Part shown: positions 1 to 64,000 of the stretch, in pieces
How positions within the stretch are numbered: the stretch's first letter is position 1
Layout: every line of letters begins with the position of its first letter
Assembly (NCBI RefSeq): GCF_011064615.1
Contig: NZ_JAALJH010000041.1
Location: 1 to 64,000, forward strand
DNA: 64,000 nt
Direction of reading: 5' to 3'
Origin: Aquisphaera insulae
GTDB taxonomy: Bacteria; Planctomycetota; Planctomycetia; Isosphaerales; Isosphaeraceae
Notes under the pieces: generated by a model
The model's database searches: none
What the model was told of the DNA's origin: nothing
The model's input: only the letters and a program-made list of their open reading frames with translations
Made by a program: the position numbers and the translations under genes

Positions 1-327
1 GGGTGCGGTCGGAGTCGCACTTGGTCCTTGCTCGGAATGGAATTGCTCCTTAGTATGTGCTAAGAAACGTTGAGGAAACGGCCCAGGAAATGATGAAAGG
101 AAGCCCAGGATTCCCAGGGCGCGGGCAACCCGCGTCGAGGCAGCCGGCCTGACGGCCGGCGCCGTGGGCGATGGAAGGTGGCGACCGCGCGGGGCGCGGC
201 GCCGGGCATGCCGACACAGGACGGGACGGGCGAGACCCGGTTGCGGATGATCTCGCGCCAAGTCGCCCCGCACGATCGACCTTTCGGCGCGCCCTCGCGC
301 CGGGCCTTTTAGTAAACAGAGGTTGAA
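1..327. other. Non-coding region upstream of the aminotransferase gene
   Basis: No convincing gene is seen. The stretch holds a perfect GC-rich inverted repeat at 143-160 (arms GCCGGCC and GGCCGGC, 4-base loop) without a T tract, and a small CTTAG/CTAAG inverted repeat at 49-64 in a less GC-rich patch that could belong to a promoter. Neither can be assigned a function from sequence alone. Confidence 0.4.
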
Positions 328-1599
328 GTGATCGGTCAGACCACGCGTGAGAACCCGCTCAAACTCGGCAAGTTCGACCTGGCGACCTCGGCCCGATGGC
401 TGGAGGCGCGGATGCGGCACCCCGTCCGCCGCGGAGCCCTCAGCCCTCGCGAGAATGCCCTGGCGGAGCGGATCAAGATGCTCAAGCGGGAGGCCGGATC
501 GCACTCGCCGAGCGCCCCCACGATCATCAAGCTGATCCCCGAGCTGCGGCTCCGCGTGGATGCCTGCTTCCTATCCAACCCCTATGCCACGGGCCTCTTC
601 CTGGAGTACCTCCAGCGCGAGGTGATCCGGACCGGGAAGCTCCGCAAGCTGCTGGAGTTCTACCCGTCCCAGAATCGGGTCATCGCCGGCAAGCTCAGCC
701 GGGCCATCGGCGTGCCGACGGACCATCTCTTCATCGGCAACGGTGCCGTCGAGATTATCCAGGCGATCATGCACCGATTCGCGGGCAGCAAGATCCTGGT
801 GAATCTGCCGACCTTCTCCCCCTACCACGAGTTCGCCCGGCCGGACACGCAGGTCGTCTTCAACGTGCTCGACAAGGAGAATGACTTCCGGTTCGACCCG
901 GCCGCCTACATCGAGAGGGTGAAGCGGGAGAAGCCGGACACGATCGTCCTGATCAACCCCAACAATCCCGACGGCGGCTACATCCCCTACGCCACCCTCG
1001 TCCGGATGCTGGAGGAGCTGCGGGACGTCCCCAACATCATCCTCGACGAGAGCTTCATCCACTTCGCCTGCGAGGGGGACGACTACGCCTTCCGGAGCCT
1101 CGGCGGCGAGGTCGATCGGTTCCCAAACCTGATGGTCGTGAAGAGCATGTCCAAGGACTTCGGCGTCGCCGGCATCCGCGCCGGGTACGCCGTGATGGCC
1201 CCCGGCCGCGTCCGCGAGCTGCTCGACAACGGCTTCCTGTGGAACTCGTCCGGGCTGGCCGAGTATTTCTTCGACCTCTATTCCCGCCCCGACTTCCTGG
1301 TGGAGTACGAGCGCAAGCGGGTGCACTACATCCGCCACTCGCGGCGGTTCTTCAAGGCCCTCTCCATGCTCCCGGGCCTGTACGCCTACCCGACCAGCGC
1401 CAACTTCATCCTGGTCGAGCTCCGCAACGGGATGACCGCCGAGGATCTGGTCTGCCGCCTGCTGGTCCGCCGCGGCATCTACACGCGGACCTGCGACGAC
1501 AAGAAGGGCCTGGAGCCCGGCAAGTTCCTCCGGGTCGCCTCCCGCACCCGATCCGAGAACCGGTTCGTCCTCCGGGCCTTCAAGGACCTGCTCCGCTGA
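328..1599 (+). CDS. HisC-like class I/II PLP-dependent aminotransferase
   Basis: A 423-residue protein of the fold-type I aminotransferase superfamily, closest in pattern to histidinol-phosphate aminotransferase and CobD-like enzymes. The PLP lysine is probably K276 in SMSKDFGVAGIRAGY, and the preceding NPNNPDGG segment and the ILDES motif (the aspartate that contacts the PLP pyridine nitrogen) are typical. The first 60 or so residues are a basic extension not expected in plain HisC. The start is GTG with an AGAGG-type ribosome site about 6 bases upstream. No other histidine-biosynthesis gene is in the window, so the substrate is unknown. Related proteins are found with nucleotidyltransferases in lipid or polysaccharide head-group synthesis, but nothing here confirms that. 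Confidence 0.85.
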   Translation: MIGQTTRENPLKLGKFDLATSARWLEARMRHPVRRGALSPRENALAERIKMLKREAGSHSPSAPTIIKLIPELRLRVDACFLSNPYATGLFLEYLQREVIRTGKLRKLLEFYPSQNRVIAGKLSRAIGVPTDHLFIGNGAVEIIQAIMHRFAGSKILVNLPTFSPYHEFARPDTQVVFNVLDKENDFRFDPAAYIERVKREKPDTIVLINPNNPDGGYIPYATLVRMLEELRDVPNIILDESFIHFACEGDDYAFRSLGGEVDRFPNLMVVKSMSKDFGVAGIRAGYAVMAPGRVRELLDNGFLWNSSGLAEYFFDLYSRPDFLVEYERKRVHYIRHSRRFFKALSMLPGLYAYPTSANFILVELRNGMTAEDLVCRLLVRRGIYTRTCDDKKGLEPGKFLRVASRTRSENRFVLRAFKDLLR

Positions 1600-1981
1600 G
1601 CGACTTCGGCCGGGGGCGATCGGATCGAGATCGGGATCGAGGCCGTCGCATCGCCGCCCGCGGGCGGCCCGAGGGGCGCGGACGCCCGCGGAGTGCCGGC
1701 CGCGGATTCGGCTCCTTGCGAGGAAGCAGGCGATGGACTCATCAGTCGATCTCTCGCTTTCAACGTCCGCATCGATGGCGACCGTCGCCGCCGGGGTGGC
1801 CTGAGTCAACGACCGATTAGTATCGCGACCGACATCGGTCGGCAAGGGTTCCTCTCCTCGCCGTCGCGACGGGGCACGAGGCCGGCGCCTCCCGCTCCGG
1901 CCGCAGAACGACGCGATCCGCCCGGTCGAGAGGACCGGGCGGATCGGGAAGGATCTCGATGTCGGGCGGGCCATTCGTCCG
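1600..1981. other. Intergenic region between convergent genes
   Basis: Between the stops of the aminotransferase and the beta-helix gene. The only structure seen is the strong hairpin at 1915-1945. No coding potential was accepted on either strand. Confidence 0.5.
1915..1945 (-). terminator. Perfect 13-bp stem hairpin after the beta-helix gene
   Basis: Arms GATCCGCCCGGTC (1915-1927) and GACCGGGCGGATC (1933-1945) with loop GAGAG. It begins 37 bases past the stop of the minus-strand beta-helix gene. The run after the stem on that strand has only a few T residues, so termination is likely but not certain. It could also serve the convergent aminotransferase gene. Confidence 0.5.
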
Positions 1982-3406
1982 TCAGCGGGTCGTCTTCGTC
2001 AGCTTGCCGTTGGTCCAGGTGTAGACGGTCGTCACGCCGGTCAGCGTGTCGACCCACGTGTGGGTCTGGTCCTGGATGGCGTCGGTGACGCCGGTCGCCC
2101 TGTTGGTGATCGTCAGCGTCGGGGCCGACAGCGAGGTCGCGTCGTAGTTCTGCCAGAGCGAGATGCTGCCGCTGGCCCCGTTCTGCGTGTCGGTCAGGAA
2201 GAGGGTCGTCGCGAACTGGTTCGGATAGACGATCGGCCCGTCCGAGTTGTCGCCGTCGAGCGAGCCGAGGCTGACCGGCTGGGTCGCCCTCCCGGTGAGG
2301 GTCATCGTGGCCGAGTTGGTGCGGACCGTGTAGCTGTACGAGGCCGTCACGCCGTCGAGGCTCACCTGCTGCGTCATCACCGGGCTGATCCGCGTGGAAC
2401 CGGTCCCGACGTAGTTCACCGGCTTGGCGCTGTTGTACTTCGGATGGGCAAGGTTGTCGTTCCTGGCGAACGCGTTGTTGTCGGCGATCCCGGTCATCCC
2501 GCTGCCGGTGCCGATGACGTTGTTGGAGCTGGCCGGGCCCACCTTGCCCATGATGTCGGGGGCCGTGGTCGCGGTGTTGGCGTAGATGTCGTTGCCCGTC
2601 AGGGTCGCGGCGAACGTGCTGTCCAGGGCGTAGCCGCCGCCGTACTGGGCCGTGTTGGCGGTGATGGTCGAGCTGCTGATGGCGGAGGCCACCGTGCTGT
2701 TGTCCCAGATCGCCCCGCCGCCGATCGCGGTGTTGTTCCGGAAGGTGCTGCCGGAGATGGTCATCCTCGCATTGTTGTAGACCGCCCCGCCGTACTTCGT
2801 CGAGTTGCCCGAGAACGTGCTGTTGACGATGTTCAGCGTGCCGCTGTAGTTGTTCACGCCGCCGCCATAGTTGTAGGCCGCGTTGTTCTTGATGGTGGAG
2901 CCGGTGACGGTCATCGTGCCGTAGTTCACCGCGGCGCCATTCGTGCTGCCGGAGACGGTCACGCCGGACAGGGTGAGCGTCCCGTTGTTCTCGAAGGCGC
3001 GGCCGGGGGAGTTCTTGAACTCCAGGTTCCGGATGGTCACCGTCGAGAGCGAGTCCACCCGGATGCTGTTGCCGCTGGAGAGCTTCGCCTTCGCCAGGTC
3101 GATCGTCACGCCCGACTGGCCGTTGAAGGTGATGCCGTGGACGTTCGAGAGCTCCGGCAGGGCGCTCTGGAGGACGACATTCTTGTTCGAGCCGGTGATG
3201 GCGAAGTTGATCGTGGCGGCGTCCGAGGCCGAATCGGCGGCGATGATCGCCGCGCGGAGCGACCCGGCCCCGGCGTCGGCGATGCTGGAGACCGTGAAGC
3301 TCGAGAGCACCTGGCGGCCTTCGAGCGACTCCATGCCCAGATGACGGCGGGCGACGTTGCGGCGGGCGGAATCGCGGCGGGCGGTCATCAGCTTGAGCAG
3401 GCTCAT
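1982..3406 (-). CDS. Secreted right-handed beta-helix repeat protein with LEGR-type N-terminal motif
   Basis: A 474-residue protein. The N-terminus is basic and carries MESLEGRQVLS around residues 25-35, the planctomycete variant (LExRxLLS) seen at the start of many large exported or surface proteins. Residues of roughly 80-310 show Asn/Gly/Ser/Thr-rich repeats of about 20-25 residues (forms like GTLTLSGVTVSGS, STFSGNSTKYGGAVYN) typical of polymorphic outer-membrane-protein or pectate-lyase-like beta-helices. The tail (about 360-474) is a different beta-rich domain. The start at 3406 is preferred over 3442 or 3412 because AAAGGGG sits about 6 bases before it. It is probably a surface or adhesion protein; no catalytic residues could be assigned. 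Confidence 0.75.
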   Translation of the reverse strand: MSLLKLMTARRDSARRNVARRHLGMESLEGRQVLSSFTVSSIADAGAGSLRAAIIAADSASDAATINFAITGSNKNVVLQSALPELSNVHGITFNGQSGVTIDLAKAKLSSGNSIRVDSLSTVTIRNLEFKNSPGRAFENNGTLTLSGVTVSGSTNGAAVNYGTMTVTGSTIKNNAAYNYGGGVNNYSGTLNIVNSTFSGNSTKYGGAVYNNARMTISGSTFRNNTAIGGGAIWDNSTVASAISSSTITANTAQYGGGYALDSTFAATLTGNDIYANTATTAPDIMGKVGPASSNNVIGTGSGMTGIADNNAFARNDNLAHPKYNSAKPVNYVGTGSTRISPVMTQQVSLDGVTASYSYTVRTNSATMTLTGRATQPVSLGSLDGDNSDGPIVYPNQFATTLFLTDTQNGASGSISLWQNYDATSLSAPTLTITNRATGVTDAIQDQTHTWVDTLTGVTTVYTWTNGKLTKTTR

Positions 3407-3663
3407 CGTCATCCCCTTTGTTCCTGGCGTTTCCCTGGTCATCTCGTCTCGTCTCTTCGGGCGGCCCCGGCCGCACCGGACGAGAGGTAGTCAGGCCGTT
3501 TCCCGGGAACCTGACAGCACGCCGGGAAATTTCTCCGGGCCGGATCGACGGGCGCCCGACCCGCCGGCCATCCGGGCCGTTGAATACCGCCCCGCCCTCC
3601 GATAACCTGGCCCTCTGAACACGAGAGTCATTGCCGCTCGGCAGGGGGCGGAACGAGGTAACC

Positions 3664-4584
3664 ATGACGCGCGACGACATCGATCATCGACCGACCCGGC
3701 GGACCTTGCTCCGGAGTGCGACGGCCCTGGCCGGGCTCGCGGCATTGCCGCGCGGCGTGCTCGGGGCGACCCCTCCCAGCCCCAACTCCGTCTTCGGAGG
3801 GGTGCACGTCGGCACCAACACCTACAGCTACCGCGGCGAGCGGGAGACGGCCGAGGACACCCTGAAGGCCCTCCTCGAGGACGGCCTGAGCGAGGTCGAG
3901 CTCAAGGCCGCCACCATCCGGTCCTATCTCGGCATGCCTCCGGCCGCGAGGTCCGGCGCGAAGCCGAGCCGCCCCTCGGACGCCCGGCGCCAGGCGTATC
4001 TCGCCCGCGCCGCCGAGCTCCGCGCGATGTACAACGGCAACGGCGTCAACATCCACATCCACAAGCTCGAGTTCGGGCCGACCGACGAGGACATCGACTT
4101 CAACTTCGAGGTCGCGAAGGTCCTCGGCTGCAAGGCCATCACCACCGAGCGGAACGACGCGCTGGCGAAGCGCCTGGCCCCGTTCGCCGAGAAGCACCGG
4201 ATCTGGGTCGCCTTCCACAACCACACCGAGAACACGCCGGCGATCGACGCGGTCGATCCGCTGACCCGCGCCGGCGACTTCATCGGCTTCAACTTCGACA
4301 TCGGCCACTACGTCGCCGGCACGAAGGGCAAATCGCCGATCCCGGTCCTCGAGAAATACCACGCGAAGATCGTCAGCCTCCACCTCAAGGACCGCACCGC
4401 CGCGGGCGGCAACCTCCCCTGGGGCCGGGGCGAGACCCCGATCAAGGAGGTCCTTCGGCTCCTCAAGCGGGAGAAGTGGCCGATCTACGCCGACATCGAG
4501 CTCGAATACCCGATCCCGAAGGGCTCCACCGCCGTGAAGGAAGTCGCGAAGTGCGTCGCCTACTGCAAGGAGGCCCTGGCCTGA
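3664..4584 (+). CDS. Tat-exported sugar phosphate isomerase/epimerase family (TIM barrel) protein
   Basis: A 306-residue xylose-isomerase-like TIM barrel (AP_endonuc_2/IolE family). Likely metal ligands fall at the usual strand ends: E162 (TTERN), H187 (AFHNH), D212 and H215 (FDIGHY), H240 (SLHLKD) and E279 (DIELEY). Residues 1-35 contain a twin-arginine signal (RRTLLRSATALAGLAALPRG) ending near VLGA, so the protein is exported folded, as many planctomycete relatives are. The ATG at 3664 is chosen over the TTG at 3631 because GAGGT precedes it. It converges on the next gene with 15 bases between stops. The natural sugar substrate cannot be told. Confidence 0.85.
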   Translation: MTRDDIDHRPTRRTLLRSATALAGLAALPRGVLGATPPSPNSVFGGVHVGTNTYSYRGERETAEDTLKALLEDGLSEVELKAATIRSYLGMPPAARSGAKPSRPSDARRQAYLARAAELRAMYNGNGVNIHIHKLEFGPTDEDIDFNFEVAKVLGCKAITTERNDALAKRLAPFAEKHRIWVAFHNHTENTPAIDAVDPLTRAGDFIGFNFDIGHYVAGTKGKSPIPVLEKYHAKIVSLHLKDRTAAGGNLPWGRGETPIKEVLRLLKREKWPIYADIELEYPIPKGSTAVKEVAKCVAYCKEALA

Positions 4585-4599
4585 AGGAAGGCCGGCGGC

Positions 4600-7392
4600 T
4601 CAATCCGCCAGCAAGACCTCGTAATAGAACGCCCTGTCCTTGCCCGTATCGATCGTGAAGCCATTGCGCGTGGCCGGTGCCCGCCGGCCGGTCGGCTGGC
4701 CGTCGTGGTCCAGGACGTTCACCCGCTCGACCCGACGGCGAGCGAACGTGACCTCGGCCCGGACCGGCTCCAGCAGGATTGGCGCCTTGCCGTTGTCCAC
4801 GATCGTCTTCTGGTCGAGCGTCAGGATCCGGAAGCCCGTGTTGGCGTTGCGGGCCAGCGCCGAGACCAGCACCCGACGGCCGCGGGCGATCGTGCCCGTG
4901 GGCTCGGCGGCCGTGAGGAGGATCGACGCATACGGCGTCCTCGGCGCGATGGTCACGTCGCCGAGCTCGAGCGGCTTCCCCCCCGCGAAGCCCACGTAAC
5001 CCTGCGTCCCCGGCGTCCGGATCGCGATCAGGCCGCCGCCGCCGGTGTCCCACGAGAGCTGGCCGGTCGCGGAGACCAGCGCCGTCCCCCTGCGATACCG
5101 CGACAGGTCCGGGATCGTGCTCGATTTCGACTCGGTCGTGAACTCCACCTCCGCCCGCCCCACGGCCAGCGACTCCGCGGGGACCGATCCGGTGAACGTC
5201 TTCACGTCGGCCTGCTGGGCGATCGTGTCCGAGAACGAGAACTCGCCCCGGGCCAGGTCCTGCCCGCTCACCCGCCGCACCGAGAGCACCGGGCCGGCCT
5301 TCACGTCGCCGCGGTGGACCATCCGGGCCAGGATCGGGTACTGGCCGATCTGCGTCGGGACGTCGGCGTTCCAAACCCCGAAGGGCTGGTTGCCGGCCAG
5401 CATGCTCGCCGGGTCGATCCGGTTCGACGTGGACTGGAACTCGTACGACGCGTCCCAGCCCTGCAGCCCCATGCCGTACGCCGCCATGATCACCGGACCC
5501 TCGGCGCTATACAGCGAAGGATAGACATGAATCCACTCCGACACGCCGAACGGCTTCCCGGCCACCTGCTGGAGGCCGCTCGAGAAATAGCCGCCCCCGG
5601 GCGTGGCGAGCATCGTGTCCCGGAATCCCTCGCCGAAGTAGTTGTGACGATCGATGTACCCGACCAAGTCGTCGGATCGGAGGTTGTAGTAATGGGGCAG
5701 CATGCTGGGCGCCTGCCACGGCGAGCCGATCAGCGGCCCGCGGTACCCGGCCTTGCGAATCGCCGCGGCGAACTTGCCGTAGAAGCGGTCCTGCGTCTCG
5801 TGGAGTAACGCGGCCGTGTCCAGCAGCCGGGTGCGATCGCCCCCCTTCGCCCGCGGCAGGTGGCCGTCGCCGTAGAACCACGGATTCATCTGGAGGCCGA
5901 CGCTCGCGTCCTCGAGCCGCTCGTCCGACTTCAGGACGCCGGCCCACGCCTCCGCCAGCTTCTCCTGCTCGCCGTACTTCGCCTTGAGCCACTCGGCGAA
6001 CCGCCGCTGGAGCTGCTTGCGGTACGTCGGGAAGTCGTTGTAGGCCGATTCGGACGTGTAGAAGAAGATGTCGTCCTCGTTCTGGAGCTCGATGAAGCTG
6101 AGCGCGGGGTCCTCCGCGTAGGTCTTCCCCGTGTACGGGTTCCGGTGGCCCAGGAGCCTCACGACCATCTCGATCATCAGGTCCTGCACGTCCTCCGCCC
6201 AGTTGATCACGCCGTAGGTGTCGCCCCCCTTCTTCATCAGCTCGTCGAACCCGGAGATCCGCGCCCGATCGCCGGGCCGGACCGTGAAGTGGTACGTATG
6301 CGACCAGCCGTAATAGATGCCGCTCCCGGCGAGCCGGCTGGCGAAGTAGTCGAGCCGGTCCAGGCCCTCGGGCTTCATCTCCACCGCGGTGTCCGTGCCG
6401 CCGATTCCCGCCCAGTCCGCCCCCGTGAACTTGTGCAGGCGCACCGCGTTGACGCCCAGCCCGACGAACCGCGCGGCCGTGGCATCGGCGTCCTCCTTGC
6501 TGGGGGCGCAAAGGGCATACGAGAGGTTCGTCCCCCAGAACCGGATCGGGGTGCCGTCCTCGAGCACGAACGAATCCCCCTTGATCCGGACGCCCCCGCG
6601 CCGGCCGGCCGGCTTCTCCAGCCAGTCCGCCAGCCCGATCGCGGAGCGGTCGAACGCGCCGGCCGTCCGGAAGGGGAACCAGTCGGGGCCGGGGACGACG
6701 GGCGATAGCTTCTCCAGGTCGCGGGCATTCGTCAGCAGCAGGGCGTCGGCCGGGAAGGTCCACGTCAGGCGGGCCCGCGTCGTGCCGGCCTTGAGCGTCT
6801 CCGCGGCCAGCTTGATCCGCAGGTCGCCGTCGCTGCCCACGACCAGCGGCGGATCGGCCGCGACCTTGACCGGGCCCTTCCAGCCCGGGCTCGTGACCTC
6901 GATCTCCCGCGCCGTCCCGAGCTCGGCGATCCCCGCCGGCAGCTCCTTCCGGGCCGAGCCGCCGTCGGCCCGGCCCAGGGCGACCGTCGCATGACGGCCC
7001 GCGGGCACGCCCAGCGTGGCCACGATCTGGGTGATCGGCACCGATCGGTCCGAGGTCAGCGCGTACTCGAAGACCACCGTCCGGGGTCCGCCCGAGTGGA
7101 CGTCCAGCCCCACGGTGACCTTCGCCCCGGCGATCTCCAGCGGGACCGACATCCGGAGCCGGTCGCCCCCGGCCCGGGCGTTCGCCGAGATCGGCAGCCA
7201 GCCCCAGTTCGGGCCCCATCCGACCACGCCCGTGGTGAGAACGACCTCGTCCCCCGAGACCACCCGGAACCCGAACGAGTTGTCGGGATTGACGACGACC
7301 TTCCAGGCCTCGCCTCGAGTGGCCGAGGCCGGGGCCGTCAGGCCCGTCAGGAGGAGAAGTGCCACGACTCGAAGCCGGCGACTCGGTCTCAT
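4600..7392 (-). CDS. Secreted glycoside hydrolase-like protein (clan GH-A, cellulase-type TIM barrel)
   Basis: A 930-residue exported protein with a cleavable signal peptide (basic MRPSRRLR, then a Leu-rich core, ending near ASATRG). Residues of about 25-240 are a beta-rich domain. The central region (about 265-640) begins with GDSFVLEDGTPIRFWGTNLSY, typical of GH5/GH-A barrels. The acid/base is probably E439 in IELQNEDD and the nucleophile E619 in FGVSEWIH, both at the expected strand ends. The C-terminal 250 residues are beta-sandwich-like. This suggests retaining hydrolysis of a plant or algal polysaccharide outside the cytoplasm. The CAZy family is not assignable by eye. Single-gene unit, divergent from the alcohol dehydrogenase. 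Confidence 0.8.
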   Translation of the reverse strand: MRPSRRLRVVALLLLTGLTAPASATRGEAWKVVVNPDNSFGFRVVSGDEVVLTTGVVGWGPNWGWLPISANARAGGDRLRMSVPLEIAGAKVTVGLDVHSGGPRTVVFEYALTSDRSVPITQIVATLGVPAGRHATVALGRADGGSARKELPAGIAELGTAREIEVTSPGWKGPVKVAADPPLVVGSDGDLRIKLAAETLKAGTTRARLTWTFPADALLLTNARDLEKLSPVVPGPDWFPFRTAGAFDRSAIGLADWLEKPAGRRGGVRIKGDSFVLEDGTPIRFWGTNLSYALCAPSKEDADATAARFVGLGVNAVRLHKFTGADWAGIGGTDTAVEMKPEGLDRLDYFASRLAGSGIYYGWSHTYHFTVRPGDRARISGFDELMKKGGDTYGVINWAEDVQDLMIEMVVRLLGHRNPYTGKTYAEDPALSFIELQNEDDIFFYTSESAYNDFPTYRKQLQRRFAEWLKAKYGEQEKLAEAWAGVLKSDERLEDASVGLQMNPWFYGDGHLPRAKGGDRTRLLDTAALLHETQDRFYGKFAAAIRKAGYRGPLIGSPWQAPSMLPHYYNLRSDDLVGYIDRHNYFGEGFRDTMLATPGGGYFSSGLQQVAGKPFGVSEWIHVYPSLYSAEGPVIMAAYGMGLQGWDASYEFQSTSNRIDPASMLAGNQPFGVWNADVPTQIGQYPILARMVHRGDVKAGPVLSVRRVSGQDLARGEFSFSDTIAQQADVKTFTGSVPAESLAVGRAEVEFTTESKSSTIPDLSRYRRGTALVSATGQLSWDTGGGGLIAIRTPGTQGYVGFAGGKPLELGDVTIAPRTPYASILLTAAEPTGTIARGRRVLVSALARNANTGFRILTLDQKTIVDNGKAPILLEPVRAEVTFARRRVERVNVLDHDGQPTGRRAPATRNGFTIDTGKDRAFYYEVLLAD

Positions 7393-7724
7393 GCGCTGCG
7401 CCCTCGCGGTAGGGCCGGACGCCTCATCGACATCGAGGCCCGGTCCGGATCGTGTTGTCCCCGAACGGCCGCCCCTCCCCCTGGTGGTTTACCGGATCCG
7501 CCGGGCCGAGACAACGCGCCGGCGGCGGGATCGTCGCGGATGCCGACAGGATCAGGCAAGACTTCTGGAGGATCGTTGCTTCTCGACACCCGGGGGCGGC
7601 CCGATAATGCACATCCGGAGCCGGCCGGCGTGGCGACGGATGACATGGCCTCGCATCGCGATCGAGGTCTCCGCGTCGGCTCGCGAGCGTAGCGGTTGGA
7701 TCACGGGTCCGCGAGAACCACGAC
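7393..7724. other. Divergent intergenic region (glycosidase / alcohol dehydrogenase)
   Basis: About 330 bases between divergent starts, presumably holding both promoters. No clear -10/-35 pair, hairpin or small gene was recognised. Confidence 0.4.
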
Positions 7725-8786
7725 ATGTACCGAGCCAGAGCGTATTCCGCCTCCAGTTCGACGTCGCCGCTGGCGTCGGACACCATCGCCCGGCGCGAGC
7801 CGACCGGGCGCGACGTCCAGATCGAGATCCTCTATTGCGGGGTCTGCCATTCCGACCTCCACTACGTCCGCGACGAATGGCACGACGCCATGCCCGCGGT
7901 CTACCCGTGCGTGCCGGGCCATGAGATCATCGGCCGCGTGACGAGGACGGGCCCGGACGTGGGTGCCCTCCGGGCGGGCGACCTGGTCGGCGTCGGCTGC
8001 CTGGTCGACTCCGATCACGACTGCCCGAACTGCCGCGAGGGCCTCGAGCAGTTCTGCCCGAACATGGTCCTGACGTACGGATCGCCGGACTCGCACGGGA
8101 CGGCGCCCGTCACCTACGGCGGCTACTCCGACAGCGTCGTCGTGGATGAGCGATTCGTCGTGCGGATCCCCTCCAACCTTGACCCGGCCGCCGCCGCGCC
8201 GCTGCTCTGCGCCGGGATCACGACCTATTCCCCCATGCGGCACTGGCGGGTGGGCCCGGGGAAGAAGGTGGGCGTCGTCGGGCTCGGCGGCCTCGGCCAC
8301 ATGGGGGTGAAGTTCGCGCATGCCCTCGGCGCCCACACGGTGGTCTTCACCACGTCCGAAAGCAAGCGGGACGATGCGATCCGGCTGGGCGCCGACGAGG
8401 TGGTCCTCTCGAAGGATGCCAACCGGATGAAGGCCCACGCCGGGAGCTTCGACTTCATCCTCGACTGCGTCTCCGCCAACCATGACGTGAACTCCTACAT
8501 CAACCTGCTGACCCGCGACGGCAATCTCACGCTGGTGGGCGCCCCGGAGAAGCCGCTCCCGGTGGCGGCCTTCGCGCTCATCTTCGGCCGCCGGAGCCTC
8601 TCCGGCTCCCCCATCGGCGGGATCGCCGAGACGCAGGAGATGTTCGACTTCTGCGGCCAGCACCGCATCACCTCCGACGTCGAGGTCATCCCGATCCAGA
8701 AGATCAACGAGGCCTACGACCGGCTGCTCCGGTCCGACGTGAAGTACCGCTTCTGCATCGACATGGCGTCGCTCCGGTCGGAGTGA
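7725..8786 (+). CDS. Zinc-dependent NAD(P) alcohol dehydrogenase (cinnamyl-alcohol dehydrogenase / YahK type)
   Basis: A 353-residue medium-chain dehydrogenase. Catalytic zinc ligands are C41 (GVCHSD), H66-E67 (PGHE) and C162 (LLCAGIT). The Rossmann motif VGLGGLGHMG is near residue 185. The structural-zinc lobe reads VDSDHDCPNCREGLEQFC: C100, C103 and C111 are present, but the usual first Cys of DSCxxC is Asp97, so this site may bind zinc differently or be stabilised by the acidic residue. The family reduces aldehydes to alcohols, usually with NADPH. It stands alone between divergent and convergent neighbours, so its physiological substrate is unknown. Confidence 0.9.
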   Translation: MYRARAYSASSSTSPLASDTIARREPTGRDVQIEILYCGVCHSDLHYVRDEWHDAMPAVYPCVPGHEIIGRVTRTGPDVGALRAGDLVGVGCLVDSDHDCPNCREGLEQFCPNMVLTYGSPDSHGTAPVTYGGYSDSVVVDERFVVRIPSNLDPAAAAPLLCAGITTYSPMRHWRVGPGKKVGVVGLGGLGHMGVKFAHALGAHTVVFTTSESKRDDAIRLGADEVVLSKDANRMKAHAGSFDFILDCVSANHDVNSYINLLTRDGNLTLVGAPEKPLPVAAFALIFGRRSLSGSPIGGIAETQEMFDFCGQHRITSDVEVIPIQKINEAYDRLLRSDVKYRFCIDMASLRSE

Positions 8787-8874
8787 TCCTGGCCCGCCAC
8801 CCAGGCCGGCGAACATCGGGGCGAAGCCCAGGGGACGGGCCGGCCAAACTTGGTCGAGCCCGGCCCCTTCCCTT

Positions 8875-9810
8875 TCAACGGCCGGTCGCATTCGGCCGCA
8901 CGATCTCCGCGTAGACATCCGGGCGCCGCTGCGGCCGATTCCGGCTATTCTGCCGGGCCTTCCGGATCCGTTGCAGGTCGATCGTGGCGGTGATGTAGCT
9001 CTCCTTCGGTTCCGTGCAGGCGGCCAGGATCTGGGCGGGCCACTGGCCGATCATGGTGCCCGACCCATACGCCTGGTTGGTGGCGATCATCGCCACCTCG
9101 TCCTGGAACATCGCCGACCTGACGAGGAAGTCCTCGACCGGCCCCTTTCGGCCGTTGATCCAGACCAGAACCTCGGCGCCCCGGAGCGAGAGGATGCGGG
9201 CCGACTCCGGGAACCAGCCGTCGTAGCAGGTCAGGATGCCGATCCGGCCGAAATCCAGGTCGAAGACCGGGAAGTCGTCGCCCCGCTTCATCATCCATTC
9301 GGGGTCGTTCCGCAGGAACCAGTCGAGGTCCTTGCCCTGCGGGGGTTTCGACCAGGGGGGCTGGCCCTCGTGGTGGTCCACGGCGGCGTGCACCTTGCGG
9401 TACTTCCCGGCGATCTTCCCCGACCGGTCGAACAGGAGCGCCGTGTTGGCGAACGATCCGTCCTCGAAGACCTCCCAGCAGCCGACGATCACGTGGATCT
9501 TGCCCGCCGCCGCCGCCCGCGCGATCCGCCCCGTCTCCGCGCCCGGGACGGCGATCCGGCCCAGGAGGTATTCCGGGAAGACCACGAGCTGCGCCCCGTC
9601 CCCGGCCGCCCTGGCGATGAAGCGTGCCACGACCTCGCTCGGGTCGAAGCCGGCGCGTGGCAGGTCGGTCTTGTCGTAGCCGAGCACCTGGACCGCCGCC
9701 ACCTTCACCTCGGCCGGCCTGGCGGGCTCATCGGCCCGAACCACCGGGGTGGGGAGCAGCAAGGACCAATACAAAGACAGCACCATCATTGAATTCGACT
9801 GAATTCTCAC
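8875..9810 (-). CDS. Exported carbon-nitrogen hydrolase (nitrilase superfamily)
   Basis: A 311-residue protein when started at the GTG at 9810, which has AGGGAGA about 8 bases upstream; the frame stays open to 10056 but that extension looks non-coding. Residues 1-27 form a signal peptide (SMMVLSLYWSLLLPTPVVRA). The catalytic triad of the family is present: E80 (VVFPEYLLG), K139 (KYRKVHA) and C195 (ILTCYDGWFPE). The enzyme should cleave a non-peptide C-N bond in an amide or nitrile, apparently outside the cytoplasm, which is uncommon for the family. It converges on the alcohol dehydrogenase and is divergent from the HExxH protein gene. Confidence 0.85.
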   Translation of the reverse strand: MRIQSNSMMVLSLYWSLLLPTPVVRADEPARPAEVKVAAVQVLGYDKTDLPRAGFDPSEVVARFIARAAGDGAQLVVFPEYLLGRIAVPGAETGRIARAAAAGKIHVIVGCWEVFEDGSFANTALLFDRSGKIAGKYRKVHAAVDHHEGQPPWSKPPQGKDLDWFLRNDPEWMMKRGDDFPVFDLDFGRIGILTCYDGWFPESARILSLRGAEVLVWINGRKGPVEDFLVRSAMFQDEVAMIATNQAYGSGTMIGQWPAQILAACTEPKESYITATIDLQRIRKARQNSRNRPQRRPDVYAEIVRPNATGR

Positions 9811-10085
9811 CGGCGATTCTCCCTCGTCTCCGTGATGAGTCACCGCGGGCGCACTCCGATCCTCCGAAAGTCCACGACCGCGCGGTCGTTCCCATCTCGT
9901 CTCCGCGCCGCGTCTGGGGAATTGTCTCAAATCGCGACGGCGGGTGTTGAGTTTCGGCGAGATTCGCCGGGGATTCCGTGCCGTCGCAGGCTGCCGAACC
10001 GCCCGCTTGATCGAGCGGATGCAATGTCCGATCATGTGTTTGTAATTGCCTTTCACCTCTCACCTCGACTCCCGGAGAACGGCCC

Positions 10086-10826
10086 ATGGGAGACATCTTC
10101 CGGATTTACTTCAAGGACCTGGTGCGGATCGACCCCGGCGACCCGAACGACCCGCTGACCGCGATCACCTTCAACACCTCGTCGTTCTGGGGTGAGGGGA
10201 CGGCTTACATCCTCGGGTGCGGGGTGAAGCGATGGTACGACGCCATCTGCGACCCGGAGCGCGAGCCGGAGGCCGTCCGCCCCGAGGGCGATTCGATGAA
10301 GACCCTCGCACCCAAGGCGAAGAAGGACGACCCCGACGAGCTGATCTACCCGCCCTCCGCCTTCTCCTCGACGAAGATCATGAAGCCGAAGGCCCCCTAC
10401 CCCAAGACCCGGTACACGTCGTCCGACTTCTGGTGGAATCCGGACCGGAGCGCGGTCACGGGCGATTCCGTGCTCATCTACTGCCTGCGGCTCCAGTCGG
10501 ACAGCCTCATCGCCAAGGACGACAAGTCGTTGAGGAGCAAGCTCGGCGGCGGCGGGACGACTCACGCCGGCGCCAACGGCACCATCTCCGAGATCTACGT
10601 CCAGGACGTGCTGACCTCCAACGGGATCGGCAACATGCAGGCCCTGATCAACGTGGCGTTCCACGAGACGATGCACAACAAGCTCAAGATCGGCCAGGGC
10701 CTGCACGCCGACAAGGGCCTCGCGGCCGACCGCAACATGCCCGACGACACCCTCAACGACACCAATATCCGGAAGATGCGCGGGGCGCTCGAGCAGATGG
10801 TCGTCCAGGACACGCGGTTCCTCTGA
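10086..10826 (+). CDS. Unrecognised protein with HETMH metallopeptidase-like motif
   Basis: A 246-residue protein with no signal peptide. The start ATG follows CGGAGA at good spacing. No family is recognised. The notable feature is HETMHNKLKIGQGLHAD near residues 194-210: HExxH followed ten residues later by a His and an Asp, a spacing reminiscent of, but not identical to, metzincins (HExxHxxGxxH). The upstream half is rich in Trp, Tyr and Asp (RWYDAICDPE, SSDFWWNPD), and a Gly-rich GGGGTTHAGANG stretch precedes the motif. It could be a zinc peptidase, possibly a toxin or effector since no signal is visible, or the motif may be fortuitous. Alone in its unit. Confidence 0.6.
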   Translation: MGDIFRIYFKDLVRIDPGDPNDPLTAITFNTSSFWGEGTAYILGCGVKRWYDAICDPEREPEAVRPEGDSMKTLAPKAKKDDPDELIYPPSAFSSTKIMKPKAPYPKTRYTSSDFWWNPDRSAVTGDSVLIYCLRLQSDSLIAKDDKSLRSKLGGGGTTHAGANGTISEIYVQDVLTSNGIGNMQALINVAFHETMHNKLKIGQGLHADKGLAADRNMPDDTLNDTNIRKMRGALEQMVVQDTRFL

Positions 10827-10976
10827 GCCGGTGGACCGGGCCACCCGGGTATTCCGCCGGCAGTCAACGCGCGGACTCTCCGGGCGGCCGGGCGGCAGGC
10901 CGCGGGATTGAGCGCTTATTACCCCGGCAAGGAAGTTGATCAAGCTCACGGATATCGAACGGCCTCCTGAATCCCC

Positions 10977-11102
10977 CCACGCTCGGGGACGCGAAATCCG
11001 GCTCTCCCCCTTACGAAGGGGGAGTTGGAGGGGGTGCTTGGTGCCGGCCAGGGCGATCGAATTCACCCCCCTGAATCCCCCCTTCGTAAGGGGGGAAGTG
11101 AA
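10977..11102. repeat. Pair of inverted REP-like palindromes
   Basis: Two hairpins in opposite orientation: 11004-11024 (CTCCCCC, loop TTACGAA, GGGGGAG) and 11077-11095 (CCCCCC, loop TTCGTAA, GGGGGG). The loops are reverse complements of each other, and the phrase CTGAATCCCCCC precedes both. The arrangement matches the inverted-pair form of bacterial REP/BIME elements. It lies just past the HEPN remnant and overlaps the 3' end of its shifted frame. Confidence 0.7.
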
Positions 11103-11555
11103 TGCGGGCCGGCTTCCCTGTCAGCGGTAAGAGCCCTATCACGGTGATCTTCTTCCTTGCCGAGGTAATATCCATCCTCGCCGACCGACGGCCAGTGATC
11201 GGGGAGCTTGGACGGGTGGGTACTGAGGCGCGTTCTGGCCTCGCGGATCGGCACGGGAATCGCCAGCGCGTCGCGTTCGTGGACCAGGAAGTTCCGGTAT
11301 TCGCGAACCTCGTGGATCAGTTGCATATCGCCAGTAGGACTTCCAGGCCGTCTCGAACACGGCCCAGAGTCGGATCAGGTAGGTGCCTTCGAGCTCATCG
11401 ACGGCCGCGGTAAGGTGATGGGGCTGCGTCCCCTCCGGAAGGCGGGCGTGCGCCGTCAGGACGTCGACCTGATAACGCGCGAGGGCCGCGGCGACGACGC
11501 GATGCTCGAAGACTGTGTCATGCATCTCGTGGAAGACGTCATAGAGTTCAGGCAT
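11063..11555 (-). pseudogene. Frame-disrupted HEPN-domain gene (probable toxin)
   Basis: From the ATG at 11555 a credible helical protein runs MPELYDVFHEMHDTVFEHR... to AVFETAWKSYWR (near 11310). Credible coding then continues in the +1 frame from about 11326 as LIHEVREYRNFLVHERDALAIPVP. The second part holds RNFLVH, the R-x4-H motif of HEPN ribonucleases, preceded by the usual helix. Homologous HEPN proteins would be expected to have extra residues between the halves, so a small deletion with frame loss is likely rather than one inserted base. The start overlaps the upstream gene's stop by 8 bases (ATGCCTGA), implying translational coupling. The shifted frame reads on into the palindromic repeats, so the original 3' end may be lost as well. 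A sequencing error is the alternative. Confidence 0.65.
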
Positions 11556-12000
11556 GAGGAGATCTTGCGAGGTCGTCCAGGAGATCGCGGAGGGCCTCTT
11601 CATCCAGCGAGAGTCGTCCCGCCATCGCATCCGCGCCCGCGGTGGACGGGGGCGGGGGCGGCGACGGCACGCGGCGGACGAACCATCGCCCTCCTTCCCG
11701 ATGGAGGCTGGCCACACTTTCGTAGGCCGGCATCCGGAAGAACTGCACCAACCCCTCGGCGCCTGGTGCTTGGCGGGCGACGGGGACCACGGAGATCTCG
11801 GCATCGCCGCGATCGAGGATCAGGACAGGGACCTCGTAGCGGCCGACGGCCTTCTCCACCAGGTGCTTGCGAGCCAACCGGGATCGCCAACCCAGGGAGC
11901 CGGCCCAGTCCCGGATGCTCCCGAAGAGCTCGTTCAGGCCATCCCGCCAGCGCGCGACGTCCGCCGCCACGTCGATCGTCGTGGATTCCGAGGTCGCCAT
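11548..12000 (-). CDS. Unrecognised partner protein of the HEPN gene (possible antitoxin)
   Basis: A 150-residue protein of no recognised family. The start at 12000 is chosen because GGAGGTGA lies about 6 bases upstream; an ATG at 12036 has no such site. A helical N-terminus (VARWRDGLNELFGSIRDWAGSL) is followed by a beta-rich core (EVPVLILDRGDAEISVVPVARQAPGAEGLVQFFRMPAYESV), a poly-Pro stretch and an acidic C-terminal helix (LDEEALRDLLDDLA). It is the first gene of a two-gene unit with the disrupted HEPN gene and lies beside a proven-type toxin-antitoxin pair, so an antitoxin or regulator role is inferred from context only. Confidence 0.6.
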   Translation of the reverse strand: MATSESTTIDVAADVARWRDGLNELFGSIRDWAGSLGWRSRLARKHLVEKAVGRYEVPVLILDRGDAEISVVPVARQAPGAEGLVQFFRMPAYESVASLHREGGRWFVRRVPSPPPPPSTAGADAMAGRLSLDEEALRDLLDDLARSPHA

Positions 12001-12066
12001 CGCGAGGTCACCTCCGGGCTGATTGGTGATCGCCATTCGGGGCGGGTGTCGGCCGGCACCCCCACG

Positions 12067-12567
12067 TCACGCCGATAGCGGCACCGGAAGGAAGAGCGTT
12101 AGGGGCTCGTCCACGACCGGCTCGAATCCGTGCTTACGATAGAAATCGGCGGCGGCATCATCCTTGGCGTGGACAAGAAGCAGCTTCAGGCCGGCGATCT
12201 CGGCCGCCTGCATGGTCCGCAGGACGGCGTCCTTGAGCAGGGCCTTACCCAGGCCGCGTCCCTGTTGGCGCCGATCGACCGCCAGTCTCGCCAGCAGCAT
12301 GAGCGGGATGTCATACCGGCCTGCGCCCTTCACCAACTTCGGTGGCAACAGCTTCGGAGCGATCGAGCCGTAGACCAGGGAGTAATACGCGACGATGACC
12401 TTGCTGTCGGCGAGGGTGACGACGTAGTTCCGGACGATCCCCCGCTTCTGATTCTGAAGCGCGTAGTTCCGCAGGTACGAGTCGAGCGCGGGCGTACCGC
12501 AATCAAAGGCCGAGCGGTCGTGGCCTCCGTCAAGTGGAGTGACCGGAGCGAATGCGAATTCAGCCAT
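12067..12567 (-). CDS. GNAT-family acetyltransferase toxin (TacT type)
   Basis: A 166-residue GNAT acetyltransferase. The acetyl-CoA loop is in LARLAVDRRQQGRGLGKALL (Q/R-x-x-G-x-G) and the C-terminal FYRKHGF holds the expected catalytic-region Tyr. The opening (SAFDCGTPALDSYLRNYALQNQK) is characteristic of the TacT/AtaT-like toxins that acetylate the amino group of aminoacyl-tRNAs and halt translation. The ATG at 12567 overlaps the stop of the DUF1778 gene by 8 bases (ATGGCTGA). With that antitoxin upstream this is a standard type II toxin-antitoxin operon. The protein looks intact. Confidence 0.9.
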   Translation of the reverse strand: MAEFAFAPVTPLDGGHDRSAFDCGTPALDSYLRNYALQNQKRGIVRNYVVTLADSKVIVAYYSLVYGSIAPKLLPPKLVKGAGRYDIPLMLLARLAVDRRQQGRGLGKALLKDAVLRTMQAAEIAGLKLLLVHAKDDAAADFYRKHGFEPVVDEPLTLFLPVPLSA

Positions 12568-12853
12568 CCAGGATCGACCGCTCGGTGAGCAGCTTGCGGA
12601 CGGCTGCCACGCTCGCTGACGGCGGCTTGTCGAGCGTGGCGAAGATGTGGGCAACCTGCTTTCGATTGAGCGACACCGGCTCCTCGTCAACGAGCAAGGT
12701 AGCCGCCACCTGATAGGCGTTCTCCAGGATGAACTCGCTCAGCGTCTCGCCCTGCCGCTCCGCGGCCCTGGCCAGGATCGCCTTCCGCCGGGCATCGACA
12801 CGGATACTCAGCCGGCTTTCCCGCCGGCTCGTTTCGATCGGCTTCTCCGCCAT
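12560..12853 (-). CDS. DUF1778 antitoxin (TacA type, ribbon-helix-helix)
   Basis: A 97-residue protein. The N-terminal segment ESRLSIRVDARRKAILARAAERQGETLSEFILENA is the DUF1778 ribbon-helix-helix domain that binds the operon's own promoter. The C-terminal part (VSLNRKQVAHIFATLDKPPSASVAAVRKLL) resembles the toxin-neutralising tail of TacA proteins. The start at 12853 has GGGAGG six bases upstream. It precedes and overlaps the GNAT toxin gene; autorepression by the pair is the known behaviour of the family. Confidence 0.9.
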   Translation of the reverse strand: MAEKPIETSRRESRLSIRVDARRKAILARAAERQGETLSEFILENAYQVAATLLVDEEPVSLNRKQVAHIFATLDKPPSASVAAVRKLLTERSILDG

Positions 12854-12955
12854 CTCCGCCCTCCCTTCTTGTACATCCAGCGTACACCCTCGCATCAACA
12901 GGGGCAATGCCTTCGCCTCGTGCGAGGCGAGGCCGATGGCAGGGAGTCGCTCCGC

Positions 12956-14437
12956 TCACGCCAGCAGCGGCTTGACCACGTGCGCCGGCTCCACGCCCGT
13001 GAGGCGCTGGTCCAGGCCTTGATAGCGGAAGGTGAAGCGCTGGTGGTCGAAGCCCAGGAGGTGCAGGATCGTGGCGTGGAAGTCGCGGACGTGGACGGGG
13101 TCCTTGACGATGTTGTAGGAGAAGTCGTCGGTCTCGCCGTAAATCGTCCCGCCCTTGATCCCGCCGCCGGCCATCCACATGGTGAAGCAACGCGGGTGAT
13201 GGTCGCGGCCGTAATTGTCGTGCGAGAGGCCCCCCTGGGAGTAGATCGTCCGGCCGAACTCGCCCCCCCAGATGACCAGGGTCTCGTCCAGCAGGCCGCG
13301 GGCCTTCAGGTCCTGGATCAGGCCCCAGCATGCCTGGTCCACGTCCTTGCACTGGAAGGGCATCCGGCCCCCCACGTTGGCGTGATGGTCCCAGTTGTTG
13401 TGATAGACCTGCACGAACCGCACCCCGCGCTCGACCATCCGACGCGCCAGCAGCGCGGTATGGGCGAACGAGCCGGGCTTGCGGGCCTGCTCGCCGTAGA
13501 GGGCGTAGGTTGAGACCGGCTCGCTGGACATGTCGGTCAGCTCGGGGACCGAGGACTGCATCCGGAAGGCGAGCTCGTACTGCTCGATCCGGGTGTGCGT
13601 CTCGGGGTCGCCAACGACCTTGGCGTTCATCTCGTTGAGGGCGCGGAGGCCGTCCAGCGTGCTCCGGCGGACCTCGCCCGGGACGCCCGGGGGGTTGTTG
13701 ATGAACAGGATCGGATCGCCGCCGCTCCGGAACGAGACCCCGGCGTGCTCGCCCGAGAGGTAGCCCGAGGACCAGAGGCGGCCGGAGATGGCCTGGAGCT
13801 GCTCGGTGTTCGTCGGCTTGGCGACCAGGACGACGAACGTCGGCAGGCTGTCGTTCAGCGAGCCGAGCCCGTAGCTGGCCCATGAGCCCAGGCACGGCCG
13901 GCCGGTCACCTGGTTGCCCGTCTGCACGAACGTGATCGCCGGCTCGTGATTGATGGCCTCCGTGTGCATGCTCCGAATGAAGCACATATCATCGACCATC
14001 CGCGCCGTGTACGGCAGGAGCTCGGTCACCCACATGCCGCACTCGCCGTGGCGGGCGAACTTGTACTTCGACGGGGCGATCGGGAACCGCTTCTGGCCGG
14101 AGGTCATCGTCGTCAGCCGCTGCCCCTGGCGGACCGACTCGGGCAGGTCCTTGTCATACCAGCGGTCCATCTGCGGCTTGTAGTCGAACATGTCCATCTG
14201 CGACGGGCCGCCGACCATGTGCAGGTAGATGACGTGCTTGGCCTTCGCCGGGAAATGCGTCCGGCCCGCGGCGGCGCGGTCGGGGACCGTCGATGATCCG
14301 GGGGCCGGCGCCCCCATCGCGGCCAGGCCCTCGCGGCCGAGCAGCGCGGCCAGTGCCCCCCAGCCGACGGCGTTGACGCCCCGGCCCAGGAGCTGGCGGC
14401 GGGTCTCCATCCTCAGGTAGTCGTGGAGCGGGTTCAT
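12956..14437 (-). CDS. DUF1501 domain-containing protein, Tat-exported
   Basis: A 493-residue DUF1501 protein, a family related to sulfatases/alkaline phosphatases and expanded in planctomycetes. The twin-arginine signal TRRQLLGRG lies near residue 12. Typical motifs are AKHVIYLHMVGGPSQMDMFDYKP (N-terminal metal-site region), YHNNWDHHANV, and DETLVIWGGEFGRT followed by GRDHHPRCFTMWMAGGG. It follows the DUF1553 gene by 42 bases and is surely co-transcribed. DUF1501/DUF1553 pairs are a recurrent planctomycete module, thought to act in breakdown of complex substrates outside the cytoplasm; the reaction is not established. Confidence 0.9.
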   Translation of the reverse strand: MNPLHDYLRMETRRQLLGRGVNAVGWGALAALLGREGLAAMGAPAPGSSTVPDRAAAGRTHFPAKAKHVIYLHMVGGPSQMDMFDYKPQMDRWYDKDLPESVRQGQRLTTMTSGQKRFPIAPSKYKFARHGECGMWVTELLPYTARMVDDMCFIRSMHTEAINHEPAITFVQTGNQVTGRPCLGSWASYGLGSLNDSLPTFVVLVAKPTNTEQLQAISGRLWSSGYLSGEHAGVSFRSGGDPILFINNPPGVPGEVRRSTLDGLRALNEMNAKVVGDPETHTRIEQYELAFRMQSSVPELTDMSSEPVSTYALYGEQARKPGSFAHTALLARRMVERGVRFVQVYHNNWDHHANVGGRMPFQCKDVDQACWGLIQDLKARGLLDETLVIWGGEFGRTIYSQGGLSHDNYGRDHHPRCFTMWMAGGGIKGGTIYGETDDFSYNIVKDPVHVRDFHATILHLLGFDHQRFTFRYQGLDQRLTGVEPAHVVKPLLA

Positions 14438-14479
14438 GGGAGGGCCTCGGGGGATCTCATCGAGGATGGTTCGAATGGC

Positions 14480-17400
14480 TCACTTGTTGAGCACTTCATC
14501 CAGGTTCATCATCTCGTTCGCCAGCATGGTCCAGGCGGCGAGCGTCGGCGGATCCACGCCGGCGGGCGGCTTGAGCTCGCCGACGGCGACGAGCCTCGCG
14601 GCGTCGTCGGGGTGGGACCGGTAGAAGGCGGCGAGGCGATCGATCGAGGCCCGGACGACGGCGGCCTCCTCCGGCCGCAGGGGACGCGACAGGAGCCGCT
14701 CGGCCAGGACGGCGATCCGAGTCTCGGGGTCGGCCGAGGGCACGGCCAGGGCGAGCTGCGCCAGGCCCCGGGCGGCCTCCACGAACTGGGGGTCGTTGAG
14801 GGTGACCAGGGCCTGCAAGGGGGTGTCGGTCCGCTCGCGGCGGACGGTGCAGACCTCGCGGCTGGGGGCGTTGAAGACCTCCATCGAGGCCGGCGGGGCG
14901 CTCCGCTTCCAGAACGTGTAGAGGCTGCGGCGGTGGAGGCCCTCGCCGGAGTCCGCCCGGTAGGACCTCGTGTTGCTCTCCGGCATGGCCACGGCCTCCC
15001 AGACGCCGTCGGGCTGATAGGGCCGGACGCTCGGGCCGCCGACCCGCGGCGAGAGGATGCCGCCGGCCGCGAGGGCATAGTCGCGGACGACCTCGCCGTC
15101 CATCCGGAACCGCGGCCCGCGCGAGACCAGTCGGTTCGACGGGTCCTTCTCGATCTTCTCCGGGGTGGCCACGCTCGCCTGCCGGTAGGCGGCCGAGGTG
15201 ACCAGCAGCCGGAAGAACCGCTTCACGTCCCAGCCCGATTCGCGGAAGTCCACCGCCAGCCAGTCGAGCAACTCCGGATGCGACGGCAGCTCTCCGCTGA
15301 CGCCGAGGTCCCCGGCCGTCCGCACCAGCCCCGTCCCGAAGACCTCCTGCCAGAACCGATTCACGGTCACCCGCGCGGTCAGCGGGTGCTCCGGCCGTAG
15401 CAGCCATCGCGCCAGGCCCAGCCGGTTCCGCGGCAGGTCCGGGGCCATCGCCGGCAGGACGTCCGGCGTGTCCGCCTTGACGGCGTCCCGCCGCTTGTCG
15501 TACTCGCCCCGGAAGAGGACGTGGGCCGTCGCCGGGCCGGGCTTCTCCTCCATCACGTGGGCGACCGTCCCCCGCGCGGCGATCGCCGAGAGCTCGGCAT
15601 CGACCGCGGCGAGCTCGGCCCGAATCGCCTTCGATCGATCGTCCCTCGCCTCGGTCCACCAGGCGAGCAGGCCGTCGCGGAGGGCCTTCGACCGCGGCCC
15701 CGACGGGTCGTCGGCCAGGTCGAACGCCCGGCCGGCGGCCGCGACGTCGGCCACCTCCGCGGCCGTGAGCGCCCGGTCGTGGATCCGGACGTCGCTGATG
15801 GCCACGGCCTCGAGGGCCTGGCCGCTGTGGCGGCGGCCGACCTTGAGGGGGACCTCGGTCCGGATCGAGCTCTTCAGCGTGTCCGACGCGACCTCCGCGG
15901 CCGCGGGGCGGCCGTCGACGTAGAGCGTCAGGCCGGACGCCTTCGAGGATCCGTCATAGGTGACGAAGACGTGAACCCACGTCTTCATCGGCAGATTTCT
16001 GCGGCTGACGACCTTGGCCGCGTCGTCGGGCCACGAGTGGACGAGGTGGGCCGCGACCTTGCCGTCCTCGACCCAGAGATCCCAGCCGCGGTAGCCGCCG
16101 CGGTCGTCCATCCGGGCGAGGGCCGAGCCGTACTGCCCGCCGCGGTCGATCCGGATCCAGGCGCCGTAGGCGAACGGCCGGTCGCGCTCGAAGTCGCCGC
16201 TGTCGGCCGATTCGAACGCCGGGCGGGCGGCCTTCATCCCCTTCGGATCGCCGCCGCTCCCCTGCCCCGTCCGCGATTCCAGACCGGCCGCCAGCCGGCG
16301 GCCCTTCTCGGGCGCGAGGGCCGCCAGGGCGTCGCGATCCTGGGCCTTGAGCCACGCATCCAGCTCCGGCAGGACCTCGGCCGATCGCTTCGCGAGGCGG
16401 TCCTTCAGGCCCGCGGCCCGGGGCCTGAGGGCGTCGTACCGGGCGCGGTCGGCGGCGGCGGGGACGGTGACGATCGGGGGCGTGTCCTTGATGTTCTGGT
16501 CGTAGGCGTCCTGGGTGGAGTTGTTGAAGAACGCGGAGAGCTCGTAGAACTCGCGCTGGGAGAGGGCGTCGAACTTGTGGTCGTGGCAGACCGCGCAGTT
16601 GGCGGTCAGTCCCAGCCAGACCTGGGAGACGGTCTCGGTGCGATCCCTCGTGTAGTTGACGAGGTTCTCCTCCGCGATGGTGCCCCCCTCGTTGGTCGTG
16701 GCGTTGCAGCGGTTGAAGCCGGAGGCGATCTGCTGGTCGAGCGTCCGATTCGGCAGCAGGTCGCCGGCGAGCTGCTCGACGGTGAAGCGGTCGAACGGCA
16801 TGTTGCGGTTGAAGGCGTCGATCACCCAGTCGCGGTAGGAGTACATCTCGCGGTAGTTGTCGAAGTGGTAGCCGTGCGTGTCCGCGTAGCGGGCGGCGTC
16901 CAGCCAGTACCGGGCCCGATGCTCGCCCCAGTGGGGGGAGTCGAGGACGTGATCGACGAGCTTCGCGTAGGCGTCCGGCGAGGCGTCGCGGACGAACCGC
17001 TCGACCTCGGCCGGGTCGGGCGGCAGCCCGGTGAGGTCCAGGCTGAGCCGGCGGGCGAGCGTGCGGCGATCGGCCTCGGGTGCGGGGCGGAGGCCGGCCT
17101 CCTCGAGCTTCGCCAGGATGAATCGGTCGATCGGGTTGCGGACCCAGGACTCGTCCTTGACCTTCGGCGGGGCGGGTCGCGCCGGGGCGATCAGGGACCA
17201 GTGGGGCTGATATTCCGCCCCCGCCTTGATCCATCGCGCCAGGAGGTCCTTCTGGGCGGACGTCAGCGTCTTGTGCGACGCCGGCGGCGGCATGGCCATC
17301 TTGCGGTCGTCCGTGTGGATCCGATCGATCACGGAGCTGGCGTCGGGGTCGCCGGGCGTGAGGGCGCCGGCCTCGATGGCGGCCTCGCGGCGGTCCAGCC

Positions 17401-17581
17401 GCAGGTCCCCCTTCCGCGCCGCGCTGTCCGGGCCATGGCAGGCGAAGCAGTTCTCGGCCAGGATCGGCCGGATGTCGCGGTTATACTGAATCGCCGGGGC
17501 ATCTCCCGCCCGGACGGCGGGCGCGAATCCGGCGAGCAGGAAGGACGCGAGCAAGGCGGGCGGGATCGCGGTGCGGCTCAT
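14480..17581 (-). CDS. DUF1549/DUF1553 (PSD1) cytochrome-type protein with LamG-like insert
   Basis: A 1033-residue exported protein with a signal peptide of about 26 residues (start at 17581, GAGGGGA upstream; the frame stays open to 17821). Domain order: cytochrome-like PSCyt1 with haem motif CFACH (C45-H49), DUF1549 (about 135-350) ending in the second motif CAVCHDHKFD, a concanavalin/LamG-like beta-sandwich insert (around 460-640, FAYGAWIRIDRGGQYGSAL, LTLYVDGRPAA), then DUF1553 to the end (HPLTARVTVNRFWQEVFGTGLV). It precedes the DUF1501 gene in one operon. The LamG insert, absent from the second DUF1553 protein in the window, suggests polysaccharide contact. Confidence 0.9.
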   Translation of the reverse strand: MSRTAIPPALLASFLLAGFAPAVRAGDAPAIQYNRDIRPILAENCFACHGPDSAARKGDLRLDRREAAIEAGALTPGDPDASSVIDRIHTDDRKMAMPPPASHKTLTSAQKDLLARWIKAGAEYQPHWSLIAPARPAPPKVKDESWVRNPIDRFILAKLEEAGLRPAPEADRRTLARRLSLDLTGLPPDPAEVERFVRDASPDAYAKLVDHVLDSPHWGEHRARYWLDAARYADTHGYHFDNYREMYSYRDWVIDAFNRNMPFDRFTVEQLAGDLLPNRTLDQQIASGFNRCNATTNEGGTIAEENLVNYTRDRTETVSQVWLGLTANCAVCHDHKFDALSQREFYELSAFFNNSTQDAYDQNIKDTPPIVTVPAAADRARYDALRPRAAGLKDRLAKRSAEVLPELDAWLKAQDRDALAALAPEKGRRLAAGLESRTGQGSGGDPKGMKAARPAFESADSGDFERDRPFAYGAWIRIDRGGQYGSALARMDDRGGYRGWDLWVEDGKVAAHLVHSWPDDAAKVVSRRNLPMKTWVHVFVTYDGSSKASGLTLYVDGRPAAAEVASDTLKSSIRTEVPLKVGRRHSGQALEAVAISDVRIHDRALTAAEVADVAAAGRAFDLADDPSGPRSKALRDGLLAWWTEARDDRSKAIRAELAAVDAELSAIAARGTVAHVMEEKPGPATAHVLFRGEYDKRRDAVKADTPDVLPAMAPDLPRNRLGLARWLLRPEHPLTARVTVNRFWQEVFGTGLVRTAGDLGVSGELPSHPELLDWLAVDFRESGWDVKRFFRLLVTSAAYRQASVATPEKIEKDPSNRLVSRGPRFRMDGEVVRDYALAAGGILSPRVGGPSVRPYQPDGVWEAVAMPESNTRSYRADSGEGLHRRSLYTFWKRSAPPASMEVFNAPSREVCTVRRERTDTPLQALVTLNDPQFVEAARGLAQLALAVPSADPETRIAVLAERLLSRPLRPEEAAVVRASIDRLAAFYRSHPDDAARLVAVGELKPPAGVDPPTLAAWTMLANEMMNLDEVLNK

Positions 17582-17889
17582 GGAGTCGTCCCCTCGCCCC
17601 GGTTGCGGGCGGGTTCCAGTCCGGTCGGATGAGACAGATCGGGGCGGGCAGGCGCGGCGGGCGGCCTCGCGCACGACGAGGCATGGGATACGTTGCGGAT
17701 ACCCAGGGATCCTAATCCCGGAGATGAGCGGGCCGCAAGAAGAATCGGCCGGAAACGAATACCCTGCCCGACCGGCCGGGCCGAAGATGCGGGCGTGGCG
17801 ACGCGATGACTCCCGTGGCAAGATCGTCGCGAGCTGGAGTCGAGGACGTACCGCGAGCCTCGGCCAGGCCGATCCGGAGACCCCCGACG

Positions 17890-18534
17890 ATGCGCGTTCC
17901 GTTCGCCTGTCCGTCCTGCCATGCCAGCGGCTCCGCGGAGTCCGCGTACATCGGCCGCGAGGTGCGCTGCAAGCACTGCAACACGCGGTTCACGATCCCC
18001 GATCCGGAGTCCCCCGCGTCCGACACCTACGACCTGGAGGAACGGGCCGAGCCGGTCCGCCGGGGTGCGGCGGTCGGCGCCGGGGCGGAGGCCGTGTTCG
18101 TCCCCTCGCGGAAGGATGATCGCCCGGGCAAGCCCCGCAAGGCGAAGGGTGCCGCGGCCACATCGAAGCGCCGGCCGGGCCGCGATCTGTCGGATTTCCC
18201 GTGGACGAGATGGCTGATCCGGCTGGCCGTCGCGTTCGTGGTCGCGGTCGCGGGCATCGCCCTGATCGCCCCGAATGGGCTCTGGCTGGCCGGGTGCATC
18301 CTGATGGCCACCGGGGTGATGCTCCTCGTGCTCGGCCACGTCGGCGGCACCTACGTCGCCTTCACGGAGGACTTCGTCCACGGGTTCTTCTACCTGGGGT
18401 TCCCGATCTACACCGCCTACTACATCGTCACCAACTGGGACGACATGTGGGTCTTCTTCGCGTGCTCCACCGTGGGCGCGGGGCTCGCCTCGGCGGGGCT
18501 GACGCTGGTGGAATGGGCGGGGGCGGCGGCGTGA
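17890..18534 (+). CDS. Zinc-ribbon membrane protein
   Basis: A 214-residue protein. It opens with a zinc ribbon, CPSC at residues 7-10 and CKHC at 27-30, in the MJ0042-like form common in planctomycetes and myxobacteria. A Lys/Arg-rich linker (about 75-105) leads to three or four hydrophobic segments (WLIRLAVAFVVAVAGIALI, GCILMATGVMLLVLG, FFYLGFPIYTAYYIV, FFACSTVGAGLASAGL). The start at 17890 places the ribbon at the N-terminus; upstream sequence looks non-coding. Function unknown; a sensor or scaffold at the inner membrane is possible. Divergent from the DUF1553 gene. Confidence 0.75.
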   Translation: MRVPFACPSCHASGSAESAYIGREVRCKHCNTRFTIPDPESPASDTYDLEERAEPVRRGAAVGAGAEAVFVPSRKDDRPGKPRKAKGAAATSKRRPGRDLSDFPWTRWLIRLAVAFVVAVAGIALIAPNGLWLAGCILMATGVMLLVLGHVGGTYVAFTEDFVHGFFYLGFPIYTAYYIVTNWDDMWVFFACSTVGAGLASAGLTLVEWAGAAA

Positions 18535-18547
18535 GGATCCCCTCGAA

Positions 18548-18573
18548 CCCGCCCGGCTCCAGGGCCGGGCGGG
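18548..18573. terminator. Hairpin between convergent genes
   Basis: Perfect 10-bp stem (CCCGCCCGGC, loop TCCAGG, GCCGGGCGGG) between the zinc-ribbon gene and the opposing Spy/CpxP-like gene. Possibly a shared bidirectional terminator, although neither strand has a good T tract. Confidence 0.5.
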
Positions 18574-18604
18574 CCGATGAACGGGGACCGCGATCGCTCG
18601 GCCC

Positions 18605-19234
18605 TCAGACGGCGAGGACGCCCGTGCGGATCAGGTAGGCGAGACGCTCGCGCTGCTCGGGAGAGAGCAAGGCGTGGATCTGGCCGAGGGACCGCACCAG
18701 GACGTCGCGGAGCTGGGTCGCGCTCGAGACCCGGCGGTCGCCGGCGGACGCGGCCCGGGCGGCGTCGAACTCCGCGCCGGCCAGGGCTTCGGCGTAATCG
18801 GACAGGGCGCGACGGTCGTCGACCTCGGCCTGGGCCCGTTCGATCTTCAGGTCGTCGAGGAGCTTCGCGAACGCGGCGACCTGCTTCTCATCCAGGCCCA
18901 GCTCGTGGGCGAGGAAGCGGAGCGGACGCCGGACGCCGAAATCGCCCCGGCCGCCGTGGTCCCGATCGTGAGGATGCGGATGGCCGTGGCGCCCCATGAA
19001 GAAGCCCCTGCGATCCCGAGGATCGCGCTCATGCTCGTGGGGCGGCGGGGGCGGTGGCCCCTGCGCGTATTCTCCCCGATCGTCCTCATGCGGCCGGGGT
19101 GGCGGCCCCTGCGCGTACTCTCCCCGATCGTGCTCATGCGGCCGAGGTGGGGGTGGGCCATGTTCCGGTCCGTGCCCGTGCTGGGGACCGAAATGATGGG
19201 CATGGCGCGCACGGCGCCGGTGGTCGTGGAACAT
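18605..19234 (-). CDS. His-rich Spy/CpxP-like protein
   Basis: A 209-residue protein. The N-terminal 95 residues are very rich in His, Pro, Asp and Arg (RARHAHHF, HGHPHPHDRDHGG) and contain a 16-residue tandem repeat (HDRGEYAQGPPPRP type). The C-terminal half is a four-helix Spy/CpxP/periplasmic-metal-sensor-like domain: LGLDEKQVAAFAKLLDDLKIERAQ, then LLSPEQRERL, the LTxxQ-like signature. A GGAGGA ribosome site precedes the ATG. No signal peptide is seen, unlike true Spy/CpxP, so it is either cytoplasmic or the start is unusual. The His clusters suggest metal binding. Confidence 0.7.
   Translation of the reverse strand: MFHDHRRRARHAHHFGPQHGHGPEHGPPPPRPHEHDRGEYAQGPPPRPHEDDRGEYAQGPPPPPPHEHERDPRDRRGFFMGRHGHPHPHDRDHGGRGDFGVRRPLRFLAHELGLDEKQVAAFAKLLDDLKIERAQAEVDDRRALSDYAEALAGAEFDAARAASAGDRRVSSATQLRDVLVRSLGQIHALLSPEQRERLAYLIRTGVLAV
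19056..19151. repeat. Two 48-bp tandem repeats inside the His-rich gene
   Basis: Two near-identical 48-bp units starting at 19056 and 19104 (opening GGCCCCTGCGCGTA), with a degenerate partial third unit upstream near 19021. They encode the 16-residue repeat HDRGEYAQGPPP in the minus-strand gene and keep its frame, so copy number could vary without breaking the protein. Confidence 0.8.
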
Positions 19235-19429
19235 CGTCGTGATTCCTCCATCTCGCCGGGGCCATTCGCTCCCGGCGGGGACTTCAAACGGCGTGGGCCC
19301 ATTGCCTCACACCGCGCGAATCATACGCGCGATTCGGGCAAGGTCAAGCCGCGATCCTCGCCTCGTCCTCCGCCTCGATCACCCTCCGCGTCCACTCCGA
19401 GCCCCTGCGCCGCCGCGGTGAGTTCCGTC

Positions 19430-22420
19430 TCAGGGTGCCGTGGCCGGCGCCACCTGGGAGCGCGAGGCGAGGTAGGCGAAGAGGTCGCGGACCTCCTCCG
19501 GCGTGAACCGCTCGAGCTGGCCTTCGGGCATCATCGAGATGCCGGTTGTCTTCACGTCCTCGACGTCCTCGCGGGGGAGGACGATCCGCTCGTTGGCGGT
19601 CTGGATGGTCAGGGACTTGTCGTCCTGTGAGCGGATGATGCCGGAGACGATCCGTCCGTCGGTGGTGGCGACGTTGGTCAGCGTGTACTCGCGGGCGACC
19701 GAGGCGCTCGGGTCGAGCACGTTCTCCAGGATGTAGTCGGGGTTGGCGCGGTCGGAGCCGGTGATGTTCGGGCCGACGTCGCCGCCGGCGTCGAACAGCC
19801 GGTGGCACTGGTGGCACGTCCGGCCGAAGACGAGCCGGCCCCGCGCGGGGTCGGCGGCGGGATAGTCCCTGGATGTGAGGATCTCCTTGTACTTGGAGAT
19901 CAGCGCGGCCTTGTCGCCGGCGGTGGGGCGGATCGTGCCCCAGACGGCGGCCAGGCGGTCCTTGACCTTCGCGTCGTTCATCGCCAGGAGCTGCCGGGCG
20001 GTCGTCGTGGTGACGTCCCGACGGGGGACGCGCTTCTGCTCGACGGCATCCAGCAGGGCGAGCGCCCAGGCCGGCCGCGCGGCCAGGGTGGCGACGGCGT
20101 CCTCGCGCTCCGCCTCCGCCAGGTTCGCGTACCGGTCGAGGATCGCGCGCGGGGTCGCCGGGGCGCTGTAGGCGGCCAGGCCCCGGATCGCCCTGGCGCG
20201 GACGGCCGCGTCGTCGAGCATGGGTAGCAGGTCGGCCTCCAGCCCGGGGGCGCGACGCTCCACCAGCACGCCGAGGGCCCGGGTGCGAAGGTCGGCAGGG
20301 CTCGTGGCGTCGGCCGCGATCCTGCGGAGGGTCGAGAGCGCATGCGGGTCGTCCAGGATCATGCCGAGCATCAGCGTCCGCTCCACGACGTCCGGGTCGT
20401 GCGAGGACGCGAGCTTCGCGAAGGCCGCCGGCCAGGCTTCGGGCCGGGCGACGTGCTTGCGCCCCCGCAGGGCCTCGATCGCGCCGGCGAGCAGGTCACG
20501 CCGGACCTCGTCGGCCGCGACGCCGACCGCGGCCATGACCGCAGGCAGGCCCCTCGCCGGGTCGGCGGAGACGGCCCGCCGCGCCAGGTAATTGCGATGC
20601 AGCGGCAGCCCGCACGACGACGCGATCTTCAGGGCACGGTCCGGGTCCAGGGCCGCCAGCGGTTCGAGGCCGTACCAGGCCATGAGCGGGAGCATCGGAT
20701 CCGCGGCGTCGATCTTCGCCCCGGCGAAGGCCTCGGCCATCGCCCAGCGATCGGCGGCCGGGACCCGCTGCATGGCCGAGGCGAGCGCGAGCAGCACGGA
20801 CGGCGACCGCTCCGCGGCGACCATCGCGGCGAGCTTCGCCAGGGCCTCGCCCGCGGGGGGCTCGCGATCGACCCGCAGCCGGACGGCCCAGCCGCGGACG
20901 TCGTCCGCCGGGTCGTCCAGCAGGGCATTCAGCCCGCGGTCGTCGATGCCCCCGGTCGCGTAGAGGGCCCAGAGCGCGCGGAGACGGCGGGGGACCTCGG
21001 GATGGGACCTCAGCAGGTCGCGGAGGATCTCATGGACCCCCGCCAGGTCGGCGCCGGCCGCGGCCCGCTCCTGGAGGATCCGGCGCGCGGTGCGGACGTG
21101 CCACTCGTTCCGGTGGAGCACCAGCCGGGCGAGGTCCGGGGACGGCATCGCGGCGAGGTCCACCTTCGATGGCTTGATCTCTCCATAAGTCAGCTTGTAA
21201 ATCCGGCCGTTCTCGCGGTGGGCGTTGTCGGCGTCGGTGTCGTGACACTCGCCGCGGTCGGTCCAGTCGGTGAAATAGACGGCGCCGTCGGGGCCGGACT
21301 TCAGCTCCAGGCCGCGGAACCAGGAGTCGTCGACGAGGAGGAGGTCCTTCTCGTGCCGGGCCACGTAGCCCGAGCCCCGGCGCTCGAGCCGATCGCGGTT
21401 GGCGCGATGGCCGTGGAGGTTGAACGTGAGCAGGGCGCCGCGGTAGGCCTCGGGCCAGTTGTCCCCCTGGTAGATCATGGCGCCGACATGGGCGTGGCCC
21501 CCCCCGGCCGCGTCGTGGCGCTCGTGGCCCTTCCCGTCGCGCGACTCGGTCCAGTTGCCGCCGGCCCAGTGGATGTGGTCGGCGCAGGTGTCGATCAGCC
21601 CGTAGCTGTTGGGGTTGATGTCCTGGCCGTACATCCGCTGGAAGTGGGCGCCGGGGGCGACGTGGTAGACGTGCGGCAGGACGCAGTTGGTGATGAAGGC
21701 CTCGCCGCGGTCGTCGAAGTCCAGGCCCCAGGGATTGGTCGTGCCGTGGGCCACGGCCTCGAAGGCCCGCCGCGTGGGGTGATACCGCCAGACGCCGCAG
21801 TTCATCTTCGTCCGCTTCTCGTCGGGCGTGCCGGGCCTGCCCACGTTCGAGTTGGACTGGATCCCGTTGCAGCCCCAGAGCCAGCCGTCCGGCCCCCATT
21901 TGAGGGCATTGAACATATTATGCTCTGCCTTCACGTCCCAGCCGTCGAGGACGACGACCGGCTCGGAGTCCGGGCGGTCGTCGCCGTCCCTGTCCGGGAA
22001 GAAGAGCAGGTTGGGCGTGTCGCAGACCCAGACGCCGCCGAAGCCGACTTCGATCCCCGTGAAGCTGTGCCCGCGGTCGTAGAAGACGGTGCGGCGGTCG
22101 AACTTGCCGTCGCCGTCGCCGTCCTCGAGGACGAGGATCCGGTCCTTGCCGTTCGGGCTCCCCCCCTTCCAGATTGGGTAGGACGTGTTCTCCACGACCC
22201 AGAGCCGCCCCTTCGCGTCGATCGTGAAGGCGATCGGCTGGACGACGTCCGGCTCGGCGGCGAAGAGCGTGACCTTGAAGCCCGGCGGCACGGTCATCCG
22301 CGCGGGGGCCTCGGCCGCGGGGACCGGCCCGCGGGCGTCCTCGGCGGCGAGCCCGCGATGGGGCATCGACAGGGCGATCAGGCCCATGATGAGGGGCGGG
22401 AGCGAGCGGCGGACCAGCAT
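19430..22420 (-). CDS. PVC-type haem-binding CxxCH protein (propeller-HEAT-cytochrome c)
   Basis: A 996-residue exported protein with a signal peptide (MLVRRSLPPLIMGLIALSMPHRGLA). Residues of about 40-400 are the membrane-bound-dehydrogenase-type beta-propeller (VPPGFKVTLFAAEPDVVQPIAF, GRLWVVENTSYP). The middle (about 430-800) is HEAT-like helical repeats. The C-terminal region is a cytochrome c domain with CHQCH in GRTCHQCHRLFDAGGDVGPNITG and a PE-x2-GQLERFTPEEVRDLFAYL tail, as in the planctomycete TIGR02603-type proteins. The start at 22420 has GGAG eight bases upstream. It likely takes electrons from oxidation of a sugar or related compound in the periplasm; the substrate is unknown. Confidence 0.9.
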   Translation of the reverse strand: MLVRRSLPPLIMGLIALSMPHRGLAAEDARGPVPAAEAPARMTVPPGFKVTLFAAEPDVVQPIAFTIDAKGRLWVVENTSYPIWKGGSPNGKDRILVLEDGDGDGKFDRRTVFYDRGHSFTGIEVGFGGVWVCDTPNLLFFPDRDGDDRPDSEPVVVLDGWDVKAEHNMFNALKWGPDGWLWGCNGIQSNSNVGRPGTPDEKRTKMNCGVWRYHPTRRAFEAVAHGTTNPWGLDFDDRGEAFITNCVLPHVYHVAPGAHFQRMYGQDINPNSYGLIDTCADHIHWAGGNWTESRDGKGHERHDAAGGGHAHVGAMIYQGDNWPEAYRGALLTFNLHGHRANRDRLERRGSGYVARHEKDLLLVDDSWFRGLELKSGPDGAVYFTDWTDRGECHDTDADNAHRENGRIYKLTYGEIKPSKVDLAAMPSPDLARLVLHRNEWHVRTARRILQERAAAGADLAGVHEILRDLLRSHPEVPRRLRALWALYATGGIDDRGLNALLDDPADDVRGWAVRLRVDREPPAGEALAKLAAMVAAERSPSVLLALASAMQRVPAADRWAMAEAFAGAKIDAADPMLPLMAWYGLEPLAALDPDRALKIASSCGLPLHRNYLARRAVSADPARGLPAVMAAVGVAADEVRRDLLAGAIEALRGRKHVARPEAWPAAFAKLASSHDPDVVERTLMLGMILDDPHALSTLRRIAADATSPADLRTRALGVLVERRAPGLEADLLPMLDDAAVRARAIRGLAAYSAPATPRAILDRYANLAEAEREDAVATLAARPAWALALLDAVEQKRVPRRDVTTTTARQLLAMNDAKVKDRLAAVWGTIRPTAGDKAALISKYKEILTSRDYPAADPARGRLVFGRTCHQCHRLFDAGGDVGPNITGSDRANPDYILENVLDPSASVAREYTLTNVATTDGRIVSGIIRSQDDKSLTIQTANERIVLPREDVEDVKTTGISMMPEGQLERFTPEEVRDLFAYLASRSQVAPATAP

Positions 22421-22580
22421 GGGCACGGCTCCGGGCGACGAGGGAAGAGCGGCGACCCTGCGAGCATACGGACTGGGCGTCCGTCCCGAAACCCCCGGCC
22501 GGCGGTCACGCCAGGGCCGGGGAATGGGGACGGGCACCTCGAAGGCCCGGGGCCCGCCCCCAGTTCCCCATGCGGCCGGC

Positions 22581-25298
22581 CTATTTGCCCTTCAGCGCCT
22601 CGATCTGCTTGCGAAGGTCGCGGAGTCGGGCCTCCAGGTCCTCGGCCTGCTTCTCCAGGTCCTTGACCGATTTCGAGGAGTCCGCCGAGGCCGCGGCCGG
22701 GGCCTTCGGCACGGTGCCGCCCAGGGCGGTCACGGCGCGCTCGAGGCCGGCGCGGGGGGAGCTGCCGCCGAAGCCGATGAAGGCGGCGGGACCTCGGGGC
22801 TCCTTCGCAAGCCGGGCCTCGAGCGCCGGCAGGGCCTTCTTGAGCTTCAGCTCGGCGAGCAGACTCCAGGCCTGGGAGCGGGTGTTCTTGTCCGGGTCGT
22901 CGATCAGGGGGATCAGCCGCTCCTGGAGGGCCTGGTCGTCCTTCGCGACCCGAGAGAAGACGCGGAGGGCCGCCGACCGGAGCTCCGCGGGCTGGCCGTG
23001 CGGGATGTAGGTGGCGACGAGCTCGCGGGCCTGCGGGGTGGCCTCCTCGGTCAGCAGGTCGAGGGCCCGAGCGGCCAGCCGGTGCTTGCCGGCGGGATCC
23101 TTGAGCGCGGCCTTGAGCAGCGCGTCGATGTCCTTGACCTTCCACCGCGCCAGGGTCTGGAGGGCCGTCGTGCGGGCGCCGTAGGACTCGCCGGGGTTGG
23201 CCCAGATCGACCGCAGCAGGGCCTCGGTCGCGGGGTCCTGCTTGAGCCGTGCCAGGCCCTGCACGGCCGCCACGCGGACGCGGGGCTCGGCGTCCTTCGC
23301 GGCCTCCACCAGCGAGCCGCGGTAGGTATCCTCGAGCAGCGGCGGCGCCGACGCCGGCCCTCCCGGGCCGCGACGGCGGCGGCGGGCGCCCTCGGTGCCG
23401 CCGACGATCTCCACCAGGGCGGTCCGGGCGGATGGGGCCTTCTCGCGCCTCCAGGCCTTCTGGAGCGCCTCCTGCACGCGGGAGTCTTCCTTGTTCTCGG
23501 GCTTCGCCAGGGCCCGCGCGGCGTTCAGTCGGCAGACGACGCAGCGGGCGTGCTCGAGCTCGAAGATCGACTCCTCGACCGGCTTGTCGAAGGCGAGCTC
23601 CTTGACGAGCCAGCAGTCGGGGTCGACCTGGACCATCGCCGGCTTCGACTCGGCGGGGATCACGAATTCCTGGCTCGCCCCCTCGAGCACGACCGGGACG
23701 ACCTTCGCCTTGCCGGACGCGTCGGTCAGCTCGACCGTGGTGGGGATCGTGAAGTAGGGCGTCTGGTCGTCCGCCTTCTGGGCCTGCGCCACCTTCAGGC
23801 GGACGGTGTGGTCGGCGTCCTCGTACCGCCAGCTCGCCTTCAGCTCGGGGTGGCCGGCCTTGTAGAGCCACTGGTCGAAGAACGGCTTGAGGTCCTTGCC
23901 GGTGGCCTCCTCCATGGCCTTGCGGAAGTCCTCCGTCTCCACGACCTGGAATTTATGCTTCGACACATAATGACGGATACCCTTCCACCAGTTCTCCTCG
24001 CCGAGCTGGCCGCGGAGCATGTGGAGGGTGCAGCCCCCCTTGGCATAGGTCATGCCGTCGAACATCTGCATGGGGGAGGCGTACCGATTCTCGACGATCG
24101 GCCGGCGGTACATCCGGTCGTTGCCGAGGTAGCTCTTGAGCTCGCCGTCCATCACCAGCCGGAACTCGTCCTCGCCGCGGTCGTGCTGGGCGAAGAGCGG
24201 GTCGAAGTAGGAGGCGAAGCCCTCGTTGAGCCAGATGTGCGACCAGTCCTTGCAGGTCATCAGGTCGCCGAACCACTGGTGGGCGAGCTCGTGCGCCACC
24301 AGGCTGTCCTGGCTGCGTTCCAGGGCCTCGGTCGCGTCGATCAGGGCGTCGTCGGTCATCGAGGTGGCCGAGGTGTTCTCCATGCCGCCGTTGAAGTCTG
24401 GCAGGCAGACCTGGGCGTACTTGGGATACGCGTACGGCTGGCCGGTGGCGCCGTTGAAGAACGCGATCATCTTCGGCGTCTTGCCCATGAAGCGGCGGGC
24501 CGTGGCCTCGTCGACGTGCTTCTGGACGTAGTAGTCGACCGGGAGGTTGCCGAGGCGATCGTGGAAGGCGGAGAAGTCGGACGCGGCCACGGTGATCAGG
24601 TACGAGGAGATCGGCTGGTCCATCTTCCAGTGGAACGTCCGCGTGCCGTCGGGGTTCTCCTTCGTCCCCACGAGCGTCCCGTTCGAGACCACGCTCATCG
24701 GCTTGGCCACGGTGATGATCATCTCGCTGGTGATCCGGTCATTCGGGTAGTCGTAGCAAGGGAGCCAGAGGTGGTTGTCCTCCGCCTCGCCCTGGGTCCA
24801 GATGGCCGGCGCCCGGTCGGGATAGGCGGGGTCGCCGTCGATGAAGTGGAGCCCCGCCGCCGGATGGCCGCTGTAGGCGATCGCGACGTCGATCGTGTCC
24901 TCCGGCCCGTACGGCTTATCGAGCGTGATCGCGAGCTTGCCGTCCTTGACCGCGAACTTGCAGGCCGCCTTCGACGGCCCGGCCGTGACCTTGGTGACGG
25001 TGAGGTCCGGGCCGATATCCAGGCTGAGCGTATCCTGGAACGGATGCGTCGGGGAGAGCGTGTGCGTGACCGTGCCGCGCACCTCCTTCTTCCGCGCGTC
25101 GAGCGTCAGCTCCGCCTTGACGTGCTTCAGGTCCACCTCCTTGATCCGGCCGAACTGCCGGGGCGTCCCCGGCGGCGCGAACGGCCGGCGCCGGGGCGGG
25201 CCGTCCTCCGGCGGCCCCTGGGCGGCCACGATCGCGGGGCAGATCAGCATCAGCAGGACCGGAAAAGAGGAGCACCATCTCGTCAGGTTGCGGGGCAT
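22581..25298 (-). CDS. Secreted M1 family metallopeptidase with C-terminal HEAT repeats
   Basis: A 905-residue exported aminopeptidase-type protein with a signal peptide ending near VAAQG. The GGMEN substrate motif is at 304-308, and the zinc site is HELAH (336-340) with the third ligand E359 in WLNEGFASY, all complete. After the catalytic domain (to about 500), residues of about 560-860 are HEAT-like repeats (VRVAAVQGLARLKQDP, HRLAARALDLLTEEA), and the last 40 residues form a coiled coil (LEKQAEDLEARLRDLRKQIEALKGK). It should cleave N-terminal residues from peptides outside the cytoplasm. It lies 160 bases upstream of the PVC cytochrome gene on the same strand, possibly in one unit. Confidence 0.9.
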   Translation of the reverse strand: MPRNLTRWCSSFPVLLMLICPAIVAAQGPPEDGPPRRRPFAPPGTPRQFGRIKEVDLKHVKAELTLDARKKEVRGTVTHTLSPTHPFQDTLSLDIGPDLTVTKVTAGPSKAACKFAVKDGKLAITLDKPYGPEDTIDVAIAYSGHPAAGLHFIDGDPAYPDRAPAIWTQGEAEDNHLWLPCYDYPNDRITSEMIITVAKPMSVVSNGTLVGTKENPDGTRTFHWKMDQPISSYLITVAASDFSAFHDRLGNLPVDYYVQKHVDEATARRFMGKTPKMIAFFNGATGQPYAYPKYAQVCLPDFNGGMENTSATSMTDDALIDATEALERSQDSLVAHELAHQWFGDLMTCKDWSHIWLNEGFASYFDPLFAQHDRGEDEFRLVMDGELKSYLGNDRMYRRPIVENRYASPMQMFDGMTYAKGGCTLHMLRGQLGEENWWKGIRHYVSKHKFQVVETEDFRKAMEEATGKDLKPFFDQWLYKAGHPELKASWRYEDADHTVRLKVAQAQKADDQTPYFTIPTTVELTDASGKAKVVPVVLEGASQEFVIPAESKPAMVQVDPDCWLVKELAFDKPVEESIFELEHARCVVCRLNAARALAKPENKEDSRVQEALQKAWRREKAPSARTALVEIVGGTEGARRRRRGPGGPASAPPLLEDTYRGSLVEAAKDAEPRVRVAAVQGLARLKQDPATEALLRSIWANPGESYGARTTALQTLARWKVKDIDALLKAALKDPAGKHRLAARALDLLTEEATPQARELVATYIPHGQPAELRSAALRVFSRVAKDDQALQERLIPLIDDPDKNTRSQAWSLLAELKLKKALPALEARLAKEPRGPAAFIGFGGSSPRAGLERAVTALGGTVPKAPAAASADSSKSVKDLEKQAEDLEARLRDLRKQIEALKGK

Positions 25299-25553
25299 GA
25301 AGGCTCCCTCGGGAGTACTGGTGGATTGCCGGAAGGGCGGACATCGACGCCCGTCGCGAGTTCAGGCTGGGAAAGACGGCCTGAGACAGGGCATCATGTA
25401 TGTTGCGGCCCGAAGTCTCCTGTTCTACTCTCGGGGGTAATCCCCGGTCAACCAGGAGATCTCGGGGCTTTTCGCCGATTACAACAATTGTAGGAATCGG
25501 GCTGTCTACCCGGATCATTCCGGGGGGACGGCGATCCCGTTTTCCTGCCGCGG

Positions 25554-27569
25554 ATGACCCCGATGAACCGATTCGGCTTCGTGCGTGTGACCTGTGCGAC
25601 GTTGCGGACGACGGTCGCCAGCCCGGAGGCCAACTGCCGCGAGATCGTCCGGGTGCTCGATTCGGTGACGGACAGCGACGTCGTGGTCTTCCCGGAGCTT
25701 TCGCTGACGGGGTACACGTGCGGGGACCTCTTCGGGCAGGATGTGCTCCTGGACGGCGCGGCGCGGGTCCTGGGCGAGATCGCCGCGACGACGGCCGGGC
25801 GGAAGCAGCTCGTGGTGGTGGGGCTGCCGGTCCGGCTGGAGAACGGCCTCTACAACGCGGCCGCGGTGCTCGCCGATGGCGAGATCCTCGGGATCGTCCC
25901 CAAGCAGAGCCTGCCGAACTACAAGGAGTTCTACGAGAGCCGCTGGTTCCGGCCGGCCGACGGCACGGAGCCCCTGGAGGTGGAGATCGCCGGCCGGTCG
26001 GTCCCGTTCGGCGTGGACCTGCTGTTCGAGTCCGCCGGGGTGCCGGGGCTCCCCGTGGTCGTCGGCGTGGAGATCTGCGAGGACCTCTGGGTGCCGATCC
26101 CGCCGAGCTCGTACCAGGCGGCGGCGGGGGCGGCCATCCTGCTCAATCCGTCGGCGAGCAACGAGACGATCGGCAAGAGCGCGTACCGGAAGGACCTGGT
26201 CGTCGGGCAATCCGGGCGGTGCGTCGCCGCCTACGCCTATGCGGGCTCGGGGCCGACCGAGTCCACCACGGACATCGTCTTCGCCGGCCACAGCCTGATC
26301 GCCGAGAACGGCCGGCTGCTGGAAGAGTCCGCCCGGGTCGGGGACGGCTCGCCGTTGCGCCGGGGCTCGTACTGGATCACGTCGGATGTGGACGTGGGCC
26401 GGATCCTGGCGGAGCGGCGGACGACCACGACCTTCGACCAGGGCTCGCGGTTCGTCCGGCCGTACCGCCGGATCGACTTCGCGCTGGCGACGGACATGGC
26501 CGGCCTGAGGCGGTTCGTCCCGGGCGCGCCGTTCGTGCCGGCGGAGGGGCCGGAGCTGCATCGCCGCTGCGCCGAGATCTTCGGCATCCAGTGCGCGGGG
26601 CTGGCCAAGCGGGTGGAGCAGCTCCCAGCGGGGACGTCGCTGAACATCGGCGTCTCCGGCGGGCTCGACTCGACGCTCTCGCTGCTGGTGACGGTCAAGA
26701 CCTGCGACCTGCTGGGCCTCGACCGCTCGGTCGTCCGGGGCCTGACCATGCCGGGCTTCGGCACGACCTCGCGGACCCGGCAGAACGCGCTCGACCTGAT
26801 GGGGCACCTGGGGATCTCGCCGGAGACGATCGACATCTCCGAGCTGGCGCTGCAGACGTTCCGGGAACTCGGCCACCAGCCCTTCGGCATCGACTGCCGC
26901 GGCCTGGACGTGCCGGCCTTCCGCGAGGCCCTGGCGCGGCGGCCCGCCGGCGCCCGCAACGACCTGACGTTCGAGAACGTGCAGGCCCGGCTGCGGACGT
27001 TCCTGCTGATGTCGCGGGGGTTCGTCGTCGGCACGGGGGACCTCTCGGAGCTGGCCCTCGGCTGGTGCACGTACAATGCCGATCACATGAGCATGTACAA
27101 TCCGAATTGCTCGATCCCCAAGACGCTGGTGAAGTTCCTGGTCCGCTACGTCGCGGAGCACGAGTTCCCCGCCGGGCCGGTCCGCGACACCCTGATGTCG
27201 ATCGCGGAGACGCTGATCTCGCCGGAGCTGCTGCCGGCCTCGGCCGCCGGCGAGATCGAGCAGTCGACGGAGGGGACCCTGGGGCCGTACGAGATCCACG
27301 ACTTCATCCTCTTCCACGCGATCCGCTGCGGCTATTCGCCGGAGAAGGTCCGGTTCCTGTCCGGGTTCGCCGCATTCACGCAGGAGTATCCCCCCGCGCT
27401 CTTCGAGCGGACCATGAGGACGTTCTTCACGCGGTTCTTCCGCCAGCAGTACAAGCGGTCGTGCGTGCCCGACGGCCCCAAGGTCGGCACCGTCAGCCTC
27501 TCCCCCCGCGGCGACTGGCGGATGCCCAGCGACGCCGACCCGGCGGCGTGGCTGGGGCACGCCGAATAA
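25554..27569 (+). CDS. nadE: Glutamine-dependent NAD(+) synthase
   Basis: A 671-residue two-domain enzyme. The N-terminal nitrilase-type glutaminase has E48 (VVFPELSLTGY), K117 (IVPKQSLPNY) and C175 (VEICEDLW). The C-terminal ammonia-dependent NAD synthetase has the PP-loop SGGLDST near residue 370, followed by RTRQNA and STAEL-like segments (GTGDLSELALGWCTYNADHMSMYN). It amidates deamido-NAD to NAD using glutamine and ATP in the cytoplasm. The length fits the long bacterial form. The start could be ATG 25554 or 25563. Single gene, divergent from the M1 peptidase. Confidence 0.95.
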   Translation: MTPMNRFGFVRVTCATLRTTVASPEANCREIVRVLDSVTDSDVVVFPELSLTGYTCGDLFGQDVLLDGAARVLGEIAATTAGRKQLVVVGLPVRLENGLYNAAAVLADGEILGIVPKQSLPNYKEFYESRWFRPADGTEPLEVEIAGRSVPFGVDLLFESAGVPGLPVVVGVEICEDLWVPIPPSSYQAAAGAAILLNPSASNETIGKSAYRKDLVVGQSGRCVAAYAYAGSGPTESTTDIVFAGHSLIAENGRLLEESARVGDGSPLRRGSYWITSDVDVGRILAERRTTTTFDQGSRFVRPYRRIDFALATDMAGLRRFVPGAPFVPAEGPELHRRCAEIFGIQCAGLAKRVEQLPAGTSLNIGVSGGLDSTLSLLVTVKTCDLLGLDRSVVRGLTMPGFGTTSRTRQNALDLMGHLGISPETIDISELALQTFRELGHQPFGIDCRGLDVPAFREALARRPAGARNDLTFENVQARLRTFLLMSRGFVVGTGDLSELALGWCTYNADHMSMYNPNCSIPKTLVKFLVRYVAEHEFPAGPVRDTLMSIAETLISPELLPASAAGEIEQSTEGTLGPYEIHDFILFHAIRCGYSPEKVRFLSGFAAFTQEYPPALFERTMRTFFTRFFRQQYKRSCVPDGPKVGTVSLSPRGDWRMPSDADPAAWLGHAE

Positions 27570-27656
27570 TCCGCACGACCCCGTCGTCTCTTCCCTCCAG
27601 TGGCACGCGAGGGCGCAGCCCCATTTCCCACGCGTCACACATTGGGAACCCCTCTC

Positions 27657-29804
27657 ATGAATATCCCTCTCCAGGTCGCCGTGCTCTGCTGCGCGCAGCT
27701 TTCCGCCGCCGCACCCGCGGCTGAGCCGAAGCCGGCAACCAGCCGGATCGCCGCGGTGACGGTCTACCAGGGCCAGGCGCTCGTGACCCGCGAGGTCACC
27801 GTGCCGGAGGGGCCGGGGACGATGGAGCTGGTCGTCTCCCCCCTGCCGCCGCAGGTCGTGGAGGGCTCGCTCTACACCGAGGGGACCGAAGGCCTCCGCG
27901 TCCTCAGCACGCGATACCGGGCGCGGACGGTGAAGGAGGATCTCCGCCAGGAAGTCCGCCAGAAGGAGGAGCAGCTCCGGAAGCTCCAGGACGAGGCCCG
28001 CGCCCTCCAGGATCAGGCGGCCATCCACACCCAGGACATCCAGTTCCTCCAGAAGCTCGAGGGCTTCACCGGATCCTCGCTCCAGAACCTGACGAAGGAG
28101 GGACGCCTCGATAGCCCGTCGATCCTGGCCCTGAGCAAGTACATCATGGAGACCCGCGGCGAGAAGGCGAAGGCCGACACCGCCCTCCGCGAGCGGCTCC
28201 GCACCAACACCGACGCGATCGGGCTCGCCAAGGCCCAGCTCGCCGAGCTCTCGAAGGGGCCGGAACGCACCGAACGAGAGGCGATCATCGTCGTCAGCAA
28301 GGCGAAGGCCGACGCCGGGACCGTGCGGCTCGGCTATCTCGCGACGGCCGCGACGTGGGTACCCCAGTATCGCCTCCGAGGCGGGGCCGACAGGGACCCG
28401 GTCCGCCTCGAATACCTCGCCGCCGTCACCCAGCAGACCGGCGAGGACTGGAAGGGCGTCCGCGCCACGCTCTCCACCGCGCGGCCGTCGCTGGACGCGA
28501 GCCCGCCGGATCTGCTGCCGCTGAACATGGCGATCACCGAGCCGGCCAGGGCGGTCCCTCCGGTCGCCGCGAACGACCAGGATGAACGCTCGAAGCGGGT
28601 CGTCGAGGAGCTTGCCAAGCCCATACCCCTCAACTTCCCGAACGAGACACCGTTCGAGGAGGTGATGCAGTACCTCAAACAGGCCACCACGACGAAGGAC
28701 TTCCCGGACGGCCTGCCTACCTACATCGACCCCGTCGGCCTCCAAGAGGCCGACAAGACCATGACCACGCCGGTGTCGCTCAACCTCACGAACGTGCCCC
28801 TCCGCACCGGCCTTGGCCTGATGCTCAAGCAGCTCGGCCTGACCTACCGCGTCAAGGACGGCGTGCTGATGATCGTCTCCCAAGCGTCTGAGGACGAGGT
28901 CACCCCCTCCGAAGTCATCGGCGGCATGGGCGGTGGCATGGGTGGCTTCGGCGGCATGTCTCTGGAACTGTCCCAGGCCTCCGGCAAAGCCATGCTCAAC
29001 CGGGCCGCGGCCGTGGACCAGAGCCGAGAGCTCCGCATCACCGACGACGGCACGAAGGCAACCGCGACCGACCAGCCCGGCCCCGGCGACGGGCCGACCG
29101 TCTCGTTCAAGGTCGGGGCCGAGCTCGACATCCCCTCGCGCACCGATCCGCAGTTGCTGGAGGTCGCCCGGATTGAGCTGCCCGCGGACTACTTCGCGCG
29201 GGCCACGCCGGTCCTCAGCCCGCGGGTCTATCGGCTGGCGAAGCTGATCAACAAGAGCGAGACCGTGATCCTCCCCGGCGAGGCCACGATCTACGCCGGA
29301 TCCGACTTCGTCGGCCGGATGCGGCTGCCGCTGGTCGCGGCGGGCGAGCCGTTCCTGGCGGGCTTCGGCGTCGATCCCCAGTTGCAGGTGGCCCGCCGGC
29401 TCGTCGCCAAGTCGCGGTCCGTCCAGGGGGGCAATCAGGTCTTCACCTATGAATTCCGCCTCTCCCTCCGCAACTACCGCGACCGGGACGTGAAGCTCGA
29501 GCTCTGGGACCGACTCCCACGCCCGCAGGGCGAGGCCGTGGCCGTGAGCCTGGTGAAGACCTCCGCCGAGCTGAGCACCGATCCGCTCTACCTGCGAACC
29601 TCGCGGCTCGACAACCTGCTCCGCTGGGACGTCACCATCCCCCCCGCCACCACCGGCGACAAGCCCCTGACCATCAACTACGAGTTCCGCCTCGAATACG
29701 CCCGCGACCTGCCCCAGCCGCGGTTCCTCTCCGGCGGCCTCGTCGAGGGACCCGTCGGCGGCGGCGCGATGGGCGGCATGGGAGGCATGGGCGGCATGCG
29801 ATGA
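27657..29804 (+). CDS. MuiA-family (DUF4139) exported protein with inserted STN-like domain
   Basis: A 715-residue protein with a short signal peptide (MNIPLQVAVLCCAQLSAAAPAAE). Residues of about 30-120 match DUF4140 (IAAVTVYQGQALVTREVTVPEG), followed by a coiled coil (RQKEEQLRKLQDEARALQDQ) and the DUF4139 domain (TVRLGYLATAATWVPQYRLR to the C-terminus). Residues of about 325-415 are foreign to MuiA: PLNFPNETPFEEVMQYLKQ ... PVSLNLTNVPLRTGLGLMLKQLGLTYRVKDGVLMIVS is an STN/secretin short-domain pattern. Two Gly/Met-rich segments (GGMGGGMGGFGGM, GGMGGMGGMGGMR) flank and end the protein. The family was named for mucoidy inhibition in Azotobacter; its molecular role is unknown. Confidence 0.8.
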   Translation: MNIPLQVAVLCCAQLSAAAPAAEPKPATSRIAAVTVYQGQALVTREVTVPEGPGTMELVVSPLPPQVVEGSLYTEGTEGLRVLSTRYRARTVKEDLRQEVRQKEEQLRKLQDEARALQDQAAIHTQDIQFLQKLEGFTGSSLQNLTKEGRLDSPSILALSKYIMETRGEKAKADTALRERLRTNTDAIGLAKAQLAELSKGPERTEREAIIVVSKAKADAGTVRLGYLATAATWVPQYRLRGGADRDPVRLEYLAAVTQQTGEDWKGVRATLSTARPSLDASPPDLLPLNMAITEPARAVPPVAANDQDERSKRVVEELAKPIPLNFPNETPFEEVMQYLKQATTTKDFPDGLPTYIDPVGLQEADKTMTTPVSLNLTNVPLRTGLGLMLKQLGLTYRVKDGVLMIVSQASEDEVTPSEVIGGMGGGMGGFGGMSLELSQASGKAMLNRAAAVDQSRELRITDDGTKATATDQPGPGDGPTVSFKVGAELDIPSRTDPQLLEVARIELPADYFARATPVLSPRVYRLAKLINKSETVILPGEATIYAGSDFVGRMRLPLVAAGEPFLAGFGVDPQLQVARRLVAKSRSVQGGNQVFTYEFRLSLRNYRDRDVKLELWDRLPRPQGEAVAVSLVKTSAELSTDPLYLRTSRLDNLLRWDVTIPPATTGDKPLTINYEFRLEYARDLPQPRFLSGGLVEGPVGGGAMGGMGGMGGMR

Positions 29805-30000
29805 CGGTGTCCGGCGGCGAGGACCTGGGGAAATCGGCAACGGATCGGCTCCTCCCTCAAGTTTCGGCCGGCGCCGGTGCGATCTAATTAGGACTCGCAT
29901 GACCCGCGTTCCGGGCGCGTGCATCTGTCGATACCCAGGCTGGGAGCGCGCGAGGGGATCGACCCGCACGGACCGGCATGGATGACCACGGGGGGCCAGG

Positions 30001-30789
30001 ATGGTGAACATCGTGCGGCGGGTGGGGCAGACGTCCCGGGCGACGATCCGCAGGGTCCTCGAGGGGCGGTTGCCCGGCCGCGGGCCGAGGTTCACGTCGC
30101 ACATCGGCCAGGACGCGTGGGTCGCGGGGTGCCTCCGATTCCGGCGCGGTGGCTTCTTCCTCGACTTCGGGGCATTCGACGGCAAGACCATCAGCAACAC
30201 GCATTACCTGGAGCAAGGCCTCGGCTGGCGGGGCATCTGCGTCGAGCCCAATCCCCGGTACTTCCCCAGCGTCTGCCGGAGCCGCGCCAGCATCGCCGTC
30301 AACGCGGCCCTCTGGCCCCGGAGCCGCGAGGTCCTCCGGTTCGCGGACGCCCACGGGCTGAGCTCCATCGAGTCGTTCATGGATCTCGACGCCACCGCCG
30401 ACCTCCGCCGCCGCGCCACCCACGCCATGATCGAGGTGGACACGATCAATCCGACCGAGCTCCTGAGGCGCTTCGAGGCCCCGCAGCTCATCGACTACCT
30501 ATCCCTCGACGTGGAGGGCGCGGAGTACGAGGTCCTCTCCGCCCTGGACCTGGGTGCCTACTCGATCGCGCTCATGACCATCGAGCACAACCACGTCCTC
30601 GCCCGCCAGGAGAAGATCCGGGCCTTCCTCGCGACATACGGATACGAGGTCGTCCAGAATCGTAACGACGACTTCTTCTTCCACCGCGACCACCTCGCCC
30701 GCCTGGCAGACGGCCACGGCGCGTTGCCCGATCCCATTGACGTTTTCCGGGACGTCCACGGGAGCTACAGGGAGCCGAGGCTCGATTAG
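30001..30789 (+). CDS. FkbM family methyltransferase
   Basis: A 262-residue S-adenosylmethionine-dependent methyltransferase. Motif I is GGFFLDFGAFDGKTISNT (about 49-66), followed by GICVEPNPRYF, and the FkbM signature LSLDVEGAEYEVLSAL is near residues 166-181. Family members O-methylate sugars or polyketides. A DVFRDVHGSY segment ends the protein. No glycosyltransferase or polysaccharide genes adjoin, so the substrate is open. Single gene. Confidence 0.9.
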   Translation: MVNIVRRVGQTSRATIRRVLEGRLPGRGPRFTSHIGQDAWVAGCLRFRRGGFFLDFGAFDGKTISNTHYLEQGLGWRGICVEPNPRYFPSVCRSRASIAVNAALWPRSREVLRFADAHGLSSIESFMDLDATADLRRRATHAMIEVDTINPTELLRRFEAPQLIDYLSLDVEGAEYEVLSALDLGAYSIALMTIEHNHVLARQEKIRAFLATYGYEVVQNRNDDFFFHRDHLARLADGHGALPDPIDVFRDVHGSYREPRLD

Positions 30790-30827
30790 GGCTCGTGCGC
30801 CTGAAGCGACTCGCCCCGGTCCCTCGT

Positions 30828-30863
30828 ATTCTCCTCTCCGTGCCTCCGTGCCTCCGTGGTTAG
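30828..30863. repeat. Dispersed CACGGAGG-type repeat, copy 1
   Basis: Read on the minus strand it is a run of CACGGAGG-like units at about 10-base spacing, preceded by CTAAC and followed by AGGAGAAT. A diverged copy lies at 49153-49189. Both copies sit within 55 bases of the 3' end of a minus-strand gene and in the same orientation relative to it. Confidence 0.6.
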
Positions 30864-30880
30864 CCTTCCCCTGGGTCGGC

Positions 30881-32365
<1,485 letters not shown>

Positions 32366-32369
32366 GGCA

Positions 32370-34799
32370 TCAGCCCCTGGTGAGGACGCCGTCGAGGTTC
32401 AGGAGCACGTTGGCGATGGTCGTCCACGCGGCCAGGTCGGCCGGCTCCATCCCCGACGGGAGCGGGCCGAGCGGGACGGTGGACAGCTCGATCGCCGCGG
32501 GGGTGTCGCCGTCGAACCGGGCCCGCTCGCCCCGGTAGAGGGCCGCCAGCGGTTCCACCTGCTCGTCCCGCGGGGGGCGGCCCAGGCAGAGCTTCAGGCC
32601 GTAGCGGATGCGGTCCTCCGGGCTCGATCCCCCCTCGCGGACGACCCGCCGGGCGAGCGCCTGGGCCGCCTCGACGTAGACCGGGTCGTTGAGCGTGACG
32701 AAGGCCTGGAGCGGCGTATTGGTCCGGACCCGCTTGATCGCGCAGAGCTCCCGGCTGGGGGCGTCGAACGTGGCCATCGAGGGATAGGGGATCGTCCGCC
32801 TCCAGAACGTGTAGAGGGCCCGCCGATGCCGGTCCGCCCCGGGGCTGGTCGCCCAGGTCCGCTCGCCGTTGAAGGCCGCCTGCCAGAGCCCCTCCGGCTG
32901 CGGCGGGAAGACGCTCGGGCCGCCGACCTTCCGCTCGAGCAGGCCCGAGAGCGCCAGCGCCTGGTCGCGGACCATCTCCGCCTCCAGCCGGATCCGCGGT
33001 GCCCTCGCCAGCAGGCGGTCCTTCGGGTCGCGGGCGAGCAGCTCCGGCGTGGCCCGCGACGACTGGCGATAGGTGGAGGACACGACGATCAGGCGGATCA
33101 TCGCCTTCGTGTCCCAGCCGAGCTCCCGGTAGCGGACCGCCAGCCAGTCCAGTAGCTCCGGGTGCGACGGGAGGTCGCCCTGGGTGCCGAAGTCCTCCTC
33201 GGTCGCGACGATCCCCGCGCCGAAGAGCTGGGCCCAGTACCGGTTCACGGCCACCCGGGCGGTCAGCGGGTTCTTCGCGTCCGTCAGCCAGCGGGCCAGG
33301 TCCAGGCGGTTGATCGGTCCTTCATGGTTCGATGCCAGCGGATGAAGGGCCTTCGGCAGCCCCGGCTGGACGACCTGGCCCGGGTCCAGGAAGTTCCCCT
33401 TCAGGAGCAGCTTCGTGACCCGCCGCTTCTCCTTCGGCAGCTCGACCATCACCGGGAGCGTGGGGACCGCCGGGCGGGCCTTCTCGACCGCCGCGAGCTC
33501 GTCGCGGATCGCCTTCAGGTCCTTCTCCGGTGCCTTCGCGGCCTCGGCCTTCGCGAGCCGTGCCTTGACCGGCGCGACCTTCGCCTCGAAGGCCCGCGCC
33601 GCCGCCAGGGACTCGGGCGTGGGGACCTGGATCACCGGCGACTCGTCGGGGAGGTCGGTGTCGGCCGTCTGATCGAGGATGGCGTAGAACTTGTAGTATT
33701 CTTCCTGCGTCAGGGGATCATACTTGTGCGAATGACACTTGGCGCAGCCCATCGTCAGGCCCATCCAGACCTGCATCGTGGTGTCGACGCGGTCCTTCAC
33801 CGCGGCGACGCGGAACTCCTCGTCGTCGGTCCCCCCCTCGGTGTTGGTCATCGTGTTGCGATGGAAGGCCGTGGCCATCTTCTGCTCGACGGTCGACCCC
33901 GGCAGCAGGTCGCCGGCGATCTGCTCGGTCGTGAACCGATCGTAGGGGAGGTTGCGGTTGAAGGCGTCGATGACCCAGTCGCGGTAGCGCCAGATGGTGC
34001 GGAGCGGATCCGAGCCATAGCCGGCTGAGTCGGCGTAGCGGGCCAGGTCCAGCCACATCCGCGCCCATTTCTCGCCGTAGGCCGGGTCGTCGAGGAACCG
34101 GTCCACGGCCCGCTCATAGGCCCCGGGGGCCTTGTCGCTCAGGAAGACGTCCAGCTCCGCGGGCGTCGGCGGCAGGCCGCGGAGGTCCAAGCTGGCGCGT
34201 CGGAGCAGGGTGTACGGGTCGGCCTCGGGCGACGGGCGGAGGCCCTCCGCCTCGAGCCTGGCGAGGACCCACGCGTCGATCCCGTTCCGCGCCCAGGCGC
34301 CGTCCTTGACCTTCGGCAGCGGGAGTGCCTTCGGCGGCACGAGTGCCCAGTGTTCGTTGTACTCGGCCCCGCCGGCGATCCACCGCTTCAGGACGTCCAC
34401 TTCAGCGGCGGTCAGCCGCGGGCCGGCCTTCTTCGGGGGCATGCGGAGGGTCTCGTCCTCCTCGCCGATCCGGGCCACCAGGTCGCTGGCGTCCGGGTCG
34501 CCCGGGACGATCGCGGCGTCGCCGTCCTTCGGCGGCTTCACGGCTGCCTCGCGGACGTCCAGCCTCAGGCCCTTGGCGCGCTTGGCCTCGTCGGCGCCGT
34601 GGCAGGCGAAGCAGCTCCGGGAGAGGATCGGCCGGACCTCGCGGTTGTAGTCCACCGGCGTCGGCTTCGCCGCGGTTGTCGTCCCCAGGTCCTCCGCCGC
34701 GGCGGGCGTGGCGGCCAGCAGCAAGATCCCGGCCGTGCGGAGCCACCACGACCGTGTCGATGCGTCCCTCGCGAGGCGCGGCGGCCCGTTGCTTCTCAT
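32370..34799 (-). CDS. DUF1549/DUF1553 (PSD1) cytochrome-type protein (second copy)
   Basis: An 809-residue exported protein; the start at 34799 gives a signal peptide ([23 protein letters not shown]). PSCyt1-type haem motif CFACH comes soon after ([17 protein letters not shown]), then DUF1549 ([20 protein letters not shown]... to [20 protein letters not shown]), a Lys/Glu-rich helical linker (about 420-475) and DUF1553 ([22 protein letters not shown]). It lacks the LamG-like insert of the first copy. First gene of a two-gene operon with DUF1501. Confidence 0.9.
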
Positions 34800-34916
34800 C
34801 GTCTCGGCTCTCCGTGGGGTCGACCGGCGTGGCAGGAAGGATCCGGCGGGCGGTCCGACCCGAGGTCGGACCGGATACTCGTCATTCTGTCGTCCAGGAC
34901 GAGGATTCCTCAAGGC

Positions 34917-35912
34917 CTAACCGTTGCCGTTGCGATCGTCGCGGCGGATCCGGATCGGCGGCAGGCCGACGATGTCGTAGGTGGCGGAGGCGATCTCGAT
35001 GCCCGCGTCGTCGAGCGCGGCGACGATGTCCCGGCTCATGGCATCCTTCAGGTCGCGGATGCCACGGTCCTCGGCGATGAAGCGGACGGTCAGCTCCAGC
35101 CAGTTGTCGGTCAGGCGATAGAAGACCTTGGGGCTCATGTCGGCCGGCCGCATGAAATAGCGGCGCTGCAGCTCGTGCAGGGCCGCTTCGCTCATCTCCT
35201 CGATGCGTACGGTATGCCGCCGGGCGGCGTCCAGCAGGATCTGTTCGGCCCGCGCGCGGTCGGCGGCGTACGAGATCGGCAGCGACATCTCGTCCCAGAT
35301 GTAGGGGAAGTCCTTCGTGTAGTTGTAGACCGGCTCCTCGAAAATCCTGGCGTTGGTGACGGTGACGATCCGCCCGGAGTACTGCCGGCCGCGGATCCAC
35401 ATCGCCGGATCCGCCGCCTGGACGGCCGGCGGCTGGCCCATTTCCATGATGGTCGTCTGGAGGAACCCCAGGTCGATCACGTCGCCCCGGACGCCCCCCA
35501 TCGTGATCCGATCGCCGACGTTGAAGACCCGGCCGCGGAGGATCACGAAATACCCCGCCAGGGCCGTGATCACCTTCTGGAGCGCGAACGCCAGGCCGGC
35601 CGTGACGAGCCCCAGCGCCGTGGCCAGCCGCGTCGGGTCGTCGAACCAGATGGAGACCAGCCCCAGGCACAGGACCACGGCGGTCGTCAGGCGCACCGCC
35701 TGGCGGGCCCAGAAGAGCCGCCGTTCGTCCACCCGCCCGCGGAGGAGGCGGAGCAGGAGGGCCCAGGCCCCGCGGCCCAGCAGCAGGGTGATGGTGATGA
35801 AGGCGAGCGTGAACACCAGCTTCAGCCCGTTGCCGGCGTTCACGCCCACGAGCTTGACCCCGAAGATCTCCACCGCCCGGTTCGGGCCGACGAGCCTGAA
35901 GACTTCATTCAT
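34917..35912 (-). CDS. MscS-family mechanosensitive channel-like protein
   Basis: A 331-residue membrane protein with about four hydrophobic segments in the first 130 residues, then the MscS beta-domain (GYFVILRGRVFNVGDRITMGGVRGDVIDLGFLQTTIMEMGQP) and a C-terminal alpha/beta domain. The pore helix region (LATALGLVTAGLAFALQKVITALAG) is conserved. Its ATG overlaps the stop of the DUF2254 gene by 8 bases (ATGAATGA), so the two are translationally coupled. Probably an osmotic-release channel or ion conduit of the inner membrane. Confidence 0.85.
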   Translation of the reverse strand: MNEVFRLVGPNRAVEIFGVKLVGVNAGNGLKLVFTLAFITITLLLGRGAWALLLRLLRGRVDERRLFWARQAVRLTTAVVLCLGLVSIWFDDPTRLATALGLVTAGLAFALQKVITALAGYFVILRGRVFNVGDRITMGGVRGDVIDLGFLQTTIMEMGQPPAVQAADPAMWIRGRQYSGRIVTVTNARIFEEPVYNYTKDFPYIWDEMSLPISYAADRARAEQILLDAARRHTVRIEEMSEAALHELQRRYFMRPADMSPKVFYRLTDNWLELTVRFIAEDRGIRDLKDAMSRDIVAALDDAGIEIASATYDIVGLPPIRIRRDDRNGNG

Positions 35913-37308
35913 CTTCCTTCACCTTCCTCCAAGCACCGAGTGTCTCTACGCCGAGCGGGGCGTCCGGCCCCGGCCGATGCGCCCCGAGGGCCTCCATCGC
36001 CTCGCAGTGGCGGCGGTCCACCTCCCGGCGGTCGAGCACGTCGGCGAGCCCCTGGCGGCTCCCGCGTCGGATCGCGTCGGCCTGGCGGCGGAGCGCGGCG
36101 CGGAACTCGACGGACCGGGTGGCCCGCGCGACCTCCGCGATCATCTCCAGGAGCCGGATCGTCACCGCCGCGTCGCCGCGAGCCGCCTGGCGGACCTGGT
36201 CGCACGTGGCATCCACGATCCCCTGGATCGTGGAGACGTCGGTGACGACCCGCAGCCGGCCTTCCTCGTCGAGGCGGTACGGCGAGGGGAGGTGCCGCCT
36301 GGCCAGGGCGCAGAGCGCCTCGCCCAGGCGGTCGACGCAGTTCATCGCCGTGAACGGGTCGTTGACGCCCGGCGAGAGGGCCCGCACGGCGACCTCCACG
36401 AGCTGGTCGATGGCGAATTCCACGTCCTGCGTCAGGGTCCTGCGGCTGCCGACGTAGAAGGCGCGGCCGATCGCGCCGGCGAACTCCTCGTCCACGCGGT
36501 CGGCGGGCCAGGCCCGGACCAGCTCGCAGCCCTCGACCAGGAACTTCCCCGGGCGGCGGGTGATCCCCAGGATCACGTCGCGGTCCCGCGCCAGGTCCAT
36601 GAGCCGATCCAGGTCGATCGCCTGGACGTAGCCTCCGGCCGGCGCGGGGATCGGCCGGGCATCGCGGTCGAAGCCCTCCGGGAGCCTCGGGCCGCCCGAT
36701 CGTCGAGACTCCTCGTCCGCCTCCCGGCCAAGCTCCTCGGGATAGAGACGGTCGATCGCCCGGCGGAGGTCCCGGCTCACCGAGTCGATGACGTTCTCGG
36801 CCTGGATCGACTCCGCGATGTGGTGGATGAAGTAGATGAGCACCCCCAGGCTCGCCAGCGAGAGCAGGAGGCCGACCGTCACCGCGATGTGCGGCACGAA
36901 CCGCTCGGTCTCGGTGCCGTTGACGGCCCGCAAGACGAGCAGGCAATACGTGAACGTTGCGATGAACGTGCCCAGGGCGACCTGGCTGCCGCGATCCCTC
37001 ATGAAGTTCCTCAGCAGCCGCGGCCCGAACTGCGACGAGGCGAGCTGGAGCGCCACGACCGTGATCGAGAAGGTCACGCTCGAGATCGTCATCATCGAGC
37101 CCGACACCGCGGACAGGACCGCCCGCGACCCCTCCGGCCCGCGCGTGAACGTCCAGCCCAGCGTCGCCATCCAGTTGTGATTCGGGAACGTCCGGTCCAG
37201 GCGGATCATCGCCAGCGAGAGCGCCGCCGCCGCCGTCACCATGAGCGTCGGGACGAACCAGAAGCTCGTCCGCAGGACCTCCCACTTGTTCTCCAGCCAC
37301 AACCTCAT
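35905..37308 (-). CDS. DUF2254 membrane protein
   Basis: A 467-residue DUF2254 protein. Four transmembrane segments lie in the first 160 residues (SFWFVPTLMVTAAAALSLAMI, VSGSMMTISSVTFSITVVAL, VALGTFIATFTYCLLVLRAV, HIAVTVGLLLSLASLGVLIYFIHHI), then a soluble part with GYVQAIDLDRLMDLA and ALSPGVNDPFTAMNCVDRL, the family signature. The start MRLWLENKWEVLRTSFW at 37308 is typical; the frame is open further upstream but that part is non-coding or relic sequence. First gene of an operon with the MscS-like gene. Function of DUF2254 is unknown. Confidence 0.85.
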   Translation of the reverse strand: MRLWLENKWEVLRTSFWFVPTLMVTAAAALSLAMIRLDRTFPNHNWMATLGWTFTRGPEGSRAVLSAVSGSMMTISSVTFSITVVALQLASSQFGPRLLRNFMRDRGSQVALGTFIATFTYCLLVLRAVNGTETERFVPHIAVTVGLLLSLASLGVLIYFIHHIAESIQAENVIDSVSRDLRRAIDRLYPEELGREADEESRRSGGPRLPEGFDRDARPIPAPAGGYVQAIDLDRLMDLARDRDVILGITRRPGKFLVEGCELVRAWPADRVDEEFAGAIGRAFYVGSRRTLTQDVEFAIDQLVEVAVRALSPGVNDPFTAMNCVDRLGEALCALARRHLPSPYRLDEEGRLRVVTDVSTIQGIVDATCDQVRQAARGDAAVTIRLLEMIAEVARATRSVEFRAALRRQADAIRRGSRQGLADVLDRREVDRRHCEAMEALGAHRPGPDAPLGVETLGAWRKVKEDE

Positions 37309-37359
37309 CGCAGCATCCCCGGCGCATGGGCCGGCCACTCGCCCTTCGGCAGCCCGCCA

Positions 37360-37670
37360 CGACGATATGCAGGGATCGTGCCGGCGCGATCGGGCCGCAC
37401 CGACCGACCGACACCGGCGGCAGCCCCTGCTTCGCGATCGGCCGGACCTCCTCGACGTCGGGACGCGCGCCCCGGACGTGTCGGTCCCCGCGGATCCGGC
37501 GGGTGGCCTCCAGGCCGTTGAGCCGAGGCCTGCCGACCTCCATGAGGATCTCATCGGGCCGGAAGGCCGCCGGGACGTCCACCGCTTCCAGGCCATCGTG
37601 GCCGGTGGCGACCTCGTGGCCCAGCAGCCGGAGCATCCCGTGCCTGCCGCCCCCCGTCCGATGCCGGCGC
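37360..37670 (-). pseudogene. Relic of a response-regulator receiver domain
   Basis: On the minus strand, in one frame, the translation shows MLRLLGHEVATGHDGLEAVDVPAAFRPDEILMEVGRPRLNGLEATRRIRG in pieces that match the planctomycete/proteobacterial CheY-like receiver RLLGHEVxxAxDGxEAL...RPDxxLLDIGLPxLNGYEAARRIR. The phosphoacceptor Asp of LLDIGLP is Glu (LMEVGRP), the conserved acidic N-terminus has become RHRTGGGRHG, and the segment with the conserved Thr (LTG) is missing before a degenerate C-terminal part (KQGLPPVSVGRCGPIAP for the usual AGFDxHLVKPV). No start codon fits. Probably the tail of a former hybrid histidine kinase or a stand-alone regulator. Confidence 0.6.
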
Positions 37671-38366
37671 GTGACCCACTCCACCCTCCGCCGGCCCGCA
37701 TGACGATGAGGGGACCACATTCCGCATGCCGGCTCCGAACGCTCGCCAGCACGGCCACCCACCCGGCCTCCGACCGGCCCCCGCCGACCGTCGCGAAATT
37801 GGCTCCGTTCGTCGCGCGGCGATTTCTGCGATATCAACGCAAATTCTTTATCCAAAAACACTTGACGTCTGTTTTCGCGCAGCTTCGCCCCTGAAAAAAC
37901 TCCGCATCGCGGCGTCACAGCTTCCCCCGCTTTCGCCCGACGTCGCGTCCATCGCGGGGCGTTCCGTCCGTTCGCCAGGATTCGGGTCTCGGTCGTCATC
38001 GTCGGCTGCCTTGGCGTCAGAGCGTCGGGCGATGAGCGCGCGGAATCGCGCCGCTCCTATCCAGTACAATCCCGAAAAGGTGGCCGCCAGTTTCACAAAT
38101 CCGGGGAAAATCGAGGCCGATCTCCGCCTCCCTGCCTCGAGCCGGGAGCGGACAGCGGGCTGACAGGAATGTCCGCCCCCCGGAATGTCCCCCCGAGCGG
38201 GGGGAGAGAGAGAATCTGGGAGGACAGGCGTTCTTGCCTGTCCAACAGTCCGCCTGTCCATCGGCCTGAAATTCGAGCCGCGACGGAGCACTCGGTCCCG
38301 CCGCGGCCTCCTCGCATTCCTCCGGGACGACGAGTAAGATCGCGAGGTCCCTTCCGGAGTGCATGA
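37671..38366. other. Non-coding region before the restriction operon, with AT-rich patch
   Basis: Between the receiver relic and the helicase-nuclease gene. It contains an AT-rich patch at about 37825-37900 that stands out from the GC-rich surroundings and may be promoter-bearing or a remnant of transfer, followed by palindromes at 38189-38204 and 38222-38243. No gene was accepted. Confidence 0.4.
38162..38265. repeat. Palindrome cluster with GGACAGGC hairpin
   Basis: Contains CCCCCC-GAGC-GGGGGG at 38189-38204 and a perfect GGACAGGC / GCCTGTCC hairpin (38222-38243, loop GTTCTT), plus nearby GACAGGAATGTCC and CCGCCTGTCC variants. The arrangement is like dispersed intergenic palindromes found in many GC-rich bacteria. 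It lies about 100 bases before the first gene of the defence island. Confidence 0.55.
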
Positions 38367-41300
38367 ATGGCGACCGTCGCACCGATCGCGAATCCGATCC
38401 TGAATTCACCCTACAAGGAGCCGACCCGGCATTTCCGGTTCGACGCGAACAACCAGATCACGGACCAGGTTGACCCGGGGCGCCGGGCCAGCAGCTACTT
38501 CCTGCCGGTCCCCACGCCCAAGAAGAAGGGCGCACCGGGGCTCTTCGACGCGGTCGAGGAGACGAAGGCGGAGAGCGGTCACGTCAACCGCATCCGACAG
38601 CTCGTGGGGAACTGGCGGGACCTCGGCCGGCCCGACATCACGCCGACAACCCGCTCGCTCCTGGAGCACTGGCACGCGGAGGACCGGTTCCGCGCCCTCT
38701 TCTTCTGCCAGCTCGAGGCGCTCGAAACCCTCATTTACATCACCGAGGTCGCCAAGCAGACGAAGTACGGCGACGTCTGGATCGAGAAGTACCTCCGCCA
38801 GGCCGCCGAGGAGGCCGGGACGGACCTCCTCCGGATCGCCTGCAAGATGGCCACCGGCAGCGGCAAGACCGTCGTCATGGCGATGCTGATCGCCTGGCAG
38901 GTCCTGAACCGGCGTCGATATCCCCGCGACAGCCGGTTCACCGACGCCTTCCTCGTGGTCGCCCCCGGCATCACCATCCGCGACCGCCTCCGGGTCCTGC
39001 TCCCCTCGGATCCGAACAATTACTATCGCGAGCTCGACATCGTCCCGGCCGAGCACCGCGACGACCTCGGAACCGCCCGGATCGTGATCACCAACTTCCA
39101 CGCGTTCAAGCTCCGCGAGAAGGGAGACGCAGGGGGCCTGACCAAGCGCATCCTCACCGCGGGCAATCCGAGCGCCTTCACCGAGTCGCCCGACGAGATG
39201 GTCCATCGCGTCTGCAACGACCTGGGCCGGCGCACCGGGATCATCGTCCTCAACGACGAGGCGCACCATTGCTACCGCGGCAAGGTCGCCGCGGCGAAGG
39301 AGAAGATGACCCGGGAGGAGGCCAGCGAGGCCAAGGAACGCGCCGAGGAGGCCCGGCTCTGGATCACCGGGCTCGAGGCCGTTCACCGTAAGCTCACCGT
39401 GAAGGCCGCGTATGACCTCTCCGCGACGCCGTTCTACCTGAAGGGCTCGGGCTATCCGGAGGGGACGCTCTTCCCCTGGGTCGTCTCCGATTTCTCCCTG
39501 ATGGACGCCATCGAGTCCGGCATCGTCAAGATCCCCCGGGTGCCGATCGCCGACAACGCGATGACCGGCGACTACCCCAAGTACCGCGACCTCTGGGTCC
39601 ACATCCGCGACGGCCTCAAGGACCTCCGCCGCGGACCGGACGACTCGCGCACGCCGCCGATGCTCCCCGGCCTGCTCGAGGGGGCGCTCAAGAGCCTGTA
39701 CGGCCACTACGCCCGGACGTTCGCGGACTGGGAGGCCGATGAGGAGGCCCGGGCCAACGGCAGCACGCCGCCGGTCTTCATCGTCGTTTGCAACAACACG
39801 AACGTCAGCAAGGCGGTCTTCGATTCCATCGCCGGGTACGAGACCCCGCACGTGCACCCGGACGGCGAGCCGGTGGTGGCCGGGGGGGAGGCCCTGCCTC
39901 TCTTCCGCAACGTCAAGGACGATCGCTGGCGGCACCGGCCCCGGACGATCCTGGTGGACAGCCGCCAGCTCGAATCCGGCCAGGGGCTCTCCGACGAGTT
40001 CAAGCGGTTCGCGAAGCATCAGATCGAGGACTTCAAGGCCGAATACCGCCGCCGGTTCCCGGGCCGCGACGCCGAGGGGCTGACCGACGAGGACCTGATG
40101 CGCGAGGTGCTCAACACCGTCGGCAAGGCCGGCAAGCTCGGCGAGCACGTCCGCTGCGTCGTCTCGGTCTCGATGCTCACCGAGGGCTGGGACTGCAACA
40201 CGGTGACCCACATCCTGGGCGTCCGGGCCTTCGGCACGCGGCTCCTCTGCGAGCAGGTCATGGGCCGCGGCCTGCGGCGGCGGAGCTACGCCGTCGACGA
40301 CGACGGGATGCTGACCCCGGAATACGCCGACATCTTCGGCGTCCCGTTCAGCGGGTTCCCGGTCGCCGGCCTCTCCGAGGAACGGGCCCCCGCCACCTCG
40401 AAGCCCGGCAAGGCCGTTCGCGCCCTCCCCGAACGGCTGGCCGTCGCCCCCTGGCTCGAGATCCGCTTCCCTCGCGTCGTAGGCTATCGGTTCGAACTCC
40501 CCTCCGACCGCCTGGCGGCGAGGTTCGACCCCTCGCACCGCGTGGTGCTGACCACCCAGGACATCCCGACCACGACCCTGAATGCCCCCATCGTCGGCCA
40601 GGACGCCCGCCTGACCCTGGAGGCGGCCCGCGACCTCCGGCCCCAGGCGGTGGCCTTCCACCTGGCCTCGCACCTGCTCCAGCAATACCACACCGCCAGC
40701 CCCTGGCTCTTCCCGCAACTGCTCGGCGTCGCCCGCGACTGGCTGGGCGACCCTGGCGGCGACACCCCGAACGTCGACTACGGCGACGACACCTTCCCCG
40801 GCCTCCTCCTCCTCGGCGAGACGAAGCACGCCGCCTGCGAGAAGATCCATCGCGCCATCCTCGCCGCCTCCGGCGGCGCCCAGAGCGTCCGCGCCGACGT
40901 CCGGTCCGGCGACGTCGGCACCACGGCCGGAATCGCGTTCGACACCGTCAAGACCTGCTGGACGACCGCCCCGGACAAATGCCACGTCAACCTCGTCCCC
41001 CAGGACAGCGACTGGGAGACCATCGTCTGCCAGAAGCTCGAGGAGCTCGACGAGGTCCTCGCCTACGTCAAGAACCAGGGCATCGGCTTCCGGATCCCCT
41101 ACACCCACGAGGGCCGCCCCGGCAGCTACTTCCCCGACCTGATCGTCAAGCTGGACGACGGCCGCGGCCCCGACGACCCCCTGAACCTCGTCCTCGAGGT
41201 CTCCGGTCAGAAGAAGAAGGAAAAGGAGTCCAAGGTCCAGACCGCGCGAACCCTGTGGGTCCCCGCCGTCAACAACCTGGGCACCTTCGGCCGCTGGGCC

Positions 41301-41369
41301 TTCCACGAGATCGACGGGTCCAACCTTCATAAGGCGAAGCAGGAGATACGCCGTCTACTTCATGATTGA
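38367..41369 (+). CDS. BPTD_3080-like restriction endonuclease (SF2 helicase-nuclease, type III Res-like)
   Basis: A 1000-residue protein. Walker A is ATGSGKT (162-168) and motif II is NDEAH (296-300), with later motifs SATPFYL and the long SF2 C-terminal lobe (VSMLTEGWDCNTVTHILGVRAFGTRLLCEQVMGRGLRR), as in type III Res subunits. Near the C-terminus YFPDLIV (D924) and LVLEVSGQKK (E944) form a PD-(D/E)xK-like site, though Ser replaces the usual Lys two residues after Glu. It should translocate on and cut DNA not protected by the cognate methyltransferase encoded two genes downstream. ATG at 38367 has CGGAG eight bases upstream. Confidence 0.85.
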   Translation: MATVAPIANPILNSPYKEPTRHFRFDANNQITDQVDPGRRASSYFLPVPTPKKKGAPGLFDAVEETKAESGHVNRIRQLVGNWRDLGRPDITPTTRSLLEHWHAEDRFRALFFCQLEALETLIYITEVAKQTKYGDVWIEKYLRQAAEEAGTDLLRIACKMATGSGKTVVMAMLIAWQVLNRRRYPRDSRFTDAFLVVAPGITIRDRLRVLLPSDPNNYYRELDIVPAEHRDDLGTARIVITNFHAFKLREKGDAGGLTKRILTAGNPSAFTESPDEMVHRVCNDLGRRTGIIVLNDEAHHCYRGKVAAAKEKMTREEASEAKERAEEARLWITGLEAVHRKLTVKAAYDLSATPFYLKGSGYPEGTLFPWVVSDFSLMDAIESGIVKIPRVPIADNAMTGDYPKYRDLWVHIRDGLKDLRRGPDDSRTPPMLPGLLEGALKSLYGHYARTFADWEADEEARANGSTPPVFIVVCNNTNVSKAVFDSIAGYETPHVHPDGEPVVAGGEALPLFRNVKDDRWRHRPRTILVDSRQLESGQGLSDEFKRFAKHQIEDFKAEYRRRFPGRDAEGLTDEDLMREVLNTVGKAGKLGEHVRCVVSVSMLTEGWDCNTVTHILGVRAFGTRLLCEQVMGRGLRRRSYAVDDDGMLTPEYADIFGVPFSGFPVAGLSEERAPATSKPGKAVRALPERLAVAPWLEIRFPRVVGYRFELPSDRLAARFDPSHRVVLTTQDIPTTTLNAPIVGQDARLTLEAARDLRPQAVAFHLASHLLQQYHTASPWLFPQLLGVARDWLGDPGGDTPNVDYGDDTFPGLLLLGETKHAACEKIHRAILAASGGAQSVRADVRSGDVGTTAGIAFDTVKTCWTTAPDKCHVNLVPQDSDWETIVCQKLEELDEVLAYVKNQGIGFRIPYTHEGRPGSYFPDLIVKLDDGRGPDDPLNLVLEVSGQKKKEKESKVQTARTLWVPAVNNLGTFGRWAFHEIDGSNLHKAKQEIRRLLHD

Positions 41370-41412
41370 GGGCATGATTCCTATTCCTTTGTCCATGCCA
41401 CTAGAATCGCGA

Positions 41413-41439
41413 TTAAAGTTTAGAGCCCTTGACTATAAT
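41413..41439 (+). promoter_or_regulatory. Possible promoter before the Fic gene
   Basis: The 129-base gap between the helicase-nuclease and Fic genes is AT-rich and holds TATAAT at 41434-41439 with TTAAAG 15 bases before it. The spacing is short of the usual 17, so this is only a candidate for separate Fic-methyltransferase expression. Confidence 0.3.
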
Positions 41440-41498
41440 TAGAGGCTGCTGGTTTCAAGTTTGGTATAACTAGCACGAACAACAAAGGGGATAACACC

Positions 41499-42689
41499 TT
41501 GCGTCGGGATGACTTTGCCTCGGATGCACCTGGTGAGCTCATTCCTTCTCTCGCGGGTTATTTGACCTTTGAGCCTCGCCCCTTGCCTCCGCCAGAAGAG
41601 GCCCTCTCGCTTGATTTCCGGTTGGCGAAGGAACTGGAGGACGCCCGAGGAGCAATCGGGGAATTGGCGGGGATTGGGCGGATGCTCCATAATCCCCACC
41701 TGCTGATCCGGCCGTTCGTCCAGCGCGAGGCTGTTTCGTCGAGCCGGATCGAAGGGACGATCACCCGGCTCGATCAGCTTTTCCTTTTCGAAGCTGAGCC
41801 GGACCAGATCACGCACCCGGCCGACGTGGAGGAGGTACGGAACTACGTCCTCGCATCCGAGCACGGTCATGATCTGATCCGACAGGGGAATCCTCTCAGC
41901 CTCCGAGTCATCCGGGAGATTCATGAGATCCTGATGCAAGGAGTCCGCGGAGGCAACAAGCGGCCGGGAGAATTCCGCCCGTGCGACGTGCGGATCGGAC
42001 GCGGCGGAGAGTCGTGGGACGACAGCCGGTTCATCCCTCCATCCCATCTCAGGCTCAATCCCCTGCTCCGGGACCTTGAGCGTTTCCTGAACACACCGAG
42101 CGAGCGGCCGGTCGTCGTTGATCTGGCCCTCGTTCACTACCAGTTCGAGGCGATTCACCCCTTCATGGACGGCAACGGGAGAATCGGTCGATTGCTCCTG
42201 CCCCTGATGCTATGCGAGCGGGGGTATCTCCCTCAGCCGCTGCTCTACCTCTCCGCCTACCTGGAGCAGCACGATGAGGAGTACCGCGACCACCTGCTCG
42301 GCGTCAGCCGGCGAGGAGCCTGGGCGGGTTGGATTCGCTTTCTCGCCCGGGGCGTGACCGAGCAGGCGCGCGACGCGGCAACCCGCGCGGGCAGGCTGCT
42401 GGATCTATGGCGACAGTATCAGAGAATTGTCGGCTCGCTCAGCCGCAGCGCAGCGGCCGTTCGTTTGCTGGATCTCCTCTTCACCCGGCCATTTATCACG
42501 ATCCCGAATGCTGCGAACTTCCTGGAGCTGACCTACCCCGCGGCATTGAACAACGTGGAACGCCTCGTCGAGGCCCAGGTCCTCAAGGAAATGGCCGGGA
42601 CTTCGAACCCGAGGATCTATGTCGCCACCGAGATCCTCCGACTGCTCGATGAGCCGCTCAACCAGAGCGAAACCCAACAAACCCCCTGA
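41499..42689 (+). CDS. Class II Fic family protein
   Basis: A 396-residue Fic protein. The catalytic motif HPFMDGNGRIGR (220-231) is complete, with the His base and Gly/Arg phosphate binders. The auto-inhibitory motif S-x-x-x-E-G is at 81-86 (SSRIEG), N-terminal to the Fic core, which makes it class II. A C-terminal winged-helix-like region (FTRPFITIPNAANFLELTYPAALNNVERLVEAQVLKE) follows. It probably AMPylates a protein once inhibition is relieved. The start is TTG with AAAGGGG upstream. It sits between a nuclease and methyltransferase gene and ends 10 bases before the latter, so it is likely part of the same defence operon. Confidence 0.9.
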   Translation: MRRDDFASDAPGELIPSLAGYLTFEPRPLPPPEEALSLDFRLAKELEDARGAIGELAGIGRMLHNPHLLIRPFVQREAVSSSRIEGTITRLDQLFLFEAEPDQITHPADVEEVRNYVLASEHGHDLIRQGNPLSLRVIREIHEILMQGVRGGNKRPGEFRPCDVRIGRGGESWDDSRFIPPSHLRLNPLLRDLERFLNTPSERPVVVDLALVHYQFEAIHPFMDGNGRIGRLLLPLMLCERGYLPQPLLYLSAYLEQHDEEYRDHLLGVSRRGAWAGWIRFLARGVTEQARDAATRAGRLLDLWRQYQRIVGSLSRSAAAVRLLDLLFTRPFITIPNAANFLELTYPAALNNVERLVEAQVLKEMAGTSNPRIYVATEILRLLDEPLNQSETQQTP

Positions 42690-42699
42690 AGGAACTCCG

Positions 42700-45405
42700 A
42701 TGGCCAGGAAGAAGCCCACCGCGTCGTCCGGCTCCGCGTCGTCATCAGTCCCGGTGGACTCGCTCAAGCATGTGGCGGACCGGCGGACGAACATCCCGAC
42801 GCGGGAGACGGCGGCGTTCGCGGAGGACGACGGGATCGGCAAGGCGATCTACCAGCGGGACCGGTCGCTCGACCCTCAGCTCGTCTGGAAGGGGAAGGAC
42901 GAGCAGGACGCCAAGCCGCTGGAGGTCCCCGCGGTCCCGCTCCACGTCCAGGAGAAGATCCACCCCCAGGCCATCGTCGAGGACCTCAAGCGCCGGGCGT
43001 CGGCCGCGAAGCCCGGCGCGGTCACCCAGCTCGACCTCTTCGCCGACTTCAACGGCCTCGACGACTTCGCGAAGAAGCTGGAGTTCTACCAGCACGACCA
43101 GCACTGGACCAACCGCCTCATCCTGGGCGACAGCCTCCTCGTCATGACCAGCCTCGCCGAGAAGGAACGCCTCCGCGGCCAGGTCCAGTGCATCTACTTC
43201 GACCCCCCCTACGGCATCAAGTTCGGCTCCAACTGGCAGGTCTCCACCCGCAAACGCGACGTCAAGGACGCCAAGGCCGAGGACCTCACCAGGCAGCCCG
43301 AGCAGATCAGGGCGTTCCGGGATACGTGGGAGCTGGGGATTCATAGCTATCTGAGCTATCTGCGAGATCGGTTGACGGTGGCGAGGGAGTTGTTGACGGA
43401 GAGCGGGAGTGTCTTCGTGCAGATTGGGGAGGATAACGTACATCTCATAAGATTAATGATGGACGAGGTGTTCGGCCCTCAGAACTTCGTCGTGACCATT
43501 AAGTACATTAAGACAACAAGCTCTACTGCCTTAGCAATCCCGCCAACCACCGACTACATCGTCTGGTTTTCGAAGGATGTCGAGCAACTTAAGTTTCGTC
43601 AGTTATTCCTTGAGAAGCTTCCGGATGGTGCAGGTGGGAGGTTCTATGATCGAGTTGAGCTAGAAAACGGGAGCAAACGTGTCATGAGTGCTAGCGAGCG
43701 TTCAGGGGAAAAATCGCTGCCGCCTGGTGGAAGGCTGTATCGCTTGAGCGACCTATGCAGTCAGAGTATGGGGCGAGATAAGGGCGAAGGCGCGGCCTGC
43801 TGGTATCCTGTCGAGTATGGCGGCAGAAAATACCTTCCCAATGACAAATTGAGATGGAAAACAAACGAAGCTGGAATGCAACGACTGTTGGACGGAGGGC
43901 GAATCGAAGCCAGATTGAATTCTCTAGCATATGTGCGATATATCGATGATTTTCCGGTGATATATCTCGACGATGTGTGGAACGACACTCGCTGGGGCTA
44001 TGATGCAGGAGACAAAATGTATGTGGTACAAACGCACTCCAAGGTCGCCCAGCGTTGCCTCCTCATGACCACCGACCCCGGCGACCTCGTCCTGGACCCG
44101 ACGTGCGGGAGCGGGACGACGGCGTACGTGGCGGAGCAATGGGGGCGGCGGTGGATCACGATCGACACGTCGCGGGTGGCGCTGGCCCTGGCCCGGACGC
44201 GGCTGATGGCGGCGCGGTTCCCGTATTACCTGCTGGCCGATTCGCCCGAGGGGCGGAAGAAGCAGGCCGAGCTGACGGCGACGCCCATCGAGGCGTCCGC
44301 TCCCGCGGCCGGGCGGGATTTGCACCGAGGGTTCGTCTATCGGACGGTCCCGCACGTCACGCTCAAGAGCATCGCCAACAACCCCGACATCAAGGAGGGG
44401 ATGACCCGCGAGCAGATCGACCAGGCCATCGCCCGCCACGCCGAGACCGAGACCCTTTACGACCAGCCGTATGAGGACAAGGGGATCGTCCGCCTGACCG
44501 GCCCGTTCACGGTGGAGAGCCTCTCGCCGCATCGCAGCCTGCCGCTGCCCACGCCCGACGGCCCGGTCGTCCCGCGCGACCCGGCGAAGGCGGGCAACCC
44601 GGGCTTCTCCCAGATGATCCTGGAGAACCTCCTCAAGGCCGGCGTGAAGGGGACGGACAAATCCCAGCGGATCGAGCTGATTCGCCTCGACCCGTTCCCC
44701 GGCCTCTACGTCCACGCCGAGGGCGAGACCACCAAAGGCAAGATCGTCCGGGTCTGCATCGGCCCCGAGTTCGGCACCATCGGCGACGAGGCCATCCGCA
44801 AGGCCGCCCTCGAATCGATCAAGGGGAGCTCGTGCGACATCCTTTTGATCTGTGCCTTCGCCTTCGAGCCGAGCATCCACGAGCAGACCGCCGACCTGAC
44901 CAGGGAGATCAAGTTCGGCAAGGTCTCGATCCTCCCCGTGCGGATGAACCCGGACCTCGCCATGGGCGACGAGCTCCTCAAGAAGACCGGCGCCGGGAAC
45001 CTGTTCACCATCTTCGGCGAGCCCGACGTGAAGCTATCTCGCCCCGGCGGCAAGGTCGTCGTCACGATCCGCGGCGTGGACGTCTTCGACCCCACCACCG
45101 GCGCCGTCCGGACCGGCGACACCGACGACATCGCCTGCTGGTTCATCGACACCGATTACGACGGCCAGAGCTTCTTCGTCCGCCACGCCTATTTCCTCCA
45201 CGGCGGCAAGGATGCGACGGAGGGCCCGTATGACAAGCTGAAGAAATCGCTCCGCGCCGAGATCGACGAGTCCGAATGGTCGAAGCTCTACCGCGCCGTC
45301 AGCCAGCCCTTCGACCCGCCAGCCTCCGGCAAGATCGCCGTCAAGGTCATCAACCACTTCGGGGACGAGGTGCTGAAGGTGTATGAGGTGGGGGCGGTCA
45401 AGTGA
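42700..45405 (+). CDS. DPPY-type site-specific DNA methyltransferase (type III Mod-like)
   Basis: A 901-residue beta-class amino-methyltransferase. Motif IV is IYFDPPYGIKFGSNW (DPPY at 168-171) and the AdoMet-binding motif DPTCGSGTTAYVAEQWGRRW is at 466 onward, the circular order of beta-class N6-adenine/N4-cytosine enzymes. The target-recognition region should lie between, about residues 245-450. The last 400 residues are not typical of small Mods and contain IRGVDVFDPTTGAVRTGDTDDIACWFIDTDYDG. The start at 42700 has AAGGAA upstream, 10 bases after the Fic stop. It protects host DNA from the helicase-nuclease. Base composition of the centre is unlike the rest. Confidence 0.9.
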   Translation: MARKKPTASSGSASSSVPVDSLKHVADRRTNIPTRETAAFAEDDGIGKAIYQRDRSLDPQLVWKGKDEQDAKPLEVPAVPLHVQEKIHPQAIVEDLKRRASAAKPGAVTQLDLFADFNGLDDFAKKLEFYQHDQHWTNRLILGDSLLVMTSLAEKERLRGQVQCIYFDPPYGIKFGSNWQVSTRKRDVKDAKAEDLTRQPEQIRAFRDTWELGIHSYLSYLRDRLTVARELLTESGSVFVQIGEDNVHLIRLMMDEVFGPQNFVVTIKYIKTTSSTALAIPPTTDYIVWFSKDVEQLKFRQLFLEKLPDGAGGRFYDRVELENGSKRVMSASERSGEKSLPPGGRLYRLSDLCSQSMGRDKGEGAACWYPVEYGGRKYLPNDKLRWKTNEAGMQRLLDGGRIEARLNSLAYVRYIDDFPVIYLDDVWNDTRWGYDAGDKMYVVQTHSKVAQRCLLMTTDPGDLVLDPTCGSGTTAYVAEQWGRRWITIDTSRVALALARTRLMAARFPYYLLADSPEGRKKQAELTATPIEASAPAAGRDLHRGFVYRTVPHVTLKSIANNPDIKEGMTREQIDQAIARHAETETLYDQPYEDKGIVRLTGPFTVESLSPHRSLPLPTPDGPVVPRDPAKAGNPGFSQMILENLLKAGVKGTDKSQRIELIRLDPFPGLYVHAEGETTKGKIVRVCIGPEFGTIGDEAIRKAALESIKGSSCDILLICAFAFEPSIHEQTADLTREIKFGKVSILPVRMNPDLAMGDELLKKTGAGNLFTIFGEPDVKLSRPGGKVVVTIRGVDVFDPTTGAVRTGDTDDIACWFIDTDYDGQSFFVRHAYFLHGGKDATEGPYDKLKKSLRAEIDESEWSKLYRAVSQPFDPPASGKIAVKVINHFGDEVLKVYEVGAVK

Positions 45406-45697
45406 ACGTGTTGCGATCCGTATCATCATCCGGTAGAAGGTAGGGCAAGAACCGAGGCATCATGTCGGATCGCGGAATGGCAGCACGGCGCTAATCCCTT
45501 GCAGGAACCGCCTCTGACCGGCGACCGATCGAGCGTCGGAGGGGCGATCGACCGACGGGACCGGCTTCTGCAGGCATCCTCTCGCGAGCGCGGTTCGACC
45601 TTCCTCGTTCCAGTCAAAGCGCTGATGTTGCCTGCCGGTCACTCGTCGATTGAAATCACCATGATCGTCGCGACATTTCACGCGGGGGAGGGGCACC
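45406..45697. other. Intergenic region, moderate GC
   Basis: Follows the methyltransferase gene. No terminator hairpin or gene was recognised; base composition is lower in GC than the core parts of the window. Confidence 0.35.
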
Positions 45698-46582
45698 ATG
45701 ATGGAGGACTCGGACCGATTCAAGCTCCTCAACGGCCCATACAGCCCGCCGGCATGCCGGGTCGGAGGCAGACTTCATTGTGAGTATCGGGGCCGAGAGG
45801 AGGTCGTGGGGGGAATGACCAACGCACCGATCCAATGGCCCATTCGAAAGGGGCTCGGACGCCATTCCTGCATCCTCTGCGGTGACCTGATCCGGGCCCT
45901 CCGGACCGAATCCGACATCGCAGTTTCCCACCATTGGGGCGTCTCTATCACCACGGTCAATCGCTGGCGTCAGGCCCTGGAGGCCGCAAGGATTCTCGAG
46001 GTGAGCCCGCGACCCTCTGCGGTTCGTCGACCCAGATCCGCGGAGTTCAAGAAGGCGATATCGGAACGGGCGAAACGGATGTGGGAACACCCCGAACAGC
46101 ACGGGCTACCCCCGTGCCACCGCTGGACCGATGAGGAAATCGCCCTGCTGGGTACGGCTCCCGATCCGATCATCGCCAAGCGGCTGGGGATCCCCAGGCA
46201 CAACGTAGAGAGCAAACGGCGTCGGCTCGGGATCCCGGGAATCCTGAATCGTTGGACCGATGAGGAGATCGCCTTGCTGGGGACAGACTCGGATGCGGTC
46301 ATCGCGAGAAGACTGGGCCGTCCGGCGGTTGGCGTTCGAGACAAGAGGGAGAAGCTGGGTATCCCACCCATGATGACTCGGTGGACGAACGGAGAGATTG
46401 TCCTGCTTGGAACGGACACGGATCAGGCCATCGCCGAGAAACTCGGCAAAAGCCGGATGGGGGTGAAATCCAAGAGATTGGCCCTTGGAATTCCCGCCTT
46501 CACCCGTGCGGGAAGCGGTAATCGGCAAGGATTGCACGGGGACCGCGAATCCTCGGCCGACCCAGAAGACATCCATGAGTGA
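45698..46582 (+). CDS. DNA-binding-like protein with three SANT/HTH-like repeats
   Basis: A 294-residue protein. The N-terminal part (about 55-100: GDLIRALRTESDIAVSHHWGVSITTVNRWRQAL) is a helix-turn-helix-like domain seen in planctomycete proteins of unknown role. It is followed by three exact-period repeats of 43 residues, each RWTxxEIxLLGTxxDxxIAxxLGxxxxxVxxKRxxLGIP, starting at 46121, 46250 and 46379. Each resembles a Myb/SANT-like DNA-binding unit. GGAGG lies six bases before the ATG. It is encoded inside the defence island between the methyltransferase and the EVE-HNH pair; a regulatory or mobile-element-control role is possible but unproven. Confidence 0.75.
   Translation: MMEDSDRFKLLNGPYSPPACRVGGRLHCEYRGREEVVGGMTNAPIQWPIRKGLGRHSCILCGDLIRALRTESDIAVSHHWGVSITTVNRWRQALEAARILEVSPRPSAVRRPRSAEFKKAISERAKRMWEHPEQHGLPPCHRWTDEEIALLGTAPDPIIAKRLGIPRHNVESKRRRLGIPGILNRWTDEEIALLGTDSDAVIARRLGRPAVGVRDKREKLGIPPMMTRWTNGEIVLLGTDTDQAIAEKLGKSRMGVKSKRLALGIPAFTRAGSGNRQGLHGDRESSADPEDIHE
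46118..46504. repeat. Three 129-bp tandem repeats in the SANT-like gene
   Basis: Repeat phases begin at 46121, 46250 and 46379 (each at the CGC/CGT/CGG-TGG codons for Arg-Trp), exactly 129 bp apart. DNA identity is moderate, so the duplications are old compared with the 48-bp repeats at 19.1 kb. Confidence 0.8.
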
Positions 46583-46729
46583 ATTCGCGCGAACTCAGAG
46601 CGTCGGAACCAGATGGCCGGGCCATCCCCGGACCAGATGAAGCCGGTCCCGGCATTCTGCCCCGCCGTCAGGTCCGATCTCGACGCGCTTTGGACTGGCC
46701 GGCGATGCCCGACTGCTCGGAAGAGCGCA

Positions 46730-47839
46730 TTAACTTGGTTCAACCAAGAGGGCCAATGCGACCTCCTCATCGATAACGGACCGCATCCGCTTAAGCTTCA
46801 GCTCACGTCGATACATCCTCTCCTCGATCGCCTCCCGGAGAAAGCCTTCCAGCGGTCTTCTCAATGCCTTGCGATCCACGAACAGGCGGTGGATCAGACA
46901 ATTGGTGATGACTGAGAGGACTCGCTTCCGGTCCATGAGGCACCGCAAGCCTCTTCTCTTCTCCTCGACCGCCGCGGCAAGGCTGCTGGTATTCATCACA
47001 TCAAACCGGGGCTCCACGTACCCTGGCGGAGTCGGAATGTCCTTGCTCATGCTCGAGGTACCGTCGAGGACACTCGCGACGAATTCTTGCGGGAAGCCGA
47101 TCTCCGTCTTCCGGATCCACTTCTGGACCTTCTCATCGGTCCAGCGGCCAGGGACAAGAGTCCTGTCCTGTGCCAACCGGCGGATCGCCCGGATCAGCAC
47201 CTCGTTCACCACCAGATAATACCGGTGTTGTTGCTCGAACCAATTCGCTTCCGTCAACAGGTCTTCCCTGTTGTCGCTCTTCCAGATGCGCTCGACGTTC
47301 GCTCTCACGTCGGGCCGTTTGGGCGTCCAGATGACGTGCGTGACCTTCGCCGTCATGGAGTCGTCCCTGCGCTCGACATGAAACCGGATCCGCGGCAGAT
47401 CTTGACCAAGGATGCGCTCAGCGAATCGCGGAGCCTCGAAGCGAGTTATCTCCTGGATGATGTTCCTCGCCTCGAACAGCGAGTCATAAGAGATGCCGCT
47501 TAGCCAGCCGGAAAAGAGGTCGCTCGAACTCGCCACTTCCGGGTCGACATGGCTGGCGGCGAGCTGCTCCATCTTCTCCGCGGGATTTGCGACGTAACGC
47601 TTTTCGATCTGATCGCGAACGATCGCGATGAACTTATCGAACAACGGATGATCGTCGGGAGCGACGACCAGCGCGTCGATGTCGTTGGGGGACTCCTTGC
47701 CTCGGAAGAAGCTGCCGTAGCCGATGACCTGAGAAACCCGGACCGGAAGATCGATCGAACCGCATCGCTCGCAAAACATGACGAGCCGGCCGAGGAGGAC
47801 GGACTGACGCTTTGAAATATGCGAACTCTTATCGATCAT
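46730..47839 (-). CDS. Nucleotidyltransferase-fold protein
   Basis: A 369-residue protein. Residues 38-60 (QVIGYGSFFRGKESPNDIDALVV) carry the pol-beta-type signature G-S-x(9)-D-x-D, with G42-S43 and D53/D55. The remaining 300 residues are helical and unlike a named family to my eye; VTHVIWTPKRPDVRANVERIW and RYYLVVNEVLIRAIRRLA stand out. The start at 47839 has GGAG seven bases upstream. The gene follows the EVE-HNH endonuclease gene by 59 bases on the same strand, so the two probably form an operon. Nucleotidyltransferases of this type modify tRNA or proteins in several toxin and abortive-infection systems; that role is inferred here. Confidence 0.75.
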   Translation of the reverse strand: MIDKSSHISKRQSVLLGRLVMFCERCGSIDLPVRVSQVIGYGSFFRGKESPNDIDALVVAPDDHPLFDKFIAIVRDQIEKRYVANPAEKMEQLAASHVDPEVASSSDLFSGWLSGISYDSLFEARNIIQEITRFEAPRFAERILGQDLPRIRFHVERRDDSMTAKVTHVIWTPKRPDVRANVERIWKSDNREDLLTEANWFEQQHRYYLVVNEVLIRAIRRLAQDRTLVPGRWTDEKVQKWIRKTEIGFPQEFVASVLDGTSSMSKDIPTPPGYVEPRFDVMNTSSLAAAVEEKRRGLRCLMDRKRVLSVITNCLIHRLFVDRKALRRPLEGFLREAIEERMYRRELKLKRMRSVIDEEVALALLVEPS

Positions 47840-47898
47840 ATCACCGCTCCCGCGGGAAAACCGAGCAAACTGCATGCAAACAAATGAACACGACTGTC

Positions 47899-48756
47899 TC
47901 ACGATCGCTGTTTGTCCGAGTTCGATGACGCCTTCCCCGCAGCCCGGAGGAATCGGCGCACATCCTCGATTGAGTACGGGGGATCGCTCCGAAGATGGAT
48001 CACGGCATGGCAGTTGGGACAGATCGGCCGCAAGTCCTTGATCGGATCCACCTCATAGCCCTCACGGATCTTGCTAATGAGCTTGAGATGATGGACGTGG
48101 ATTAGCCCTTCGGCGACCTCGCCGTACTTCTCTCCGAAGTCGAGCTCGCAGGCAGCGCAGACGGCTCCGTGGTGCTCAATGCACCTTCGTCTTGCCTCCG
48201 GATTGCGCTCGTAGGCATTCACCGTGATGAGGGAAACGGCCCCCTCGTAGAGAGACTGCCTTCCTGAAACTTCTTCGGGCAGAAGAGGAGGACCGTGTCG
48301 ATACGGTTCGAGCCAGGCTGGGATACGTTCCGTGACGTGCGAGAGGATCTCGACGAGTCCCCGCAGGTCGAAGGGGAAAAAGTACCCCTGACAGACGGAA
48401 CCTCGCTTATTGATGGGGTAGTACTTTACTCGGAAGGCTATCAGGGCCGCACCGAATGTCTTCTGAAGCACCGGATTCTCAAGATCGAAATACTCGGTGC
48501 GAAACCGCCACCCTGCCCCGTAGTCTTCGCCTTCAAGACGCGGCAATCGATCGTGATAAATGCCATCTTCCAGAGCTCGGCTGAAGGCGACTACGTACGG
48601 CTTCCTGTAGTGGACGACCAGATCACCTGCCTTTGACTTTCCGACGGTCTTCCTAAACGTAGCTCCTCCGGCCGATGTCCGATCGGAACTGCAAACGACC
48701 TCGCTGGGTCGCTCCGCTTCCCACTGTCTCGATTGGTTGCACCACCAGACTTGCAT
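47899..48756 (-). CDS. EVE-like domain / HNH endonuclease fusion
   Basis: A 285-residue protein. It opens like EVE/PUA-like restriction proteins: MQVWWCNQSRQWEAER, then KAGDLVVHYRKPYVVAFSRAL, a fold that can read modified bases. The C-terminal HNH domain has two CxxC zinc knuckles (C200/C203 and C246/C249) around HVHHL (220-224) and CPNCHAVIHLR, complete for catalysis. Such EVE-HNH fusions are candidates for modification-dependent restriction, cutting DNA with methylated or hypermodified cytosine. GGAGG precedes the ATG. First gene of the pair with the nucleotidyltransferase. Base composition is lower in GC than core genes (32 of 60 at 48421-48480), which suits transfer. Confidence 0.85.
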   Translation of the reverse strand: MQVWWCNQSRQWEAERPSEVVCSSDRTSAGGATFRKTVGKSKAGDLVVHYRKPYVVAFSRALEDGIYHDRLPRLEGEDYGAGWRFRTEYFDLENPVLQKTFGAALIAFRVKYYPINKRGSVCQGYFFPFDLRGLVEILSHVTERIPAWLEPYRHGPPLLPEEVSGRQSLYEGAVSLITVNAYERNPEARRRCIEHHGAVCAACELDFGEKYGEVAEGLIHVHHLKLISKIREGYEVDPIKDLRPICPNCHAVIHLRSDPPYSIEDVRRFLRAAGKASSNSDKQRS

Positions 48757-49217
48757 GGCATCCTCCGAGGATTGGACCTACTCTCCGATTCTACCAAATC
48801 ATCGCATTTGAGCCAAATCGGTCCTCTTTAGCGGAGAGATTCCTCGGCCGCCACATTTACCCCCGAGGACACCAGAGTTTCCGATGGGTTCGCCTCGGCC
48901 GGTGTGCCGGGCGACCGGGAACCGACAAACCCCGTGGGAGCCGGCTCCGTTTGGCTACCGGTATGCGGTGGTGACCGCCGGATTGCCCGGTCATTCGATC
49001 ATGGGAGTTCGCCGATGGGCGACGGCCTTCTCACCAGCCAGGCCTCACTCCGTCGCCGGCCGGAGCCGGCTCCCACAAATCGGACGCGGGCCACGGCTCA
49101 CCCCGTCGCCTCCTGCAAAATCCAATCCCATCCGTCCCGAGGTCTCCTCCGCATTCTCTTCTCGGTGCCCTCCGCGCCTCTGTGGTTGGTCCACCCCCTC
49201 CTCCCGGGCCGCCGTCG
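48757..49217. repeat. Non-coding stretch with long inverted REP-like repeats
   Basis: No gene is seen in these 461 bases. GTGGGAGCCGGCTCCG at 48934-48949 is repeated as its exact reverse complement at 49061-49076, and each arm is itself largely palindromic. This is the BIME-like arrangement also known from GTGGGAGC-type REPs in Pseudomonas. The second copy of the dispersed CACGGAGG-type repeat follows at 49153-49189. The stretch marks the right edge of the defence island. Confidence 0.65.
49153..49189. repeat. Dispersed CACGGAGG-type repeat, copy 2
   Basis: Diverged second copy of the element at 30828-30863: on the minus strand CCAACCACAGAGGC, then GCGGAGGGCACCGAGAAG. It lies 29 bases past the 3' end of the alpha/beta hydrolase gene, the same placement as copy 1. 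Confidence 0.6.
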
Positions 49218-50060
49218 TCACTTCAGGTGGTCCCTGAGGAAATTGACCGCGCGGATGATGGCGGCGTCCTGGTCCTCCTTCCGGCCGCCGCCGCCGTGGC
49301 CGCCGCCGGGGATCGTGATCAGCTCGGACGAGAGGCCGGCTCGCTTGCAGGCCTCGTGCAGGAGGACGGACTGCTCGTAGGGGACGATCTCGTCCCTGTC
49401 CCCGTGGATGAGCAGGAGCGGGGCGACGTGGGGGCCCAGGCGGTCGATCGGGTCGATGGACCTGCGGAACGCGACGGGGTCGGCCGGCGGGGGGCCGATC
49501 AGGTCCCTGACGAGCCGGGCGGCGAACTCGGGGAACGGGCGGGACAGGTCGGTCGGGCCGGCGGCCGAGACGGCGGCCCTGAGCCTGACCTCGGGATCCG
49601 TCGCCAGCAGGAGCGCCAGGTGCCCCCCCGCGGAGCCGCCGAACGCCGCCACGCGGCCGGCGTCGAGGTTCCATTCCTTCGCCCGGTCGCGGAGGAACCG
49701 GACGGCCTCCTTCACGTCGTCGTACTGGGCCGGGAACCTGTGCCTGGGGGCGAACCGGTACTCGAGCGACGCCGCGGCGAAGCCCTGCTCCGCCAGCGAG
49801 AAAATCGCCTGGCGAAACTCGGCCTTGTTCCCCGCCTGCCAGCCGCCGCCGTGGATGCAGACGATGAGCGGGAACGGGCCGGCCCCACGCTTCGGCCGGG
49901 CGAGGTCCAGATGCAGGGTCTCGCCCCCCACCGTCCCATACACGATGTCGGGCGCGAAGTCGACCGACTCCGGCGGCGGAGGCTGCCTGGCCTGGACGAT
50001 CGCCGCCAGTCCGATCACGCCCGCCACGACGCCCACCGCCAGCCATCGCCGTCGACTCAT
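49218..50060 (-). CDS. Exported alpha/beta hydrolase (esterase/lipase family)
   Basis: A 280-residue protein with an N-terminal membrane/signal segment (MSRRRWLAVGVVAGVIGLAAIVQA). The oxyanion motif HGGGW is at 70-74, the nucleophile S143 is in GGSAGGH, and the remaining triad members are probably D223 (HGDRDEIVPYEQ) and H255 (GGGHGGG). It matches the BD-FAE/carboxylesterase branch, so it may deacetylate or de-esterify polysaccharides outside the cytoplasm. The start at 50060 has GGGAGA upstream. Confidence 0.85.
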   Translation of the reverse strand: MSRRRWLAVGVVAGVIGLAAIVQARQPPPPESVDFAPDIVYGTVGGETLHLDLARPKRGAGPFPLIVCIHGGGWQAGNKAEFRQAIFSLAEQGFAAASLEYRFAPRHRFPAQYDDVKEAVRFLRDRAKEWNLDAGRVAAFGGSAGGHLALLLATDPEVRLRAAVSAAGPTDLSRPFPEFAARLVRDLIGPPPADPVAFRRSIDPIDRLGPHVAPLLLIHGDRDEIVPYEQSVLLHEACKRAGLSSELITIPGGGHGGGGRKEDQDAAIIRAVNFLRDHLK

Positions 50061-50187
50061 CGCGAGCTCTCCCGTCGTGCCCCCAGGTCGGCCTGCCCCG
50101 ATCCCCACGACGATTCTACCCGCCCCGACTCGTGGATGTTTCCCCGGGGGAGGGAAATCCCGTCGCGGGCCCGCGCGATCGCCCGCC

Positions 50188-52056
50188 TCATCGCCCCGCG
50201 GCGACGAGCCCCTGGGCCTCGAGGGCCCGCCAGAAGACGCGCAGGTGCTCGAGCGCCTCGGGCTTCATGACGCGGCTGCCGTAGACGATCCGGACGTAGC
50301 CGGCCGCCAGGCGATTGGCCTCGGCGCTCAGGTCGCCGCGGACGGCGCCAAGCCGGCGGGCGAACTCGACGGGCGTCTCGTGCGGGAGCCGGCCGGCGCC
50401 CGCCTCATAAGCCCAGGCTTCCAGGGCCTGGAAGCTGTAGACGAACAGGTCGTTGGGCGCGAACTGGCGATCCATGCCGACGTCGAACGGGTTGGCGAAC
50501 GACGAGAACGGCCGCGGCGGCTCGGCCGGCCGGGCCGCCTCCTCGACGGCCTCGCGGCCGCGATCGTCCCTCGGGCGGCCGAACCAGAGGCCGCCGAAGA
50601 GCGCGGAGAGGAACGCGAGGAAGCCCTTGAGCAGCTCCGGGCCGTAGCGGAAGGCCCCATAGAGCAGGAAGCAACCGCCGACGATCAGGACGGGGATTCG
50701 GAGCCAGGCCGGGGCCTGGAACGAGAGCGACGGCGGGTTCGGCGTGGACGCGGAATTCGACCCCTGCTCCTGGCCCTTCGTTTCCGACGAGTCCTTCTCC
50801 TTCGCCGAATCCTGATCGCCGCCCGGGGTCTCGTCCTTCCGCGACGAATCGTCGGCCTTGCCCTGCGGCTTGCCGGCGTCCTTCGCGTTCTCGGCCTGCT
50901 TCCCCTGCTTGCCCGAGGCGTTCCCCTTGCCGGAGGCCGATTTCCCCTTCGCCGCGCCCGACTTCGCGTTGCCGGGCTGGGACTTGCCCCCCGCGCGGCC
51001 CTTGCCGGCGGTCTGCTTCGCCGCGTTCGGGTCGTTGGTCTTGCCCGAGCCCTGCTCCTCGCCGGAGGGTTCCTGGGGCTCGTCCGCCTTCGACGCGGCC
51101 CGGCCCTCGCTCTCCGCCCCGTCGCCCTGGACGCCGCCGTCCTTGAGCACGGCCCAGCGCGAGGCCCTGCGATCGCTCGACGAGACCGCGGAGCCGGTGA
51201 TCGACCGCACGCCGCCGATCGCCGGCAGGAGCGCGGCCGAGAGGACGGTCAGGCCGGCGATCACGAACCCGCCGGTGGTCAGCCAGGTGGCGGTCATCGC
51301 CCGCGGCATCGGGATCTTCCGCTTGCGGAGGTAGCGCCTCAGGTTCAGGAAGCTCGTCGCCAGCAGCAGGCCCATCGCGGCGGCGATGTACGCGATCGCG
51401 TAGACGAGCAGCCCGGCCCGCCGCTCCTCCTCGACGGCCGGCACCAGCCACTGGCCGACGCCGAAGACCGGCAACGAGGCCAGCGCGAAGTAGATCAGCC
51501 AGACTCCCGGCGCGTGCGGCCGGTTCGAGTTCGCGCTCGAGCCCTCGCCCCCCCAGGCCTTCCACCAGGGCCGAGGGGGGCCCAGCAACGACGCGTCCAT
51601 CCGATGGGGGTCGGGATCAACCCCGTCCGGCCCCGCCGCGACCTGCTCCCGCGCCAGGCCGCTCTCCTCCATCAGGCCGACGCCCGCGTCCTGGTTCTCG
51701 TCCATCAGGGTGCAGTCGTAGGTCAGATGGTGGGTCGCCCACCAGACCAGGGCCATCACCCCGAGGAGGAACGGCTGGAACCCCGCCAGCGAGGTCGCCA
51801 CCAGGGCCACGGCCCCGCCCAGGGCCAGGCCGTAGCCTTTGGCGACGTCGCCGATCTGCATCCCGACCCGGGTGATCAGGACGATCCCGAAGACGAACCA
51901 GAAGAGGATCCAGCGGAGCCGCTCCAGGAACGGCCCGTCGTACCAGATGTCGAGCATGAAGAAGGTCAGGCTGCCGACCATGACCATGATCAGCACCGGG
52001 ACGATCGCGTTCACCAGATGATCGACGAGCGTCCCCTGCAACCTGCCCCTGGCCAT
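50188..52056 (-). CDS. Membrane protein with C-terminal DUF4129 domain
   Basis: A 622-residue membrane protein. Hydrophobic segments lie at about 14-130 and 185-290, and near residue 450. Between them is a long Lys/Gly/Ser/Glu-rich low-complexity region (about 310-435, GKGRAGGKSQPGNAKSGAAKG and similar). The C-terminus is a DUF4129-like domain (YSFQALEAWAYEAGAGRLPHETPVEFARRLGAV). It is the last gene of the MoxR-DUF58-DUF4129 operon, 35 bases after the DUF58 gene. In related loci a transglutaminase is also present; none is seen here. A role in envelope assembly or stress is inferred. Confidence 0.8.
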   Translation of the reverse strand: MARGRLQGTLVDHLVNAIVPVLIMVMVGSLTFFMLDIWYDGPFLERLRWILFWFVFGIVLITRVGMQIGDVAKGYGLALGGAVALVATSLAGFQPFLLGVMALVWWATHHLTYDCTLMDENQDAGVGLMEESGLAREQVAAGPDGVDPDPHRMDASLLGPPRPWWKAWGGEGSSANSNRPHAPGVWLIYFALASLPVFGVGQWLVPAVEEERRAGLLVYAIAYIAAAMGLLLATSFLNLRRYLRKRKIPMPRAMTATWLTTGGFVIAGLTVLSAALLPAIGGVRSITGSAVSSSDRRASRWAVLKDGGVQGDGAESEGRAASKADEPQEPSGEEQGSGKTNDPNAAKQTAGKGRAGGKSQPGNAKSGAAKGKSASGKGNASGKQGKQAENAKDAGKPQGKADDSSRKDETPGGDQDSAKEKDSSETKGQEQGSNSASTPNPPSLSFQAPAWLRIPVLIVGGCFLLYGAFRYGPELLKGFLAFLSALFGGLWFGRPRDDRGREAVEEAARPAEPPRPFSSFANPFDVGMDRQFAPNDLFVYSFQALEAWAYEAGAGRLPHETPVEFARRLGAVRGDLSAEANRLAAGYVRIVYGSRVMKPEALEHLRVFWRALEAQGLVAAGR

Positions 52057-52091
52057 CGGAAAAGCTCCCTCGAGACGCTGCCATCGACGGA

Positions 52092-53420
52092 CTACAACGG
52101 GGCCACGAACTGGAGCTCGCAGAAGCCGTGGAGCTCGTTTTCGTCGGAGATCGCCCGCACCGGGATGTTCTGGGCGATCAGGTACGAGGCGCTGTCGATC
52201 CGCTCGACCTCGTCGAAGGCGAGCAGGACGACGGTCACGGCGTAGCCCTGCCGCCGGAGCCTCCCCAGCGTCAGGGCCGACTCGGGGGTCACCAGCGCCA
52301 GGATGGCGACGACCGTGGCGTCGCGGGGCATCCGGTGCTCGGCCTCGATCACCAGCCGGTCGAAGGTCAGGCCGTCGGACAGCTCGACGCGCGCCATGGC
52401 CTCGCGGATCCGGGCGAAGGCCTCCGGGCCCCTCGCGTGCGGGACCACCTGGGGCCTCAGCCGGTGGTCCTCGTCGCGCATGGCGGCCTCGCGATGGATC
52501 GCCTCGCGGTTCGCCCCCGGGCGTGCGGTCCTTCGTGCAATCTCGTCCCGATGGCGGGCCCGCTCGGCGGCGTCGCGGCCGCTCGTGATCAGGCCCACCG
52601 GCTGGCCCATCAGGCAGACCGCGTTGGCCAGGGCCACGGCCGCGGTCACCGCCAGCTCGGAGCGCCCCGGCTCGTTCCGCGCGGGGTAGGAGTCGCGGTG
52701 GAAGTCCAGCAGGATCGTCGCGCCGGCCACGGTCGAGGCGTCGTAGATCTTGCTCTGGAGCGTCCCGGTCCGCGCGGTGGCCGCCCAGTGGATGCGATTG
52801 AACGGGTCGCCCGGCTGGTAGGCGCGGACCCCGGCGATCCGCGTGGGGTCCTCAAAGAGGCGATGCGTCAGCTTGATCTCGCCGATCGGCCGCCGCGACG
52901 CCAGGTCATAGCCCGGCAGCGGGACGACCCGGGGATAGACCGTGATGTAGAGGGGCTCGGTCGCCACCCGGTAGCGACGGTGGAGCCCGAAGAGGTCGCC
53001 CGTTTCCAGGATCAGCGGGCCCACCTGGTAATAGCCCCGCATGGCGCAGCGGAGCTGATAGGTGATGGTCCTCGTCGCACCGCCGCCGAGCATGGCGATC
53101 GCCAGCCGCCGCCCCTTCACCTCGAGCCGGGGGGGCCGCGCCGTGATCGCGGCGCGGGGGAGCATCTCCTCCACGAGCACCCAGGCGATCGGCAGGGCGC
53201 CGCGGTTCCGGAGCGTGAGCACGAAGGCGATCGTCTCGCCGATCTCCACCTCGGTCCGGTTGCACTCGCGGGTCGCGTCGAGATTGCCGATCCAGGTCCG
53301 GGCCAGGAACCGGCTGATCCCCATCAGGCCCAGGAGCGCGAGCATCCCGCCGACGAGGAGGCCCAGGTCGAGCACGGCCGCGACGACCAGGACCAGGACG
53401 ATGACGAAGAGCGCGCGCAT
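52092..53420 (-). CDS. DUF58 domain-containing protein
   Basis: A 442-residue protein with two N-terminal transmembrane helices (ALFVIVLVLVVAAVLDLGLLVGGMLALLGLMGI). The DUF58 signature is present as RAYQPGDPFNRIHWAATARTGTLQSKIYD near residue 200, followed by a von Willebrand-A-like fold without a complete MIDAS by eye. Its ATG shares one base with the MoxR stop (TGATG), so translation is coupled. DUF58 proteins are the usual partners of MoxR ATPases in metal-insertion or envelope complexes. Confidence 0.9.
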   Translation of the reverse strand: MRALFVIVLVLVVAAVLDLGLLVGGMLALLGLMGISRFLARTWIGNLDATRECNRTEVEIGETIAFVLTLRNRGALPIAWVLVEEMLPRAAITARPPRLEVKGRRLAIAMLGGGATRTITYQLRCAMRGYYQVGPLILETGDLFGLHRRYRVATEPLYITVYPRVVPLPGYDLASRRPIGEIKLTHRLFEDPTRIAGVRAYQPGDPFNRIHWAATARTGTLQSKIYDASTVAGATILLDFHRDSYPARNEPGRSELAVTAAVALANAVCLMGQPVGLITSGRDAAERARHRDEIARRTARPGANREAIHREAAMRDEDHRLRPQVVPHARGPEAFARIREAMARVELSDGLTFDRLVIEAEHRMPRDATVVAILALVTPESALTLGRLRRQGYAVTVVLLAFDEVERIDSASYLIAQNIPVRAISDENELHGFCELQFVAPL

Positions 53421-54382
53421 CAGGCCATCACCCGGGATCCGCTCGTCGGCACGGGGGCGGAGTCCAGGACCTCCGAGATCACCGAGGACGCGGTCACCTT
53501 CCGCAGGCGGCTCTCCGGCCTGAGGATGATCCGATGCCCTAGCACGGCGGGGGCCATCCGCTTGATGTCGTCGGGCGAGACGAAATCCTGGCCCCGGATC
53601 GCCGCCACGGCCTGCGCGGCCCGATGCAGGGCCAGCGAGGCCCGGGGGCTGCCGCCGAGCAGGACGTCGGCGTGCTCCCGCGTGCCCCGGATCAGGCTCA
53701 CGATGTAGCGGCAGACCTTCTCATCCACGCGGACCGCACGGACGGCCTGCTGGCACTCGACGATCTCGTCCGCCGTGGCCACCGTTTCCAGGTCGTCGAT
53801 CGGGTGCTTCAACTGGAGGCGACCGAGCATCGCCGCCTCCTCCTCGGGCGCGGGATAGCCCAGGCTGAGGCGGACCAGGAACCGATCGAGCTGCGCCTCG
53901 GGGAGCGGGAAGGTCCCCTCGTGATCGACCGGATTCTGGGTGGCGATCACGAGGAAAGGGGGCTTGAGGTCGTAGGTCGTGCCGTCGACGGAGACCTTCC
54001 GCTCGGCCATGGCCTCGAGCAGCGCCGCCTGGGTCCGGGGCGTCGCCCGGTTGATCTCGTCGGCCAGCAGGGTCTGGGCGAAGATCGGCCCCGGGCGGAA
54101 CTCGAACTGGGTGGTCGCCGGGTTGAAGATCGACGCCCCGGTCACGTCCGTCGGCAGCAGGTCGGGCGTGCACTGCACCCGCTTGAAGCGGGCGCCGACG
54201 CTCAGCGCGAGGGCTCGCGCCAGCATCGTCTTGGCGACGCCCGGTACGTCCTCCAGCAGGATGTGCCCCTCGGCCAGGTACGCCACCAGCGCCAGCACGA
54301 TCTCCTGCCGCTTGCCGACGACCACCTTCTCGATGTTCGCCAGGATCCGCTTCCCGGTCGTCGCCACGTCCGCCATGCCCAC
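53420..54382 (-). CDS. MoxR-family AAA+ ATPase
   Basis: A 320-residue AAA+ protein. Walker A here is the degenerate MoxR form DVPGVAKTMLARALA near residue 60; Walker B is LLADEINRATPRTQAALLEAMAE near 110, and sensor-1 is VIATQNPVDHEGTFPLPEAQLDRF near 150. The start could be 54382 or the ATG at 54376. It acts as a chaperone-like ATPase with the DUF58 protein. First gene of the operon that runs to 50188. Confidence 0.95.
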   Translation of the reverse strand: MGMADVATTGKRILANIEKVVVGKRQEIVLALVAYLAEGHILLEDVPGVAKTMLARALALSVGARFKRVQCTPDLLPTDVTGASIFNPATTQFEFRPGPIFAQTLLADEINRATPRTQAALLEAMAERKVSVDGTTYDLKPPFLVIATQNPVDHEGTFPLPEAQLDRFLVRLSLGYPAPEEEAAMLGRLQLKHPIDDLETVATADEIVECQQAVRAVRVDEKVCRYIVSLIRGTREHADVLLGGSPRASLALHRAAQAVAAIRGQDFVSPDDIKRMAPAVLGHRIILRPESRLRKVTASSVISEVLDSAPVPTSGSRVMA

Positions 54383-54852
54383 CCCCGCCCGCCTTCGGGC
54401 ACGAACCAGGGAGCCTCGACAAGCCCGATCCCCAACTCTATGGGAGTTACTACGACAAATGCAAGAGGTTTGTCGGACAGGTGTGAGACCGTCGCGATCG
54501 GCCGTCGGCCCTCGCCCTCCGGGGATGGCTTCATCGAAAGTTCATTGGACAGTCCGGCGGGGGCGGACCATCATCGTGCCCATCATCGGGTCAGCGGCCA
54601 TTCCCGCGACCCAGAGCCGGGCGGGAAGCGATCCAGTTATGACTCCTCATGTTTCCGCTTGCTAATTTTCTCGATGGTTGATGATGAGCCTCGCGCCCGG
54701 CTGGCCCGATGTGCCGGGAATCGCGCACAACGATGTCCATGTCAACGTTGGCAGAACATGGATCCCCCGCGCCCCGCGGATCCGCCGGAAAAGGGAAGAG
54801 GCCGGGGTGGACGTCCCCGGCCTCTCGAATCCGGATCAGAGCTCGTTTCGGC
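54383..54852. other. Intergenic region with MoxR promoter zone and downstream terminator
   Basis: About 470 bases between divergent MoxR and the LEA-like gene's end. The minus strand near 54440-54470 has TTGCAT followed 17 bases on by ATAGAG, a weak sigma70-like match for the MoxR operon. The terminator at 54798-54824 is within it. No gene was accepted. Confidence 0.4.
54798..54824 (-). terminator. Intrinsic terminator of the DUF2171/LEA-like gene
   Basis: Perfect 10-bp stem GAGGCCGGGG / CCCCGGCCTC with a 7-base loop, 29 bases past the stop. On the minus strand the stem is followed by TTCCCTTTTCC, a fair T tract. Confidence 0.75.
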
Positions 54853-55296
54853 TCACGCCGGCTGCCATTCGCCCTGGACCCGGAGGTGGTCGCGATCCAG
54901 GTGGACGCCGCCGTCCACCGACTTCACCCACGAGAGCGGGATGCGGTGGTGCTGGCCGTCGGGGCTGCCGCTCCTGGTGAGCTTGATCGTGTCGCCCTCG
55001 ACGTGATCGACGGTGCCGACCTTCGTCCCGCACGAGGCGTAGACGTCCGCGTGCTCGCGGATGTCCCCGGAGCCGCTCGAGGAGCCGCTCGGCCCATATT
55101 TCTCCTTCATCTCCTCGACCTTGTGGCCGGCCTTGTGCGCGGCCTCCTCGATGCGATGGCCGGCCTCGTGGGCCTTTTCCTTGGCCCAGTCGGCGGCCTT
55201 CTCCACACCTTCACCGACCCTGTGGCCGACCTTCGATGCCGTGTCGGCGATCTTGTGGCCCACGTCCTCCAGCGTTCCCTTGATGGTCTCGGCCAT
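54853..55296 (-). CDS. LEA-like / DUF2171 two-domain stress protein
   Basis: A 147-residue protein. Residues 1-65 are amphipathic 11-mer-type repeats (GHKIADTASKVGHRVGEGVEKAADWAKEKAHEAGH) like late-embryogenesis-abundant and apolipoprotein-like proteins. After a Ser/Gly linker, residues of about 78-140 match DUF2171 (IREHADVYASCGTKVGTVDHVEGDTIKLTRS...HRIPLSWVKSVDGGVHLD). Such proteins are linked to dehydration or general stress. It is divergent from a shorter paralogue of its N-terminal part at 55523. No signal peptide is present. Confidence 0.85.
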   Translation of the reverse strand: MAETIKGTLEDVGHKIADTASKVGHRVGEGVEKAADWAKEKAHEAGHRIEEAAHKAGHKVEEMKEKYGPSGSSSGSGDIREHADVYASCGTKVGTVDHVEGDTIKLTRSGSPDGQHHRIPLSWVKSVDGGVHLDRDHLRVQGEWQPA

Positions 55297-55522
55297 GACG
55301 GCCTCCTCGTTCCATTCAGCCCACGGAGAGTCTTCTTCGCCGCCCCGCCAAGGGGCAGCTCACCGAAGTGGTGGAAATCGCAAAGCCCGCGCCAATCTCG
55401 CGCCGGTCATATGCCGAGTTTCCTCCGCACTTCCGGCACATCGTTTGCGATCTTGGTCCTCCCGCTCAGCCGTCGCGGTGGATTCGCGGCGGCCATGAAC
55501 TTCTGATGAAGGGAGAACGACG

Positions 55523-55753
55523 ATGGCCGATATCAAGCACACGATCGAGGAAGCCGGTCACAAGGTCGCCGAGAAGGCCAGCGAGGCGGGGCACGCCGTC
55601 GCCGACAAGGCGCGCGAGCTCGGCCACAAGGCGGGCGAGGCCGCGGCCCAGACCCGCGATTGGGCCAAGGAGAAGGCCCACGAGGCCGGCAACAAGATCG
55701 AGGAGGCGGGAGACGCCGCCAAGCGGAAGATCGACCGGGCCTCCGACGAGTGA
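55523..55753 (+). CDS. Small LEA-like protein
   Basis: A 76-residue, highly charged, Cys-free helical protein: MADIKHTIEEAGHKVAEKAS, then further GHxxxxxAxE repeats. It closely resembles the N-terminal half of the divergent neighbour, including the shared DWAKEKAHEAG, so the two arose by duplication. AGGGAGAA lies about 7 bases before the ATG. It may be a desiccation or membrane-protecting protein; the shared 226-base divergent region suggests co-regulation. Confidence 0.85.
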   Translation: MADIKHTIEEAGHKVAEKASEAGHAVADKARELGHKAGEAAAQTRDWAKEKAHEAGNKIEEAGDAAKRKIDRASDE

Positions 55754-55779
55754 CCCGGTCTCGAGTCCATTTCAACGAG

Positions 55780-55809
55780 GGCCCCGCCGTGCCCCGAGCC
55801 GGCGGGGCC
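55780..55809 (+). terminator. Terminator hairpin after the small LEA-like gene
   Basis: Perfect 10-bp stem GGCCCCGCCG / CGGCGGGGCC, loop of 10, located 27 bases past the stop and followed by TTCGGCGTTTCC. Confidence 0.65.
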
Positions 55810-55928
55810 TTCGGCGTTTCCGGCCCCGCAAGCCGCGAATTTCGGGAGATCGATCGCTTGACAGAGCAAGACTCAAGCCGGAGCATGGTGGGCATCGCTC
55901 GTCGGATCCTCACCTTGCCGGATGCGTC

Positions 55929-56435
55929 ATGCTCGCCAGCACCGGGCGACACCTCGATCGGATCGCTCTCCCTCGCGGGATGAGGCCGGTGGTCGTTGCG
56001 CTCGCCCTGGCCGCGGCCGTCACGATCGGCCCGGCGCCCTGGTCATTCTCGTCGATCGCCAGGGCCGGGGCCGTCGGCGGCCATTCCTGCAAGTGCGGCA
56101 TGGACTGCCGCGGCGAATCCTGCTGTTGCGGCCCGAAGGCCGCGGGGCGTCCCTCGACGGCGGCCGGTCCCCGGCCCGATGAGAAGCTCGCTTCCTCGTC
56201 CCTCCACGACGAACTCCCGATCGGCCCATGCTTCGCGGCGGGCCGTTGCGGCGATCCGGCGTCCCCTTCGAGGGCCGTCTCGAGCCCCGGCGGCAAGGTC
56301 GCCACGCTCGCCCGGCGGGCCATGCCCGCGGAGGTCGACCCTCGCCGGCTCGTCGGTCGCGACGAGCCCACCCCCCTGCCCCTCGATTCGACCTCCCGCC
56401 TGGATCGCCCCCCCAGGCCCCGCGCCGCGGCCTGA
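55929..56435 (+). CDS. Small exported Cys-rich protein, unrecognised
   Basis: A 168-residue protein (151 if started at 55980). A hydrophobic segment (VVVALALAAAVTIGPAPWSFSSIARAGA) acts as signal peptide, followed by the Cys cluster HSCKCGMDCRGESCCCGP: six Cys in 14 residues. The remainder is Pro/Ser/Arg-rich and apparently unstructured, with one more Cys pair (GPCFAAGRCG). It may bind metal or be an oxidised periplasmic protein. No ribosome site is evident at either start, so both start and existence are only fairly sure. Confidence 0.5.
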   Translation: MLASTGRHLDRIALPRGMRPVVVALALAAAVTIGPAPWSFSSIARAGAVGGHSCKCGMDCRGESCCCGPKAAGRPSTAAGPRPDEKLASSSLHDELPIGPCFAAGRCGDPASPSRAVSSPGGKVATLARRAMPAEVDPRRLVGRDEPTPLPLDSTSRLDRPPRPRAAA

Positions 56436-56655
56436 TCGATCCATCCGGCCCGTCCACGCGCTCCCGTCCGCTCGGATCTCGAGCCCGCCGGGTCGCGCCC
56501 CACGGCCGGACGTACTACATTGATTTATCCAGCTCTCGGCTGCGCCGGGCCATCCAAGGTCGCGGCCCCCTCCGACCGTTCGCGTCGGGGTGGGCCGCCG
56601 TCTCCGGTCATCGTGCGCGCCGCGTCTCCCATCCTTCCAACCGGAGTCCGTCCCG

Positions 56656-57723
56656 ATGCCGCTTCCTGCCCGATCCTCGCGCGGCTTCACGCTCATCGAA
56701 TTGCTGGTGGTGATCGCGATCATCGCCGTGCTGATCGCCCTCTTACTCCCGGCCGTGCAGTCGGCCCGCGAGGCCGCCCGTCGCGCCCAGTGCACGAACA
56801 ACCTGAAGCAGATCGGCCTGGCCCTGCACAACTACCATTCGGCGCTCAACACCTTCCCGGTGGGGTTCCTCTACCCGCAGGCCAACCAGGCTTATCCGGG
56901 GATCCCGGCGCTCCACTATCGGTGGTCGGTCCTCTCTCAGCTCTCGCCCTACATGGAGCAATCGAACGTCTACAATGCCCTCAACATGAACTGGCCGATC
57001 GGCGCGGGGCCCACCTCGATCTTCGGGACGCCGCCCTGGACGCCGTTCCCGTCCAACTACACGGTGATGACGGCGAAGGTGAATTTCTTCCTCTGCCCGA
57101 GCGACGCCGCGGAGCCGCCCACGACCCTGCCGGGGGGCGTGACCTCCGGCCCGAGCAATTACCAGTTCTGCACGGGGGACGGGTCGCCGAACAGCACCAA
57201 TCCGGGGGACGCCGGAGTGACCGTGGCCGCCGGCGGCCCCTTCGTCCTGGGCCGCGCCGTCTCGATGGCGGCCATCATCGACGGGTCGAGCGGCACGGCC
57301 GCGGCCAGCGAGCAGCTCATCGGCCCGGCCGGCGGCGGCGCCTCCACGCAGGGCACGCCGACGCCGCGCCCCCCCGATGTCCGCCGCGCGGCCGCGATCG
57401 GCTCGACGCCGCTCACCGATGCCGCCTGCGCCAGCCCGACCGGGTGGCGGCTCGACAAGGGCTACGGCTGGTGGGACGGCGACTATCGGACGACGCTCTA
57501 TAACCACTACCTGACGCCGAATTCGAAGTCCTTCGACTGCTGGCAATCCAGCCCACCGCACAACCCGGCCTGGAAGGCGGCGCGGAGCAATCACCCCGGC
57601 GGCGTGAACGTGCTCTGCTGCGACGGCCACGTCCAGTTCGTCAAGGACGCGATCAGCCTACCGGCCTGGCGCGGGCTCTCCACCCGGGCGGGCGGCGAGG
57701 TGATTTCCGCCGACTCGCTCTGA
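56656..57723 (+). CDS. DUF1559 pseudopilin-like protein
   Basis: A 355-residue DUF1559 protein. The N-terminus [35 protein letters not shown] is a type IV pilin/pseudopilin prepilin-peptidase site and helix. The large C-terminal domain is beta-rich with the family's terminal motif [21 protein letters not shown]. Planctomycetes encode many such proteins, probably assembled at the cell surface by type II-secretion-like machinery. Start at 56656 with CCGGAG upstream. Confidence 0.9.
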
Positions 57724-57794
57724 GCGAGCGTCGGCGCCTGCTACAATGGCCGCGCCGCGGCGAAGTCCGATCCCGCGGCGCGGAGGCCCCGACG

Positions 57795-59990
57795 ATGCGA
57801 CGACGATCCCGGCTCGCGGCGATGATCACGGCGATCCTGCTGGCCGCTCGGGCGGCGGGGACGCCGGCCGCCCGGGCCGAGGACCCTCCTCGCCTGGATT
57901 CCACGGTCTCCTGGATCGGCAACACCTACCGGGGCGGCGAACGCTGGGTGCCGCAGGACGTCAGGGCGATGGCCGTCCTGCCCGACGGCACCGTCTACAC
58001 CAACGTCTCCTGGGACGAGGGGGGCGGCCAGGTCGCCGTCATCAAGGATGGCCAGATCCTGGGGCATGCCCGCCACACCCACGGCTGGGGCCAGGAGGGG
58101 GGCGAGGCGATCGCCGTCAACGAGAAGTATGTCTTCATCGGCCAGTCGATGGACAATGAGGGGGGCGGGCTCAAGGACCCGGGGACCTGGCCGCCGAGGG
58201 GGAAGGCCTGGTTCGGGATCGCCCGCCGGCTGCGGTCGGACATCACGAAGCCGGCCCCCTTCCCGGGCGGCAAGGGGGGCAAGGGGGATACGCTCCGCGA
58301 GTGTTTCCTCCCCGTGGTCGAGGTGGGCGATCGCGACAAGGCGGACCTCGCCGGCCTCGCCGCCGACGACCGCCGCGTCTACGCGAGCAACCCCCGCGAC
58401 GGCCGGATCGAGGTCCTCGACGCCGAGACGATGAAGACCGTGGCCCGATGGCCCGTCGACCGCCCCGGGCCGATCGCCCTCGACGCGGCGGGCGGCCTGT
58501 GGGTGCTCCGCAAGGGGGAGGGCTCGAGGGCATCGAGCGTCATTCGCCTCGACCCCGACGGCAGGCCGTCGCCGCGGACGATCGAGCTGCCGGCGGGTAC
58601 GGTCCCGACCTCCCTCGCGATCGACCCGAAGGGTCGCCTGCTCGTCGCCGACGACGGCCCCGATCAGGACATCCTCTTCTACGAGGACATCCTCCGCTCG
58701 CCCCGCCCGGCCGGGAGCTTCGGCGCGAAGGGGGGGATCTATTCCGGGACGCCCGGCGCGGTCGGACCGCTCAAGTTCAACCGGCCCTCGGCCGTCGCCG
58801 CCGACGCGGCGGGGAACCTCTACGTCGCGACCGACGGGCAGACCGACTGGGGCGGCACCTCGCTGGAGTGCTACCGCCCGGACGGCTCGCTCAACTGGCG
58901 GCTGCTCGGCGTCGAGTTCGTGGACATGGCGGACGTCGATCCCGCGTCGAATACAGATATCTTCACGAAAGAGGAGCACTTCGTCGCCGATTACTCCCGT
59001 CCCCGCGGCCGGGAGGCGGAGATCGCCGGGTACACGGTCCATCGCTTCAGGTATCCGGAAGATCCGCGGCTCCATATCCGGTCGGCCGGCGCCTGGGTCC
59101 GGCGGATCGGCGGGCGGCGGTTCCTCTTCGTCAACGAGATGAACGCCGGGCCGCTGCAGGTCTACCGGTTCGACCCCGCGCGCGAGGGGGAGATCGCCGT
59201 CCCGTCCGGCCTCTTCGCGCCCCGTCGCCTGAAGTCCGAGACGGACGCGTCCTGGCCGCCCCATCAACCCCCGAGCGGCGGCTGGATCTGGCGCGATGAG
59301 GACGGCGACGGCCGATTCGAAGCCGGCGAATACCAGGCGGCCGGCCGCGACGAGCCCGACGCCCAGGGCTGGTGGGTCGATCCCGCGGGGAACGTCTGGC
59401 GGGCCACCGAGTCCGAGGGCATCCGCGAGTACCCCGTCGGCGGACTCGACGCGAAGGGCAACCCGAGGTGGGACCTCGCGGCGATGAGGTCGTTCCCGAA
59501 GCCCGCCGAGCTCGACCGCGTCAAGCGGCTCCGCTACGACCCGGCGACCGACACCATGTTCCTGGGCGGCACGACCCACGAACACACCAACCAGCACTGG
59601 AAGCCGATGGGCCCGGTGCTCTGCCGCTACGACCGCTGGGGCGCCGGCCCGTCGCGGCCGACCTGGCGGATCGTCGCGCCCTATGCGACGGGCTCGCAGG
59701 GCCACGAATCCTGCGAGCCGATGGGATTCGACGTCGCGGGCGATCACGTCTTCGTCCCCTACACCGGGGCCTCGAAGGCGATTGGCTTCTCCACCGGCCA
59801 CGTCGAGGTCTTCCGCGCCGACGACGGCCACCGGGTGGGATTCCTGGAGCCCTCGGCCGACATCGGCGAGATCGGCCTCCAGGACATCCGCGAGTGCCTG
59901 GTCGCCCACCCCCGGGCCGACGGGGAGCATCTCATCTTCCTGGAAGAGGATGCCAAGGCGAAGATCCTGATGTTCCGATGGAAGCCCTGA
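57795..59990 (+). CDS. Secreted beta-propeller (NHL/SMP-30-like) protein
   Basis: A 731-residue exported protein with a signal peptide (MITAILLAARAAGTPAARAED). Repeating segments such as GPIALDAAGGLWVLRKG, PTSLAIDPKGRLLVADDG and FNRPSAVAADAAGNLYVATDG are NHL/SMP-30-like blades. The C-terminal 145 residues (FLGGTTHEHTNQHWKPMGPVLCRYDRW... to ILMFRWKP) are repeated as a gene fragment at 60706-61139. Function unknown; a lactonase or binding protein is possible. No catalytic residues assigned. Confidence 0.75.
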   Translation: MRRRSRLAAMITAILLAARAAGTPAARAEDPPRLDSTVSWIGNTYRGGERWVPQDVRAMAVLPDGTVYTNVSWDEGGGQVAVIKDGQILGHARHTHGWGQEGGEAIAVNEKYVFIGQSMDNEGGGLKDPGTWPPRGKAWFGIARRLRSDITKPAPFPGGKGGKGDTLRECFLPVVEVGDRDKADLAGLAADDRRVYASNPRDGRIEVLDAETMKTVARWPVDRPGPIALDAAGGLWVLRKGEGSRASSVIRLDPDGRPSPRTIELPAGTVPTSLAIDPKGRLLVADDGPDQDILFYEDILRSPRPAGSFGAKGGIYSGTPGAVGPLKFNRPSAVAADAAGNLYVATDGQTDWGGTSLECYRPDGSLNWRLLGVEFVDMADVDPASNTDIFTKEEHFVADYSRPRGREAEIAGYTVHRFRYPEDPRLHIRSAGAWVRRIGGRRFLFVNEMNAGPLQVYRFDPAREGEIAVPSGLFAPRRLKSETDASWPPHQPPSGGWIWRDEDGDGRFEAGEYQAAGRDEPDAQGWWVDPAGNVWRATESEGIREYPVGGLDAKGNPRWDLAAMRSFPKPAELDRVKRLRYDPATDTMFLGGTTHEHTNQHWKPMGPVLCRYDRWGAGPSRPTWRIVAPYATGSQGHESCEPMGFDVAGDHVFVPYTGASKAIGFSTGHVEVFRADDGHRVGFLEPSADIGEIGLQDIRECLVAHPRADGEHLIFLEEDAKAKILMFRWKP

Positions 59991-60040
59991 ATCGACGTCC
60001 CGCGATCGACGGGCCGCGACACTCTCGAGGAGCCGCTCCG

Positions 60041-60526
60041 ATGCCCTCCAGGTCCGAATCCGCCGTCGCCGAGCTCCCCGTCTATTCGGTCGTCGGCGAC
60101 CGATACACGTACCTGCTGACCGGCGACCAGACAGGCGGCGCCTGCTTCCAGTTCGAGGCGTGGGTGCCGCCGGGGAGTGGCCCGCCGCCGCACGTCCATT
60201 CGCGCGAGGATGAGGGCTTCTACGTCATCGAGGGGGAATTCGAGTTCGTCGTCGCCGGGACGCCGGTCCGCTTGACGGCCGGCGGGTTCCTCCTCGGCAA
60301 GCGGGGCATTCCCCACAACTTCAGGAACGTCGGCGAACATCCCGGCAGGCTGATCATCACGGCGACGCCCGCCGGGCTGGAGCATTTCTTCGCCGAGATC
60401 GGCGACCGCCTTCCGGGCCGCGACGCCGACCCCATCCCGATGTCCCCGGATGCCGTCAGGCGGCTCATCGAGGCCGCTCCGCGATATGGCCTGGAGTTGC
60501 TGCCTCCGGGCGAGGCCCACGCTTGA
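60041..60526 (+). CDS. Cupin-domain protein
   Basis: A 161-residue protein. Cupin motif 1 is GPPPHVHSREDEGFYVIEGEFEFVV (two His, one Glu for metal), and motif 2 is PHNFRNVGEHPGRLII. GAGGAG lies about 9 bases before the ATG. It starts 50 bases after the propeller gene and is followed by that gene's duplicated 3' fragment, so it may have been carried in with a duplication or inserted between. Quercetinase-like or regulatory cupins are alternatives. Confidence 0.85.
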   Translation: MPSRSESAVAELPVYSVVGDRYTYLLTGDQTGGACFQFEAWVPPGSGPPPHVHSREDEGFYVIEGEFEFVVAGTPVRLTAGGFLLGKRGIPHNFRNVGEHPGRLIITATPAGLEHFFAEIGDRLPGRDADPIPMSPDAVRRLIEAAPRYGLELLPPGEAHA

Positions 60527-60705
60527 CCGCGGGGCCGCCCCTGACGCCTGGCCGCCGGGGACTCAGGGCTTCCCGCGGGCGGCCCCCCGCCTCAGCCCCG
60601 GGTGGGCGATCCGTGCCGGATGTTGCAGGACGGCCGAAGCCCTGTGGACGGGCTTCCTGACGTGGCTAGCGGACCGCCTCGCGGCGGCGAACCGGTGCGC
60701 CCCCT

Positions 60706-61139
60706 TGTTCCTGGGCGGCACGACCCATGAACATACCAATCAGCAGTGGAAGCCGATGAGCCCGGTGCTCTGCCGCGACGACCGCTGGGGCGCCGGCCCG
60801 TCGCGGCCGACCTGGCGGATCGTCGCGCCCTATGCGACGGGCTCGCAGGGCCACGAATCCTGCGAGTCGATGGGATTCGACGTCGCCGGCGATTACCTCT
60901 TCGTCCCCCATACCGGGGCGTCGAGGTCCCTGGGCTTCTCGACCGGCCACATCGAGGTCTTCCGCGCCGATGACGGCCGCCGGGTGGGGTTCCTGGAGCC
61001 CTCGGCCGACGTCGGCGAGATCGGCCTCCAGGACATCGGCGAGTGCCTGGTCGCACATCGGCGGGCCGACGGCGAGTACCTCAGCTCGCTGGGAGAGGAC
61101 TTCAAGGCGAAGATGTTGATGTATCGCTGGAGGCACTGA
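60706..61139 (+). pseudogene. Duplicated 3' fragment of the propeller gene
   Basis: 434 bases matching 59557-59990 at a constant offset of 1,149 bases with no indel, ending at the same stop codon. The translated copy (LFLGGTTHEHTNQQWKPMSPVL... to MLMYRWRH) differs by scattered substitutions (for example SRSLGFS for SKAIGFS and YLSSLGEDFKAKMLMYRWRH for HLIFLEEDAKAKILMFRWKP). No start or ribosome site precedes it, so it is a non-functional partial duplication. Confidence 0.8.
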
Positions 61140-61152
61140 GCGAGCCGCATCT

Positions 61153-62178
61153 TCAACGAGATCTGGATGACGTCTTCGCCGCCTCAGCGATGAGCCGATC
61201 CGCCTCGATTGGATTGGCGCGGCACTCGAGGAGGGCCGTGAGCATCAGCGGAGCCACGATGGTCGCGTCCGACTCGATGACGAACATCGGGGTCTCCGGG
61301 GTCAGCTTGTCCCAGGTGATCTTCTCGTTCGGCGTGGCCCCGGAATAGGAGCCGTAGGAGGTCGTCGAGTCGGAGATCTGGCAGAAGTAGGCCCAGGGGC
61401 GGACGTCCTCTTCGAGGTCGTACTTGATCGACGGCACGACGCAGATCGGGAAATCTCCGGCGATCCCGCCGCCGATCTGGAAGAACCCCAGGCCCTCACC
61501 CTCGGACAGCTCGCGGTAGCGGTCGTAGAAGTCGGCCATGGACTCGATGCCCGATCTCGCGATGCCGGCGTCGCATTCGCCGAGCTTCACGTGCGAGGCG
61601 AAGATGTTGCCGAAGGTCGAATCCTCGTATCCGGGGACGACCATAGGCAGGCGTGCCCGGGCCGCGGCGAGGAGCCAGCACTCGTCAGGATCGCCTTCGA
61701 AGTGATTTTCGTCAATGGCCAGCACAAGATCATAGAAATACTCGTGCCAGAACTTGCGAGACCGCTTCGCCGTGGCCTCCTTCCACATCGGGACGACGAC
61801 CTTCTCGACGGCGCGGAAGGCCTCGTCTTCCGGGATGCTCGTGTCGGTCACCCGCCGCATCCGGTCCACCAGGATGCGGGCGTCATCCTCCTTGGTGAAG
61901 TAGCGATAGTCGGGGAAGTCCACATAGCTGTGATCGGCGACCAGCCGGAAGAGAGATTCCTCGAGGTTGGCGCCGGTGACGGACATGCCGTGGATCAGGC
62001 CGGCGCGGATCGCCGGCGCCAGCGTCTTGCCGAGCTGGGCGGACGACATCGCCCCGGCCATCGCCCAGAACATGCGCCCGCCGCGCCCGACGTGCCTCCA
62101 GTAGGCGATCGTCGCGTCCTTCGCGGCCCGGGCGTTGAAGTTCCGGTAGTTCTCGAGCATGAAGGGCAGGATGTGCAT
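61153..62178 (-). CDS. Deoxyhypusine synthase-family protein
   Basis: A 341-residue protein of the deoxyhypusine synthase family. Conserved landmarks include the NAD-site region MSSAQLGKTLAPAIRAGLIHGMSVTGANLEESLF and ITWDKLTPE near 287-295, whose K291 aligns with the catalytic Lys of SWGKI in the eukaryotic enzyme. The C-terminal IESDATIVAPLMLTALLE is also typical. Bacteria lack eIF5A, so bacterial members are thought to act on polyamines (for example homospermidine synthase-like). The start at 62178 leaves 26 bases to the DUF1559 gene upstream on the same strand. Confidence 0.85.
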   Translation of the reverse strand: MHILPFMLENYRNFNARAAKDATIAYWRHVGRGGRMFWAMAGAMSSAQLGKTLAPAIRAGLIHGMSVTGANLEESLFRLVADHSYVDFPDYRYFTKEDDARILVDRMRRVTDTSIPEDEAFRAVEKVVVPMWKEATAKRSRKFWHEYFYDLVLAIDENHFEGDPDECWLLAAARARLPMVVPGYEDSTFGNIFASHVKLGECDAGIARSGIESMADFYDRYRELSEGEGLGFFQIGGGIAGDFPICVVPSIKYDLEEDVRPWAYFCQISDSTTSYGSYSGATPNEKITWDKLTPETPMFVIESDATIVAPLMLTALLECRANPIEADRLIAEAAKTSSRSR

Positions 62179-62204
62179 CGGGGCGATCCGTGGATTGGGT
62201 GTCG

Positions 62205-63230
62205 TCAGAACGCGTCGGCCGAGATCACCTCGCCGCCGCCTCGGGTCGAGAGGCCCTGCCACGCCGCGTTGTTGACGGAGTCCTTGATGAACTGGACGTG
62301 GCCGTCGCAGAAGAGCACGTTGACCCCGCCGGGGTGCAGGCTCCTCGCCGCCTTCCACGCGGGCCGGAGCGGGTTCTGCGGCCCCATGCAGTCGGTGAGC
62401 TTGGCGTTCGGTGTCAGGTAGTGGTTATAGAGCGTGCTTCGCATCCCCCCCTCCCACCAGCCCACGCCCTTGTCGAACTCCCAGCCGACGGGCGCCCCGC
62501 AGCCGCTCGAGGTGAGGGGGGTGCTCGAAGCCTGGCCCAGGGCCCGGCGGGTGTCCGGCGGGACAGTCGTGGAGCTCGTCGCCCCCTGGGTGCCGAGCAA
62601 CTGCTCGGAGGCGGCCGCGGTGTTGCTCGACCCGTCGATGATCCTGGCCATGGACTGCGGCGGCCCGAGGATGAAGGCGCCGTTGGCTCCCGTCGGATCT
62701 CCGGGGCCGACGGTGCCGTTGACACCGTCGCCCGTCGAGAACGCATAGTTGGTCGGACCGGAAGTCGGATCCGGCGGCTGGTTCCCGTCGCTCGGGCAGA
62801 GGAACATGTTCATCGTGATCGCGACCGCCGTCGTGTTCGCCAGGAAGATGGAGAACGGCGGAGCCCCGTAGGTGGGGAACCCCGGGGCGGTGCGGACCGG
62901 GAAGTTGAAGTTCACCGCGTTGTAGACGGTGGACTGCTCCAGGTACGGGGTCATCTGGGCGAAGGCCGACCAGGAGTAGTGGTCGGGGAACGAGATCAGC
63001 CCCGCGGTCGAGGCCGGGAAGATGTAACCGACCGGGAAGGTGCCCACGGCCGAGTGGTAGTTGTGGAGGGCGATGCCGACCTGCTTCAGGTTGTTCGTGC
63101 ACTGCATGCGGCGGGCGGCCTCCCGGGCGGACTGCACGGCCGGCAGGAGCAGGGCGATCAGCACGGCGATGATCGCGATCACCACCAGCAGCTCGATCAG
63201 CGTGAACGCGTGGCGCGGATGTCGTCTCAT
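62205..63230 (-). CDS. DUF1559 pseudopilin-like protein (second copy)
   Basis: A 341-residue DUF1559 protein with [38 protein letters not shown] at the N-terminus and the C-terminal [21 protein letters not shown]. Closely related to the copy at 56656. Its ATG overlaps the stop of the FmdE-like gene by 4 bases (ATGA), so the two are coupled; it is followed by the deoxyhypusine-synthase-like gene after 26 bases. Confidence 0.9.
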
Positions 63231-63778
63231 GGCAGGATCCTCTCGCTCGAGCGGTCGAGGGTGGGCGCGGTCTTCGTCTCGGTGACCGAGAAGATGGCCT
63301 CGTCCGGCAGATCGGCGAACCGTCGGCTCATGGCGTCGAGCTGCGTCGGAGCTACCCCGGCCAGCTCGTGGGCCCGCTCCGGGAGGATCTTGAAGGTCAG
63401 GACTCGGCCCGTGGATCGATCCGCGACGACCGTCCGCAGGTCCGAGATCGGGCACTCCTCGAGCCGGATGTTCATCTTGCCGGGGGTCGCCCCGGTGACC
63501 GCCATGAGGCCGTCGGCGGCGCAGGTGAACTTGAACTGGAGCGGCGTGTAGTGCACGACCGACAGCGACTTGCTGTGGCGAGGCAGGTGCAAATCCTCGA
63601 GCGCCCGCTGCCCCATCCGATAACCAACCACCGCCCAGGGCCCGACGTGCCCGTGGGCGTCGAGGACCTTCGCGATCACCTCCGAGGCCGAGGCCCTCGC
63701 GGCCTGCGGCCGCGCCCCCTGATCGCCCGGTCCATCCAGGGTCATCACGATCAGGATCGTCATCATCGACGCGATCAT
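63227..63778 (-). CDS. Exported FmdE-domain protein
   Basis: A 183-residue protein with a hydrophobic N-terminus ([16 protein letters not shown]) and an FmdE (formylmethanofuran dehydrogenase subunit E-like) domain: [27 protein letters not shown] and [26 protein letters not shown]86 and D89 of the CxxDG segment are kept, but the canonical Cys of HGHxCPG is Gly46, so metal binding may differ. It begins an apparent operon with the DUF1559 gene. Role unknown. Confidence 0.75.
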
Positions 63779-63852
63779 CGTCGGATCTCCATCGCCCAGA
63801 AGGCCCGTCCCTCCGCGGCCAGACGTCGGCAGCGACGAGGCGGACGGTCGAT

Positions 63853-63875
63853 ATTACGAATCTACTCTTCGTAAT
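63853..63875. promoter_or_regulatory. Candidate operator: ATTACGAA inverted repeat
   Basis: Perfect inverted repeat ATTACGAA / TTCGTAAT with a 7-base spacer (TCTACTC), about 75 bases upstream of the FmdE-like gene start. It is an AT-rich palindrome in GC-rich surroundings, in a plausible promoter position, and resembles BlaI/MecI-class operators. No such repressor gene is in the window. Confidence 0.45.
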
Positions 63876-63948
63876 ACCGAGAAGGAAGATCCCGGTGCCG
63901 ATGGAGGATCGGCCGGCGCGACGTCGTCGGCCGTGACGGGGGTCCCGG

Positions 63949-64000
63949 TCAGACGTCCACCACGACCACGTCGACCCCCTCCGACTGGTCGAGGAGCCGC
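63949..64000 (-). CDS. Partial 3' end of a gene running off the window
   Basis: On the minus strand the last 52 bases read [16 protein letters not shown] and a TGA stop at 63949-63951. The phrase is protein-like and would be the C-terminus of a gene that starts beyond 64000. Too short to identify. Confidence 0.35.

Follow-up and report, generated by a model that had tools for sequence, protein, structure and literature searches.

A Fic gene between RES and MOD of a BPTD_3080-type restriction-modification locus: an apparently exchangeable cargo slot and a candidate second-line toxin

Genes and features of the locus

The window (the whole 64-kb stretch of DNA analysed here) comes from a source genome of 10.04 Mb in 309 contigs. 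It carries a restriction helicase gene (RES), a Fic gene (fic) and a DNA methyltransferase gene (MOD), which follow each other on one strand (Table 1).

Table 1. Features of the locus and half-sites in related loci. Positions refer to the window, except for the half-sites, which are given in RES-forward coordinates of the locus named.
Feature	Position	Strand	Description
RES	38367-41369	+	1000 aa; BPTD_3080-family SF2 helicase with C-terminal PD-(D/E)xK-like motif
RES codons 944-956	41196-41234	+	Nuclease motif dividing RES into S/T and K groups
RES-fic gap	41370-41498	+	GC 0.426 (low); candidate region for regulation of the cargo; TTG start preceded by AAAGGGG
fic	41499-42689	+	396 aa from a TTG start; Pfam matches Fic_N and Fic; class II SoFic-type AMPylase with C-terminal domain
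fic-mod junction	42690-42699	+	10 bases; fic stop overlapped by the putative ribosome-binding site of MOD (TGAAGG)
MOD	42700-45405	+	ATG start, 901 aa; Type III-like DNA methyltransferase; FDPPYG, later CGSGT
HTH-like gene	45698-46582	+	
Nucleotidyltransferase-like gene	46730-47902	-	390-aa protein
HNH-like gene	47899-48756	-	
Low-GC stretch	41001-49000		
Half-sites, L160	4498-4555		
Half-sites, L226	5048-5106		
Half-sites, L238	6030-6088		
Half-sites, L230	4140-4167		

The RES protein scored 1101.7 bits against NF046055 (restr_BPTD_3080; cut-off 800) over residues 8-990, which places it in this family. Its motor motifs (Walker A ATGSGKT and DEAHH) are accompanied by a Pfam ResIII match, and the PDB folds nearest to its AlphaFold model (mean pLDDT 78) were the RadD and EcoR124I HsdR motors. 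Among the matches listed, the named contigs nearest to the window RES were planctomycetes, and a search of phage records for RES relatives gave no match at E 1e-5. Near the C-terminus, P923-D924 and E944 were invariant in the alignment, whereas the lysine of the ExK motif, present in another part of the BPTD_3080 family, is Ser946 in the window (E944-V-S946-G). Serine or threonine stood at this position in 26/34 aligned rows (the window and 25 others, E-V-S/T-G) and lysine in the other type of motif (E-I/V-K-G) in 8/34; E944, G947 and K956 were invariant across all 34. The S/T variant marks a whole RES group, comprising 34 of the 77 RES-MOD loci of our first round (see below).

The Fic protein contains the active-site motif HPFMDGNGRIGR, which conforms to HPFx[D/E]GNGRxxR, and, 139 residues ahead of it in the N-terminal part, the inhibitory motif SSRIEG, which conforms to [S/T]xxxE[G/N]. 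Residues 24-389, including the C-terminal domain, aligned with SoFic PDB chains over nearly the full length (E 8.8e-34 for 9tch), with SSRIEG opposite SSEIEN of SoFic. The match to PADLOC SoFic was strong (E 4.4e-108). The score against the NCBIfam SoFic equivalog model was 171.6 bits with a cut-off of 550, and the protein is therefore, judged from its sequence, a homologue of SoFic and not an equivalog. Its Pfam, NCBIfam and PADLOC matches were all Fic-type families or PADLOC candidates, none of them named PrrC. The third-position GC content of fic (0.743) differs from that of RES (0.934). No match to a sigma-70-like promoter was found in the RES-fic gap, and no AS1-like small antitoxin gene lies downstream of fic, where only 10 bases precede MOD.

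The MOD protein matched Pfam N6_N4_Mtase and PADLOC MTase_III (938 bits), and its matches in the PDB (6k0w, a Mod, and 4zcf, the Mod of EcoP15I) relate it to EcoP15I-type Mod proteins; we take it to be of the beta class from the order of its two motifs. In Type III restriction-modification (RM) systems, Mod is needed for cleavage, which involves two inverted unmethylated sites. The longest MOD reading frame begins at 42619, within fic; the ATG at 42700 was preferred because a spacing of exactly 10 bases between the fic stop and MOD recurs in three related loci (L160, L022 and L226).

An earlier note on this DNA, made from the letters alone, had described three co-directional genes, a class II Fic protein with both motifs complete and a DPPY methyltransferase starting 10 bases past the Fic stop. 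All of this was borne out: the three frames are open, and FDPPYG is in place. Its term helicase-nuclease is clear for the SF2 helicase and less certain for the nuclease, given the Ser946 replacement.

The RES-MOD junction in related loci

RES loci were collected from overlapping sets of 59 relatives, 392 genomes of the phylum and 397 genomes of the class, together with 80 loci from a contig collection, the best 80 of at least 567 confirmed candidates, namely those nearest the window RES. In the phylum set, 58 of 61 RES places were used, the partial matches G080, G132 and G102 being left out, and duplicate loci were removed by an exact 120-base mid-gene match. The first round comprised 141 distinct loci: 77 with RES then MOD on one strand, 27 with MOD then RES, and 37 without a visible MOD, many of them truncated by contig ends. 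A second round added 25 RES-MOD loci, giving 102. The cargo counts below cover the RES-MOD order, not the MOD-RES order.

The distance between RES and MOD was below 250 bp in 35 of the 102 loci, 250-344 bp in two and 345-4220 bp in 65. Where the slot was occupied, its longest open reading frame ran in the direction of the operon in 43 of 49 cases (first 77 loci; p 6e-8). A family was assigned to the cargo in 47/102 loci, and a further 18 occupied slots held genes without a family. The families form a hand-made list from domain searches and BLAST clusters; the DinD, TcmP and DUF5131 calls were partly made through BLAST clustering with a scanned member, L226 through BLAST to the window Fic, L118 on DUF5615 alone, and L238 by eye through comparison with L228. 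On this list, the slot held Fic (9), DinD/Bro-N (9), GmrSD (7), TcmP and/or DUF5131 (5), SLFN_AlbA/HATPase_c_4 (4), DUF433/DUF5615 (3) and PDDEXK nucleases (2), and in one locus each HNH, DUF3800, OLD-like AAA, HicA, NOV_C, PADLOC PDC-S11, an Eco57I-like methylase and Peptidase_M78. Many of these are defence or toxin families. The RES-MOD junction thus looks like an exchangeable cargo slot with several defence genes among its occupants.

Occupied and empty slots were scattered over the wider RES tree nearly as in shuffles (20 changes, with a shuffled mean of 22.2, or 22, with a mean of 24.7). This tree holds 74 proteins with SH-aLRT support only; the broken L061, L084 and L093 were left out, and the 25 second-round loci are absent from it.

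Among plasmids, 14 loci were inspected of 55 records with a match, with an incomplete gene table. A methyltransferase gene stood right after RES in seven of these loci, one or two genes lay between in four (one of them a UPF0175-DUF3368 pair), a DUF3883 gene followed by an unannotated stretch was seen in one, and two had no visible MOD. Fic was in the slot of none of the 14 plasmid loci; one of them, from Rhodococcus ruber, had a Fic gene upstream of RES instead.

The 27 MOD-before-RES loci (for example, L120, L135 and L162) had gaps of 3 to 4125 bp, and a slot may exist there too. This group is mostly more distant from the window (25/27 at 31-37% RES identity). In L117, the slot is filled by a 1037-aa N6 methylase/Eco57I-like protein, that is, an RM-type enzyme within another RM system.

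Fic in the slot

Fic occupied the slot in nine of the 102 loci: the window, L160 (also numbered L007), L022, L226, L028, L073, L077, L088 and L234. Compared with the flanks, Fic was about 31-fold denser in the slot (88.8 kb of slot contained nine Fic genes, 907.7 kb of flank three; binomial p 6e-8). Without the window's clade, the counts were 5 and 3, an 18-fold enrichment (p 2e-4), which is the fairer figure because the window was chosen for its Fic. Flank Fic genes were counted by motif in open reading frames of at least 150 aa, and the comparison concerned Fic alone, against flank length. All three flank Fic genes lay upstream of RES.

On the RES tree, the seven Fic loci then known require six changes, at least five of them forced by the starred branches. 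By this count, Fic entered the slot several times. The slot Fic proteins form at least three sequence groups: those of the window's clade, L073 together with L088, and L028, a Fic outside the SoFic type. L077 and L234 sit on long branches with unsure placement, and the Fic tree excludes L028 and L187. A single old insertion inherited everywhere is not supported by the RES and Fic trees, and Fic as a fixed component of the system was rejected on its presence in 9/102 RES-MOD loci only. The earlier note had looked to a conserved nuclease-Fic-methyltransferase order, with chance insertion as the opposite outcome. The order is not fixed; however, the density in the slot and the repeated entry fit poorly with chance insertion alone.

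We also considered that Fic replaces a dead RES nuclease. This was ruled out because the S/T motif marks a whole group, 30 of its 34 loci lack Fic, and Fic accompanies both variants (S/T in the window, L007, L022 and L028; K in L073, L077 and L088).

Fic proteins of the window type were also found elsewhere, in 27 of 99 genomes of relatives (a set that overlaps those named above) and at 31 places, two of which are slot Fic genes; this type of Fic therefore does not need RES-MOD. Within about 1.5 kb of flank, none of the Fic loci L171-L198 had RES, and L176 alone had a MOD-like stretch (27% identity).

Swapping, loss and damage in the window's clade

In the window's clade, RES proteins are 73-83% identical to the window RES. 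Four of its loci (the window, L160, L022 and L226) have an intact Fic gene, all open and with both motifs, and the proteins are 51-80% identical. The other slots hold a 95-aa open reading frame (L021) or a DUF433-DUF5615 pair (L228), or are nearly empty (L239 and L256), while L230 keeps the 3' end of fic beside MOD (75.9% identity to L160 fic over 141 aligned columns, E 7e-24). Two further clade loci, L225 and L232, end before MOD.

The RES tree groups L226 with L022 (100/99), whereas the Fic tree groups it with L160 (99/98). Identities agree with this conflict: L226 is closer to L160 than to L022 in Fic (79.7% against 64.3%) and closer to L022 in RES (86.8% against 81.9%). Between L160 and L226, MOD is 67.5% identical, compared with the 79.7% of Fic. 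It seems, therefore, that the Fic cargo has passed from one RM locus to another within this clade. All four Fic loci have the 10-base spacing to MOD, and in them the putative ribosome-binding site of MOD touches the fic stop. A MOD leader similar to that of the Fic loci is also present in L239 and L256, which lack an intact Fic; the cargo thus seems to attach at the MOD leader without supplying it.

Three of these loci may reflect decay of the system and not a clean swap, because RES is damaged too: it lacks the first third in L230, lies in two frames in L239, and is partial with a stop in L256. In L238 (RES 65%, with stops), what looks by eye like a DUF433-DUF5615 pair is followed by a relic of the MOD 5' end and then by MOD. 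The relic, with 50 identical positions in 59 ungapped columns, is likely a recombination scar.

Proposed function of the Fic cargo

We consider it rather probable that the locus is a BPTD_3080-type (Type III-like) RM system with an exchangeable slot in which the Fic cargo serves as a second-line abortive-infection toxin. The comparison of loci supplies the slot, its variety, the repeated entry and swapping of Fic, the co-direction and, within the clade, the constant 10-base spacing to MOD. In the mechanism that we propose, RES and MOD would carry out restriction. Fic would AMPylate a host protein and stop growth once a phage defeats or bypasses restriction, and would normally be kept silent by the SSRIEG helix, the TTG start and the coupling to MOD. 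The least certain step is that RES or MOD itself might silence Fic, by analogy with EcoprrI and PrrC. Against this reading stand the 93/102 RES-MOD loci and all 14 inspected plasmid loci with no Fic in the slot, the window-type Fic genes located elsewhere in related genomes, and the scatter of occupied slots over the RES tree, which would suit neutral gene traffic as well.

The back-up toxin suggested by the earlier note is partly supported in this way, and it fits much of the company that Fic keeps in the slot. The inhibitory motif, which the note had offered as a switch, is real, but it is common in the Fic family of the window.

GmrSD is a Type IV enzyme against modified phage DNA, and its presence in seven slots would also suit a back-up role. 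Core defence loci of the BREX type harbour auxiliary or back-up effectors, for example GmrSD and HEPN/MNT modules (PMC12839542, available text), a placement like that of GmrSD in the RES-MOD slots; however, BREX is not a Type III-like RM system, and the term Fido is absent from the available text of that paper.

The closest protein precedent is SoFic, for which phage protection through toxic AMPylation is described in the available text of PMC12249575. The window Fic resembles SoFic and EcSofic in near full-length sequence and in its active and inhibitory motifs. EcSofic is a standalone gene with a 47-residue antitoxin, AS1, just downstream (PMC12249575, same text), whereas the window Fic is embedded between RES and MOD without room for an AS1-like antitoxin. 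Since no such gene fits in 10 bases, control must differ from that of EcSofic, or the toxin may be mild.

The closest precedent in layout is PrrC, a latent toxin in the EcoprrI Type IC locus that fires upon inhibition of restriction (PMC12707154, PMC3506569, available text). Both loci have a toxin gene embedded among RM genes; however, PrrC is an anticodon nuclease, EcoprrI is of Type I, and silencing by the RM complex has been reported for PrrC. Makarova et al. proposed that immunity components restrain the toxins of immunity loci, which would explain why antitoxins are missing there (PMC3506569, available text). The window layout would suit a toxin held in this way because no antitoxin gene is seen, the inhibitory helix is present and fic is coupled to MOD.

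Doc domains are relatives of Fic. In the available text of PMC3506569, they are mentioned in connection with ter-gene operons that also contain RM-like nucleases and helicases. The hypothesis in that text, of immunity loci carrying interchangeable toxins held by immunity components, resembles the arrangement described here. It differs in that the RM-linked domains named there are HEPN, Sir2, ParB and REase, the word Fic is absent from the main text, and no BPTD_3080 slot appears in the available part. A Fic is listed between the specificity and M subunits of a Histophilus somni RM locus in the gene list of PMC3339403, but this is a Type I system and a single locus. Toxins within RM loci are thus already published. 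The literature searched, in its available text, contained no description of a Fic, or of a variable cargo slot, at the RES-MOD junction of the BPTD_3080 family, and no paper naming BPTD_3080 was found in it.

Alternative explanations

It is unlikely, though a serious possibility, that Fic is a neutral or selfish passenger, and that the junction tolerates insertion so that genes transit through it without working with the RM system. This would agree with the very varied cargo, the nearly random scatter of occupied slots over the RES tree (22 changes against 24.7), the composition of fic unlike that of RES, the scar-like relic in L238 and the damaged RES of L230, L239 and L256, the last of which makes the passenger reading slightly more probable and the toxin reading slightly less so. 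However, mere transit accounts poorly for cargo that is co-directional in 43/49 slots, for a Fic density 18- to 31-fold above the flanks, and for four related Fic genes that remain open with both motifs despite identities of only 51-80%.

The second-line toxin reading could be carried further. The BPTD_3080 RM system might be a docking platform for swappable effectors that read the state of the RM system, and MOD, through coupled translation, might in this lineage act as the Fic antitoxin, so that loss or block of MOD would lead to AMPylation and cell arrest. We regard this extension as doubtful. If the second-line toxin reading itself is right, one junction in a widespread RM family would be a natural catalogue of back-up defences. 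Any slot gene, including those for uncharacterised proteins, would then be a candidate for a second-line effector, and toxin silencing by RM components could be studied in the common setting of the RES/MOD frame. Such silencing by immunity components has been in print as a hypothesis since 2012, with PrrC as the worked example (PMC3506569, available text).

Fic might instead act mainly as a transcriptional regulator, setting the fic-mod level through binding of its C-terminal domain to repeats that precede fic, in line with the label of SoFic as a transcriptional regulator in PDB entry 3eqx. Three half-sites TT(T/C)NGGTAAA (orientations -,+,+; steps of 17 and 30-31 bases) are common to L160 and L226 right before fic, with no further match elsewhere in either locus. 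This sharing tracks the Fic tree and not the RES tree, and L230, with its Fic relic, retains two half-sites. However, the window and L022 have no half-site match, L238 has half-sites before MOD without fic, and inverted repeats were only weakly commoner upstream of Fic genes than in controls (8/27 against 15/120, Fisher p 0.03). We consider this role improbable. Inverted repeats had been taken up as a general mark of Fic autoregulation after a first scan (9/25, at most 1/40 shuffles), and with the controls included this idea was retained as a lead only. No inverted repeat was found upstream of the window fic. L184 and L185 each have, upstream of fic, a perfect inverted repeat of 10 bases; a 35-base spacer separates the arms, which are identical in both loci.

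Direct regulation of restriction by AMPylation of RES or MOD, the other role raised by the earlier note, finds no support and is very improbable: adjacency and the 10-base coupling to MOD are all that speaks for it, while 93/102 loci have no Fic in the slot, unrelated enzymes occupy the same slot, and at least three Fic sequence groups are hard to reconcile with one conserved substrate.

Neighbouring genes

GC content was 0.555-0.674 in all eight 1-kb blocks of the low-GC stretch, compared with about 0.70 around it, which is consistent with an acquired island. No tRNA genes were found within the window.

The HTH-like gene encodes a possibly DNA-binding protein in which an HTH-like part and three RWT(D/N)(E/G)EI-LLGT repeats were recognised by eye; its HTH_23 and IS630 matches in Pfam and NCBIfam were sub-threshold only. 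On the opposite strand, the nucleotidyltransferase-like gene is named for a GS...DID stretch noticed by eye, and its protein gave no family match in Pfam, NCBIfam or PADLOC. It overlaps the HNH-like gene by 4 bases. The protein of the latter had no Pfam match at 0.001 and, by eye, closely resembles the C-terminal portion of the HNH protein from the L025 slot.
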